Positions 1 through 41,914 of a DNA stretch of 41,914 bases are shown here, piece by piece. The number at the start of each line of letters is the position of its first letter. Positions within the stretch are counted from its first letter, which is position 1. The notes beneath the pieces were generated by a model. That model was not told the DNA's origin and ran no database searches. It saw only the letters and a list, made by a program, of their open reading frames with translations. The DNA is taken from contig NZ_QKYK01000040.1 of assembly GCF_003426815.1 (NCBI RefSeq), forward strand, positions 1-41,914, written 5' to 3'. Source of the DNA: Desertimonas flava. GTDB lineage: Bacteria; Actinomycetota; Acidimicrobiia; Acidimicrobiales; Ilumatobacteraceae. Made by a program: the position numbers and the translations under genes.

Positions 1-288
1 GGGTGCTGCCACGGCCGGCAGGTCGCGGGCCGGGGCCCGCCAGCCAGCGTCGGCCCAGGTCCCGCCGCCAGGCCCGCCCCAGTCGGCCGCGCCGGTGGAC
101 GACGGTGGCGGTGGCGGGCCGGCGCTGGTCCCTGCCTCGAGCGGCGCGGCCGCCGATCCGGCGAGTTGGTCGACGCCTTGTCGCCCGGCGGTGTCGAGCA
201 CGTTGGCGGTCCAGTTCGTGCCGTCGAACCAGCGACGATCGGCATGCCGGAGCGGGTCGGGGTACCAGCCGGGCTGCTGTGTGCTCAT
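1..288 (-). CDS. DUF2510 domain protein, 3' end beyond window
   Basis: The N-terminal 96 residues are present; the rest lies beyond the left edge. Residues 7-27 hold the DUF2510 signature (GWYPDP, RRWFDGTNWT), a short Trp-rich domain common at the N-terminus of actinobacterial membrane or envelope proteins. A Gly/Pro-rich low-complexity linker follows from about residue 45, as usual in the family. The ATG overlaps the stop of the upstream gene (ATGA), so the two are probably translationally coupled. The function of the domain is unknown and the cut-off C-terminus, often transmembrane, cannot be judged. Family confident; role not. Confidence 0.8.
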   Translation of the reverse strand, partial: MSTQQPGWYPDPLRHADRRWFDGTNWTANVLDTAGRQGVDQLAGSAAAPLEAGTSAGPPPPPSSTGAADWGGPGGGTWADAGWRAPARDLPAVAAP

Positions 289-947
289 CGCCGCGTCACC
301 TCCACGATCGACTGACCGTCGGCCAAGCCGACGCCAAGCTCGAGGGTCGCACCCGACGAGTGGCTGAGCGCGTACAGCTCACCCACGCCCGTGCCGTCGT
401 CGATCGCCTCGGTCAGGACGAACGTGTACCCGGCACCGATGAGGGCAGGAAGGTAGGCGTCGCGTACCGCCTGCCAGTCGGTCCCGGGCACGGTCCACGT
501 GCGGATCCCGGCACCGTCGGGCGGGACCTCGGTCGCTCCGGCCGGTACAGGCAACAGAGCGATCAGAGAATCCTGCATGCCGACTGCGGCCTCGTACTCG
601 GCGGCGTCGCCTCCGGCTGAGCTCGGATCGGCGGCGGCCACGGCGGGTCCGGCGGTCGCAGCAGCGTCGGCAGGGGCGGTGGTCACGGCGGCGACAGGCG
701 AGTCGCTCTCGGCCGACGACATGCCGGCCGACCCGGAGAGGGAGGGATCGGTGAGTGAGCCGCCCGGACCGCCGGGAACCGTACCGCCGGGGCCGGCCAC
801 GGCCGGTGGATCGCCGCCGTCCCAGATCACAAGTCCGACGACGCCCGCGACGGCGACACCGGCGATGATCAGGGTGTCACGGAAGGTCGAGCCGGCTCGT
901 GAACGAGGTCGGGGCGCGGCGGGACGAGGGGTAGATCGGGCGCTCAT
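285..947 (-). CDS. Membrane-anchored protein of unknown function
   Basis: A 220-residue protein I do not recognise. It has a basic N-terminus (residues 1-23, rich in Arg and Pro), one hydrophobic segment at about 25-42, then an Ala/Gly/Pro/Ser-rich linker (about 45-115), and a compact C-terminal domain (about 118-220) containing WQAVRDAYLPALIGAGYTFV. The layout suggests an N-in, C-out protein with an extracytoplasmic domain. It is coupled by ATGA overlap to the downstream DUF2510 gene, so the two products probably act together at the envelope. No catalytic motif is visible. No clear Shine-Dalgarno precedes the ATG, but the N-terminal layout supports this start. Confidence 0.75.
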   Translation of the reverse strand: MSARSTPRPAAPRPRSRAGSTFRDTLIIAGVAVAGVVGLVIWDGGDPPAVAGPGGTVPGGPGGSLTDPSLSGSAGMSSAESDSPVAAVTTAPADAAATAGPAVAAADPSSAGGDAAEYEAAVGMQDSLIALLPVPAGATEVPPDGAGIRTWTVPGTDWQAVRDAYLPALIGAGYTFVLTEAIDDGTGVGELYALSHSSGATLELGVGLADGQSIVEVTRR

Positions 948-1039
948 GGTCTGTTCGACGGTCGTGCGGCCCGATCGGTTCGTCAGCGATCATCACCGGA
1001 GGGCGCGGCGGCCCACCGAGGTCGGCGGGGCAGGACAGC

Positions 1040-2209
1040 TCAGTGGTCCCCGTCCAGCCACGGCGCGCACAGGCCCTCGACGTCACGCACCTGGATCCGG
1101 TCGCGGTTCGCGTAGGTGACCTGGTTCGCCGGATCGGGGCGCAGGTTGAACGTGCGCAGCGTCATGTCGGTGGTATCGATGGTGAGGATGCGCCCGATCA
1201 GCGGCTCACCGAGACCGAGCAGCACCTTGATCGCCTCCAACGCCTGGATCGAGCCGACGATGCCAGGCAGCACGCCGAGCACCCCGGCTTCGGCGCAGCT
1301 CGGCGCCAGCTCGGCGGGCGGCGGCTCGGGGACCATGTCGCGGTACGTCGGTCCTGCGGTCGGGTGGAACACGCTGACCATGCCCTCGAAGCGGAAGATC
1401 GAGCCGTGCACCACGGGGATGCCGAGCTTCACGCTGGCGTCGTTGAGCAGGTAGCGGGACGGGAAGTTGTCGGCGCCGTCGATGATGATGTCGTAGCCCG
1501 AGATGATCTCGACGATGTTGTCGGCCGACAGGCGCGTGTCGTAGGTGACGACGTTGACGTCGGGGTTGAGGGCGACGAGCGTCTTCTTCGCCGAGTCCAC
1601 CTTGCGGTCGCCGACGCGGTCGAGGTTGTGGAGGATCTGGCGCTGCAGGTTGGAGGCGTCCACCTCGTCCATGTCGACGATGCCGAGGGTGCCCACACCG
1701 GCGGCGGCCAGATAGAGAGCGGCCGGCGATCCGAGACCGCCGGCGCCGAGCAGCAACACCTTCGAATCGAGCAGCTTGGCCTGGCCTTCCACACCGACCT
1801 CGGGGAGCAGGAGGTGGCGCTGATAGCGGACCTTCTGGTCGGCGCTCAGCGTGACCGGCGTCTTCCAGGGCCGGCCTTCGTCCTTCCAGCGGCCGAATCC
1901 ACCGTCCATCGACACGACGTCGGTGTAGCCGAGCTCACCCAGCGTGCGCGCGGCGAAGGCCGACCGCACACCGCCGGCGCAGTAGACGACGACCGGCGCG
2001 TCCTTGTCGGTCAGGCGGCTCTCCACCTGGGCCTCGAGGTGGCCACGGGGAATGTGGATCGCACCGGCCAGGGCACCCTGGTCGAACTCGTCGGGTTCGC
2101 GTACGTCGAGGACGACGGCGCCGGCCGCGATGCGGTCGGCGGCGCCCTGGGTGTCGACCTCGGAGATGGTGGCCTTGGCCGCCGACAGCAGATCACGGAA
2201 CGTCGCCAT
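1040..2209 (-). CDS. moeB: Rhodanese-MoeB/MoeZ sulfur-carrier adenylyltransferase
   Basis: A 389-residue E1-like enzyme that would adenylate, and probably thiolate, the C-terminal Gly-Gly of a MoaD/ThiS-like sulfur carrier for molybdopterin, thiamine or cysteine synthesis. Residues 15-115 are a rhodanese domain with active-site loop CAGGVRS (Cys77). Residues 122-355 are the ThiF/MoeB fold with nucleotide loop GAGGLGSP (155-162), the DMDEVDASNLQRQ stretch (179-191) and the conserved Cys305 in PSCAEAGVLGVL. The usual MoeZ order is ThiF first and rhodanese last; here it is reversed. The CxxC pairs that bind zinc in E. coli MoeB are not visible. A TAnnnT box 6 nt before the ATG suggests a leaderless mRNA. 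The exact carrier partner is unknown. Confidence 0.9.
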   Translation of the reverse strand: MATFRDLLSAAKATISEVDTQGAADRIAAGAVVLDVREPDEFDQGALAGAIHIPRGHLEAQVESRLTDKDAPVVVYCAGGVRSAFAARTLGELGYTDVVSMDGGFGRWKDEGRPWKTPVTLSADQKVRYQRHLLLPEVGVEGQAKLLDSKVLLLGAGGLGSPAALYLAAAGVGTLGIVDMDEVDASNLQRQILHNLDRVGDRKVDSAKKTLVALNPDVNVVTYDTRLSADNIVEIISGYDIIIDGADNFPSRYLLNDASVKLGIPVVHGSIFRFEGMVSVFHPTAGPTYRDMVPEPPPAELAPSCAEAGVLGVLPGIVGSIQALEAIKVLLGLGEPLIGRILTIDTTDMTLRTFNLRPDPANQVTYANRDRIQVRDVEGLCAPWLDGDH

Positions 2210-2215
2210 GCCGAA

Positions 2216-2221
2216 AGCCTA
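2216..2221 (-). promoter_or_regulatory. Probable -10 box of moeB (leaderless)
   Basis: On the minus strand TAGGCT ends 6 nt before the ATG at 2209. That spacing puts the transcription start on or next to the start codon, and no Shine-Dalgarno is present. No convincing -35 hexamer is seen. It is one of seven such boxes in the window. Confidence 0.55.
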
Positions 2222-2246
2222 CCAAGTCGCTCGGGTATCAACCCGC

Positions 2247-2273
2247 CCGAGATAGTGCCTGGCACTATCTCGG
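2247..2273 (-). terminator. Perfect 12-bp hairpin after amidohydrolase operon
   Basis: The arms CCGAGATAGTGC and GCACTATCTCGG are exactly complementary with a 3-nt loop, and lie 2 nt beyond the amidohydrolase stop codon. There is no U-tract. It is placed to terminate or protect the mRNA of the ABC/amidohydrolase operon. The apex reads GTGCCTGGCAC, close to the apex of the hairpin at 38226-38262. Confidence 0.65.
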
Positions 2274-2275
2274 AG

Positions 2276-3508
2276 TCACCAGTCCTGGTCGTCGGGCGGG
2301 GCCGTCCACGACCAACCGTCGGCGGCATACGACGGCACCCGCGCCGGCACGGGGATCCACTCCCCCGCCCGGACCGAACCGACCGGCTCGAGGGCGAGCG
2401 GGCTGTCGACCACCTCGTGACCGTCGCTCACCGGGTAGGGGCCGTCGTCGAGCAGGCGCATGACGCTGATGTCGGCGCGACGGCCCGGTGCCAGCGCGCC
2501 GAGCACGTCGCTGCGCTTGATCGCCTCGGCCGGGTTCACCGTCGCCGTGGCGATGACGTCGATGAGCGACATCTCGAGGGCGAGCAGCTTGGTGAGCGTC
2601 TCGGTCAGCGAGAACACCGGTCCGTTGACGTTGAACAGGTTGAGGTCGGTCGAGGCCGTGTCGGGCATGATGCCGCGGTCGAACAGCTGGCGGGCCTCAC
2701 GGAACCGGAAGTCGGTGCCGCTGTGGCCGATGTCGAGGATCACACCTCGGTCGACGGCGTCGAGCAGCTCGGGCACGACGTCGCCGTCGGGCCCGCGCAT
2801 CCCGCCGCCGCCACGGAACGCATGCGTGACGATGTCGCCCGTGCGCAGCGCCTCGAGCAACGTCCGGGGCGGGATGACCGGCGTGTGGGGGAAGCGCCCG
2901 AGGTGCACCATGATCGGGAGGTTGGGCAGGGCCTTGTGGGCGCCGTCGAGGAAGGGGCTGTGGCGGGGATCGCCGGTGTGACACGCCCGCACCTTGCAGC
3001 CGACGACGACGTCGGCGTTGCGTTCGGCGCATGCCGCCAGCTCGTCGAGGTCGAGGTTGCCCTCGTGGTCGGCGATGTGCAGGCGGTGCGCGATGAAGTC
3101 CTTGGTGGCGAGGTAGAGCTGGTTGGCGTCGATGAAGGCGAGCACGTTGGTGCGGGTGTCGGGATGGTCGATCACGGCCCGCCTGCTGATGTCGAACGTG
3201 GCCGTGCCCGACGTGCCGCCGTCGACGACCGTGGGGACGCCACGATCGACGCCGGCCTCATCGGGCTCGACGCAGAAGTTGCCGAGCCCGGCCATGATGT
3301 GCACGTGCAGGTCGATCAGGCCGGGCGTCACCAGCAGCCCGGCGCAGTCGACCACGCCGGCCTCGGGCAGACCGGCTGCGAGATCGGCCCCGACCGCAGC
3401 GACCACGCCATCGGTCACCACCACGTCGAGCACGGCATCGGTGCCCGAGGCAGGGTCGACGACGCGGCCGCCGGCCAGCACCGTGGTGGTCGTCGCCGGA
3501 GCGGTCAT
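2276..3508 (-). CDS. Amidohydrolase/deacetylase-family metallohydrolase
   Basis: A 410-residue amidohydrolase-superfamily enzyme. Residues 1-65 and 335-390 form the small beta-sandwich, and the barrel carries the metal ligands HVH (68-70), a likely carbamylated lysine in GCKVRACH (Lys172), His202 in MVHLGRF, His229 in THAFRGGGG and Asp288 in STDLN. The GGGGMRG and GHSGTDF stretches are typical of the subgroup containing Atu3266, known to deacetylate acetyl-(R)-mandelate, and EF_0837. The physiological substrate is not predictable. It is the last gene of the ABC importer operon, so it probably hydrolyses the imported compound. A GTG at 3520 overlapping the upstream stop (GTGA) is an equally plausible start. 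Confidence 0.85.
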   Translation of the reverse strand: MTAPATTTTVLAGGRVVDPASGTDAVLDVVVTDGVVAAVGADLAAGLPEAGVVDCAGLLVTPGLIDLHVHIMAGLGNFCVEPDEAGVDRGVPTVVDGGTSGTATFDISRRAVIDHPDTRTNVLAFIDANQLYLATKDFIAHRLHIADHEGNLDLDELAACAERNADVVVGCKVRACHTGDPRHSPFLDGAHKALPNLPIMVHLGRFPHTPVIPPRTLLEALRTGDIVTHAFRGGGGMRGPDGDVVPELLDAVDRGVILDIGHSGTDFRFREARQLFDRGIMPDTASTDLNLFNVNGPVFSLTETLTKLLALEMSLIDVIATATVNPAEAIKRSDVLGALAPGRRADISVMRLLDDGPYPVSDGHEVVDSPLALEPVGSVRAGEWIPVPARVPSYAADGWSWTAPPDDQDW

Positions 3509-3516
3509 CGTGGCGG

Positions 3517-4626
3517 TCACGGCGCCGTCCCAGGGACCGACGAACCGGGCACGGACGATCCCGGCAGCGTCCCCGGCGCCGCGATGGGCAGGGGCGGCAG
3601 GGCGTCCACGACGGCCGTCGTGAACAGATCCTCGCCCACCTCGACACCGGCCAGGGCGAGGGTGGCGATGTTGGCGGCGATGTCGTTGGGTGACATCGAC
3701 AGCAGCCCGTGCTCGGTCGTCCACGGCGTCACCATCACCGTCGCCAGCGCCTGGCTCTGATACAGCTGCTGCTCCGGGTCGAGGTCGAGATCGGCGCCGA
3801 ACTCGTTGACGGTGAGGTCTCGCCCGATCGTCGGGTCGGCGAGGTTGGTCATGAACCCGGCCCGCTCGCCGGCGAGGAAGTTGACCAACGTGTCGAACTC
3901 GGAGTCGATGGTCTCCTCGGTCGCGAAGTAGCAGCCGGCGAAGATCGAGAAGCCGTAGTCGGCCATCAGCAGCACATGGGTGTCGAAGCCCTGGACCTGG
4001 AGCTGACCGGGCTCGTTGATGGCGAACACGACCTGACCGTCGACCTCGCCGTTGGCGGTCGGCGACGGGTCGAACTGCACGGGCACGACGTTGACGTCAC
4101 CGGGGTCGATGCCGACGATCTGGAGGAACACGTCCCACGACGGCTGGTTGCCCTGGGCGACGCCGATCGTCTTGCCGATCAGCTCCTCGGGCGTGGTGAT
4201 CGGCGTGTCGGCAAGGCTCATCACGCACATCGGGTTCTTCTGCAGGCGGGCGCCGAAGATCTTCACCGGCGCACCCTCGACGCGGGCGGCGCCGATGCTC
4301 TCGGCGCCGTCGCCGCCGATGAGGGCCTGGCCGCCGACGATGATGGCGGAGTTCTGCGTCGTCGGACCGCCGGGGATCGGGGTCACGGCGAGGCCGAGGC
4401 TCTCGAACGTGCCGTCGGTGATCGAGATGTAGGTGCCGCAGTGCTCGGTGGTCGGCAGCCACGACAGCTGGTACGGCACCGCGATGAGGTCCCCGCTCGC
4501 CGGGCGGCTCCCGGCGGCGACGACGCCTCCTGACAAGAGCCGGCCGGCCGGGCCGGCGACGGCGAGCCCGCCAGCGACCTGCAGGCCGCGCCGGATCACC
4601 TCTCTGCGTCCAAAGGTGGGCTTCAT
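3517..4626 (-). CDS. Tat-exported ABC substrate-binding protein, NMT1/SsuA type
   Basis: A 369-residue periplasmic-type binding protein of the nitrate/sulfonate/taurine/THI5 class. The N-terminus FGRREVIRRG plus a hydrophobic stretch (about 14-38) looks like a twin-arginine signal. The mature part has the family pattern YQLSWLPTTEHCGTY near the start and IGKTIGVAQGNQPSWD in the middle. There is no lipobox cysteine, unusual for a binding protein in a Gram-positive-type cell. The C-terminus is a low-complexity tail with PGSSVPGSSVPGTAP. The ATG is preceded by a good Shine-Dalgarno (AAGGAGAT). It follows the permease gene by 62 nt. The ligand is unknown; the coupled amidohydrolase argues for an amide, ester or cyclic compound. 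Confidence 0.85.
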   Translation of the reverse strand: MKPTFGRREVIRRGLQVAGGLAVAGPAGRLLSGGVVAAGSRPASGDLIAVPYQLSWLPTTEHCGTYISITDGTFESLGLAVTPIPGGPTTQNSAIIVGGQALIGGDGAESIGAARVEGAPVKIFGARLQKNPMCVMSLADTPITTPEELIGKTIGVAQGNQPSWDVFLQIVGIDPGDVNVVPVQFDPSPTANGEVDGQVVFAINEPGQLQVQGFDTHVLLMADYGFSIFAGCYFATEETIDSEFDTLVNFLAGERAGFMTNLADPTIGRDLTVNEFGADLDLDPEQQLYQSQALATVMVTPWTTEHGLLSMSPNDIAANIATLALAGVEVGEDLFTTAVVDALPPLPIAAPGTLPGSSVPGSSVPGTAP

Positions 4627-4688
4627 TCCGATCTCCTTGCTGTGACGATGTGGGTGGGGGGACGTGGTCGGTGTGGGGCGCGTCGGTG

Positions 4689-6284
4689 TCATCGGCGGCC
4701 GTGGAAGCGGCGGATGACGGTGCGCTCGACGCTCGAGGCGATGCCGTAGACGGCGAGGGATGCCGCGGTGAGCAGGGCGATCGAGGCCCACAGCTCGGTG
4801 TACCTGGACAGCGCGAGGGCCACCATCATGTGGCTGCCGATGCCCTGGCCGGTCGCCAGCCACTCGGCGAGCGTGGCGCCGATCAGCGCTTGTGGCCCGG
4901 CGATGCGGATCGACGCGAACAGCGCCGGCAAGGCGTAGGGCAGGCGCACGCGGAACAGCTGCTGCACCGGCCCACCGCCGAACGATCTGACGGCGTCGGA
5001 CGCGAGAGGTGGGGCGTTGCGCAGCCCGTCGACCACGTGCACCAGGGTCGGGAAGAACGTCACCATGCCGGCGATCAGCAGGACACAGAGCAGACCCCGC
5101 CCGACGACGAGGGCGACCAGCGGGGTCATCGCCACGAGGGGCACCGAGCGGACTCCGATCGCCACCGGCATCACCGCCTGCTGGACGACGCGGTTGCCGG
5201 CTACCGCCACGGCGAGCACGACGGCGCCGGACACGCCGCCGGCGAGGCCGAGCGTCGCGTTGCGGAGGGTCGTGCCGAGGGCGCGGAACACCTCGCGGCG
5301 AGCGTCGGCCTCCGACGGATCGGTGAGGAACGACCAGACGTCGCCGGGCGACTTGGCGAAGAAGGAGTTGAGGTCGAAGACGCGGATCGCGCCCCACCAG
5401 ACGGCGAGGATGAGCCCGACCGACAGCGCCAGATATCCGGCCGCGCTGATGACGCGACGGGGCACGCTCGACGACACGGTGGTCGTGTCCGGCTCGGCGA
5501 CGCCCGTCGACGTGGCCGCCCACGGGGCGAGGCGGCGACCGATCCAACCGGTGACGACGAAGGCCGAGGCCGACAGAGCGGTGAGGAGGATCGCCAACCC
5601 CCACGTCCGGGTCACGTCGAACGCCTGCTGGCTGGCGATCATCGCCACGCCGATCCCGCGCTGGCCGCCGATGAACTCGCCGATGACGGCCCCGAGGAGC
5701 GCGGCCGGGGCGGCGACCTTGAGCGAGGCGAAGATCGACGGCACGGCCGAGCGCACCCGGACCCGCACGAGCTGTTGAAGACGCCCCCCGCCGCTGACCC
5801 GGACGGCGTCGAGCAGGAGCTGTTCCGACGAGCGGAGCCCGAGCACCACGCCGACGACGGTGGTGAAGAAGACGGCCTGGGCGGCCACGGCGATCTTCGC
5901 CCGGTCGCCGCCCAGAATCAGCTGGAGGATCGGTGCCGTCGCCACGAACGGCAGGCAGTACACGGCGACGACGAGGCGCACGGCGACGCGCTCGACGACG
6001 CCGAAGAGGACGAACACGACACCGACGACGAGGGCGGCGAGGACGCCCCACAGATACCCCCACGCCGCCTCGCCGAGCGTCTGGCGCACGTGCGGTCCGT
6101 AGAACGCGAGGTCGTCGACCATCGCCCGGGCCACCGACCACGGCGCCGGAAGTGCCGTCTCCGAGCGCATCACGAGCCCGGCGGCGACGGCCCACGCCGC
6201 GAGCAGGACACCGAACCCGGCGATCGACGGGACGATGCTGCCCGCAGCGCGGCGCGCCGGGCGCGGGGTGACGGCAGCGGTCAC
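4689..6284 (-). CDS. ABC permease with two fused SsuC/TauC domains
   Basis: A 531-residue protein, about twice the usual length of a TauC/SsuC/ThiX permease, made of two homologous halves (about 15-250 and 275-525). Each half has several hydrophobic segments and its own cytoplasmic ATPase-coupling loop: [15 protein letters not shown] in the first half and [15 protein letters not shown] in the second. Each also has a DAVR-(x)n-GGG-(x)n-QQL-(x)n-VR-(x)n-P stretch before it. One polypeptide could thus supply the whole transmembrane dimer. The ATG overlaps the stop of the ATPase gene (ATGA). Substrate specificity cannot be read from it. Confidence 0.9.
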
Positions 6285-7141
6285 TGATCCATCCCGCGAT
6301 ACAGGACGCCGGCGAGGTGATCGACGAGTTCGTGGAAGTGCGGCGTGCGCATCACGTCGGGCGTGCGCGGCCGCGGCAGATCGATGTCCAGTCGCTCGAC
6401 GACGCGGCTCGGCTGACCGCTCATCACGACGACGGTGTCCGACAGGAACACCGCCTCGGCGATCGAGTGGGTGACCATCAGGGTCGTGCAGCGCCGCTCG
6501 GTCCAGATCCGCTGCAACTCAACGTTGAGCCGGGTGCGCGTCATCTCGTCGAGCGCGCCGAACGGCTCGTCGAGCAGGAGCAGATCGGGTTCGACCACCA
6601 GTGCTCTGGCGATCGCCACGCGTTGACGCATGCCGCCCGACAGCTGGGCGGGCCGGGCCTTCTCGAAGCCCTTCAGGCCCACGAGGGCGACGAGGTCGGC
6701 GACGGATCCGTCCGCCACTGGGCGGCCGCCGCGCCGCCGGGCGACCTGCAGGGGTAGGCGGATGTTGTCGACCACGGACCGCCACGGCAGCAGGGCCCCT
6801 TCCTGGAACGCCACGCCGATGCCACCCGCACCACGCAACACGCCAGGCGTCGTGCCGTGCACCGTCACCCGCCCGCTCGTCGGGGTCTCGAGATCGGCGA
6901 GGATCCGCAACACGGTGGACTTGCCGCAACCCGACGGTCCGAGCAGCGAGACGAACGAGCCGGCGGAGACGTCGAGATCGAAGCTCTCGAGCACCTGCAC
7001 GTCGTCGCGACCGATCCGGAATCGTTTGGCGAGACCGGTCACGTCGATGCCCAGTGCCTGCGCGGCGTCGCCGTTCGCCGGCGTTCCCTGGTCGGTGGTC
7101 GCCGGATCGGTGGCCCCCGCGTCGAGCTCCGTCGCCGTCAT
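6281..7141 (-). CDS. ABC transporter ATP-binding protein, SsuB/TauB type
   Basis: A 286-residue nucleotide-binding subunit that powers the importer encoded downstream. Walker A is GPSGCGKST, the signature is [15 protein letters not shown], Walker B is [12 protein letters not shown], followed by the switch histidine in [25 protein letters not shown] is the Q-loop region typical of nitrate/sulfonate/taurine ATPases. It is the first gene of a four-gene operon (ATPase, permease, binding protein, amidohydrolase) and is divergent from the P450 gene across about 105 bp. No regulator is adjacent. Confidence 0.93.
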
Positions 7142-7246
7142 CCGGGCAAGCGTGGATCAGCACCGTGTCGGGCGGGTTTCCGGGTCGTGAAGATCACGTC
7201 ATCGCCCCGAAACGGGCCGGAAACGTGGTCCGTCCACGCTGGACAG

Positions 7247-8449
7247 ATGCCCGATCAGCTCGTCGAGCTCCCCGCCTTCGACCCCGGAGACGCCGCCGTC
7301 CTCGCCGACCCGTACCCGGTCTACGACCGGCTGCGCCCGGGACGGGTCGCTCGCGATCCCCTGGGGATGTCGGTCTTCTCGTACCGCGACGCCGAAGCGG
7401 CGTTCCACGACCCCCACCTCCGCCCGGGGATCGGCGTGGTCGCCGAGCAGCAGGGAACGGGCGCCGCGTGGGGCGTTCCCGGCCGGTCGCTCACCGACAG
7501 CGACGGCGCCCCACACCAGCGCCTGCGGCGGGCCGTCAGCCCGTGGTTCTCGGCCCGCCGGGTCGGCATGCTGCGCGACCGGACCCGTGCCCTCGTCGAC
7601 GAGATCCTCGACGACGTCCTGGCGGAGCAACGCCCGCTCGACGCGATGACCGAGCTCGCCGACATCATTCCGGCCCGACTGTTCTGCTGGATGATCGGCG
7701 CGCCCGATGCCGATGCCGCACTCGTCGCCGAGCTGTCCAAGGACCTCCTGCTCGTGTTCGCCGCTGACCCGCGCCACGGACCGACGATCGCCGCGGCGAG
7801 GGTACGCCTCGCCGACTATGTGGCCGAGGTCGCCGCGCGGGCCCGGCGTCAGCCGGGGGACGACCTGACGACGATGCTGCAGCACGGCGTGGCCAACGGC
7901 TCGCTGGACCCCGGTGACGACCTCTGCCTGCTCGAGGAGCTGGTGAGCGCGGCGGTCGACAACACCGCCGCCACCGCAGCGCTGGCGCTCAAGGTGCTCG
8001 CCGAGCACCCCGCCGTCTGGAGGCTGCTGCACGACCATCCCGACCTGATCGCCCCGGCCGTCGAGGAGTGTGGCCGACTCGAGCCCTCGATCCGCACGAT
8101 CGTCAAGGTGGCCACGGCGCCCACGACGGTGGGCGGCGTCGACGTCGACACCGGCACGTTCGTCACGCTCCGCGTGCCCGCGACCCACCGCGATCCCGAC
8201 GTGTTCGACGAACCGGCGACGTTCCGGCTCGGCCGCGCCACCCAACCGGGCCAGCTCTCGTTCGGGCTCGGTCGCCACTACTGCCTCGGCGCCTCGCTCG
8301 GCCGCATGGAGGTCACCGAGATCGTCGGCGGGCTCGTCCGGCGGGCCCCCGCCGCCGAACTGCTACCCGGCGCCGAGCTCGACATCAATGGCTTCGGGGT
8401 GGTCCACCACCTCCCGCTGCGCCTCGTCCCCGAGGCGGTGCTGCGATGA
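7247..8449 (+). CDS. Cytochrome P450
   Basis: A 400-residue soluble bacterial P450. The heme-binding loop is FGLGRHYCLG with the thiolate Cys346. ExxR is ECGR (274-277). The I-helix oxygen-activation motif reads AAVDNT (235-240) instead of the usual AGx(D/E)T(T/S): the glycine is Ala and the residue after the acid is Asn. The SRS-like region TLRVPATHRDPDVFDEPATFRLGR is normal. It needs a ferredoxin and reductase; neither is adjacent. Its stop overlaps the start of the RarA-C-like gene (ATGA). Divergent from the ABC/amidohydrolase operon, but a functional link is only a guess. The substrate is unknown. Confidence 0.92.
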   Translation: MPDQLVELPAFDPGDAAVLADPYPVYDRLRPGRVARDPLGMSVFSYRDAEAAFHDPHLRPGIGVVAEQQGTGAAWGVPGRSLTDSDGAPHQRLRRAVSPWFSARRVGMLRDRTRALVDEILDDVLAEQRPLDAMTELADIIPARLFCWMIGAPDADAALVAELSKDLLLVFAADPRHGPTIAAARVRLADYVAEVAARARRQPGDDLTTMLQHGVANGSLDPGDDLCLLEELVSAAVDNTAATAALALKVLAEHPAVWRLLHDHPDLIAPAVEECGRLEPSIRTIVKVATAPTTVGGVDVDTGTFVTLRVPATHRDPDVFDEPATFRLGRATQPGQLSFGLGRHYCLGASLGRMEVTEIVGGLVRRAPAAELLPGAELDINGFGVVHHLPLRLVPEAVLR

Positions 8450-9042
8450 GCTGGACGCGGCCCGTGCCGCACCATTCGTCCGATCCGTGGACGACGCGCA
8501 CGACCATCCACGGGCTGCCGAGCGACGAGGTGCGTTCGGCCCTCCAGAAGCACGTGCGGCGGGGGCGGCGCGAACAGGCGGTGTTGTGCGCGCTCGAGCT
8601 CGCCCGCACCGACGACGCGCACGACGAACTGCTGTGGAGCCGCCTGATGGCGATCGCCGCCGAGGACGTGGGGATGGGAACACCGGAGGCGGCGTCGGTC
8701 GTGTGGGCGCTGCGCTGCGGCGCGGCGGAGGCGCCGGCCGGTTCCGTGGACCGCCTGCTGTTCGCGGCCCAGGCCGCCGGCTATCTGGCGTTGTGCATCA
8801 AGGACCCGGTGCACAGCGAGATCGTCCAGGTCGCATTGCTGACCGACGCCGCGCCGGACATCCCCGACGAGGCTCGGTGCGTCCACACCCGCGCGGGGCA
8901 GGAGGCCGGCCGCACGATGTACGACTGGTTCGTGACCGGATCAGCGGTCGAGCCGGAGTCGGCCGAGCGCAACCTCTCGTGGCGAGCACGGTTGACGGAC
9001 CTGTATCTGCAGCTCGACCCCCCGGCACCGTCGGAGGCTTGA
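8446..9042 (+). CDS. Stand-alone RarA/MgsA C-terminal-like protein
   Basis: A 198-residue protein. Residues 28-80 (VRSALQKHVRRG, then RLMAIAAEDVGMGTPEA) match the pattern of the helical collar/oligomerisation region of RarA/MgsA (WRNIP1) replication-associated ATPases, where SALxKxxRG and IAxEDVGxAxPxA are conserved. The following helices (100-165) are also compatible. No P-loop or AAA+ module is present or nearby, so it cannot be a RarA ATPase itself. It could bind a RarA/clamp-loader partner or be a repurposed fold. The start is fixed by the ATGA overlap with the P450 gene. The stop abuts that of the convergent sirtuin gene. The family assignment is from motif memory. Confidence 0.7.
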   Translation: MSWTRPVPHHSSDPWTTRTTIHGLPSDEVRSALQKHVRRGRREQAVLCALELARTDDAHDELLWSRLMAIAAEDVGMGTPEAASVVWALRCGAAEAPAGSVDRLLFAAQAAGYLALCIKDPVHSEIVQVALLTDAAPDIPDEARCVHTRAGQEAGRTMYDWFVTGSAVEPESAERNLSWRARLTDLYLQLDPPAPSEA

Positions 9043-9825
9043 TCACCCGACCAGACGCGGCAGGATCTCGCCGATCTGACCGCGCAGGACCGCGTCGGCC
9101 ACGAGATCCATCTCGGTCGGCTGGGCGTTGACGATGGCGATGCGGGCGCCGGCCCGGGCGGCGATCGGCACGCAGCTGGCCGCCGGGTAGACGCTCAGGG
9201 TGGAGCCGACGGCGAGCATCACGTCGCACTTCCGGCTCACCTCGAAGGCCCGGTCGATCACCTCCTCCACCAGCTGCTGGCCGAAGCTGATCGTGTCGCT
9301 CTTGAGCACACCACCGCAGACCAGGCACGGCGGGTCGGCCTCCCCGGCCCGGACCCGGGCGAGTGTCTCGATCATCGGCCGGCGGTCGCCGCACGACCAG
9401 CAGCGTGTCCACCGCATGGTGCCGTGCACCTCGATCACCCGATCGGGATCGTTGCCGGCCTCCTGGTGCAACTCGTCGACGTTCTGGGTGACGACGGCGA
9501 GGAGCTTGCTGCGTCGCTGCAGCCGGACGATCGCCCGATGACCGCTGTTCGGCTCCGCCGTCCAGGCCGGCGAGTCGAGTCGATCGAGCCACGCCATGCG
9601 CCGCACCTCGGGATCGGCGAGATAGTTCTGCAACGTCGCTGTCTTCTCGGCCGCCGGGTTCCGGGTCCACACGCCCTTGGGGCCGCGGAAGTCGGGAATC
9701 CCCGAATCGGTGCTGATCCCCGCGCCCGTGAGCACGACGACGCGCTCGGCCTCGTCGATCCACCCGGCGACCCTGCCGATGTCGTGGGTCAGCGCGGCGT
9801 CGTCACGGTCGTCGGCGTCGGTCAT
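9043..9825 (-). CDS. NAD-dependent protein deacylase, sirtuin (Sir2) family
   Basis: A 260-residue sirtuin that removes acyl groups from protein lysines using NAD+. Visible are the NAD loop GAGISTDSGIPDFRG (34-48), TQNVDELHQEAG (113-124), catalytic His134 in VHGT and a structural zinc site made by Cys142/Cys145 (CWSC) and Cys167/Cys170 (CLVC). GSTLSVYPA (207-215) and NAQPTEMD (233-240) complete the NAD pocket. The Tyr/Arg pair of SIRT5-type desuccinylases is not obvious, so deacetylase activity is more likely. It could reverse the lysine acetylation predicted for the GNAT fusion at 35327-37879. Confidence 0.93.
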   Translation of the reverse strand: MTDADDRDDAALTHDIGRVAGWIDEAERVVVLTGAGISTDSGIPDFRGPKGVWTRNPAAEKTATLQNYLADPEVRRMAWLDRLDSPAWTAEPNSGHRAIVRLQRRSKLLAVVTQNVDELHQEAGNDPDRVIEVHGTMRWTRCWSCGDRRPMIETLARVRAGEADPPCLVCGGVLKSDTISFGQQLVEEVIDRAFEVSRKCDVMLAVGSTLSVYPAASCVPIAARAGARIAIVNAQPTEMDLVADAVLRGQIGEILPRLVG

Positions 9826-9861
9826 GCCCCCAGTCTCGTCGGTCGATCGGTGCCGGCGGAC

Positions 9862-10479
9862 TCAGTTGCACAGCAGGCGGGCGACGGTGCTCAGCGACCG
9901 CTCCAGATCGGCCAGGCTGCGCTGTTCGTTGCGCACCCAGAACGCCACCTGCTCGGCCGAGAGCATGGCCAGCAGTGCTTCGGCCCGCAGGTCGGGGTCG
10001 GGCGCGCCGCCTTCGGCGAGCAGGCTCGTGCAGTACAGCACCCATGCCCCGTGGACGCCGGTGCTCTGACGGGCGAGCGGTGCGTTGGTCTCGGACATGA
10101 GCAGCAGGTCGAGCTGGGCGACGGCCAGCCGGAGGTAGGCGACGACGAAGGCCTCCAGGCGGTGGGCCGGCGGCGTTCGCCGGTCGAACGGCTTCCGGCC
10201 GCTCAGCAGCCGCTCCTGCAACTCGCGCTCGCGAGCGTCCAGCAGGGCGACGGCGAGGCCGCCCTTGTCGCCGAACCCGCGGTAGAGGGTGCCCTTGCCG
10301 ACGCCGGCCCGAGCGGCGACGGCATCCATCGTGACCGCGCCCACGCCGAGCTCGGCGAACAGCTCCTCGGCGGCGGCGAGCACACGCTCGCGGTTCCGTG
10401 CGGCATCCGCGCGCTGTCGCCCCCGCCGGGCACCGGCCGTCACGAAGTCGACGGGTGAGCCGTCGGCGGTGTCGGGCAT
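9862..10479 (-). CDS. TetR-family repressor of the divergent azoreductase
   Basis: A 205-residue TetR/AcrR-type regulator. An N-terminal helix-turn-helix (about 30-75: ERVLAAAEELFAELGVGAVTMDAVAARAGVGKGTLYRGFGDK) is followed by an all-helical ligand/dimer domain. The gene is preceded by a good Shine-Dalgarno (CAGGAG) and faces the azoreductase gene across 110 bp that hold two palindromic operators and a near-consensus promoter. Probable job: repress the azoreductase and itself, released by an electrophile or quinone-like ligand. The ligand is inferred only from the target. Confidence 0.92.
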   Translation of the reverse strand: MPDTADGSPVDFVTAGARRGRQRADAARNRERVLAAAEELFAELGVGAVTMDAVAARAGVGKGTLYRGFGDKGGLAVALLDARERELQERLLSGRKPFDRRTPPAHRLEAFVVAYLRLAVAQLDLLLMSETNAPLARQSTGVHGAWVLYCTSLLAEGGAPDPDLRAEALLAMLSAEQVAFWVRNEQRSLADLERSLSTVARLLCN

Positions 10480-10491
10480 GGCAACTCCTGG

Positions 10492-10520
10492 TTGATAAGC
10501 GGACTGTGGTCCGTTATGGT
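10492..10520 (+). promoter_or_regulatory. Promoter of the azoreductase gene
   Basis: TTGATA (10492-10497), a 17-nt spacer and TATGGT (10515-10520) fit a housekeeping sigma promoter pointing at the azoreductase. The first operator fills the spacer and the expected start site (about 10527) falls in the second operator. Bound repressor would block the polymerase. Confidence 0.7.
10497..10516. promoter_or_regulatory. TetR operator 1 (imperfect palindrome)
   Basis: AAGCGGACTGTGGTCCGTTA is an imperfect copy of the palindrome 28 bp downstream: the left half-site is identical and the right half differs at two of nine positions. It lies between the -35 and -10 boxes of the azoreductase promoter. Confidence 0.75.
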
Positions 10521-10524
10521 ACCA

Positions 10525-10544
10525 AAGCGGACTTCAGTCCGCTT
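10525..10544. promoter_or_regulatory. TetR operator 2 (perfect palindrome)
   Basis: AAGCGGACTTCAGTCCGCTT has two perfect 9-bp half-sites around a 2-bp centre. The centre-to-centre distance from operator 1 is 28 bp. It overlaps the predicted azoreductase start site, and lies upstream of the TetR gene. Confidence 0.82.
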
Positions 10545-10589
10545 ACACTCCTCCGATATCGATCCGATATCCATCCGAAAGGAACCGTC

Positions 10590-11243
10590 GTGAACCGACT
10601 TCTGCACATCTCCGCCTCGCCTCGCAGCGAGGCGTCCGTGACCCTCACCCTCGCCCGCTCGTTCCTCGATGGGGTGGCCGCGGCGAACCCCGACGTCGAG
10701 ATCGAGACGTGGGACCTGTGGGACGGCACCTTGCCGGCCTTCGGGCCCGCCGCCGCGGCATCGAAGATGACGGTGATCGCCGGACGGACGCCAACCGGCG
10801 ACGAGGCCGCCGCGTGGGAGGCGGCGCTCGCCGCGTTCGACCGGTTCGAACGCGCCGACACGTATCTGTTCAGCGTGCCGATGTGGAACATGACCGTGCC
10901 GTACATCCTCAAGCAGTTCATCGACGTCGTCTCCCAGCCCGGACGGCTGTTCACGTTCGACCCGGAGGCCGGCTACACGGGCCTGTTGTCGGGCAAGCGG
11001 GCCGCGGTCATCACGACGAGTGCCGTGTGGGGGCCAGGCCGAGGACCCGAGTTCGGCGCCAACCATCTGCACGACTACTTCCAAGGGTGGCTCGAGTGGG
11101 CCGGCATCAGCGAGGTCTCGACGTTCGGGTTCCACCCGAACATGGCGACCGCCGACGCCGAAGCGGCGTTGAAGCAAGCGCTCGTGGACGTCGGCGAGTT
11201 CTCCGCCCGATTCGCCGCCACCCGGCAGCCCCAACTCACCTGA
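10590..11243 (+). CDS. azoR: FMN-dependent NADH azoreductase/quinone reductase
   Basis: A 217-residue flavodoxin-like oxidoreductase of the AzoR/AcpD family, reducing azo compounds and quinones by two electrons with NADH. The phosphate loop is SASPRSEAS (8-16). The FMN isoalloxazine site is VPMWNMTVPYILKQFID (96-112), the family hallmark, followed by RLFTFDPEAGYTGLLSGKRA. The GTG start is supported by a Shine-Dalgarno (AAAGGAA) 5 nt upstream and by the family N-terminus. Length matches the family (about 200-215). It is controlled from the two-operator TetR region just upstream, so it is probably inducible by quinone or electrophile stress. Confidence 0.93.
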   Translation: MNRLLHISASPRSEASVTLTLARSFLDGVAAANPDVEIETWDLWDGTLPAFGPAAAASKMTVIAGRTPTGDEAAAWEAALAAFDRFERADTYLFSVPMWNMTVPYILKQFIDVVSQPGRLFTFDPEAGYTGLLSGKRAAVITTSAVWGPGRGPEFGANHLHDYFQGWLEWAGISEVSTFGFHPNMATADAEAALKQALVDVGEFSARFAATRQPQLT

Positions 11244-11345
11244 ACCGCGCACCACGCAGATTTCTTTTCCGTTTTGCCACCCCCGCCGCGCCCCGGGGAG
11301 GCAACCGGGCATCCCCCTCCGAACGACCAGTCCGACGGAGGAGCC

Positions 11346-11921
11346 ATGCAGCCAACCCCATCGATCACCGCGAGCGCGCCGACCGGCGGGCGGCGCCTCG
11401 CCATTCCCCCACCCCCGACCCGCCGTCCCCTCGCCCCGGGCGAGCAACCCGCCGCGCCAGAGCCGCAGGGCCCGCTGGCGGCGGCTCCCGACTGCGTCAC
11501 GATCACCCCGTGGATCGATCCGGTCGTCGACGAGTCCGGCCACGATCCGCGTTCGAGCTACGTCGAGCGCTTCTGGCTGTCCACGCTCGGACCGACCGCC
11601 ACCTGGCTGTTGCGCCGGCTCGTCGACGGATTCGACGAGCATCCCGACGGCTACATCCTCGACCTCGCGGTCACGGCGCAGTCGCTCGGGCTCACCTACA
11701 GCCGGGGTCAGTCGAGCCCCTTCGCCAAGGCGTTCCACCGCTGCGTGATGTTCGGGCTCGCCCATCACTGCTCCACCGGCTACGTCGTCCGGCGGCGGGT
11801 ACCGGACGTGGCCCGGCGCCACCTCCTCCGCATGCCCGACGAGCTGCGCCTGGCCCACGAGGCGTGGCTCGCCGAGTCGGCGACGTGCCCGGCGGGTGTG
11901 TCGGCCCTCGACACGGGCTGA
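11346..11921 (+). CDS. Actinobacterial conserved protein, winged-helix-like
   Basis: A 191-residue protein of unknown function. Residues 1-60 are Pro-rich and probably disordered. Residues 70-180 (WLSTLGPTATWLLRRLVDGF, SLGLTYSRGQSSPFAKAFHRC, FGLAHH, VVRRRVPDVARRHLLRMPDEL) resemble an actinobacterial family of unknown role whose helix spacing, with Arg-rich turns, resembles a DNA-binding winged helix. That fold is an inference. The ATG has a strong Shine-Dalgarno (GGAGGA, 5 nt away), which makes it preferable to the ATG at 11274. It is isolated from its neighbours by about 100 nt on each side. Confidence 0.75.
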   Translation: MQPTPSITASAPTGGRRLAIPPPPTRRPLAPGEQPAAPEPQGPLAAAPDCVTITPWIDPVVDESGHDPRSSYVERFWLSTLGPTATWLLRRLVDGFDEHPDGYILDLAVTAQSLGLTYSRGQSSPFAKAFHRCVMFGLAHHCSTGYVVRRRVPDVARRHLLRMPDELRLAHEAWLAESATCPAGVSALDTG

Positions 11922-12022
11922 GTCGGCATAGTCAGGTCTCGCTATGCGCCGTTCGCTGCGGCCGGAGCCAAAGGCTCGATGTGGTCATGCGTGCCACCGA
12001 CGATCTCCGTACGTTCGAACGC

Positions 12023-13075
12023 ATGACTCGGTTCAGGCACTTCTCGGCCACCACTACCGCCCGTCGTGGACCGGTGGCACTGCTGGCGATCTCCGGACTG
12101 GCGTTGACGCCTGCACGGGCGGTCCAGACGACAGCTCCCCCGCCCGAACCGGCGGCATCACCGGATGTGGCGACGGTGGCGACGTTCGGAAGCGGGCTGG
12201 GATCGGGCAGTGCGATCGGACCGGACGGCGCGATCTACGTCACGGATGGGAACGCCGGCACCGTGGAACGCATCGATCCGGCGACCGGGACGGTCACGCG
12301 TGTGGGGAGCGGTCTTCCACCCCAGGTCCTCGGCATCGGCGGGGCGATGGACGTCGCGTTCATCGACGACACCGCCTACGTGCTCGTCACGATGGTCGGT
12401 GGCGACATCGTGGACGGCGACCCCATCGGCGACGACGTCGTCGGCATCTACCGCCTCGACGACGACGGGACGTTCAGCGTGGTGGCCGACATCGGTGCGT
12501 GGTCGGTCGAGCATCCCCCGACCACCGACTTCTTCATCACGACCGGGGTCCAGTACGCCCTGCAGCCGACCCCTGACGGCTTCCTCGTCACCGACGGCCA
12601 TCACAACCGTGTGCTGCGGGTCGGACTCGACGGCGCGGTCGACGAGATCGCCACGTTCGGCAATGTCGTGCCGACGGGCCTCGCCAGCGCTCACGACACG
12701 GTCTTCGTCGGGCTGGCCGGACCGCTCCCCCACCTCCCCGAGGATGGCCAGGTGCTCGAGCTGCCTGCGGACAGCGCTGCCGAACCGTCGACCGTCGCGA
12801 GCGGGGCGAGCATGATCGTCGATGTCGAGGCTGACGGCGAGCAGCTGTACGCCCTGTCGCAGGGAGCGTGGGACGACGTCCAGGAAGGCTCGCCCGCCGA
12901 GCCCGACACCGGTCGGCTCGTGATCGTCGGTTCCGACGGGACGATGACGCCGGTCTCGGACTCGGCCGGCGCCGAGATCGTGCTCGACCGGCCCACGTCA
13001 TTGGAGTTGGTCGACGGTACGGCCTACGTCGTCACCCTCGCCGGCGAACTGCTGTCGATCCAGATACGAGGATGA
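12023..13075 (+). CDS. Exported ScyD/ScyE-like beta-propeller protein
   Basis: A 350-residue protein with a Sec-type signal (basic residues up to about 17, then VALLAISGLALTPARA) and repeated beta-propeller blades of the type GSAIGPDGAIYVTDGNAGTVERIDPATG, DGFLVTDGHHNRVLRVGLDG and SLELVDGTAYVVTLAGELLSI. This matches the ScyD/ScyE family, named after scytonemin cluster proteins of cyanobacteria but widespread in actinobacteria with unknown role. No scytonemin genes are present, so the name says nothing about pigment. An in-frame ATG at 11987 is an alternative start; 12023 gives the better signal peptide. Its stop faces the convergent cysteine synthase gene. Confidence 0.8.
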   Translation: MTRFRHFSATTTARRGPVALLAISGLALTPARAVQTTAPPPEPAASPDVATVATFGSGLGSGSAIGPDGAIYVTDGNAGTVERIDPATGTVTRVGSGLPPQVLGIGGAMDVAFIDDTAYVLVTMVGGDIVDGDPIGDDVVGIYRLDDDGTFSVVADIGAWSVEHPPTTDFFITTGVQYALQPTPDGFLVTDGHHNRVLRVGLDGAVDEIATFGNVVPTGLASAHDTVFVGLAGPLPHLPEDGQVLELPADSAAEPSTVASGASMIVDVEADGEQLYALSQGAWDDVQEGSPAEPDTGRLVIVGSDGTMTPVSDSAGAEIVLDRPTSLELVDGTAYVVTLAGELLSIQIRG

Positions 13076-13108
13076 GGTGACGGTCCCCCTCCCGCCGATC
13101 CTGACGCT

Positions 13109-13135
13109 CGCGGGAGTCGTACCCTTCGTCCCGCG
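13109..13135. terminator. Possible terminator between convergent genes
   Basis: CGCGGGA (13109-13115) pairs with TCCCGCG (13129-13135) around a 13-nt loop; outer bases can extend pairing past a 2-nt bulge. It lies in the 94-bp gap between two convergent genes. No T-tract. Such short GC stems arise easily in this DNA. Confidence 0.35.
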
Positions 13136-13169
13136 TCCCGACCCCTGGTCCATGCGCCGCTCGCGTTCG

Positions 13170-14111
13170 TCAGGTGTAGAGGTCGCCGTTGAGGTACTTC
13201 ATGCCCGAGTCGGGTTGCACGGTGAGTACCCGCCGACCGGGCCCGAGCCGCTCGGCGACGCGGACGGCGGCAACGAGGTTGGCGCCGCCGGAGGGCCCGC
13301 CCCAGATCCCCTCCTCGTCAGCCGCGCGGCGGGCCATCTCGAAGGCATCGGCGGTCGACACCGCGACGACCTCGTCGAACGGAACGGTCCCCTGCTGGTC
13401 GGGCTGGAGGTGCGGCGGGACGAAGCCGACGCCACCACCCTCGATCCGGTGCGTGCCGGGTGCACCTCCGGAGAGCACCGCCGACTCGGCCGGCTCGACG
13501 GCGACTCGGCGTGCGTCGGGCCACCGCGTGGCGATTCCCTCCGACGTGCCGACGAGGCACCCGCCGACACCCACGTACACGCACACGGCGTCGATCCGCC
13601 CGTCGATTTGATCGATGGCCTCGCGTCCGATCCCCCGATAGCCGACGAGCGCGTCACGGTTGTGGAACTGGTCGGTGGCGTACCCGCCCTCGCTCGCGAG
13701 GATCTCGGCCGCTCGGGCCCGCATCGCCGGGATCAGGCCCGGATGGATGCCGTCGGGGCTGTCGATGATGTCGAGTTCGGCGCCGAACGCGGCCATCGTG
13801 CGCAGCTTCTCTTGCGCGAAGGCGTTCGACGTGACGATGCGCAGCCGGTATCCCTTCACCGAACAGACGAGCGCCAGTGAGCTTCCCGTCGAGCCACCGG
13901 TGTACTCGACCACGGTGTCTCCTGGCCGGAGATCGCCTCGCGACTCCGCCCCCTCCATCATTGCCAGGGCCATCCGGTCCTTGTAGGAGCCGGTCGGGTT
14001 CGCCGCCTCGAGCTTGACCCAGACCTCGGCCGCTCCGGGCGGGACCAGCTTCTCCAAGCGCACGATCGGCGTGTTGCCGATCCCCGCCAGCGCCCCCGGT
14101 CGATTCGTCAT
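13170..14111 (-). CDS. PLP-dependent cysteine synthase family protein
   Basis: A 313-residue fold-type II PLP enzyme of the O-acetylserine sulfhydrylase/cystathionine beta-synthase group. The Schiff-base lysine is in NPTGSYKDRMA, the substrate loop is EYTGGSTGSS and the PLP-phosphate loop is YVGVGGCLVGT. The family usually has NPxxSVKDR, so the Tyr is a small deviation. No CBS domains. It would make cysteine from an activated serine and sulfide, though beta-replacement enzymes for other substrates look alike. It lies 29 nt after iolG on the same strand but has its own probable promoter, so it need not belong to the inositol operon. Confidence 0.85.
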   Translation of the reverse strand: MTNRPGALAGIGNTPIVRLEKLVPPGAAEVWVKLEAANPTGSYKDRMALAMMEGAESRGDLRPGDTVVEYTGGSTGSSLALVCSVKGYRLRIVTSNAFAQEKLRTMAAFGAELDIIDSPDGIHPGLIPAMRARAAEILASEGGYATDQFHNRDALVGYRGIGREAIDQIDGRIDAVCVYVGVGGCLVGTSEGIATRWPDARRVAVEPAESAVLSGGAPGTHRIEGGGVGFVPPHLQPDQQGTVPFDEVVAVSTADAFEMARRAADEEGIWGGPSGGANLVAAVRVAERLGPGRRVLTVQPDSGMKYLNGDLYT

Positions 14112-14117
14112 GGCGGA

Positions 14118-14123
14118 ACGGTA
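14118..14123 (-). promoter_or_regulatory. Probable -10 box of cysteine synthase gene (leaderless)
   Basis: On the minus strand TACCGT ends 6 nt before the ATG at 14111, with no Shine-Dalgarno. It lies in the 29-nt gap after iolG and would uncouple this gene from inositol control. Confidence 0.5.
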
Positions 14124-14140
14124 GCCGAGCGTGTGTCGGG

Positions 14141-15133
14141 TCAGACGGCGACGGTCGCGCCGGTCGCCAGCGACTCGGCGGCGGCGAGAGCGACGACCAG
14201 GGGAGCCCGCCCATCACCGCCCGGCACCGGTGACGGCCCGCCATCGCGGACGGCGGCGACGAACGCCGCCCACTGGCGCAGGTACGACTGCTCGTAGCGC
14301 TCGAGGAAGAACGTGCCGATGGGTGGGCCGGCCAGGCCCGTGGCGTCGCGACGCCACGTGGTGTTGACCGGCGGATTGTCCGACGCGGCCACGCCGGACG
14401 AGCCGAACGCCTCGACCCGCTGGTCGTAGCCGTACACCGCCCGGCGGCTGTTGTCGATCGTGGTGAGGCAACCCGACTCGTGGCGCAGCACGATGGCGGC
14501 GGTGTCGATGTCGCCGGCCGCGCCGATCGCCGCGTCGACGAGCGCAGCGCCCGTGGCGAACACCGACACGACCTCGCTGCCCGTGACGTAGCGCGCCATG
14601 TCGAAGTCGTGGATCGTCATGTCACAGAACAGGCCACCGGACCGCCGCACGTACTCGATCGGCGGAGGGGCCGGATCGCGGCTGGTGATGCGGACGAGGT
14701 GCAGGTCACCGAGCTCCCCCCGAGCCGCGGCGTCACGCACCGCCTGGTGCGACGGGTCGAAGCGACGGTTGAACCCGACATGGAGCAACGTCCCAGCGGC
14801 ATCGACGGCCGCCAGCGCCCGATCGACGTCATCGAGCGACAGCGAGATCGGCTTCTCGCAGAACACCGCGACACCCAAAGCGGCGGCCCCGGCGATCAGA
14901 TCGGCGTGGGTGTCGGTGCTGGTGCAGATGGCCACGGCATCGACGCCCCGGTCGTACAGCTCGTCGACCGAACCGGCTTGTGGCACGTCCAACCGCGCGG
15001 CCATCTCGGTGGCGAGCTCGGTGACGATGTCGTACACCCCGGCCAGCTCGGCCCCCCCGACGCGGCGGGCGAGCATCTCGGCGTGCATCCTCCCGATCCG
15101 CCCGCAGCCGAGGACCGCGACGCGAACGCTCAT
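14141..15133 (-). CDS. iolG: Inositol 2-dehydrogenase (Gfo/Idh/MocA family)
   Basis: A 330-residue NAD(P)-dependent dehydrogenase oxidising myo-inositol to scyllo-inosose, the first catabolic step. Residues 1-120 form the Rossmann domain with GCGRIGRMHAEM near the start and the catalytic lysine in CEKPISLSLDD. The C-terminal domain carries GGLFCDMTIHDFDMARYVTG, where the Asp and His complete the catalytic set. Length matches IolG (about 330-345). The ATG shares one base with the iolD stop (TGATG), so the two are coupled. It is the last gene of the iol operon. A second family member lies two genes upstream; this one is closer to classical IolG. Confidence 0.9.
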   Translation of the reverse strand: MSVRVAVLGCGRIGRMHAEMLARRVGGAELAGVYDIVTELATEMAARLDVPQAGSVDELYDRGVDAVAICTSTDTHADLIAGAAALGVAVFCEKPISLSLDDVDRALAAVDAAGTLLHVGFNRRFDPSHQAVRDAAARGELGDLHLVRITSRDPAPPPIEYVRRSGGLFCDMTIHDFDMARYVTGSEVVSVFATGAALVDAAIGAAGDIDTAAIVLRHESGCLTTIDNSRRAVYGYDQRVEAFGSSGVAASDNPPVNTTWRRDATGLAGPPIGTFFLERYEQSYLRQWAAFVAAVRDGGPSPVPGGDGRAPLVVALAAAESLATGATVAV

Positions 15134-16998
15134 CAGATGCCCTTGCGCTGCGTCTGCTTGGCGGCGTCCATCGCCTCGCGGGCCGCGACGATGCCGGGGA
15201 CGCCGGACACCTCGGGCACACCGACCTCCCACCACGCTCCGCCCTCGGTCCACGTGTGCGGATCGGTCTCGATGACGATGACCGACGTGCGGTCGTCGTC
15301 GCGGGCCGCGACGAAGGCGTCGCTCAGCTCGGCGATCGTGGTCGCCCGGCGGGCGACGCACCCGAGCGACGCGGCATGGGCGACGAAGTCCACCCGCGGG
15401 GGCTCGTCGCCGGCGTGCCGGGAGTCGGCGAACAGGTTGTTGAACGACTCGCCTCCCTGGTTCACCTGCAGCCGGTCGATCACGGCGAACCCCCCGTTGT
15501 CGCACACCACGACGATCATCTTGTGGCCGGCGAACACCGACGAGTAGAGGTCGGAGTTGAGCATGAGGTACGACCCGTCACCGACGAACACGACGGTGTC
15601 CCCGTCCGGCGTCAGCTGCGCCCGGGCCATCGCCGCGCCCCAGCCGCCAGAGATCTCGTAGCCCATGCACGAGAAGCCGTACTCGCAGTCGAACGTGGCG
15701 ACGGCCTGCGATCGCCAGCCGGCGTTGAGCTCACCGGGGAAGCCTCCCGACGCGGTCAACACGTAGTCGTCGGCGGTGGCGAGCGCTCCGATCGCCGCGA
15801 TCACCTGGGCGTACGTCGGCAGTCCCGACGGCGACGTGGCGGTGGGCGAGCCGATCTCGTCGAGGTACGCCCCGAGCGCCGAGGCCGCGGGCACCGTCCG
15901 CGCGGACCACGCCGCCGGAGCCCGCCACTCGCCGAGTGCGGCACCAATCTCGGCCAGTACCTCACGGGCGTCGCCCACCACGGGTGCACCGAGGTGCTTG
16001 TCGGCGTCGAAACGGGCGGTGTTGATGCCGATGAGACGCATCTGCGGGTTGCCGAACACGGACCAGGAGCCGGTGGCGAAGTCGCCGAGGCGGGTCCCCA
16101 CGGCGATCACCACGTCGGCCTCGGCCGCGAGCGCGTTGGCCCCCTCGGCGCCGATCACGCCGATGGGCCCGGCGTAGCTCGGATGACCGGCGACGAGGCT
16201 GGACTTGCCGGCCACCGTCTCGACGACGGGGATGCCGTGCCGCTCGGCGAAGTCCGCCAGCTCGGCCTCAGCCAGCGAGTAGTGCACACCGCCGCCGGCG
16301 ACGAGGAGCGGGCGCCCCGCGTTCCGGAGGAGCGCGGCGGCCGCGGCGACCTGCCCGCGGTCGGCGCGGGGCCGGGCGATCTGGTGCACGACCGGGTCGA
16401 ACAGCCGGTCGGGGAAGTCGAACGTCTCGGCCTGCACGTCCTGGGGCAGGCCGACGAACGCCGGCCCGCAGTCGGCGGGATCGAGCAGCGTGGCGACCGC
16501 CTGGGGCAACGACGTGATCACCTGCTCGGGCCGGGTGATCCGGTCCCAGTAGCGCACGACCGGCCGGAAGGCGTCGTTGACCGTCGTCGACGGCTCGCCG
16601 AAGCGCTCGACCTGCTGCAGCACCGGATCGGGGAACCGGCTCTGGAACGTGTCGCCCGAGAGCAGCAGCACGGGCAGGCGGTTGGCCATCGCCACGCCGG
16701 CCGCAGTGACGAGGTTCAGCGCGCCGGGCCCGATCGACGTGGTGGCCACCATGAACTGGCGGCGGCGCATCGCCTTGGCGTAGCCGATGGCGGCGAGGGC
16801 CATGCCCTGCTCGTTCTGGCCCCGCCAGGTGGGGAGGGCGTCGCCGGCAGCGTGTAGGGCCGGGCCGAGACAGGTGACGTTCCCGTGCCCGAAGATGGCG
16901 AACACGCCCGGCACGAGCGGCTCCTCGCGTCCGTCGATCATCGTCCGCTGGGCGATCAGGAAGCGCACCATCGCGTCCGCCGTCGTCATCACCGTCAT
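15133..16998 (-). CDS. iolD: 3D-(3,5/4)-trihydroxycyclohexane-1,2-dione hydrolase
   Basis: A 621-residue ThDP enzyme that opens the ring of the diketo-inositol intermediate to give 5-deoxy-glucuronate. The N-terminal pyrimidine-binding domain has the ThDP glutamate in RGQNEQGMALAAIGYAKA and is followed by VATTSIGPGALNLVTAA. The C-terminal domain has the Mg/diphosphate motif GDGSYLMLNSDLYSS...CDNGGF. Length equals the family's. The ATG at 16998 overlaps the upstream stop (ATGA) and begins MTVMTTADAMVRFL; a longer reading from 17034 has no such support. It sits between the two Gfo/Idh/MocA genes in the operon. Confidence 0.95.
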   Translation of the reverse strand: MTVMTTADAMVRFLIAQRTMIDGREEPLVPGVFAIFGHGNVTCLGPALHAAGDALPTWRGQNEQGMALAAIGYAKAMRRRQFMVATTSIGPGALNLVTAAGVAMANRLPVLLLSGDTFQSRFPDPVLQQVERFGEPSTTVNDAFRPVVRYWDRITRPEQVITSLPQAVATLLDPADCGPAFVGLPQDVQAETFDFPDRLFDPVVHQIARPRADRGQVAAAAALLRNAGRPLLVAGGGVHYSLAEAELADFAERHGIPVVETVAGKSSLVAGHPSYAGPIGVIGAEGANALAAEADVVIAVGTRLGDFATGSWSVFGNPQMRLIGINTARFDADKHLGAPVVGDAREVLAEIGAALGEWRAPAAWSARTVPAASALGAYLDEIGSPTATSPSGLPTYAQVIAAIGALATADDYVLTASGGFPGELNAGWRSQAVATFDCEYGFSCMGYEISGGWGAAMARAQLTPDGDTVVFVGDGSYLMLNSDLYSSVFAGHKMIVVVCDNGGFAVIDRLQVNQGGESFNNLFADSRHAGDEPPRVDFVAHAASLGCVARRATTIAELSDAFVAARDDDRTSVIVIETDPHTWTEGGAWWEVGVPEVSGVPGIVAAREAMDAAKQTQRKGI

Positions 16999-18203
16999 GT
17001 CGTCGTCACCTTCTCCCACGTCCGGGTGTCCCACGAGTGCAACAACGCCTCCTGCACGTCGACGTAGGCGACCGCCGCGTCGAAACCAGGGTCGAACGGC
17101 GCACCAGCCGCCACCGCAGTGGCGAAGTGGTGGTCCTCGATCGTCACGAGATCCTCGAACCCGATCGGGTTCGCCCGTCCCGGCACGAAGGCGCCGTGAT
17201 GGCCATAGGCCTCGCCGCCGAACACGGTCGTGTACCCCGTGGCCGGCGAGTCGGCCAGGTAGACCTGCAGCTCGTTCATGCGCTCGAGGTTCCAGGCCAG
17301 CGACCCGCCGGTGCCGTGCACCTCGAAGGCGTTCTGGCTCTCGGGCCCCACCATCGTGCGCGAGGTCTCGAACGTCCCGACGGCTCCGGACTCGAACCGG
17401 GCGATGGCACCGAACCAGTCCTCGTTGGTCACCGCACCGGTGGGACCTCCGGCGACGCCACGGTCGTAGTGCGTGCCCGATTGCGTTCCACGGCCACGCA
17501 GGCCGGCGAGAGCAGGCAGCGGACGCTCGCGGACGAACGTCTCCCCCAGCCCGACCACCTCGGTGATCGGGCCGACGAGGAAGTGGGCCAGGTCGATCGT
17601 GTGGCTGAGCAGATCGGACGTGACGCCGTAGCCGCCCTCATCGACGAGGTAGCGCCAGCTGAGCGAGCCGAGCGGGTCGGCGCCGTAACAGGACAGGAAG
17701 CGGCCGCGATAGTTGGTGACGGTGCCAATCCGGCCCGATCGGATCAGCTCAGCGGCGTGCTGCACCAGCGGGGCCCAGCGGTAGTTGTACCCGACGCCGG
17801 TGGTGACGCCGGCTGCCGCTGCCGCGTGGGCGGCGGTGCGTGCCTGGGCCGGCGTGCCGCCGACGGGCTTCTCGCAGAACACCGCCTTGCCGGCGGCGGC
17901 CGCCGCCACGGCGATGTCGACGTGGAGCATGTTGGGCGCGGTGATGACGACGACGTCGACCGCGGAGTCGTCGACGACCCGCCGCCAGTCGTCGGTCGCC
18001 GACGCGAACCCGAACCCCGACACGGCCCACTCGCGGCGCTCGGCCACGGGATCGGCACAGACGACCAGTTCGGGCTCGTAGGTCCGGTCGGGAAACAGCG
18101 CCGGGATGCGCCGGAAGCTGCGGCTGTGGGCCTGTCCCATCCAGCCCAGCCCGACCGTGCCGATCCCGAGGCGGCGTCGCGTCGCCGTCGCCGTCGCCGT
18201 CAT
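16995..18203 (-). CDS. Second Gfo/Idh/MocA oxidoreductase of iol operon
   Basis: A 402-residue NAD(P)-dependent dehydrogenase, longer than classical IolG. It has a Rossmann nucleotide loop (VGLGWMGQAHSRSFRRIP), the catalytic EKP lysine in VFCEKPVGGTPAQA, and the Asp/His set in TSDLLSHTIDLAHFLVG. An insert near GRGTQSGTHYDRGV lengthens the C-terminal domain. It probably oxidises another inositol stereoisomer (scyllo-, D-chiro-) or interconverts inososes, widening the operon's substrate range; that is inference from context. ATGA overlaps at both ends lock it between iolB and iolD. Start 18203 was chosen over 18266 because of the overlap. Confidence 0.88.
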   Translation of the reverse strand: MTATATATRRRLGIGTVGLGWMGQAHSRSFRRIPALFPDRTYEPELVVCADPVAERREWAVSGFGFASATDDWRRVVDDSAVDVVVITAPNMLHVDIAVAAAAAGKAVFCEKPVGGTPAQARTAAHAAAAAGVTTGVGYNYRWAPLVQHAAELIRSGRIGTVTNYRGRFLSCYGADPLGSLSWRYLVDEGGYGVTSDLLSHTIDLAHFLVGPITEVVGLGETFVRERPLPALAGLRGRGTQSGTHYDRGVAGGPTGAVTNEDWFGAIARFESGAVGTFETSRTMVGPESQNAFEVHGTGGSLAWNLERMNELQVYLADSPATGYTTVFGGEAYGHHGAFVPGRANPIGFEDLVTIEDHHFATAVAAGAPFDPGFDAAVAYVDVQEALLHSWDTRTWEKVTTT

Positions 18204-19081
18204 GCGGTCACCGGGCCGGCGGCCGAGGTCATCGGGCAGCGGGGGTCGCTCGGCATCGACGACCACGTGTCGCGCACCCAGTGGTGGGCGGGATCGTCGC
18301 AGAACGCCATCGATCGCTCGCCGCCGGGGCCGGCGAGGACGTTGAGGTAGTAGAGCGGATACCCCGGCGAGGCGACGCAGGGCCCGTGGTAGCCGCGTGG
18401 GATCACGAACACGTCGCCGTCATGCACGGCGACGTTGACGTCGACCTCGTCGGTGTACGTGCGATGCATGGCGAAGCCGTCGGGGGCGTAGTCGGTGCGG
18501 CCCGACCCGTCGAGTCGGCCGATCCGGAAGTAGTAGATCTCCTCGTTGTTGACCGGGCACTCGGCGCTGTCGTCGTGGCGATGCGGTGGATAGCTCGACC
18601 AGTTCCCGTCCGGCGTCAGCAGCTCGACGCACATCAGCTTGTCGGCACCGTCGAACGCGTCGGGCGACATGAAGTTGGTGACCTGCCGCGTGGCCGGGCC
18701 GGCGCCGCGCACCTCGACCGAGACGTCGCCGGCGGCGACGTGCGCGGGTTCGAATCGTCGCGTGGCCCGGGCCGAGGGTAGGGCGACCTCGGCACCCGAC
18801 GGTGCCGACAACCGCACCTCGGCATCGATCGGCAGGTACGCCCAGTCGGTCACCCGCGCGAAGACCGAGGATCGTCCCTCCAGGTCGAACCGGCGGCCTT
18901 CCACCTCGACGACGACCGGGCCGCCCGACAGCGGCAACACCGCCAGCTCCTCGTCACCTGTGGTGCAGGTGACCGCTTCGCCCGGTTGCAGCGTGGCGAT
19001 CCGCAGGCCGCTGTAGGTCCAGCCGGCGAGCTCGGGCGTGACCGTGTCGACGCGGCCGAGCAAGCGGGGCTGCGCGGTCAT
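18200..19081 (-). CDS. iolB: 5-deoxy-glucuronate isomerase
   Basis: A 293-residue cupin-type isomerase converting 5-deoxy-glucuronate to 2-deoxy-5-keto-gluconate (DKG). The metal-binding histidines are in SSYPPHRHDD, the conserved glutamate in NNEEIYYFRI, and a further His in VIPRGYHGPCVASPGYPLYYLNVLAG, all hallmarks of IolB. Length matches the family (about 270-300). It is cytoplasmic. The ATG overlaps the aldolase stop (ATGA), and the next gene also overlaps, so it is translated as part of a tight chain of iol genes. Confidence 0.95.
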   Translation of the reverse strand: MTAQPRLLGRVDTVTPELAGWTYSGLRIATLQPGEAVTCTTGDEELAVLPLSGGPVVVEVEGRRFDLEGRSSVFARVTDWAYLPIDAEVRLSAPSGAEVALPSARATRRFEPAHVAAGDVSVEVRGAGPATRQVTNFMSPDAFDGADKLMCVELLTPDGNWSSYPPHRHDDSAECPVNNEEIYYFRIGRLDGSGRTDYAPDGFAMHRTYTDEVDVNVAVHDGDVFVIPRGYHGPCVASPGYPLYYLNVLAGPGGERSMAFCDDPAHHWVRDTWSSMPSDPRCPMTSAAGPVTA

Positions 19082-19995
19082 GCCGGCACCCGCCGGGACG
19101 TGGAGGCGGTCACCAGATCGGCGGCCCGGGCGACGGCGGACTCGACGTCGCCGTCGGCGGGATACAGCAGGGCGCGGCCGACGACGAGCCCGCGAACCGT
19201 CGGCTCGGCCAACGCGCGGGCCCACGATGCGAACGTGGCGTCGGGATCCGGTCCCGGCGATCCACCGAGGATCAACAGCGGCTGCGTGGTCATCGCCGCC
19301 ACCGCCGCGATGTCCGCCGTGGCCTGGATCTTCAACCAGGTGTAGGCCGACGAGCCCGACAGCCCGGCGCACACGCCGACCGCCTGCAGGAGGGCGTCGG
19401 GGTCGCCGGCCCACACGGCCTTGCCGGCGGCGTCCTTGGTGTACGGGATCGGCTCGACCATCGCCAGCATGCGGCGATCGTTGAGCTCGCCGACCGCGGC
19501 CGCGCAGGCGGCCAGCGTCGGCACCGTCCCGGCGTCGTCGGGATCGATGCGCAGCAGCATCTTGCCGGCGTCGAGGTTGGACCGCGCGAGGTGGTCGGCG
19601 TCGTACGCGGTGAAGCGGTCGTCCAGCTCCCAGCTGGCACCGGCCAGCCCGCCACGGTTCATCGTGCCCACCGCCACCCGATCGTCCAGCGCACCGAGCA
19701 CGACGAGGTCCTCGAGGATGTCCGCACTGGCCAGCACGCCGTCCACGCGGGGGTTCCGCATCGCCAGCAGCAGGCGGTCGAGCATCGATCGACGATCGAC
19801 CATCGCGTGCGGGTCGCCGGGCACGCCGATCATGCCGCGCGCGGTGTGGTCGGCGGCGACGATGAACAGGGCGCCGTCGACCGTCATCCGTTCACGCCGC
19901 CGCCGGGCGGCCATCGCGGCGGCGATCCTCCCCGGATCCTCGACGCGCACGTCGACCAGCGTGGCGAACTGCTCGTCGGTCAGCAGCGGTCTCAT
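19078..19995 (-). CDS. Cgl0159-family (beta/alpha)8 aldolase, probable DKG-phosphate aldolase
   Basis: A 305-residue TIM-barrel protein resembling class I aldolases of the DeoC/LacD group. Visible are FIVAADHTARGMIG near the N-terminus, MLLRIDPDD, LAMVEPIPY, YTWLKIQAT with a candidate Schiff-base lysine, and a phosphate-binding end LILGGSPGPDPDATFASW. This family occurs in actinobacterial iol clusters next to iolC, where iolJ is absent. It therefore probably cleaves 2-deoxy-5-keto-gluconate 6-phosphate to dihydroxyacetone phosphate and malonate semialdehyde, the IolJ step. The reaction is inferred from position and fold. ATGA overlaps on both sides. Confidence 0.82.
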   Translation of the reverse strand: MRPLLTDEQFATLVDVRVEDPGRIAAAMAARRRRERMTVDGALFIVAADHTARGMIGVPGDPHAMVDRRSMLDRLLLAMRNPRVDGVLASADILEDLVVLGALDDRVAVGTMNRGGLAGASWELDDRFTAYDADHLARSNLDAGKMLLRIDPDDAGTVPTLAACAAAVGELNDRRMLAMVEPIPYTKDAAGKAVWAGDPDALLQAVGVCAGLSGSSAYTWLKIQATADIAAVAAMTTQPLLILGGSPGPDPDATFASWARALAEPTVRGLVVGRALLYPADGDVESAVARAADLVTASTSRRVPA

Positions 19996-20942
19996 GGAGT
20001 CCCTCCCTCGATCACGGCGGTGATCTCGTCGAGCGTGGGCATGGCGTCGGCGCACAGCAGCCGGCCGGCCACGATCGCCCCGGCGGCATTGGCGAACTCC
20101 ACGGTCCGCACCGGTGGCCAGCCGAGCAGCAGACCGTGCACGAGCGCGCCTCCGAACGCGTCGCCGGCACCGAGGCCGCACACCACCTTCACCGGTCGCG
20201 GCGGCACCACCGTGCGGCCGTCACGCGTGGCCACCAGCACGCCGTCGCCGCCCATCTTGACCACGGCGAGCTCGATCTGGTCGTGCTCGAGGATCGCCGT
20301 CGCCGCGTCGTCGGGATCGTCCGTTCCCACGGCGACTCGGCACTCGGCGCGGTTGCCGAGCACCACCGTGGCGATCACGAGCGCCCGGCCAATCACGGCC
20401 GACGCCTCACGCTCGCTGGTCCACAGGGGCGCCCGGTAGTCGAGGTCGAGCACCGTGTGGCGGCGGAGGGCGCGGGTCCGCGTGATCTCGACGATCGTGT
20501 GCCGAGCCGGGTCGTCGGCGAGCGCCGATCCGGCGAGCCACAGCACGTCGACGTCGCGGATCGTGTCGTCATCGACGTCACCGATCTCGAGCTGCATGTC
20601 GGGCGCCGACGGCTCGCGGTAGAAGAGCAGTTCGGGGTCCTCGGGCGGTGTCAGCGCGGCGAAGGCCAGGGGGGTGCGCAGGCGCGCGTGCCGCCCGACG
20701 AACCGGGTGTCGACGCCGAAAGACTCCAGCTTCGCCACGACGTAGTCGCCGAACGGGTCGGCACCGACCTTGGTGAGCACCGCGGCCCGGTGACCGAGGC
20801 GGGCGGCGGCGACCGCGACGTTGGTCGCCGTCCCGCCGATCGACTTGGAGAAGTGCTGGGGATCGGTGAACGCCGCGCCCGGCTCGTCGGCGTAGAGATC
20901 GACGCTGACCCGGCCGATCGTGAGGACTTCGGGCGCGACCAT
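19992..20942 (-). CDS. iolC: 5-dehydro-2-deoxygluconokinase (PfkB family)
   Basis: A 316-residue ribokinase/PfkB sugar kinase phosphorylating DKG to DKG 6-phosphate. The N-terminal PfkB signature is SIGGTATNVAVAAARLG (34-50); the C-terminal one is GLGAGDAFGGALVHGLL with catalytic Asp261. TIGRVSVDLY at the N-terminus and FYREPSAPDMQL are typical of IolC. It lacks the extra C-terminal DUF2090 aldolase-like domain fused to some IolC proteins; the neighbouring separate aldolase gene may take that role. Only 2 nt separate it from the ATPase gene upstream, and it overlaps the aldolase gene downstream. Confidence 0.95.
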   Translation of the reverse strand: MVAPEVLTIGRVSVDLYADEPGAAFTDPQHFSKSIGGTATNVAVAAARLGHRAAVLTKVGADPFGDYVVAKLESFGVDTRFVGRHARLRTPLAFAALTPPEDPELLFYREPSAPDMQLEIGDVDDDTIRDVDVLWLAGSALADDPARHTIVEITRTRALRRHTVLDLDYRAPLWTSEREASAVIGRALVIATVVLGNRAECRVAVGTDDPDDAATAILEHDQIELAVVKMGGDGVLVATRDGRTVVPPRPVKVVCGLGAGDAFGGALVHGLLLGWPPVRTVEFANAAGAIVAGRLLCADAMPTLDEITAVIEGGTP

Positions 20943-20944
20943 CG

Positions 20945-21790
20945 TCAGAGGGCGTCGGGTGCGACGACGGACTCGATCTCGTGGCTGAGCTCCTCGAGCT
21001 CGGCGCCGCCGGCCATCAGCGCCGTCAACTCGTCACGGGTGATCTCGCTCTTGGCGAAGTTGCCGAGGCTCTGGCCGCGCTTGAGGATGACGAAGCGGTC
21101 GCCCACCGGGTAGGCGTGGTGCGGGTTGTGGGTGATGAAGATCACGCCGAGGCCACGGTCGCGCGCGGCGACGATGTACCGCAACACGACGCCCGACTGC
21201 TTCACGCCGAGGGCGGCGGTCGGCTCGTCGAGGATCAGCACCTTGGCCCCGAAGTACACGGCCCGGGCGATCGCCACGCACTGCCGCTCGCCGCCCGACA
21301 ACGTGCCGACGGGTTGCTCGGGGTCGCGCACGTCGATGCCCATCTTGGCCATCTCCTCGACGGCGATCCGCTTGGCCCTGCGCATGTCGATCATGCCGAA
21401 GCGGGTGGGCTCGGAGCCGAGCCAGAAGTTGCGCCAGATCGACATCAGCGGGGCCAGCGCCAGGTCCTGGTACACGGTGGCGATGCCGGCCGCCTTCGCC
21501 TCGCGAGGCGAGTGGAAGTGCACCTCGCGTCCTTCCATCAGGAACGTTCCCTGGTCGTGACCGTGCACGCCGGCGAGGATCTTGATGAACGTCGACTTGC
21601 CGGCGCCGTTGTCGCCGAGCACGCACGTCACCTCGCCGGCGCGCACGCTGGTGGTCACGTTCTGCAGCGCCAAGACGTTCCCGAAGAACTTCGACACGCG
21701 CTGCAGCTCGATCAGTGCGTGTCCCCCATCGACGCCCACGTCACGGCCCACGGGCTGCACCAGTCCTTCCTCGATCGCGATGCCGGTCAC
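20945..21790 (-). CDS. Sugar ABC transporter ATP-binding protein (inositol import)
   Basis: A 281-residue single-domain ATPase of the carbohydrate importer type: one nucleotide-binding domain as in FrcA, not the duplicated RbsA/XylG form. Walker A is GDNGAGKST (59-67), signature LSGGERQ (164-170), Walker B VLILDEP (184-190), switch histidine in FITHNPHHA. The GTG start overlaps the permease stop (GTGA). It lies between the permease and iolC, so it almost certainly powers inositol uptake. A dimer would be needed for a complete transporter. Confidence 0.93.
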
Positions 21791-22938
21791 GGCAGCTCTC
21801 CCTCGCGGACCATCGCCTGGGTGGCCGCCGCCATTTGGGCTCCCTCCTTCGCCGACGCCTCGACGTCGGACGGTGGCGGCTTCGAGGCTGTGCGCGCCCA
21901 GCGCCGGATCGCCTCGTTCGAGAACGCCGCGATGAGGAGGATGATGCCGAGGAACAGGTAGTACAGGTTGTTGTCCCAGCCGGCCAGCGGGATGCCCTGC
22001 TGCGTCATGCCGAGGATCAGGCAGCCGAGGGCGGCGCCGATCACCGAGCCGAGGCCGCCGCTCAACAGGCAGCCGCCCAACACGCAGGCGATGATGAAGT
22101 AGAACTCCACCCCGACACCTTCGGTGACGTTCGAGCGGCCGGTGTCGAAGAGATAGACCATGCCGCGCAGCCAGCCGCAGATCGACACGGCCATGAACAG
22201 ACCGATCTTGGTGGCAGTGGCCGGCACCCCGACCATACGGGCGGCGTCCTTGTTGCCGCCGACGGCGAAGATCCAGTTGCCCACCCTCGTCCTCGTGAGG
22301 ACGAACGCCCCCACCAGGGCGAGCACGACGAACCACAGGATCGCCACCTTGAAGGCCGCCCGGCCGAGGTGGAAGAGATCCGAGGCGAACAGCCAGCGCC
22401 CGAACTCGAAGCCGGGCTCCTCTCGGATGCCCTCGACGTTCGTCACACCGGTGACCCGTTTGGTCAACCAGAGGTTGAAGCCCTGGAGGGCGAAGAACAT
22501 GCCGAGCGTGACGATGAAGCTCGGCAGGCCAGACCGGATCACCATAAAGCCGTTGGCGAAGCCGATCGCCGCGGCGATGGCCAACGACAGCAGCACGGCG
22601 AGCGGTACAGGCATCCCGCTGTGCACGGCGAAGATCGCCGCGAACATACCCGTCGTTCCCGTCAGCACGCCGGCCGACAGGTCGAACTCGCCCCCGATCA
22701 TCAGCAGGGCGACGGCCAGTGCGGTGAGTCCGTAACGCGCCGACACCTCCACGTAGTTGGCGGTTCCGAGCCAGGACAGCCAGGTGCCGCGGGCCTGAGA
22801 GAAGAACAACAGCCAGACGACGACGGCGCCCACCAGGGCCCCGAACTCGGGACGGATGAGCAGCTTGCGGGCGATCGACGTCTGGCCGAGCCGTTCGTCC
22901 CTCGGTCGAACGCCCGGTGCCGGAAGTGCGACGGTCAC
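21787..22938 (-). CDS. Sugar ABC permease, RbsC type (inositol import)
   Basis: A 383-residue permease of the RbsC/FrcC branch with roughly ten hydrophobic segments. Family marks are [49 protein letters not shown] and the C-terminal [19 protein letters not shown]. The GTG at 22938 follows a good Shine-Dalgarno (GAGGAGAT, 4 nt away) and gives a sensible cytoplasmic N-terminus; the ATG-type reading from 22992 would run through the hairpin and is not real. It forms the membrane part of the inositol importer. The hairpin just upstream probably lowers its expression relative to the binding protein. Confidence 0.93.
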
Positions 22939-22962
22939 GGTGATCTCCTCTCGAGTTGCGCC

Positions 22963-22993
22963 GGTGTGGGAGGGGGTTTGCCCCTCCCACACC
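22963..22993 (-). terminator. Perfect 13-bp hairpin between binding protein and permease genes
   Basis: GGTGTGGGAGGGG (22963-22975) and CCCCTCCCACACC (22981-22993) are exact complements around a 5-nt loop. It starts 9 nt beyond the binding-protein stop and ends 16 nt before the permease Shine-Dalgarno. There is no U-tract. Such hairpins often attenuate transcription or protect the upstream mRNA 3' end so that binding protein is made in excess. Confidence 0.75.
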
Positions 22994-23002
22994 CAGGCGG
23001 GG

Positions 23003-23983
23003 TCAGCGGGAGCCGTCCGCCGTGAGCTGCTGGACCTGCTCGGCGTTCTCGGCCGTGACGAACCCGGGACCGGTGAGCACCGGCTGCCCGCCGCCGACGG
23101 TGTTGAGGTTGTCGGCGTAGAGCTTGAGCATGACGATCGGCAGGTAGCCCTGCAGGTACTGCTGCTGGTCGACGGCGAACAGCATGTTGCCGTCGACGAT
23201 CGCCTGGATCACGTCGGCGCTGAGGTCGAACGTGGCGATCGTCATTTCACCCAGCACACCGAGCTCGTCGAGGGCGGCCAGCGCGGGCGACGCAGCCGTC
23301 GGCCCGAGGGCCAAGACGGCGTCGATCGTGTCGTCGGCCTGCAGCGTCGAGCTGACCGTGCTGGTGATGCCGGCGGCGTCGTTGAGGTCGACCTGCACCA
23401 CCTCGAGGGTGCCGCCGGCCTCTTCGATCGCCGCCGCTGCCCCGTCGCACCGGGCGTCGAGGCCCTGGTTGCCGACCTCGTGGTGCACGCAGAGCACATG
23501 GGTGGCTCCGGCCTCGGCGAGGCGGGCACCGGCAGCCTCACCGGCGATGAACTCGTCCTGGCCGACGTGGGTGATCGCCCCGATCTCCTGGTAGTTGTCC
23601 GAGCCCGAGTTGACGGTGATGATCGGGATGCCGGCCTCGTGGGCCGCCGCCAGCGACTCCTGGAGCGCACCGAAGTCCGGCACCGACACGACCAGGCCGT
23701 CGGGCGCCTTGGCCACCGCGGCGTCGATGAGGGAGGCCATCTCGGCCATGTCACCCGACGCCGGCGCCGAGTAGTTGGCGGTCACACCCATCTGGGCGGC
23801 CGCGTCGTCGACGCCACGCTTGAACACCGACCAGAACGGATCGGAGGCCTGGCCGTGGGTCACGACCTCGATCGTGACGTCGCCTCCCTCGGCACTGCTT
23901 GGAGCCTGCGCCGACGCGGTGGCGGTCGAGCCGGCCAAGACGGCTGCTGCGGCGACGACGCCGAAGCGGAGCTTTCCTCTCAT
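23003..23983 (-). CDS. Sugar ABC substrate-binding protein (inositol)
   Basis: A 326-residue exported binding protein of the ribose/inositol (RbsB/IbpA) class. A Sec signal (MRGKLRFGVVAAAAVLAGSTATASAQA) is followed by the type I periplasmic-binding fold: VVTHGQASDPFWSVFKRGVDDAA, DGLVVSVPD, GIPIITVNSG, THVLCVHHEVGNQGLDARCDG and TIATFDLSADVIQAI. There is no lipobox cysteine near the cleavage site, unusual for a monoderm cell. The ATG follows a purine-rich AGGGGGAA. It is followed by the perfect hairpin at 22963-22993. Myo-inositol is inferred as ligand from the operon. Confidence 0.9.
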   Translation of the reverse strand: MRGKLRFGVVAAAAVLAGSTATASAQAPSSAEGGDVTIEVVTHGQASDPFWSVFKRGVDDAAAQMGVTANYSAPASGDMAEMASLIDAAVAKAPDGLVVSVPDFGALQESLAAAHEAGIPIITVNSGSDNYQEIGAITHVGQDEFIAGEAAGARLAEAGATHVLCVHHEVGNQGLDARCDGAAAAIEEAGGTLEVVQVDLNDAAGITSTVSSTLQADDTIDAVLALGPTAASPALAALDELGVLGEMTIATFDLSADVIQAIVDGNMLFAVDQQQYLQGYLPIVMLKLYADNLNTVGGGQPVLTGPGFVTAENAEQVQQLTADGSR

Positions 23984-24001
23984 GGTTCCCCCTGTTTCCA
24001 G

Positions 24002-24033
24002 CCGGCCTCCTCGGCCGGGATTGAAGTCCGGCC
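24002..24033 (-). promoter_or_regulatory. Competing short stems in binding-protein leader
   Basis: GGCCGG (24013-24018) can pair with CCGGCC at 24002-24007 or with CCGGCC at 24028-24033, giving mutually exclusive 6-bp stems 18-50 nt before the binding-protein start. It could be a leader switch, but such words are frequent in this GC-rich DNA. Confidence 0.25.
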
Positions 24034-24092
24034 GTGACGACCGGGTGGTTTGTCGGAACGGGTGACGTGGCTGCATCCCCTGGCAGCGTGCG

Positions 24093-25037
24093 TCAGGACG
24101 GCGGCGGGGCCGTCAGCGAGCGAACATAGTCCAGGCTGCGACGGGCCGATTCGAGCGGCCCGGCTCCCTGGGCCGGGGCGACGGGACCGAGGTCCTCGTC
24201 CTGCTCGAGCACGTACCAACCTGAGTACCCGGCGCGCTCGAGGGTCGCGATGGTGCCGGCGACCGGCGCGCCGCCGTCGCCGAGCGGGAGGAAGAGACCA
24301 CGCCCGACCCCCTCCTGGATCGTCAGGGCACCGCGCCGGACCTCGGCGGCCACGGTGACGTCGATGTCCTTGAGGTGGACATGAGCGACCCGATCGGCCG
24401 CATCGGCGGCGAACTCGGCCGGGTCGTAGCCTCCGATGGCGAGATGTCCGGTGTCGAGGCACCAGCGGACCGCGCTGCGATCGAGCACCGTGCGCACGTC
24501 GGCGGCGGTCTCGACCAGCGTTCCGACGTGCGGGTGGAGCGCCTGGATCAAGCCGTACTCGGCGCACAGATCGTCGAGCTCACCGAGCATGCCGACGAGG
24601 TGGTCCCACTCGCTGTCGGCGAGGGGGCGTCGCGGACTCCATGCCTCGTCGACGACGACCGCCGACACGAACATCGTCGCGCCGGCGGCGCAGAACAGCT
24701 GGGCCGTGGCCCGAGCCTCGGCCAGGGTGCGCTGGCGCGCCGACGGGTCGTGCAGCACGACCGGGACGAACCCGCCGATCAACGACAGGCCATGCGGCTC
24801 GAGCAAGGCGCGCAAGGCGTCGGGGTCGCGGGGCAGGAATCCCGGTGCTCCGAGCTCGGTGCCCGACAGGCCGAGCGAGCGCATCTCGGCCAGCACCCTG
24901 TCGGCCGGCAACATGACACCCCAGCCGGGCACCTCGCACACGCCCCACGTGATCGGCGCGCCGCCGATGCGATCCGCGCTGACGAGCGGTTCGCCGGCGG
25001 CCGGTGAGTGATGGGCAGCGGTGGACACGATGCTCAT
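24093..25037 (-). CDS. iolE: Myo-inosose-2 dehydratase
   Basis: A 314-residue xylose-isomerase-like TIM barrel that dehydrates scyllo-inosose to the trihydroxycyclohexane-dione used by IolD. IolE marks are GAPITWGVCEVPGWG near the N-terminus, LIQALHPHVGTLVET, CLDTGHLAIGGYDP, AHVHLKDID and GWYVLEQDED, which supply the metal-binding Glu/Asp/His residues. It is the first gene of the iol operon, divergent from the GntR regulator. No Shine-Dalgarno precedes the ATG; the GTG three codons later is an alternative. A 109-nt gap separates it from the binding-protein gene, so that gene may also have its own promoter. Confidence 0.92.
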   Translation of the reverse strand: MSIVSTAAHHSPAAGEPLVSADRIGGAPITWGVCEVPGWGVMLPADRVLAEMRSLGLSGTELGAPGFLPRDPDALRALLEPHGLSLIGGFVPVVLHDPSARQRTLAEARATAQLFCAAGATMFVSAVVVDEAWSPRRPLADSEWDHLVGMLGELDDLCAEYGLIQALHPHVGTLVETAADVRTVLDRSAVRWCLDTGHLAIGGYDPAEFAADAADRVAHVHLKDIDVTVAAEVRRGALTIQEGVGRGLFLPLGDGGAPVAGTIATLERAGYSGWYVLEQDEDLGPVAPAQGAGPLESARRSLDYVRSLTAPPPS

Positions 25038-25042
25038 CAGCG

Positions 25043-25071
25043 TGTCTTGTTAAAGTCCTAATGTCAAGACA
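25043..25071. promoter_or_regulatory. Probable GntR operator of iol operon
   Basis: TGTCTTG (25043-25049) and CAAGACA (25065-25071) form a perfect 7-bp inverted repeat with a 15-bp AT-richer spacer, in the gap between iolE and the divergent GntR gene. On the minus strand a consensus -35 hexamer TTGACA (25062-25067) overlaps the right arm, so binding would cover the iolE promoter. No good -10 is seen. Confidence 0.65.
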
Positions 25072-25137
25072 AAGCGTGCGACCGTGCGAGAACTCACGCG
25101 CGACGACGGCCCAGAGGGGCTCACAGCGGGAGGTGAG

Positions 25138-25878
25138 ATGACCGGAGCGACCGGAGCGATCGGAACGATGGTGCTGCGACGCGACTCCCCCGTGCCGCTG
25201 TACCACCAGGTGGCCGAGCATCTCCGGGAACTGATCGGCTCCGGCGAGCTGGCGACAGGCACGCTACTGCCCAACGAGATCGACCTCGCCCAGAGGTTCT
25301 CGCTGTCCCGGCCGACCATGCGCCAGGCGCTCGACGAGCTCGTCCGCGACGGCTTGATCAGCCGGCGGCGCGGGATCGGCACCATCGTGACACCGCGCGA
25401 GTTCCATCGCGGCGCGCACCTCACGAGCGTGCACGACGACCTCGTCGCCGCCGGTCGCCGGCCGGCGACGGAGGTGTTGTCGATCGTCGTCGAACCCCGC
25501 TGCGCCGACGTCGCCGCCGCATACGACGACGACACCGACATCGTCGCCATCACCAGGCTGCGGTCGGCCGACGACGAGCCGTTGGTCGTGATGCGCAACT
25601 GGCTGCCGCTGCGCTACGCCGATCTCACCGCGGCGATGCTCGAGACGGGCGGGTTGTACGGCGTGATGCGCCAGCGCGGCGACGTCCCGGTGACGGCACG
25701 CAAGGAGATCAGTGCGGTCGGGGCGGCGACGTTCGAGGCCAGGTTGCTCGGCGTCCGCCGCGGCACCCCGCTGCTGCGCGTCCGTCACGTCGGGTACGAC
25801 GCGGCCCGTCGCGTCATCGACGTCGGCGACCACCTCTACCGCGGCGACGCCTACACGGTCGACGTCCCCGTCACCTGA
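25138..25878 (+). CDS. GntR/HutC-family regulator of inositol catabolism
   Basis: A 246-residue regulator. Residues 19-85 are the GntR winged helix (PLYHQVAEHLRELIGSGELATGTLLPNEIDLAQRFSLSRPTMRQALDELVRDGLISRRRGIGT) and about 95-240 a UTRA ligand domain of HutC type, with VVMRNWLPL and RVRHVGYDAARRVIDVGDHLYRGD. It is divergent from iolE and so most likely represses the iol operon until an inositol intermediate binds; the ligand is unknown. Start 25138 is preceded by GGGAGGTGA; a GTG at 25084 is possible but adds unconserved residues. Its 3' end overlaps the convergent oxidoreductase gene by 8 bp. Confidence 0.92.
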   Translation: MTGATGAIGTMVLRRDSPVPLYHQVAEHLRELIGSGELATGTLLPNEIDLAQRFSLSRPTMRQALDELVRDGLISRRRGIGTIVTPREFHRGAHLTSVHDDLVAAGRRPATEVLSIVVEPRCADVAAAYDDDTDIVAITRLRSADDEPLVVMRNWLPLRYADLTAAMLETGGLYGVMRQRGDVPVTARKEISAVGAATFEARLLGVRRGTPLLRVRHVGYDAARRVIDVGDHLYRGDAYTVDVPVT

Positions 25879-27289
25879 GCCGGCGGAGGGCCGCACGGGC
25901 GGCGTTGGCGCCACCCATCCCGTGCACTCCGGCGCCCGGCGGCGTCGCCGCAGAGCACACGTACACGCCGGGCACACCGGTGAAGTACGGGTCGACCGCG
26001 ACGCGGGGACGGAAGAGGGTCTGACGCGGATCGCTGGCGCCGGTGGCGATGTCTCCGCCCACGTAGTTGGCGTTGTAGGCCTCGAGCCCGGCCGGCCCGA
26101 TCGCCACCCGGGCGACGATGCGCTCGCGGACGCCCGGGGCGAAGCGTTCGATCTGACGGAGGATCGCCTCGGATGCGTCTCCGGTGTAGCCGTTGGGAAC
26201 GTGGGCGTAGGCCCAGACCGGATGGATCGTCCCCGACGACCGCGTCGGATCGGCCAGGTATTGCTGGCACACCAGCATGAACGGATCGTCGACCATCGTC
26301 CCCCGGGACACGGCGCGTTCCGACGCGACAATCTGCTCGAGCGTGCCGCCCACGTGCACCGTCCCGGCTCGACGGCACGCCTCGTTGGTCCACGGGATGC
26401 CGCCGTCGACGGCGAGGTCGAGCTTGAACGCCGCCGGGCCCTGCTTGTACCGGCGGTACGCCCGCGCGACGTGCCTGGGCAGTCGGTCGCCGACGATGTC
26501 GGCGGCCGCCTGGGGACTCGTGTCGAGCATCACCACGTCGACACCCGCGAGCTCGTCGATCGACGAGACGCGGCGGCCGGTCGTGATCCTGCCGCCGGCG
26601 TCGGCGAGCACCCCGGCGAGCGCCGCGGCGATCTTCTGAGACCCGCCCTCGGCGACCGGCCATCCGTGGGCATGACCGTTGGCCGTCAGCATCAGCCCGA
26701 CCGAGGCGCTCAGCGGGCGCGTGAGCGGCTGGATGATGTGGGCGGCGGCGCCGGCGAACAGTGCTCGCGCCTCGTCGCTGCGCCATCGGCGCGCCACCCA
26801 GGTCGCCGGGCGGAGTGCTTCGAGCCCGAACCCGGCGAGGCGGATCGGATGCGCCGGCACATGGAGGATCGGCCGGAACGCATCGGTCACCAGTTCGGCG
26901 AAGTGGTCGGTCAGCGGCCCGAACGTGCGGCGCCACGCTCCCCCGTCCTTGCCGAGCCCGGCGCAGGTCTCGTCGAGGGAGCGGACCATCACCCCGGCGC
27001 GGCCCCCGTCGAGCGGGTGGGCGATGTCCACCGCCGGCCATCTCCACCGCAGGCCGTGGCGCTCGAGATCGGGCGCGAGCTCCTGGAGCGCCGGCGAGGC
27101 CAAGGCGGTCGGATGGGTCGCCGAGCACACGTCGTGCAGCACCCCGGGCACGGTCAGCTCGGCCGAGCGCATGCCCCCGCCGATCGTCGCCGATGCCTCG
27201 ATCACCTCCACGTCCAGCCCGGCGCGCGCCAGCACGATGGCTGCCATCAACCCGTTGGGGCCCGACCCGACGACGATGCCGTTGCTCAC
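25871..27289 (-). CDS. Phytoene-dehydrogenase-like FAD oxidoreductase
   Basis: A 472-residue flavoprotein of the CrtI/COG1233 group. The FAD Rossmann motif GSGPNGLMAAIVLARAGLDVEVIEA lies at residues 8-32, followed by GGGMRSAELTVPGVLHDVCSA; the C-terminal FAD motif is VYVCSAATPPGAGVHGMGGANAARAAL. Length fits the actinobacterial NAD(P)/FAD-dependent oxidoreductases of unknown substrate better than true carotenoid desaturases (about 490-510), and no carotenoid genes are nearby. The GTG start at 27289 is 15 bp from the divergent hydrolase ATG; a GTG at 27301 is an alternative. Substrate unknown. Confidence 0.85.
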   Translation of the reverse strand: MSNGIVVGSGPNGLMAAIVLARAGLDVEVIEASATIGGGMRSAELTVPGVLHDVCSATHPTALASPALQELAPDLERHGLRWRWPAVDIAHPLDGGRAGVMVRSLDETCAGLGKDGGAWRRTFGPLTDHFAELVTDAFRPILHVPAHPIRLAGFGLEALRPATWVARRWRSDEARALFAGAAAHIIQPLTRPLSASVGLMLTANGHAHGWPVAEGGSQKIAAALAGVLADAGGRITTGRRVSSIDELAGVDVVMLDTSPQAAADIVGDRLPRHVARAYRRYKQGPAAFKLDLAVDGGIPWTNEACRRAGTVHVGGTLEQIVASERAVSRGTMVDDPFMLVCQQYLADPTRSSGTIHPVWAYAHVPNGYTGDASEAILRQIERFAPGVRERIVARVAIGPAGLEAYNANYVGGDIATGASDPRQTLFRPRVAVDPYFTGVPGVYVCSAATPPGAGVHGMGGANAARAALRRLR

Positions 27290-27304
27290 GGGAACCGGCA
27301 CGCC

Positions 27305-28495
27305 ATGATGGTCACGGTGGTTCGCACGCTCTCCATCCTGCTTGCATTCGCACTGCAAACCTCGTCGGTGGGAGCGTCGTCCGACCCCAGCGACCCGCCG
27401 CCGGACTCCGCGGCCCACGCAGTGGCCACCACGACCGTCCCCCCGGCGAGCCCGCCGCTGGTCGACGCCGAGTCCTGGGCGGTGTTCGACCAGATCGTCA
27501 GCAACCGACTCGTCGACCGCGGCGACCTGGCGGCCGGCGTCGCCGTGTCCGTGGACGGTCGGCTCGTGCACGTCGCCGCCTACGGCCGGCGCACGCCGGT
27601 CGACCCCATCGACTACACGGTGCCGACCGATCGCTTCCGGATCGCCAGCATCTCCAAGCTCCTCACCGCGGTCACGGTGCTGCGCCTCGTCGAGGCGGGC
27701 CACATCGGCCTCGACGAACCCGTGGCGGCACGGATCGCCGCGTCGCTCGGCGTCAGCCCGAACGACGGGTGGTCGACGGTGACCGTCCGCCAACTGCTGT
27801 CCCACACAGGCGGCGTCCCGAAGTACCGCGGGCAGTTCTTCGGTGGGGACTTCACCACGTGTGAAGGGGCGGCGATCTACGGACTGTCAAACGGTCTCGA
27901 CCGGAGCCCGGGCACGGCGCACGTCTACAGCAATCTCAACTTCTGCCTGCTCGGTCTGCTGATCGCCGACATCACCGGACGCAGCTACGAGGAGTCGGTC
28001 AACGACCTGGTCCTGCGCCCACTCGGCATCCGCGGCGCCCGCACCGTCGGCACGTACGGCGCCAACATCTCCGAGGTCGTCCACCCGTCCGCGCCCGGCC
28101 GGGCCTACATGGAGGCCCTCGGCGGGGCCGGGGCCTGGGTGGCGACGCCCGCCGATCTCGTGAGGCTCGTCGACTCGCTCGACACCACACGTCCCGGCTG
28201 GCACCCGCTCTCGGCCGAACTGGCCGCCCTGATGCCCATCCCGATGGCCGGCGTGTCGTTCCCCGATCCCGGCCAGCGCCTCTACGGGCTGGGCACCATC
28301 GTGTGGCCCGACGGTTCCTGGGGGCACACCGGCACGGTCGAGGCCACCCACGCCATGGTCGCCCACCGGCCCGACGGCGTGACGTGGTCGATCCTCGTCA
28401 GCGGCGAGACACCCGCCGAGACCGAGTCGCTCCGCGACGTGTTCGCCGACGCCCTCGCCGGGGCCGGCATCACCCTCACTGCGCCGCTGGCCTGA
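27305..28495 (+). CDS. Exported serine hydrolase, class C beta-lactamase/esterase fold
   Basis: A 396-residue protein of the beta-lactamase/DD-peptidase-like serine hydrolase family. A signal-like N-terminus (VVRTLSILLAFALQTSSVGA) is followed by a Pro/Thr-rich linker. Catalytic marks are SxxK as SISK (115-118), YSN (208-210) and HTG (341-343), all present, so it should be active. HTGGVPKY at 167-174 is typical of the family. Likely an extracellular esterase, peptidase or peptidoglycan-related enzyme; beta-lactamase activity cannot be assumed. A second ATG lies one codon downstream. Its start is only 15 bp from the divergent oxidoreductase start. Confidence 0.9.
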   Translation: MMVTVVRTLSILLAFALQTSSVGASSDPSDPPPDSAAHAVATTTVPPASPPLVDAESWAVFDQIVSNRLVDRGDLAAGVAVSVDGRLVHVAAYGRRTPVDPIDYTVPTDRFRIASISKLLTAVTVLRLVEAGHIGLDEPVAARIAASLGVSPNDGWSTVTVRQLLSHTGGVPKYRGQFFGGDFTTCEGAAIYGLSNGLDRSPGTAHVYSNLNFCLLGLLIADITGRSYEESVNDLVLRPLGIRGARTVGTYGANISEVVHPSAPGRAYMEALGGAGAWVATPADLVRLVDSLDTTRPGWHPLSAELAALMPIPMAGVSFPDPGQRLYGLGTIVWPDGSWGHTGTVEATHAMVAHRPDGVTWSILVSGETPAETESLRDVFADALAGAGITLTAPLA

Positions 28496-28610
28496 TCTCG
28501 CCCGATCGTCGCGGGGCGTTTGCCCGGTCGCGATGACTTTGCCGCGGCCGAATCGTCTCTGGCTCCAACGCATCGGCGACGCCTCCGTCGTCTCGACCTT
28601 GGGAGATTCA

Positions 28611-29210
28611 ATGGGCAACGTGATCGCACAGGCGATGATGTCGGTCGACGGGTACATCGCCAAGGACGACAACACCATCGGACGACTCTTCGACTGGCTC
28701 CAGAACGGTGACGTCGAGCTCGTCTCGCCCCGAGGGGACACAACCCTCCACGTGACGGCGCAGAGCGCTGCCCACATGCAGTCGTGGATCGCCACGTTCG
28801 GGGTGCTCGTGTGCGGTCGAACCCTCTTCGACTTCACCGACGGGTGGAACGGCAGGCATGACTTCGACGTCCCCGTCGTCGTGGTGACGCACAGCGTTCC
28901 GACGGAGTGGGTGGCCGCTCATCCCGATGCCCCGTTCACCTTCGTGACCGACGGGGTCGGGGCGGCGATCGAACGGGCGCAGAAGATCGCCGGTGATCTC
29001 GCCGTCAACGTGACGGCCGGCGTGCTCGCCGGTCAATGTCTCGAGCTCGGGCTGCTCGACGAGGTGGCGATCGACTTGGTGCCCGTCGTCATGGGCGGCG
29101 GTCGACGGTTTTTCGGGAACGCCGCCGTCGAGGACGTTCCGCTCGGCAACCCGACCATCTGCGTCCAAGGCGATCAGGTCACCCACCTCAGGTTCCCGGT
29201 CATCCGCTGA
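28611..29210 (+). CDS. Dihydrofolate reductase-like protein, RibD C-terminal family
   Basis: A 199-residue NADPH-binding fold of the RibD_C group. It begins VIAQAMMSVDGYIAKDDNTIG, continues with a RTLFDFTDGW segment after GVLVCG, and ends with GVLAGQCLELGLLDEVAIDLVPVVMGGGRRFF, all typical of the family. True DHFR catalytic residues are not evident, and members are often of unknown function or reductases of pterin/flavin-like substrates. The ATG is preceded by a Shine-Dalgarno-like GGGAGA; the in-frame ATG at 28533 is less likely. Stands alone after the hydrolase gene. Confidence 0.88.
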   Translation: MGNVIAQAMMSVDGYIAKDDNTIGRLFDWLQNGDVELVSPRGDTTLHVTAQSAAHMQSWIATFGVLVCGRTLFDFTDGWNGRHDFDVPVVVVTHSVPTEWVAAHPDAPFTFVTDGVGAAIERAQKIAGDLAVNVTAGVLAGQCLELGLLDEVAIDLVPVVMGGGRRFFGNAAVEDVPLGNPTICVQGDQVTHLRFPVIR

Positions 29211-29243
29211 TCGCAATCCGTTGTGAACGGGGTCGGACGCTCG

Positions 29244-29654
29244 TCAGCCGGACGCGTACGTGCCGCGGCGAGGTGCCCGGGGAATCAGGTCACCCAGCCG
29301 GGCACGGCTCGACTCGCCGCCCGGCTCGCACGCGATGACCGTCAGCTCCGGCCCGGCGAGCTCGAGGGCGACCTGGAGGCATGCGCCACACGGAAAGGTC
29401 AGCCGACCCGACGTGCGTTCGGAGACGATCGCCAGCGTCGTCGGCACCAACCCGAGCGCCACCGTGGCGAACAACGCCGAGCGCTCGGCGCACATCGCCA
29501 GGCCGAGCGAGACGTTCTCGACCAATGCCCCCGGCACGATCGTCCCGTCGGCGCACCGCACGGCTGCGCCCATCCGAAAGCTGCTGTACGGAACGTACGA
29601 ACGGTCGCGGGCCAGGGTCGCGGCCTCGATCAGGCCGCCTTTGTCGTCACTCAT
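29244..29654 (-). CDS. cdd: Cytidine deaminase
   Basis: A 136-residue tetrameric-type cytidine deaminase, hydrolysing (deoxy)cytidine to (deoxy)uridine for pyrimidine salvage. The zinc site is Cys55 with catalytic Glu57 (CAERSALF) and Cys89/Cys92 (PCGAC); YVPYSSFRMGAAV and ENVSLGLAMCAE are standard. Length is that of the short bacterial form. The start at 29654 is supported by a TACACG box 6 nt upstream, similar in position to leaderless promoters elsewhere in the window. No nucleoside-uptake gene is adjacent. Confidence 0.95.
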   Translation of the reverse strand: MSDDKGGLIEAATLARDRSYVPYSSFRMGAAVRCADGTIVPGALVENVSLGLAMCAERSALFATVALGLVPTTLAIVSERTSGRLTFPCGACLQVALELAGPELTVIACEPGGESSRARLGDLIPRAPRRGTYASG

Positions 29655-29771
29655 GGCGCTCGTGTACCCGCACGCGCGGATCCGAGAACAATCGGCCACA
29701 CCCTTGCCCTCTGGCCTGCATGGGTCGAGACTGGAGAGGTCAGGAGCCCAGCCTGACGAGAGGGGGACCCG

Positions 29772-30188
29772 ATGCCCACCATCTTGATCGTTGCCAACCA
29801 GACGCTCGGAGGGGAGGCCCTGACCGAGTGCATCGAGAAGCGGCGCCGGCTCGGCCCGTGCTCGTTCTACGTCGTCGTGCCGGCCACTCCACCGAAGGAG
29901 CACCTGACGTGGACGGAGGGCGAGGCGCGAGCGATCGCCGCCCAACGGCTCGAAGGCTGTCTGGATCAGCTCAGGGCCACCGGCGCCGACGTCGAGGGGG
30001 AGGTGGGCGACGCCAACCCGATGCTGGCCGTCGCCGACGCGATGAACCATCACGAATTCGACGCCGTCATCGTGGCAACCCTGCCGGCAGGGTTGTCGCG
30101 GTGGCTGAAGCTCAGCCTGCCGGACCGAATCGCCCGGCGCTACGGGCTCCCGGTCGATCACGTCGTCGTCGCACCGTCCCACGTGTGA
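29772..30188 (+). CDS. UspA-like universal-stress-fold protein
   Basis: A 138-residue single-domain alpha/beta protein. It begins with a beta strand (TILIVANQTLGG) and ends IVATLPAGLSRWLKLSLPDRIARRYGLPVDHVVV, where the order of strand, G/S-containing loop, helix and final strand resembles the universal stress protein fold. The canonical ATP motif GxxGxxxxxxxGSVS is only loosely kept (LPAGLSRWLKLSLPD), so ATP binding is doubtful. Related actinobacterial proteins have no known function. A purine-rich AGGGGGA precedes the ATG. It is convergent with the aminopeptidase gene, 15 bp away. Confidence 0.7.
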   Translation: MPTILIVANQTLGGEALTECIEKRRRLGPCSFYVVVPATPPKEHLTWTEGEARAIAAQRLEGCLDQLRATGADVEGEVGDANPMLAVADAMNHHEFDAVIVATLPAGLSRWLKLSLPDRIARRYGLPVDHVVVAPSHV

Positions 30189-30203
30189 CGGGCCCGCCGC
30201 GGG

Positions 30204-31808
30204 TCAGGCGGACGAGCGCGCGTAGCTGGTGACGAGGTCGATCAGCAGCCTCGTGCCCACGCCACTGGCGCCCTTGGTCCGCCACGAGTCGTCGGCGTCG
30301 AACTTCATCGGGCCGGCGATGTCGAGGTGCGCCCACGGGATGTCGCCGACGAACTCGGAGAGGAAAACCGCAGCCGTGATCGCCCCGCCATAGGGACCAC
30401 CGACGTTCTTGAGGTCGGCGACGTCGGAATCGAGCAGCTTGCGGTAGCGATCCTTGGCGAGCGGGAGTTGCCACACGGGTTCGTCGGTTGCATCGGCCGC
30501 CCCCCGGATGGCGTCGACGAGCCCCTGATCGTTGCCGAGCACGCCGGCGTACGACGTGCCGAGGGCGACCACGCACGCACCGGTCAGGGTGGCGATGTCG
30601 ATGATCGCGTCGGGCGACTCCTCGGCGGCCAGCGCCAGGCCGTCGGCCAACACCAGGCGGCCTTCGGCATCGGTGTTGAGCACCTCGACGGTGGTGCCGC
30701 CGTGGATGTGCAGGACGTCGCCCAGCTTCATGGCCGACCCCGACGGCATGTTGTCGGTGCACATCAGGTAGGCGCTCACGTGGTTGGGGCACCCCAAGGC
30801 GGTCAGCGCCGACATCACGGCGAGCACGTTGCCGGCGCCGGACATGTCCATCTTCATGACGAGGTGCATGCCGTCACTCGGCTTCAGGCTGATGCCGCCA
30901 GAGTCGTACATGACGCCCTTGCCGACGAGCGCGATGTGCGCGGCCGTGGGCTTGGCCCGCTTCGGCCGGTAGGTCAGCTTCACCAACCGCGCCGGCTCGG
31001 CGCTCCCGGCGTTCACACCGAGGAGACCACCGCAGCCGAGGAGCGTCAGCTCCTCGGGGCCGAACACCTCGACACCGAGACCGGTCTCGGCACCGATCTG
31101 CACGGCGAGCTCGGCGATCCGGGTGGCCGTGAGATGGCTCGGCGGCGTGTTCGCCAGGTCGCGGGCGAGGCAGGCGGCAGCAGCGGTGGCCCGGCCCTTC
31201 GTCGCCCCGCGCTCGACCGCGGCGACATCGTTGCCGGCGAGGAGGGCGATCGCCGAGACCGGCGTCGTGGACGAGGAGTTCCTCAACGCCCCGTAGCGGT
31301 AGCGAGCCAGCACGATCCCCTCGACGACCGCCGCTGCGGCGTCGGCCGCCGAGCCGCTCGCCGATGTGTGCAACGCAGTGGCGAGGGAGCCGTGCTTGCC
31401 CGCCGCCCGGGCGAAGGCGGCGGCCGCGTCGCGGAGCTGGCTCGTCGACAGGTTGCCCTCGCCGACACCGATCGCCACCAGCGCCGCCGCACCCTGACGG
31501 GGTACGACGTGCGTCTGGCCGAGCTTGCCCTCGAAACCGGCGGCGGCGAGCGTGGCCCGGTCGAGGCCGAGCGAACGAGGGACCGCCCCCTTCTCCCCGA
31601 CGGGGAGACCGATCGCTCCGGCCGCGGCCGGAGCCGAACGGGTGACCACCACGTCGATCGTCGTCGATCGCGACGGAGCGGGATCGAACGTCCGGCGATC
31701 CTTGGCCACGTCGGCCAGGCTGATCGTCGGCGCGGCCGTCTCGGCGCCGGTGGTCGTCGAATCCTTCTTGGCCGAATCGTTCCGGACGGGGTCCTTCGTG
31801 GGGGGCAT
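30204..31808 (-). CDS. pepA: Leucyl aminopeptidase (M17 family)
   Basis: A 534-residue two-metal cytosol aminopeptidase that removes N-terminal residues from peptides. The C-terminal catalytic domain has LVGKGVMYDSGGISLKPSDG with ligands Lys297 and Asp302, a further Asp in MKMDMSGAGN (321), and the family signature NTDAEGRL (378-385) with Asp380 and Glu382. The N-terminal domain is Ala-rich and weakly conserved, as usual. The ATG at 31808 is chosen; TTG at 31838 and GTG at 31832 are in-frame alternatives. Divergent from coaBC across 68 bp. It may also bind DNA in some bacteria, for which nothing here speaks. Confidence 0.93.
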   Translation of the reverse strand: MPPTKDPVRNDSAKKDSTTTGAETAAPTISLADVAKDRRTFDPAPSRSTTIDVVVTRSAPAAAGAIGLPVGEKGAVPRSLGLDRATLAAAGFEGKLGQTHVVPRQGAAALVAIGVGEGNLSTSQLRDAAAAFARAAGKHGSLATALHTSASGSAADAAAAVVEGIVLARYRYGALRNSSSTTPVSAIALLAGNDVAAVERGATKGRATAAAACLARDLANTPPSHLTATRIAELAVQIGAETGLGVEVFGPEELTLLGCGGLLGVNAGSAEPARLVKLTYRPKRAKPTAAHIALVGKGVMYDSGGISLKPSDGMHLVMKMDMSGAGNVLAVMSALTALGCPNHVSAYLMCTDNMPSGSAMKLGDVLHIHGGTTVEVLNTDAEGRLVLADGLALAAEESPDAIIDIATLTGACVVALGTSYAGVLGNDQGLVDAIRGAADATDEPVWQLPLAKDRYRKLLDSDVADLKNVGGPYGGAITAAVFLSEFVGDIPWAHLDIAGPMKFDADDSWRTKGASGVGTRLLIDLVTSYARSSA

Positions 31809-31864
31809 CGGACCAGTCTTGCGCGCCGCCACCGTCAAACCGACATGGCCCGGAGAGGAGGCAC

Positions 31865-31870
31865 TAGCCT
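31865..31870 (+). promoter_or_regulatory. Probable -10 box of coaBC (leaderless)
   Basis: TAGCCT ends 6 nt before the TTG start at 31877, with no Shine-Dalgarno. The identical hexamer precedes galE at a 7-nt distance. Confidence 0.55.
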
Positions 31871-31876
31871 GACGGC

Positions 31877-33139
31877 TTGTCCCCTCGTGTGCTCTTCCAG
31901 CTGAGCGGCTCGATCGCCGCCTACAAGGCGTGCCACGCCATCTCCCGGCTCACCCAGGCCGGCTGCGAGGTGCAGACCGTCGCCACGGACGCCGCCTTGA
32001 AGTTCGTCGGCGCGGCCACCCTCGAGGGCCTGTCGGGCCGCCCGGTGGCGACCGACACGTTCCAGCCCGGTTCGCAGATGGATCACATCCACCTCGTGCG
32101 CTGGGCCGACGTGATCGTGCTGTGCCCGGCGACGGCCAACACGCTCAATCGTCTCGCCGCCGGAATCGCCGACGATCTCGTCGGCACGATGTTCCTGGCC
32201 CATGACTTCAGCGGGTCGACATCGGGCGGCCGCCCGAAGCCCTACCTCGTCGCCCCGGCGATGAACACGGCGATGTTCCGGCATCCGGCCACCCAGGAAT
32301 CGATCGCCCGGCTGCGGGGGTGGGGCGTCGAGTTCCTCGAACCCGACGCCGGGGCGTTGGCATGCGGGGAGATCGGGGCCGGCCGCCTCGCCGACCCCGA
32401 CGTCGTGGTCGCCGAGGTGCTCCGCCGACTTCCGGCCGGCACCGGTCATGAGGCGGCTCCCGAGTCGCTGCGCGTCGCCGTCACCTCCGGCGGTACGAAA
32501 GTGCCGATCGATGGTGTGCGGGCGATCACCAACACCAGCACCGGATCCACCGGCGCCACCATCGCCACGCACCTCGCCGCGAGTGGCCATCACGTCACGC
32601 TGATCCACGCCGCCGACGCCGTCGTGCCGGCTGCCTCCGCCGGCGTCGAGCTCGTCCCCTACGAGACGTTCGCCGATCTCGACGCGGTGCTGCGCGCCAC
32701 CCTGCCCGGCGGCCACTTCGACGCCGTGATCCACCTGGCCGCGGTCAGCGACTACGACATCGATCATCTCGAGGTCGACGGCCGACGCGTCGCCGCGGCC
32801 ACGGGCGGCAAGATCGACTCGGGCGGCGCCTTGTCGATCCACCTTCGGCGCAACCCGAAGCTGCTCACCACGCTCAAGCAGCTCGCCGGCGACCAGGCGA
32901 CCATCGTGGGCTTCAAGCTCACCAACGACGCCGAGCCGCAGGCGCGCCGCGAGGCGGTGCGCAAGGTAGCCGAGTGCGACGGTGTCGACCTCGTCGTGCA
33001 CAACGACCTCACGGAGATGGGTCCCGGCCGGCACGGAGCCACGATCTACCGGGGCGACGACGTCGTGGCCACCGCCGGCGACAACGAGCAGTTGGCGGCG
33101 GCGATCGAAGCGCTGCTCTCCTCGCGCGTCAGCGGCTGA
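31877..33139 (+). CDS. coaBC: Bifunctional phosphopantothenoylcysteine decarboxylase/synthase
   Basis: A 420-residue enzyme performing two consecutive steps of coenzyme A synthesis. Residues 1-180 are the FMN-dependent CoaC decarboxylase: GSIAAYKA (11-18), His72, PAMN (127-130) and Cys163 in ACGEIGAGR. Residues 195-415 are the CoaB ligase with TSGGTKVPIDGVRAITNTSTG, AAVSDYDI and the KIDS...NPKLL stretch. Where most CoaB have a PID/PVR motif, here it reads KVPIDGVR. The TTG start is favoured because residues match from there and a -10-like box lies 6 nt upstream; GTG at 31889 is possible. Its end overlaps the convergent patatin gene by 11 bp. Confidence 0.93.
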   Translation: MSPRVLFQLSGSIAAYKACHAISRLTQAGCEVQTVATDAALKFVGAATLEGLSGRPVATDTFQPGSQMDHIHLVRWADVIVLCPATANTLNRLAAGIADDLVGTMFLAHDFSGSTSGGRPKPYLVAPAMNTAMFRHPATQESIARLRGWGVEFLEPDAGALACGEIGAGRLADPDVVVAEVLRRLPAGTGHEAAPESLRVAVTSGGTKVPIDGVRAITNTSTGSTGATIATHLAASGHHVTLIHAADAVVPAASAGVELVPYETFADLDAVLRATLPGGHFDAVIHLAAVSDYDIDHLEVDGRRVAAATGGKIDSGGALSIHLRRNPKLLTTLKQLAGDQATIVGFKLTNDAEPQARREAVRKVAECDGVDLVVHNDLTEMGPGRHGATIYRGDDVVATAGDNEQLAAAIEALLSSRVSG

Positions 33140-34241
33140 GGATTGCCAGGCGGTCGGCGATCTCGGGCTCGCGGAGCCGGGCGAGCGTCGAGGCCTGAAC
33201 CTGTTCGATCACGGCCGGGGCCTTCGACGGGTCCATCGTGTTCCCGGACATCTGGGCGAGGTCGTCCGCCGTGGGTTGGAAGGCCACGGTCTCCACACCC
33301 CGGTCCCGCAGCCCGATCAGCTCTCCCGCCAGCCAGCGCCGGGCCATCTGACGCACGGCCGAACGGGGCGAGAGCTCCGGCCCGGCCCGTTCGGGCGACA
33401 TCGGGGCACTGACGATGACCAGGTCCGGTGCCTCCGGCTCCACCGGTTCCGCCGACGCCGGATGGGTGCGCGGCACGGGGACCAGGTGGGCGGCGAGATC
33501 GGCGTTCGTGGTCGAGTGCACCCCTCCGTCCACGTACCGCTCGCCGTCGATCTTGACGGGGGCGAAGTAGCCGGGCACGGCGCACGACGCCTGCACGGCC
33601 CGGCCGACGGTCACCGGGCCGGCGCTGGCGCCCTCGTCGCGGCCGAAGACGACCCGGTTGCCGACGTCGAGCTTGACGGCGACGATCCACAGCGACGACG
33701 ACGGCCACTCCGACCCGAACAGCGCGTCGTAGGGCGCACCGAGCGAGTCGGTGGGGCGTCGGCCCGGCGGCACCATCGCCGAGAAGAGCGAGCCGGGGGT
33801 GACCCGCCAGGGCTCGCGCAGCGCACGCAGGACGCGCTCGGGCGACGCCATGCGCATCTGCCGGACTCGCGTCGCGAGCTCGGCGACGCCGTCGAGGGGA
33901 CCGTCGGCGCCCGGGCTCTCGTCCACGGCGGCATCCGGGTCGGCCTCCGCCGGCTGGTCGGCGGCCGCGAGCTGGGCGATGGCCGCCTCGCCGGTGCGCA
34001 CGATGCGACGCCCAGCAGGCGACAACGGCCGCCCGAGCGCCCTGGCACGCATGTCGAGCGGGCCGAGGCCGGCCCGCAGACCGGCGCCCACGATCGATCC
34101 CGCCGACGTGCCGACGATCAGCTCGGCGGACCGGGCATCCCAGCCCAGCTCCTCGGCCAGGCTGCTGAGCACACCGACATGGAACGCGTGGCCGACCGAG
34201 CCGCCGGCACCGAGCACCAGAGCCACCCGCGGGGACCTCAT
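33129..34241 (-). CDS. Patatin-like phospholipase family protein
   Basis: A 370-residue alpha/beta lipid acyl hydrolase. Oxyanion loop LGAGGSVGHAFHVGVL (10-25), nucleophile Ser46 in GTSAGS and the dyad Asp238 in VDGGVHS are all present, so an active serine hydrolase is expected. An acidic, poorly conserved insert lies at about 95-120 (ADPDAAVDESPGADG). The substrate, phospholipid or other acyl ester, cannot be told. The ATG at 34241 has a TAATGT box 7 nt upstream, suggesting a leaderless transcript; a longer reading from 34409 would run into galE and is rejected. Divergent from galE. Confidence 0.88.
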   Translation of the reverse strand: MRSPRVALVLGAGGSVGHAFHVGVLSSLAEELGWDARSAELIVGTSAGSIVGAGLRAGLGPLDMRARALGRPLSPAGRRIVRTGEAAIAQLAAADQPAEADPDAAVDESPGADGPLDGVAELATRVRQMRMASPERVLRALREPWRVTPGSLFSAMVPPGRRPTDSLGAPYDALFGSEWPSSSLWIVAVKLDVGNRVVFGRDEGASAGPVTVGRAVQASCAVPGYFAPVKIDGERYVDGGVHSTTNADLAAHLVPVPRTHPASAEPVEPEAPDLVIVSAPMSPERAGPELSPRSAVRQMARRWLAGELIGLRDRGVETVAFQPTADDLAQMSGNTMDPSKAPAVIEQVQASTLARLREPEIADRLAILSR

Positions 34242-34248
34242 CTCACGC

Positions 34249-34254
34249 ACATTA
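34249..34254 (-). promoter_or_regulatory. Probable -10 box of patatin gene (leaderless)
   Basis: On the minus strand TAATGT ends 7 nt before the ATG at 34241. No Shine-Dalgarno is seen. The slightly offset CATAAT (34251-34256) is an alternative -10. Confidence 0.5.
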
Positions 34255-34301
34255 TGGGCGCCGTCCGGCGTTCGCGGCCGTGACGGTGGGTCCCCCAGCA
34301 G

Positions 34302-34307
34302 TAGCCT
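34302..34307 (+). promoter_or_regulatory. Probable -10 box of galE (leaderless)
   Basis: TAGCCT ends 7 nt before the ATG at 34315. GTGACG at 34280-34285, 16 nt upstream, is a fair -35. No Shine-Dalgarno is present. Confidence 0.6.
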
Positions 34308-34314
34308 GCCGGCC

Positions 34315-35295
34315 ATGAGTGTGCTCGTGACGGGCGGTGCGGGATACATCGGATCGCACACGGTGCGCCGGCTCCACGCCGACGGGGCCGACGTGGTGGT
34401 GCTCGACACCCTCGAGCTCGGCTACCCACAGGCCATCCCGGGGATCCCCCTCGTGCGGGCGTCGATCGACGACGTCGACGCCGTCACCGCGGCCTGCAAG
34501 GAGCACCGCGTCACCCAGGTCATCCACTTCGCCGGCTACAAGAGCGTCGGCGAGTCGATGGAGCTCCCGACGAAGTACTGGATCAACAACGTCGCCGGAA
34601 CCGCCACACTCGTCGACACGATGCTCGGCCTCGGTGTCGACCAGATCGTCTTCTCGTCGTCGTGCTCGGTGAACGGGACGCCCGACTCCGTCCCCGTCGC
34701 CGAGGACGCGGCGATCCGCCCCGAATCGGTCTACGCCGCCTCGAAGGCGATGGTCGAACAGGTCCTCGGCTGGTACGGCGTGACCCACGGCCTCCGCTCG
34801 GTGAGCCTGCGGTATTTCAACGCCGCCGGCGCCGAAGCAGACGGCCGGCACGGCGAGGTCTGGGACCGCAGCATCAACCTCGTCCCGGTCGCCATGAAGG
34901 CAGCCCTCGGCCGCCGCCCACCGCTCCAGGTGTTCGCCGACGACTACCCCACGCCGGACGGCACCTGCATCCGCGACTACATCCACGTCGACGACCTCGC
35001 CGACGCTCACGTCCGGGCGCTCGCCTACCTCGCCGGCGGTGGTGCGAGCATCGCACTGAACGTCGGCACGGGCATCGGGAGCTCGGTGCTCGACGTCATC
35101 AAGGCCACCGAGCGTGCGGCCGGCCGCCCCGTCCCCCACGACATCGTCGGCCGGCGCGCCGGAGACCCCGTCGCCACGTACGCCGACCCCACGCTGATCA
35201 ACGCGACGCTCGGATGGACGGCGACCAAGACGCTCGACGACATCGTCGAGACGGCCTGGCGCTGGCACAGCACCCACCTCGACGGCTACGGCTGA
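34315..35295 (+). CDS. galE: UDP-glucose 4-epimerase
   Basis: A 326-residue extended short-chain dehydrogenase interconverting UDP-glucose and UDP-galactose (or the N-acetyl forms). NAD loop TGGAGYIGSH (6-15), catalytic Tyr140 and Lys144 in SVYAASKAM, Ser114-116 in FSSSCSVNG, then SLRYFNAAGAEADGRHGE and FADDYPTPDGTCIRDYIHVDDLADAH, all classical GalE. Length is standard. It is the first gene of a likely pair with the GNAT fusion 31 nt downstream. It supplies nucleotide sugars for cell-surface glycans. Confidence 0.95.
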   Translation: MSVLVTGGAGYIGSHTVRRLHADGADVVVLDTLELGYPQAIPGIPLVRASIDDVDAVTAACKEHRVTQVIHFAGYKSVGESMELPTKYWINNVAGTATLVDTMLGLGVDQIVFSSSCSVNGTPDSVPVAEDAAIRPESVYAASKAMVEQVLGWYGVTHGLRSVSLRYFNAAGAEADGRHGEVWDRSINLVPVAMKAALGRRPPLQVFADDYPTPDGTCIRDYIHVDDLADAHVRALAYLAGGGASIALNVGTGIGSSVLDVIKATERAAGRPVPHDIVGRRAGDPVATYADPTLINATLGWTATKTLDDIVETAWRWHSTHLDGYG

Positions 35296-35326
35296 GCCCG
35301 GCGGCCCGACCCCCCATCGCCGCCGA

Positions 35327-37879
35327 ATGACCGCCGACGACGTCGCCGCCCGCTGGACCTCGCGAGTCGTCCTGGGCGACGGCGAGGCCGCCGTCGTGCG
35401 GCCGATGACCCCGGCCGACGCTCCGGCGCTCCTCGCCTTCCACGAGCGCCAGTCAGCCGACAGCCTGTACCGGCGCTTCTTCTCGCCGAAACCGACCCTC
35501 TCGGAGGCCGAGCTCGAACACTTCACCAACGTCGACTTCGTCGATCGCGCCGCCCTCGTCGTCGAGAGCCATGGCGAGTTCCTCGCCTGGGCGAGCTACG
35601 AACGGTGGCCCGGCCGGGACGACGCCGACACGGCCTTCATGGTCGACGACGCCCACCACGGCAAGGGCATCGCCACGCTGCTGCTCGAGCACCTCGCGGC
35701 GATCGCCACCTCCAACGGCATCGACCACTTCACGGCCGAGGTGCTCGCTGACAACCGGCCGATGCTCGCCGTGTTCAGCCGGGCCGGCTGGCCGCTGGAA
35801 CGCCACTACGACAGCGGCGTCATCGAGGTCGACTTCGCCCTCGACGAGACGGCGCAGTTCCTCGACTCGATGGCCAAGCGCGAGCAGCGCGCCGACAGCC
35901 GGGCGATGGCCCGCCTCCTGATGCCGCGCACGATCGCGGTCGTCGGCGCCACCGACCGCCCCGGCACCGTCGGCGACGCGTTGTGGCGCAACGTGTCCAG
36001 CGCGGCGACCGGCCCGGTGTACGCGGTGAACCCCAACCGGGCGACCGTCGGCGACACGCCCACCTACGCCAGGCTCGCCGACATCCCCGACGACGTGTGG
36101 CTGGCGGTCGTCGCCGTGCCGGCCGCGGCGCTCGCCGACGTGCTCGCCGACTGTGCCGCGGCACGCGTCCGCGGCGCCGTCATCGCCACGGTCGTCGACA
36201 ACACCGACGTCGACATCACGGCCCTCGTCGCCGACGCCAACCGCGCCGGGGTGCGCATCATCGGCCCGTCCAGCATGGGCGTGGCGTCCTCGCGCCCGGA
36301 GATCGGCCTGCAGGCCTCGCTCGTGCCCGTCCGCCTCACCCCGGGACCGATCGCCCTGTCGCTGCAGTCGGGCTCGCTCGGTTCGTCGGTGCTGCGACGT
36401 CTCGAGCAGCTGCACCTCGGGCTGTCGTGGTTCGTGTCCATCGGGGACCGCTCCGACGTCTCCGGCAACGACCTCCTGCAGTTCTGGGACGACGACGAGA
36501 ACACCAAGGTGATCGGCCTCTACACCGAGACGCTGGGCAACCCCCGGCGGTTCGCCCGCATCGCTCGCCGCGTGTCGCAACGCCGCCCGATCGTCGCGGT
36601 CCGCACGGGGACGGCGGCTTCGGGACCGTCGGGAGGCGCGCTCTATCAGCGATCTGGGCTGATCGAGGTTCCCACGGTCGCCGCCCTTCTGGACACGCTG
36701 CGGGTGCTCGCCACCCAGCCCGTGTTGCACGGCCGCAACGTCGCGGTGCTGTCCAACTCCCGGAGTCCCCGCACGCTCGCCGAGGCTGCCCTCGTGTCAG
36801 CAGGTCTGCGCCCCGTGGCGGCACCCCGGCCGCTCGACTGGCGGTCGACGCCTGCCGACTACACCGATGCGGTCCGGGCTGCGCTCGACGACGACGGCGT
36901 CGACGGCGTCATGGTCATCCACGCGCCGCCGCTCCAGGCCGCCATCGGCGCACCCGTGGCCGAGATCGACGCCGCCGTCGAGGGTGCGACCAAGCCGGTG
37001 ACCGCCGTCCTCCTCGGCGCCACCGACGGCCCGATCAGGCGAGGGTCGTCGGTCCCGGGCTTCGCGTTCCCCGAATCGGCCGCTGCCGTGCTCGGACGCT
37101 CGTACGCTTACGGCCATTGGCTCGACACCGAAGCGGCGGCTGCGCCGGTCACCATCGACGGCGTCGACGACGACGCGGTCGACGCCGTCATCGCCGACGC
37201 CTTGGCGCGCGGTCCGGTGTCCGGCGACGGCCGCACACTCGATGTCGCCGAGACGGACGCGATCCTTCGCGCCTACGGCATCACCATGCCGCCGAGGATG
37301 TTCGTGCCGGCCGACGACGCCGTCGACGCCGCTGCCGAGGTGGGCTATCCCGTCGCCATCAAAGCCCGCCACCGCCACCCCGGACGATCCGTCGACGCAG
37401 GAGTGGCGCTCGACCTCGCCGACCGCGTCGACGTGGTGTCGTCGGTGCAGCGGATGCGGAGCGCGCTCGGCGATCACGCCGACTTCGTCGTCGTCCAGGC
37501 GATGACCGCGCCGGGCGTCGACCTGCGCATCCGCGTGGTGGCCGACGAACGGGCCGGACCGCTCGTCACGGTGGGCATCGGGGGCAGCCAGGCCGATCTC
37601 GTGGACGAGACGCCGCGCCTCGCCCCGCTGTCGTTGGAGAGCGCCATCGCCCTGCTCGAGGAGTCGCGGGCGGGAATGGCCCTGCAGCGCGCCGAAGTGG
37701 GCTCGGGCTTCGTCATCGACATCATCCTGCGGGCCGCCCAGCTGGCCGCCGAGCACCCCGAGATCGTCACGCTCGACCTCAACCCGGTCATCGCCACCCA
37801 GGACCGGTGCTGCGTCACCGACGCCGTCATCCGCGTCGCTCCGCTTCGCTACCCCGGAGCGACGCTGCGCCGTCTGTGA
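35327..37879 (+). CDS. GNAT protein acetyltransferase fused to acyl-CoA synthetase-like domains (Pat type)
   Basis: An 850-residue fusion. Residues 15-170 are a GNAT domain with acetyl-CoA loop HHGKGIATLLLEHL (110-123). From about 195 comes an ADP-forming acyl-CoA synthetase: CoA-binding domain (VVGATDRPGTVG), ligase-like domains (LQSGSLGSSVLRRL) and a C-terminal ATP-grasp half (YPVAIKARHRHPGRS onward). The phosphohistidine motif, normally SHTG, reads LYQRSG (439-444), so the catalytic His is gone and the synthetase part is probably a regulatory acetyl-CoA sensor. This is the Pat/PatA protein-lysine acetyltransferase arrangement with GNAT at the N-terminus, as in Streptomyces, opposite to enterobacterial Pat. 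Likely target: acetyl-CoA synthetase. Confidence 0.88.
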   Translation: MTADDVAARWTSRVVLGDGEAAVVRPMTPADAPALLAFHERQSADSLYRRFFSPKPTLSEAELEHFTNVDFVDRAALVVESHGEFLAWASYERWPGRDDADTAFMVDDAHHGKGIATLLLEHLAAIATSNGIDHFTAEVLADNRPMLAVFSRAGWPLERHYDSGVIEVDFALDETAQFLDSMAKREQRADSRAMARLLMPRTIAVVGATDRPGTVGDALWRNVSSAATGPVYAVNPNRATVGDTPTYARLADIPDDVWLAVVAVPAAALADVLADCAAARVRGAVIATVVDNTDVDITALVADANRAGVRIIGPSSMGVASSRPEIGLQASLVPVRLTPGPIALSLQSGSLGSSVLRRLEQLHLGLSWFVSIGDRSDVSGNDLLQFWDDDENTKVIGLYTETLGNPRRFARIARRVSQRRPIVAVRTGTAASGPSGGALYQRSGLIEVPTVAALLDTLRVLATQPVLHGRNVAVLSNSRSPRTLAEAALVSAGLRPVAAPRPLDWRSTPADYTDAVRAALDDDGVDGVMVIHAPPLQAAIGAPVAEIDAAVEGATKPVTAVLLGATDGPIRRGSSVPGFAFPESAAAVLGRSYAYGHWLDTEAAAAPVTIDGVDDDAVDAVIADALARGPVSGDGRTLDVAETDAILRAYGITMPPRMFVPADDAVDAAAEVGYPVAIKARHRHPGRSVDAGVALDLADRVDVVSSVQRMRSALGDHADFVVVQAMTAPGVDLRIRVVADERAGPLVTVGIGGSQADLVDETPRLAPLSLESAIALLEESRAGMALQRAEVGSGFVIDIILRAAQLAAEHPEIVTLDLNPVIATQDRCCVTDAVIRVAPLRYPGATLRRL

Positions 37880-37928
37880 GCCCGCGACGGAGTCCTCTGC
37901 ACGCTGGTCGCCGGGCCAGAATGCACGG

Positions 37929-38219
37929 ATGGAAACTCAGGTCACCCACGACGAGGCAGGTTCCCGCTACGTGATCTTCGCCGGAGATGCCGAGATCGGA
38001 TTCGCCGAGTACCGCCTGCTCCGGAGCGACGACGGCGACGTCGCCGAGTTCCACCACACCCTCATCGAACCGGCCCGCCGCGGTCAGGGCCACGCCGAGC
38101 GCCTCGTCAAGGCGGCGCTCGACGACGTGCGATCGCGCCAGCTCAAGGTCCGCCCGACGTGCTGGTACGTCGACCAGTTCATCGTCGAGCACCCGGGGTA
38201 CGCCGACCTCCGCGTGTGA
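37929..38219 (+). CDS. Small GNAT-type N-acetyltransferase (NATD1/YjdJ family)
   Basis: A 96-residue mini-GNAT. It has EFHHTLIEPARRGQGHAERLVKAALDDVR, containing the acetyl-CoA loop RRGQGHA, and the family ending CWYVDQFIVEHPGYADL. Members are very short, cytoplasmic, of unknown substrate. Start 37929 is supported by family length and by a CAGAAT box 6 nt upstream. It follows the GNAT fusion by 49 nt and is followed by a strong bidirectional hairpin. Confidence 0.9.
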   Translation: METQVTHDEAGSRYVIFAGDAEIGFAEYRLLRSDDGDVAEFHHTLIEPARRGQGHAERLVKAALDDVRSRQLKVRPTCWYVDQFIVEHPGYADLRV

Positions 38220-38225
38220 ATCGTG

Positions 38226-38262
38226 CGCCTGACGGGATGTGCCTGACACATCCCGTCAGGCG
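38226..38262. terminator. Perfect 16-bp bidirectional hairpin
   Basis: CGCCTGACGGGATGTG (38226-38241) and CACATCCCGTCAGGCG (38247-38262) are exact complements with a 5-nt loop. It fills the gap between the small GNAT gene and the convergent M20 peptidase gene and abuts the latter's stop codon. No U-tract. Its apex GTGCCTGACAC recalls that of the hairpin at 2247-2273. Confidence 0.75.
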
Positions 38263-39633
38263 TCAGGTGAGGAGGTGCTTGGCGAGGCCGTGCCAGTAGT
38301 CGGTGGAGAGGCCGAGCGACTCGGTGTCGATGCGCTCGTCGTTGCCGTGGAATCGCTGACCGAAGCTCTCCAGCGACATCCCCGGGGCGAACAGGGCGGC
38401 GCCGTACGCGATCGAGCCCCGCTCGCGGAAGAACCGGGCATCGGTGCCACCGACCATCAGACCCGGCTGGAGCTTGGCGCCGGGGAAGGCCACCTGGGTG
38501 CGTGCCGCCAGTGCGTCCCACAGCGGCGAGTCGAGCGATGAGCGGGTCGCGTCGGCCCGCTGGATCGGTGAGACCTCGACGCGGTCGCGAAGCTCGCCGA
38601 GGGCGTCACGAAAGATCGCCTCGACCGCCTCGTCGCTCTCACCGGGAAGGAGGCGGATGTCCACGTCGATGTCCACCACGTCGGGGATGGTGTTGGTCTT
38701 CTGCCCGCCGTGGGCGACGTTGGGCGAGATCGTGGTGTGGGTGCACGCATTGGCCCGGCGGGCCACCGCCGGGTCGAGACCGGCGATCACGTCGTCGATC
38801 CGCGCCGGGTCGTCGAGCGCGGCGAGCACGTCGTCGGGCAGGTCCAGGCCTTCCAGTTGGGCCTTCCACAGGTCGTCGAGCTGCGGGATCGTGCGGTACT
38901 GGGACAGGCGCCGCACGACCTCGGCCGCGGTGACGAGGGCGTTGTCGGAGCCGTACGGCATCGACCCGTGGCCCGGCGTGCCCTTCACGCGCAGGCGCAG
39001 CCAGGCGATGCCCTTCTCGGCGACGCTGACCGCGACACGCCGAATGCCGTCGTTGCCGACCGACGACCAGCCGCCCGTCTCGGTGAGCACGTAGTCGGCA
39101 CCGACGACGTCCCAGTGGTTGTCCACCATGTACTCGGCCCCCCACGTGCCGCCGGCCTCCTCGTCGGCGACGCCGAAGTAGATCAGCGTGCCCTTCGGGC
39201 GGAAGCCCTCGTCGGCGAGCCGGCGCACCGCCACCGCCATCGACGACGTGATGTTCAACATGTCGATGGCGCCCCGGCCCCAGACCTCGGGCCGTCCGTC
39301 GGGGGCGGTGATGATCTCGCCGCCGAACGGATCGTGCGACCAGCCGTCGGGGTTGACCGGCACGACGTCGGTGTGCCCCATCAGGCAGAGCGACGGCGCC
39401 GTGGGGTCGGAACCCTCGATGCGGGCGACCATCGACGCCCGGCCCGGCCGCGATTCGAAGCGCTGCACGGCGAGCCCGGCACCCTCGAGGTACGTGGTGA
39501 GCAGATCGGCGTTGCGGATCTCGCCGCCGCTGTCGGGTGTGCCGTCATTGACACAGGCGTTGCGGATCAACGACTGCAACAGCTCGGTGGTCGGTCCGGT
39601 GAACGCCTCGGCCGACGCCGCCTGAGTGGTCAT
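38263..39633 (-). CDS. M20-family metallopeptidase/deacylase
   Basis: A 456-residue di-zinc hydrolase of the M20/ArgE/DapE group. Metal ligands His87 in GHTDVVP, Asp124 in GRGAID and the Glu pair 158-159 in ADEEAGG are in place; a dimerisation domain lies at about 200-330 with GTPGHGSMPYGSDNA; the C-terminal HGNDER contributes the last histidine. Actinobacterial proteins of this length are often called dipeptidase or succinyl-diaminopimelate desuccinylase-like; the substrate is open. It follows cofE by 20 nt but a TAGGGT box in that gap suggests its own leaderless promoter. Confidence 0.9.
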   Translation of the reverse strand: MTTQAASAEAFTGPTTELLQSLIRNACVNDGTPDSGGEIRNADLLTTYLEGAGLAVQRFESRPGRASMVARIEGSDPTAPSLCLMGHTDVVPVNPDGWSHDPFGGEIITAPDGRPEVWGRGAIDMLNITSSMAVAVRRLADEGFRPKGTLIYFGVADEEAGGTWGAEYMVDNHWDVVGADYVLTETGGWSSVGNDGIRRVAVSVAEKGIAWLRLRVKGTPGHGSMPYGSDNALVTAAEVVRRLSQYRTIPQLDDLWKAQLEGLDLPDDVLAALDDPARIDDVIAGLDPAVARRANACTHTTISPNVAHGGQKTNTIPDVVDIDVDIRLLPGESDEAVEAIFRDALGELRDRVEVSPIQRADATRSSLDSPLWDALAARTQVAFPGAKLQPGLMVGGTDARFFRERGSIAYGAALFAPGMSLESFGQRFHGNDERIDTESLGLSTDYWHGLAKHLLT

Positions 39634-39639
39634 GGGGCG

Positions 39640-39645
39640 ACCCTA
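39640..39645 (-). promoter_or_regulatory. Probable -10 box of M20 peptidase gene (leaderless)
   Basis: On the minus strand TAGGGT ends 6 nt before the ATG at 39633, inside the 20-nt gap after cofE. No Shine-Dalgarno is present. Confidence 0.5.
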
Positions 39646-39653
39646 CTGACCGG

Positions 39654-40406
39654 TCAGCGAAACAGGTCGCGGGACGGGTCGCGAAGCAGCATCTGGGCGG
39701 TCGCCGACTCGTCGGGCTCCCAATCGAAGCCGCGCACGACGGCCACCGGCACCCGCGACACGTTGCCCTTCACCAGTTCGGCGGCGGCCGTCAGCTCGTC
39801 GGCGACGCACAGCTCCTGCACGCGGAACTCGTGACCGTGGGGATCGCGTTGGCCGATGTAGCTGGTGATCGGCGACATCCCGGCGATGCCGATGGCGACG
39901 TCGGTCTGTCCCTCCCGCCAGGGCCGGCCGAACGTGTCGCTGACGATGACGGCGATGTCGAGGCCGGCGGAACGGAATCCGTCGCGCAGCCGGCGGGCCG
40001 AGCCGTCGGGATCCTTGGGCAGCACGACGACGCGGCCGGCGCCGCCGCTGGACGACTGGTCGACGCCGCTGTTGGCACAGATGAAGCCGTGGTGGGTCTC
40101 GGTGATCAGCACCGGGCCGCTCATGCGCACGACGCGCCTGGATTCGGCGAGCACGACCTCGACGACGCGGGGATCCTTGTCCCACTGCTCGGCCCAGGCC
40201 GCGGCAAAGGGCGAGGGGTGCACGCCGGCTAGGTCGATCACGGCACCTTCGGCTTTCGACACCACCTTCGAGGTGACGATCACCACGTCGCCGTCGTGGA
40301 GGTCGGTCGCCGCGGTGATCATCGCCGAGAGATCGTCACCCGCGGCGATCTCGGGCAAGCCACCGACGCCGAACACCTGGATCGAGGAGGCCTGGGTGGA
40401 AGCCAT
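39654..40406 (-). CDS. cofE: Coenzyme F420-0:L-glutamate ligase
   Basis: A 250-residue CofE-domain enzyme adding glutamate residues to coenzyme F420-0 with GTP. Marks are VVIVTSKVVSKAEGAVIDL, ETHHGFICANSGVDQSS, DTFGRPWREGQTDVAIGIAG and ADELTAAAELVKGNVSRVPVAVVRG. In mycobacteria and Streptomyces this domain is fused to a nitroreductase-like domain (FbiB, about 450 residues) that reduces dehydro-F420-0; here only the ligase half exists, as in archaea. Start 40406 is preceded by a TACCGT box at 8 nt. Divergent from menB across 31 bp. Confidence 0.93.
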   Translation of the reverse strand: MASTQASSIQVFGVGGLPEIAAGDDLSAMITAATDLHDGDVVIVTSKVVSKAEGAVIDLAGVHPSPFAAAWAEQWDKDPRVVEVVLAESRRVVRMSGPVLITETHHGFICANSGVDQSSSGGAGRVVVLPKDPDGSARRLRDGFRSAGLDIAVIVSDTFGRPWREGQTDVAIGIAGMSPITSYIGQRDPHGHEFRVQELCVADELTAAAELVKGNVSRVPVAVVRGFDWEPDESATAQMLLRDPSRDLFR

Positions 40407-40414
40407 CGCTCGGC

Positions 40415-40420
40415 ACGGTA
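40415..40420 (-). promoter_or_regulatory. Probable -10 box of cofE
   Basis: On the minus strand TACCGT ends 8 nt before the cofE ATG at 40406. It lies in the 31-bp gap shared with divergent menB, so the two promoters must overlap. Confidence 0.4.
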
Positions 40421-40437
40421 GCGGCCATGATGTCGAC

Positions 40438-41379
40438 ATGGCGTCCAACAGCGCGAACGGCGTGTCCGACATCTTCGATCCCGAGCGGTGGACCCCCGTC
40501 CCCGGCTTCGATTTCACCGACATCACCTACCACCGAGCGGTCGAGCACGGGACGGTGCGCATCGCCTTCGACCGGCCGGAGGTGCGCAACGCGTTCCGGC
40601 CCCACACCGTCGACGAGCTGTACACGGCCCTCGAGCACGCTCGCACCTCGAGCGATGTCGGTTGCGTCCTGCTCACGGGGAACGGCCCGTCGCCGCGCGA
40701 CGGCGGCTGGGCGTTCTGCTCCGGCGGCGACCAGCGCATCCGCGGCAAGCAGGGCTACCAGTACACGGTCGCCGGTGACGACGGCGCGCCCGGTGAATCG
40801 GCGGCCTCCGTCGATCCCGGTCGCCTGGGGCGGTTGCACATCCTCGAGTGCCAGCGGCTGATCCGCTTCATGCCGAAGGTGGTGATCTGCGTGGTCCCGG
40901 GCTGGGCAGCGGGCGGCGGCCACAGCCTGCACGTGGTGTGCGATCTCACGTTGGCCAGCGCCGAGCATGCCCGGTTCAAGCAGACCGACTCCGCCGTCGC
41001 CAGCTTCGACGGCGGATACGGCTCCGCCTACCTCGCCCGCCAGGTGGGCCAGAAGTTCGCCCGTGAGATCTTCTTCCTCGGTCGGGAGTACTCGGCCGAG
41101 GACTACCACCGCATGGGCGCCGTCAACGCCGTGGTGCCCCACGCCGAGCTGGAGGCGACGGCGCTTCAATGGGGGGCGGAGATCAACGCCAAGAGCCCGA
41201 CCGCGCAGAAGATGCTCAAGTACGCGTTCAACCTGCTCGACGACGGGCTCGTCGGCCAGCAGCTGTTCGCCGGCGAGGCGACCAGGCTCGCCTACGGCAC
41301 CGACGAGGCGGCCGAGGGTCGCGACTCGTTCCTCGAGAAGCGGGACCCGGACTGGTCGCCGTATCCCTGGCTCTACTGA
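40438..41379 (+). CDS. menB: 1,4-dihydroxy-2-naphthoyl-CoA synthase
   Basis: A 313-residue crotonase-fold enzyme that cyclises o-succinylbenzoyl-CoA in menaquinone synthesis. Diagnostic MenB features are RPEVRNAFRPHTVDEL, the active-site loop FCSGGDQRIRGKQGYQY (93-109), VPGWAAGGGHSLHVVCDLTLAS and ASFDGGYGSAYLARQVGQKFARE, ending with EGRDSFLEKRDPDWSPYPW. Length fits the actinobacterial enzyme. The ATG at 40438 is the only one of three close ATGs in frame. No other men genes are in the window. Confidence 0.95.
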   Translation: MASNSANGVSDIFDPERWTPVPGFDFTDITYHRAVEHGTVRIAFDRPEVRNAFRPHTVDELYTALEHARTSSDVGCVLLTGNGPSPRDGGWAFCSGGDQRIRGKQGYQYTVAGDDGAPGESAASVDPGRLGRLHILECQRLIRFMPKVVICVVPGWAAGGGHSLHVVCDLTLASAEHARFKQTDSAVASFDGGYGSAYLARQVGQKFAREIFFLGREYSAEDYHRMGAVNAVVPHAELEATALQWGAEINAKSPTAQKMLKYAFNLLDDGLVGQQLFAGEATRLAYGTDEAAEGRDSFLEKRDPDWSPYPWLY

Positions 41380-41397
41380 TCGGACTCACCGGTCACA

Positions 41398-41447
41398 CGA
41401 CGGGGGCTCCGGCGCGACGCTTCAAGACACGCCGGAGCCCTCCGTCG
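41398..41447. terminator. Hairpin between convergent menB and regulator gene
   Basis: GGGCTCCGGCG (41404-41414) pairs with CGCCGGAGCCC (41430-41440) around a 15-nt loop, and the stem extends outward to 41398 and 41447 with one bulged T. Its position between two convergent genes fits a bidirectional terminator. Confidence 0.65.
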
Positions 41448-41479
41448 GGTGGCAACCGTGATGGGAACTGCAACCGGCG

Positions 41480-41914
41480 TCAGCTGGCCGGTCCGCCCGG
41501 ATCGGGAAGCGGGAAGGTCGACAGCTGGATCTCCACCTGGCTGTGCTCGTCGCCGGCGTCACCGTGCTGGCGGTCGGAGGCGAGCTGGTGCCAGCGCATG
41601 ATGACCGCTTCGAGCTCGCTGTTCAGGGTCTCGAGCTCCCCCGCGCTGAGGCGCAGGTGGAACGTTCCTTGCTTGCTGGCGTCCTGCCACTCCCGGGGCC
41701 AGTCGTCGAACGTCTCACGCCAGTGCTCCTGGCGCCGGAGCCGTCCGCGGTTGAACTCGTTGAGCACGAGTGTTGTCGCTTCCCGGGTGGCGGCGTCCTC
41801 CTGGAGGTCGGGTGTGTTGATCTGCAGCCCGCCGGGAACTCGCCGCCACCAGCGCTCGCGCCCCGAGCCGCGTCCGGGGTCCTCCTCGACGAATCCGTAA
41901 CGCTCGAGCTGACG
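41480..41914 (-). CDS. Winged-helix (ArsR-like) transcriptional regulator, N-terminus beyond window
   Basis: The reading frame stays open to the right edge, giving the last 144 residues. The visible start RQLERYGFVEEDPGRGSGRERWWRRVPGGLQI is the recognition-helix end and wing of an ArsR/SmtB-like DNA-binding domain. The remainder is helical (EHWRETFDDWPREWQDAS) and contains LSAGELETLNSELEAVIMRWHQLA, probably a dimerisation helix. No metal-binding cysteines are seen, so it is of the actinobacterial 'helix-turn-helix domain' type with unknown signal. A GTG at 41767 is internal, not the start. Target unknown. Confidence 0.75.
   Translation of the reverse strand, partial: RQLERYGFVEEDPGRGSGRERWWRRVPGGLQINTPDLQEDAATREATTLVLNEFNRGRLRRQEHWRETFDDWPREWQDASKQGTFHLRLSAGELETLNSELEAVIMRWHQLASDRQHGDAGDEHSQVEIQLSTFPLPDPGGPAS

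Follow-up and report, generated by a model that had tools for sequence, protein, structure and literature searches.

Two predicted operators of a divergent TetR-family regulator over the promoter of an azoreductase-like gene in Desertimonas flava

The divergent gene pair

The window, the whole stretch of 41,914 nucleotides from Desertimonas flava that was analysed, contains a divergent gene pair separated by a 110-bp gap (10480-10589) between an ATG and a GTG start codon. On the minus strand, tetR (9862..10479) encodes a TetR-family regulator of 205 aa. The N-terminal TetR helix-turn-helix domain is present (PF00440 TetR_N, 54.8 bits against a cut-off of 24, E 8.2e-15), and the recognition helix reads VGKGTLYRG with a lysine at residue 62. 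For the group to which this regulator belongs no solved structure was recognised, the top matches spanning mainly the DNA-binding part. The next gene after tetR on its own strand, immediately downstream, belongs to the Sir2 family (9043-9825, minus strand).

On the plus strand, the gene named azoR in the initial annotation (10590..11243) starts with GTG and encodes 217 aa. Its product matches PF02525 Flavodoxin_2 with 137.1 bits (cut-off 27, E 8e-40). Among solved structures it is closest to azoreductases and FMN-dependent quinone oxidoreductases, with the FMN-dependent NADH-azoreductase 3w78 at the top (E 4.7e-18). The product falls below the NCBIfam azoreductase cut-offs (PRK13556, 75.5 bits against 188; PRK13555, 53.3 against 432; PRK01355, 27.5 against 143). 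The name azoR is therefore kept loosely for a Flavodoxin_2 protein. Judged by these matches, the product is an azoreductase-like, flavodoxin-fold relative of the FMN-dependent NADH-azoreductases and quinone reductases and not AzoR proper.

Palindromes and promoter signals between the genes

The intergenic region holds two palindromes. The word AAGCGGACTTCAGTCCGCTT (10525..10544; predicted operator 2) is perfectly palindromic, with 9-nt arms on either side of a 2-bp centre, 20 bp in total. The second, AAGCGGACTGTGGTCCGTTA (10497..10516; predicted operator 1), has the core CGGACTGTGGTCCG, which is the operator type of the regulator's relatives described below. The start-to-start spacing of the two is 28 bp. 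The perfect copy, the second copy, the spacing and the divergent 110-bp gap are as initially annotated; the second copy has three mismatches over the 18 specified positions, and the earlier count of two is obtained when the outermost bases are omitted. Allowing up to three mismatches, the palindrome pattern occurred twice in the window and was absent from 100 dinucleotide shuffles of it.

A promoter scan of positions 9800-11400 on both strands returned a single promoter-like site, with a predicted azoR -35 of TTGATA (10492..10497, plus strand) and a predicted -10 of TATGGT (10515..10520, plus strand). The two elements are 17 nt apart and match 9 of 12 consensus positions; the mean over 50 shuffles was 0.0. 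The description of this promoter as near-consensus was generous at 9 of 12 positions, although the promoter-like match itself is present. Transcription of azoR would be expected to start near 10527. Operator 1 thus lies in the spacer between the -35 and -10 elements and operator 2 over the predicted start site, and this part of the earlier description agrees with both the sequence and the scan. Likely ribosome-binding sites were read by eye for azoR (AAAGGA, 10578..10583, plus strand) and for tetR (AGGAG, 10485..10489, minus strand).

A possible extended -10 of tetR, TGGTACCAT (10516..10524, minus strand), was also read by eye and overlaps the azoR -10. The putative tetR start from this element would lie near 10509, within operator 1. 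The scan of 9800-11400 did not return this element, and a good -35 is absent too. No terminator-like sites were found in the same interval.

The operator type in relatives of the regulator

Upstream stretches of relatives were collected in two sets, with 400 bp read upstream of the codon for residue 20 at each locus. The first 67 loci comprise the window, one locus from the genome G019, 29 from a sample of the phylum, L070, L091, L121 (from a sample of the class), 29 from the family of the genome G527 and four records from a plasmid collection. A second set of 60 newly fetched loci brings the total to 127. The window, L070 and L091 are circular, having been fetched by the operator itself, so totals are also given without them. 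Many loci come from related genomes and are not independent, yet 126 of the 127 upstream stretches differ.

The pattern CGGAC-N4/5-GTCCG, matched at all ten positions, was found upstream of the TetR relative in 42 of the first 67 loci (39 of 64 without the circular three). It was found in none of the 67 downstream stretches, in none of the 67 reversed upstream stretches and in 0.39% of 3350 base shuffles. A looser test required GGA half-sites with an equal fifth base and A/T flanks, and was blind to the identity of the fifth base. By this test a site was present in 53 of the first 67 loci and 49 of the 60 new ones, against 11 of 2540 base shuffles. Overall, 102 of the 127 loci have a site upstream of the regulator (99 of 124 without the circular three). 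Most often the sites come in twos (73 of 127 loci); 27 loci have one site and 2 have three. Paired sites are 24-46 bp apart in 72 of the 73 loci, with no single preferred spacing. Among the 25 loci without a site, 15 have a lysine at residue 62.

A promoter match of at least 8 of 12 in the direction of the partner gene was given by only 30 of the 102 loci with sites, so the operator-over-promoter layout is recognisable in a minority. At a match of at least 9 of 12, nine loci remained, and the operator fills the spacer in eight of them, counting the window (shuffled flanks gave 1.54 and 0.29, respectively). The predicted operator-in-spacer layout of the window is therefore repeated in at least seven other loci. 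In several promoter-matching loci the operator overlaps the -35 instead.

The identity of base 5 of the half-site goes with one residue of the recognition helix. In the window's regulator (P0001) this is residue 62, the fourth of GVGKGT, and we take it to correspond to the base-contacting Gln38 of TetR(Tn10). A lysine or arginine at this position was accompanied by C at base 5 in all 94 such loci with a site (47 of 47 in each set), while valine, alanine or proline was accompanied by another base in 8 of 8 loci (A in six, G in one and T in one). When all GGA half-sites were counted with no flank filter, lysine went with C in 156 of 180 and arginine in 15 of 16; A was found with valine in 13 of 16, with alanine in 4 of 4 and with proline in 3 of 6. 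The loci with threonine (six) or methionine (one) at residue 62, and two without a readable helix, have no site. A stricter forecast drawn from the first set, that valine pairs with A, failed in the second, where three valine loci had G, T and no site. A tree built with the helix masked yields just three pairs that are independent for residue 62, of which one stands on supported branches and agrees with the rule; the association could therefore be due to descent.

What lies on the other side of the operators in these relatives? From 109 candidate divergent ORFs, 74 were picked as partners at 66 of the first 67 loci, eight of which gave two. In Pfam searches of the 74, 24 matched FMN_red, 21 Flavodoxin_2 and 20 YceI; the FMN_red and Flavodoxin_2 sets overlap, and the window is counted in both. 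The partner at L037 is azoreductase-like and 46% identical to that of the window over 182 residues, and this locus has two variant operators of the CGGAA type. The exact operator 2 word also adjoins TetR relatives in L070, beside a divergent ORF read as a quinone-reductase-type dehydrogenase, and in L091, beside an ORF read as an FMN reductase. The partners of the nearest relatives on the tree differ, being a rhodanese (L034, L152), an FAD-binding protein (L151) or none recognised (L036, L154). The common thread of the partners may be the redox chemistry of quinone-like compounds, with some partners falling outside it.

Two arrangements were observed in passing. In the G019 locus (L005, G019:C212; 201-1309 and 1441-2085), the TetR gene is divergent from ORFs read as YceI and then FMN reductase; the operator is a CGGAA variant, and valine takes the place of residue 62. 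In L049, where the TetR relative has two operators, the divergent side (464-1506) encodes YceI and, after it, an azoreductase-like stretch (41% over 76 residues).

The proposed switch and its alternatives

The locus very probably forms a divergent, autoregulated TetR switch in which two operators lie over the azoR promoter and a small ligand releases the repressor. The initial proposal of two operators of the divergent TetR over this promoter gains support from the relatives, in which the palindrome type accompanies the regulator in 102 of 127 loci and is paired in 73, and from the association between helix and base. We infer binding, repression, autoregulation and a ligand. A TetR dimer would bind each of the two 20-bp palindromes. 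With operator 1 in the -35/-10 spacer and operator 2 over the start, both would block RNA polymerase at azoR; if there is an overlapping tetR promoter, they would shut it off as well. A small ligand would then free TetR from the DNA, and the azoR-like reductase would be switched on. Support is good for the azoR side of the switch, and for the tetR side it consists of the extended -10 read by eye.

The palindromes could instead be TetR sites that serve mainly for autoregulation of tetR, with azoR expressed from another promoter or only weakly controlled. Both sites do cover the possible extended -10 of tetR as well, and 72 of the 102 relatives' loci with sites show no partner-direction promoter match of at least 8 of 12. 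However, the one promoter that the scan returned is that of azoR, both sites overlap this promoter or its start, and flavin reductases or YceI recur as the divergent partner in relatives. Control of tetR as the main role is thus unlikely.

It is more improbable still that a different regulator of the genome binds the palindromes. Further TetR-like proteins are encoded there (15 of the 15 candidates scored, of 107 first-look candidates), but across the phylum the site type accompanies relatives of the adjacent TetR and goes with a residue of that protein's recognition helix. Nor is the site in excess in the window's own genome (6.2 Mb, 73 contigs), where the full core CGGAC-N4-GTCCG has 23 occurrences and the reversed control 21. 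The 20-bp word, with up to three mismatches, has one further site in the genome, as does its reversed-pattern control (one), and this site sits inside a long ORF read as a molybdenum hydroxylase-like gene. For the core with inner Y/R (CGGACYNNRGTCCG) there are three occurrences, and for its control eight; two of the three are the window's operators, and the third (C21:7656) is without A/T flanks. The genome search suggested in the initial annotation as a way to the rest of the regulon thus led to no further members: all three pattern counts are about equal to or below their controls. The predicted switch looks local within the genome, and a weaker regulon may lie beyond the reach of pattern counts.

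The word had also been thought specific to the TetR-azoR pair. It is near-unique within the genome, but this idea is rejected, as the relatives' sites adjoin other flavin or quinone reductases or YceI. A scan for the exact word returned 58 stretches, of which only L070 and L091 adjoin a relative of the window's TetR (tblastn, E up to 0.01); these are also the sole two with actinobacterial titles. A TetR neighbour could be missed in 10 of the 58, since the site there is less than 700 bp from the end of the stretch. Chryseobacterium contributes 25 of the 58 (including L073, L075, L077, L099, L104, L106 and L115), in which the word often carries a one-sided ctattgat/atcaatag extension. No relative of the window's TetR was found in these Chryseobacterium stretches, aside from a weak 54-residue match about 415 bp from the site in L104. 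The Chryseobacterium copies are probably a terminator or dispersed repeat.

The least probable explanation is that the inverted repeat of the window, too, is a terminator, RNA hairpin or dispersed repeat placed here by chance. In its favour, 56 of the scanned stretches contain the exact word but gave no close TetR relative next to it, and many of the copies look terminator- or repeat-like by eye. Against it, no terminator-like site was found in 9800-11400, the palindromes lie upstream of both start codons and the site type is conserved in relatives.

The ligand and known systems

In the proposed TetR switch, the ligand would most plausibly be one of the compounds that the flavoenzyme handles, quinone-like, azo-like or otherwise electrophile-like. 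NemR of E. coli is a TetR-type, cysteine-based electrophile sensor that regulates a flavin reductase. On the proposed reading the window's regulator is likewise a TetR repressor of a flavoenzyme, but its operator differs from that of NemR, and its group has no conserved cysteine from residue 20 on, the part covered by the 127 aligned rows. Cys150 of the window's protein is found in no other of the 127 rows and Cys204 in 12, and the highest cysteine column, residue 48, reaches 22. Thiol sensing in the manner of NemR is therefore unlikely. The ligand may also differ from that of the relatives, since two otherwise well-kept features are changed in the window's TetR: the near-fixed PPLGPG stretch (95-100) reads RKPFDR, and residue 149, a histidine in 119 of 127 rows, is a tyrosine.

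TetR-tetA, QacR and TtgR are divergent autoregulated repressors of the TetR/AcrR family. The window resembles them in having the regulator beside its presumed target, putative palindromic operators over promoters and a TetR_N domain. It differs in the operator word and in the target, which is an efflux pump in those systems and a flavodoxin-type reductase here. Divergent TetR switches that act on detoxification-type genes are already a known kind, and the window adds a compact, testable switch whose mechanism would be familiar.

The nearest functional parallel seen is MgxR (Bxe_B3018) of Burkholderia xenovorans, likened here by function and neighbour and not by kinship. According to its published account, MgxR is a TetR-family regulator with a YceI-family neighbour (Bxe_B3019), methylglyoxal as effector and the operator C(T/G)AGAA(T/C)GATC(G/A)TTCT(C/A)C (PMC4349456). 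The window's TetR would likewise be a regulator of a small stress-type gene, YceI is also a frequent partner of its relatives, and the MgxR operator is unlike the CGGAC-N4-GTCCG of the window's group.

Among the open-access papers listed, no title or abstract opening dealt with a CGGAC-N4/5-GTCCG operator or a TetR-azoR pair of this kind. Any novelty would lie in the TetR group, with its own operator, a paired layout, reductase or YceI partners and a helix rule. As a tentative proposal, possible but short of probable, this would be an apparently undescribed actinobacterial TetR group in which paired CGGAC-N4/5-GTCCG operators guard flavodoxin-type quinone or azo reductases and YceI, sensing of quinone- or isoprenoid-like compounds is cysteine-free, and residue 62 (lysine or arginine, or not) sets C at base 5. 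The relatives would give a predicted operator, a partner class and a one-residue recognition rule for a large, unnamed actinobacterial TetR group. The TetR-azoR pair could serve as a sensor should its ligand prove to be a quinone or azo compound.

Spread of the regulator

By similarity search, the regulator has few close relatives near home. In a sample of 200 genomes of the family, G019 was the sole genome below 1e-20 besides the window's own among the matches listed. In the class sample, relatives below 1e-15 were found in 2 of 395 genomes, one being the window's. Relatives below 1e-20 were found in 45 of 396 genomes of the phylum sample, the window's own counted, and in 74 of 146 of the family of G527, a scattered distribution that may reflect gain by transfer.
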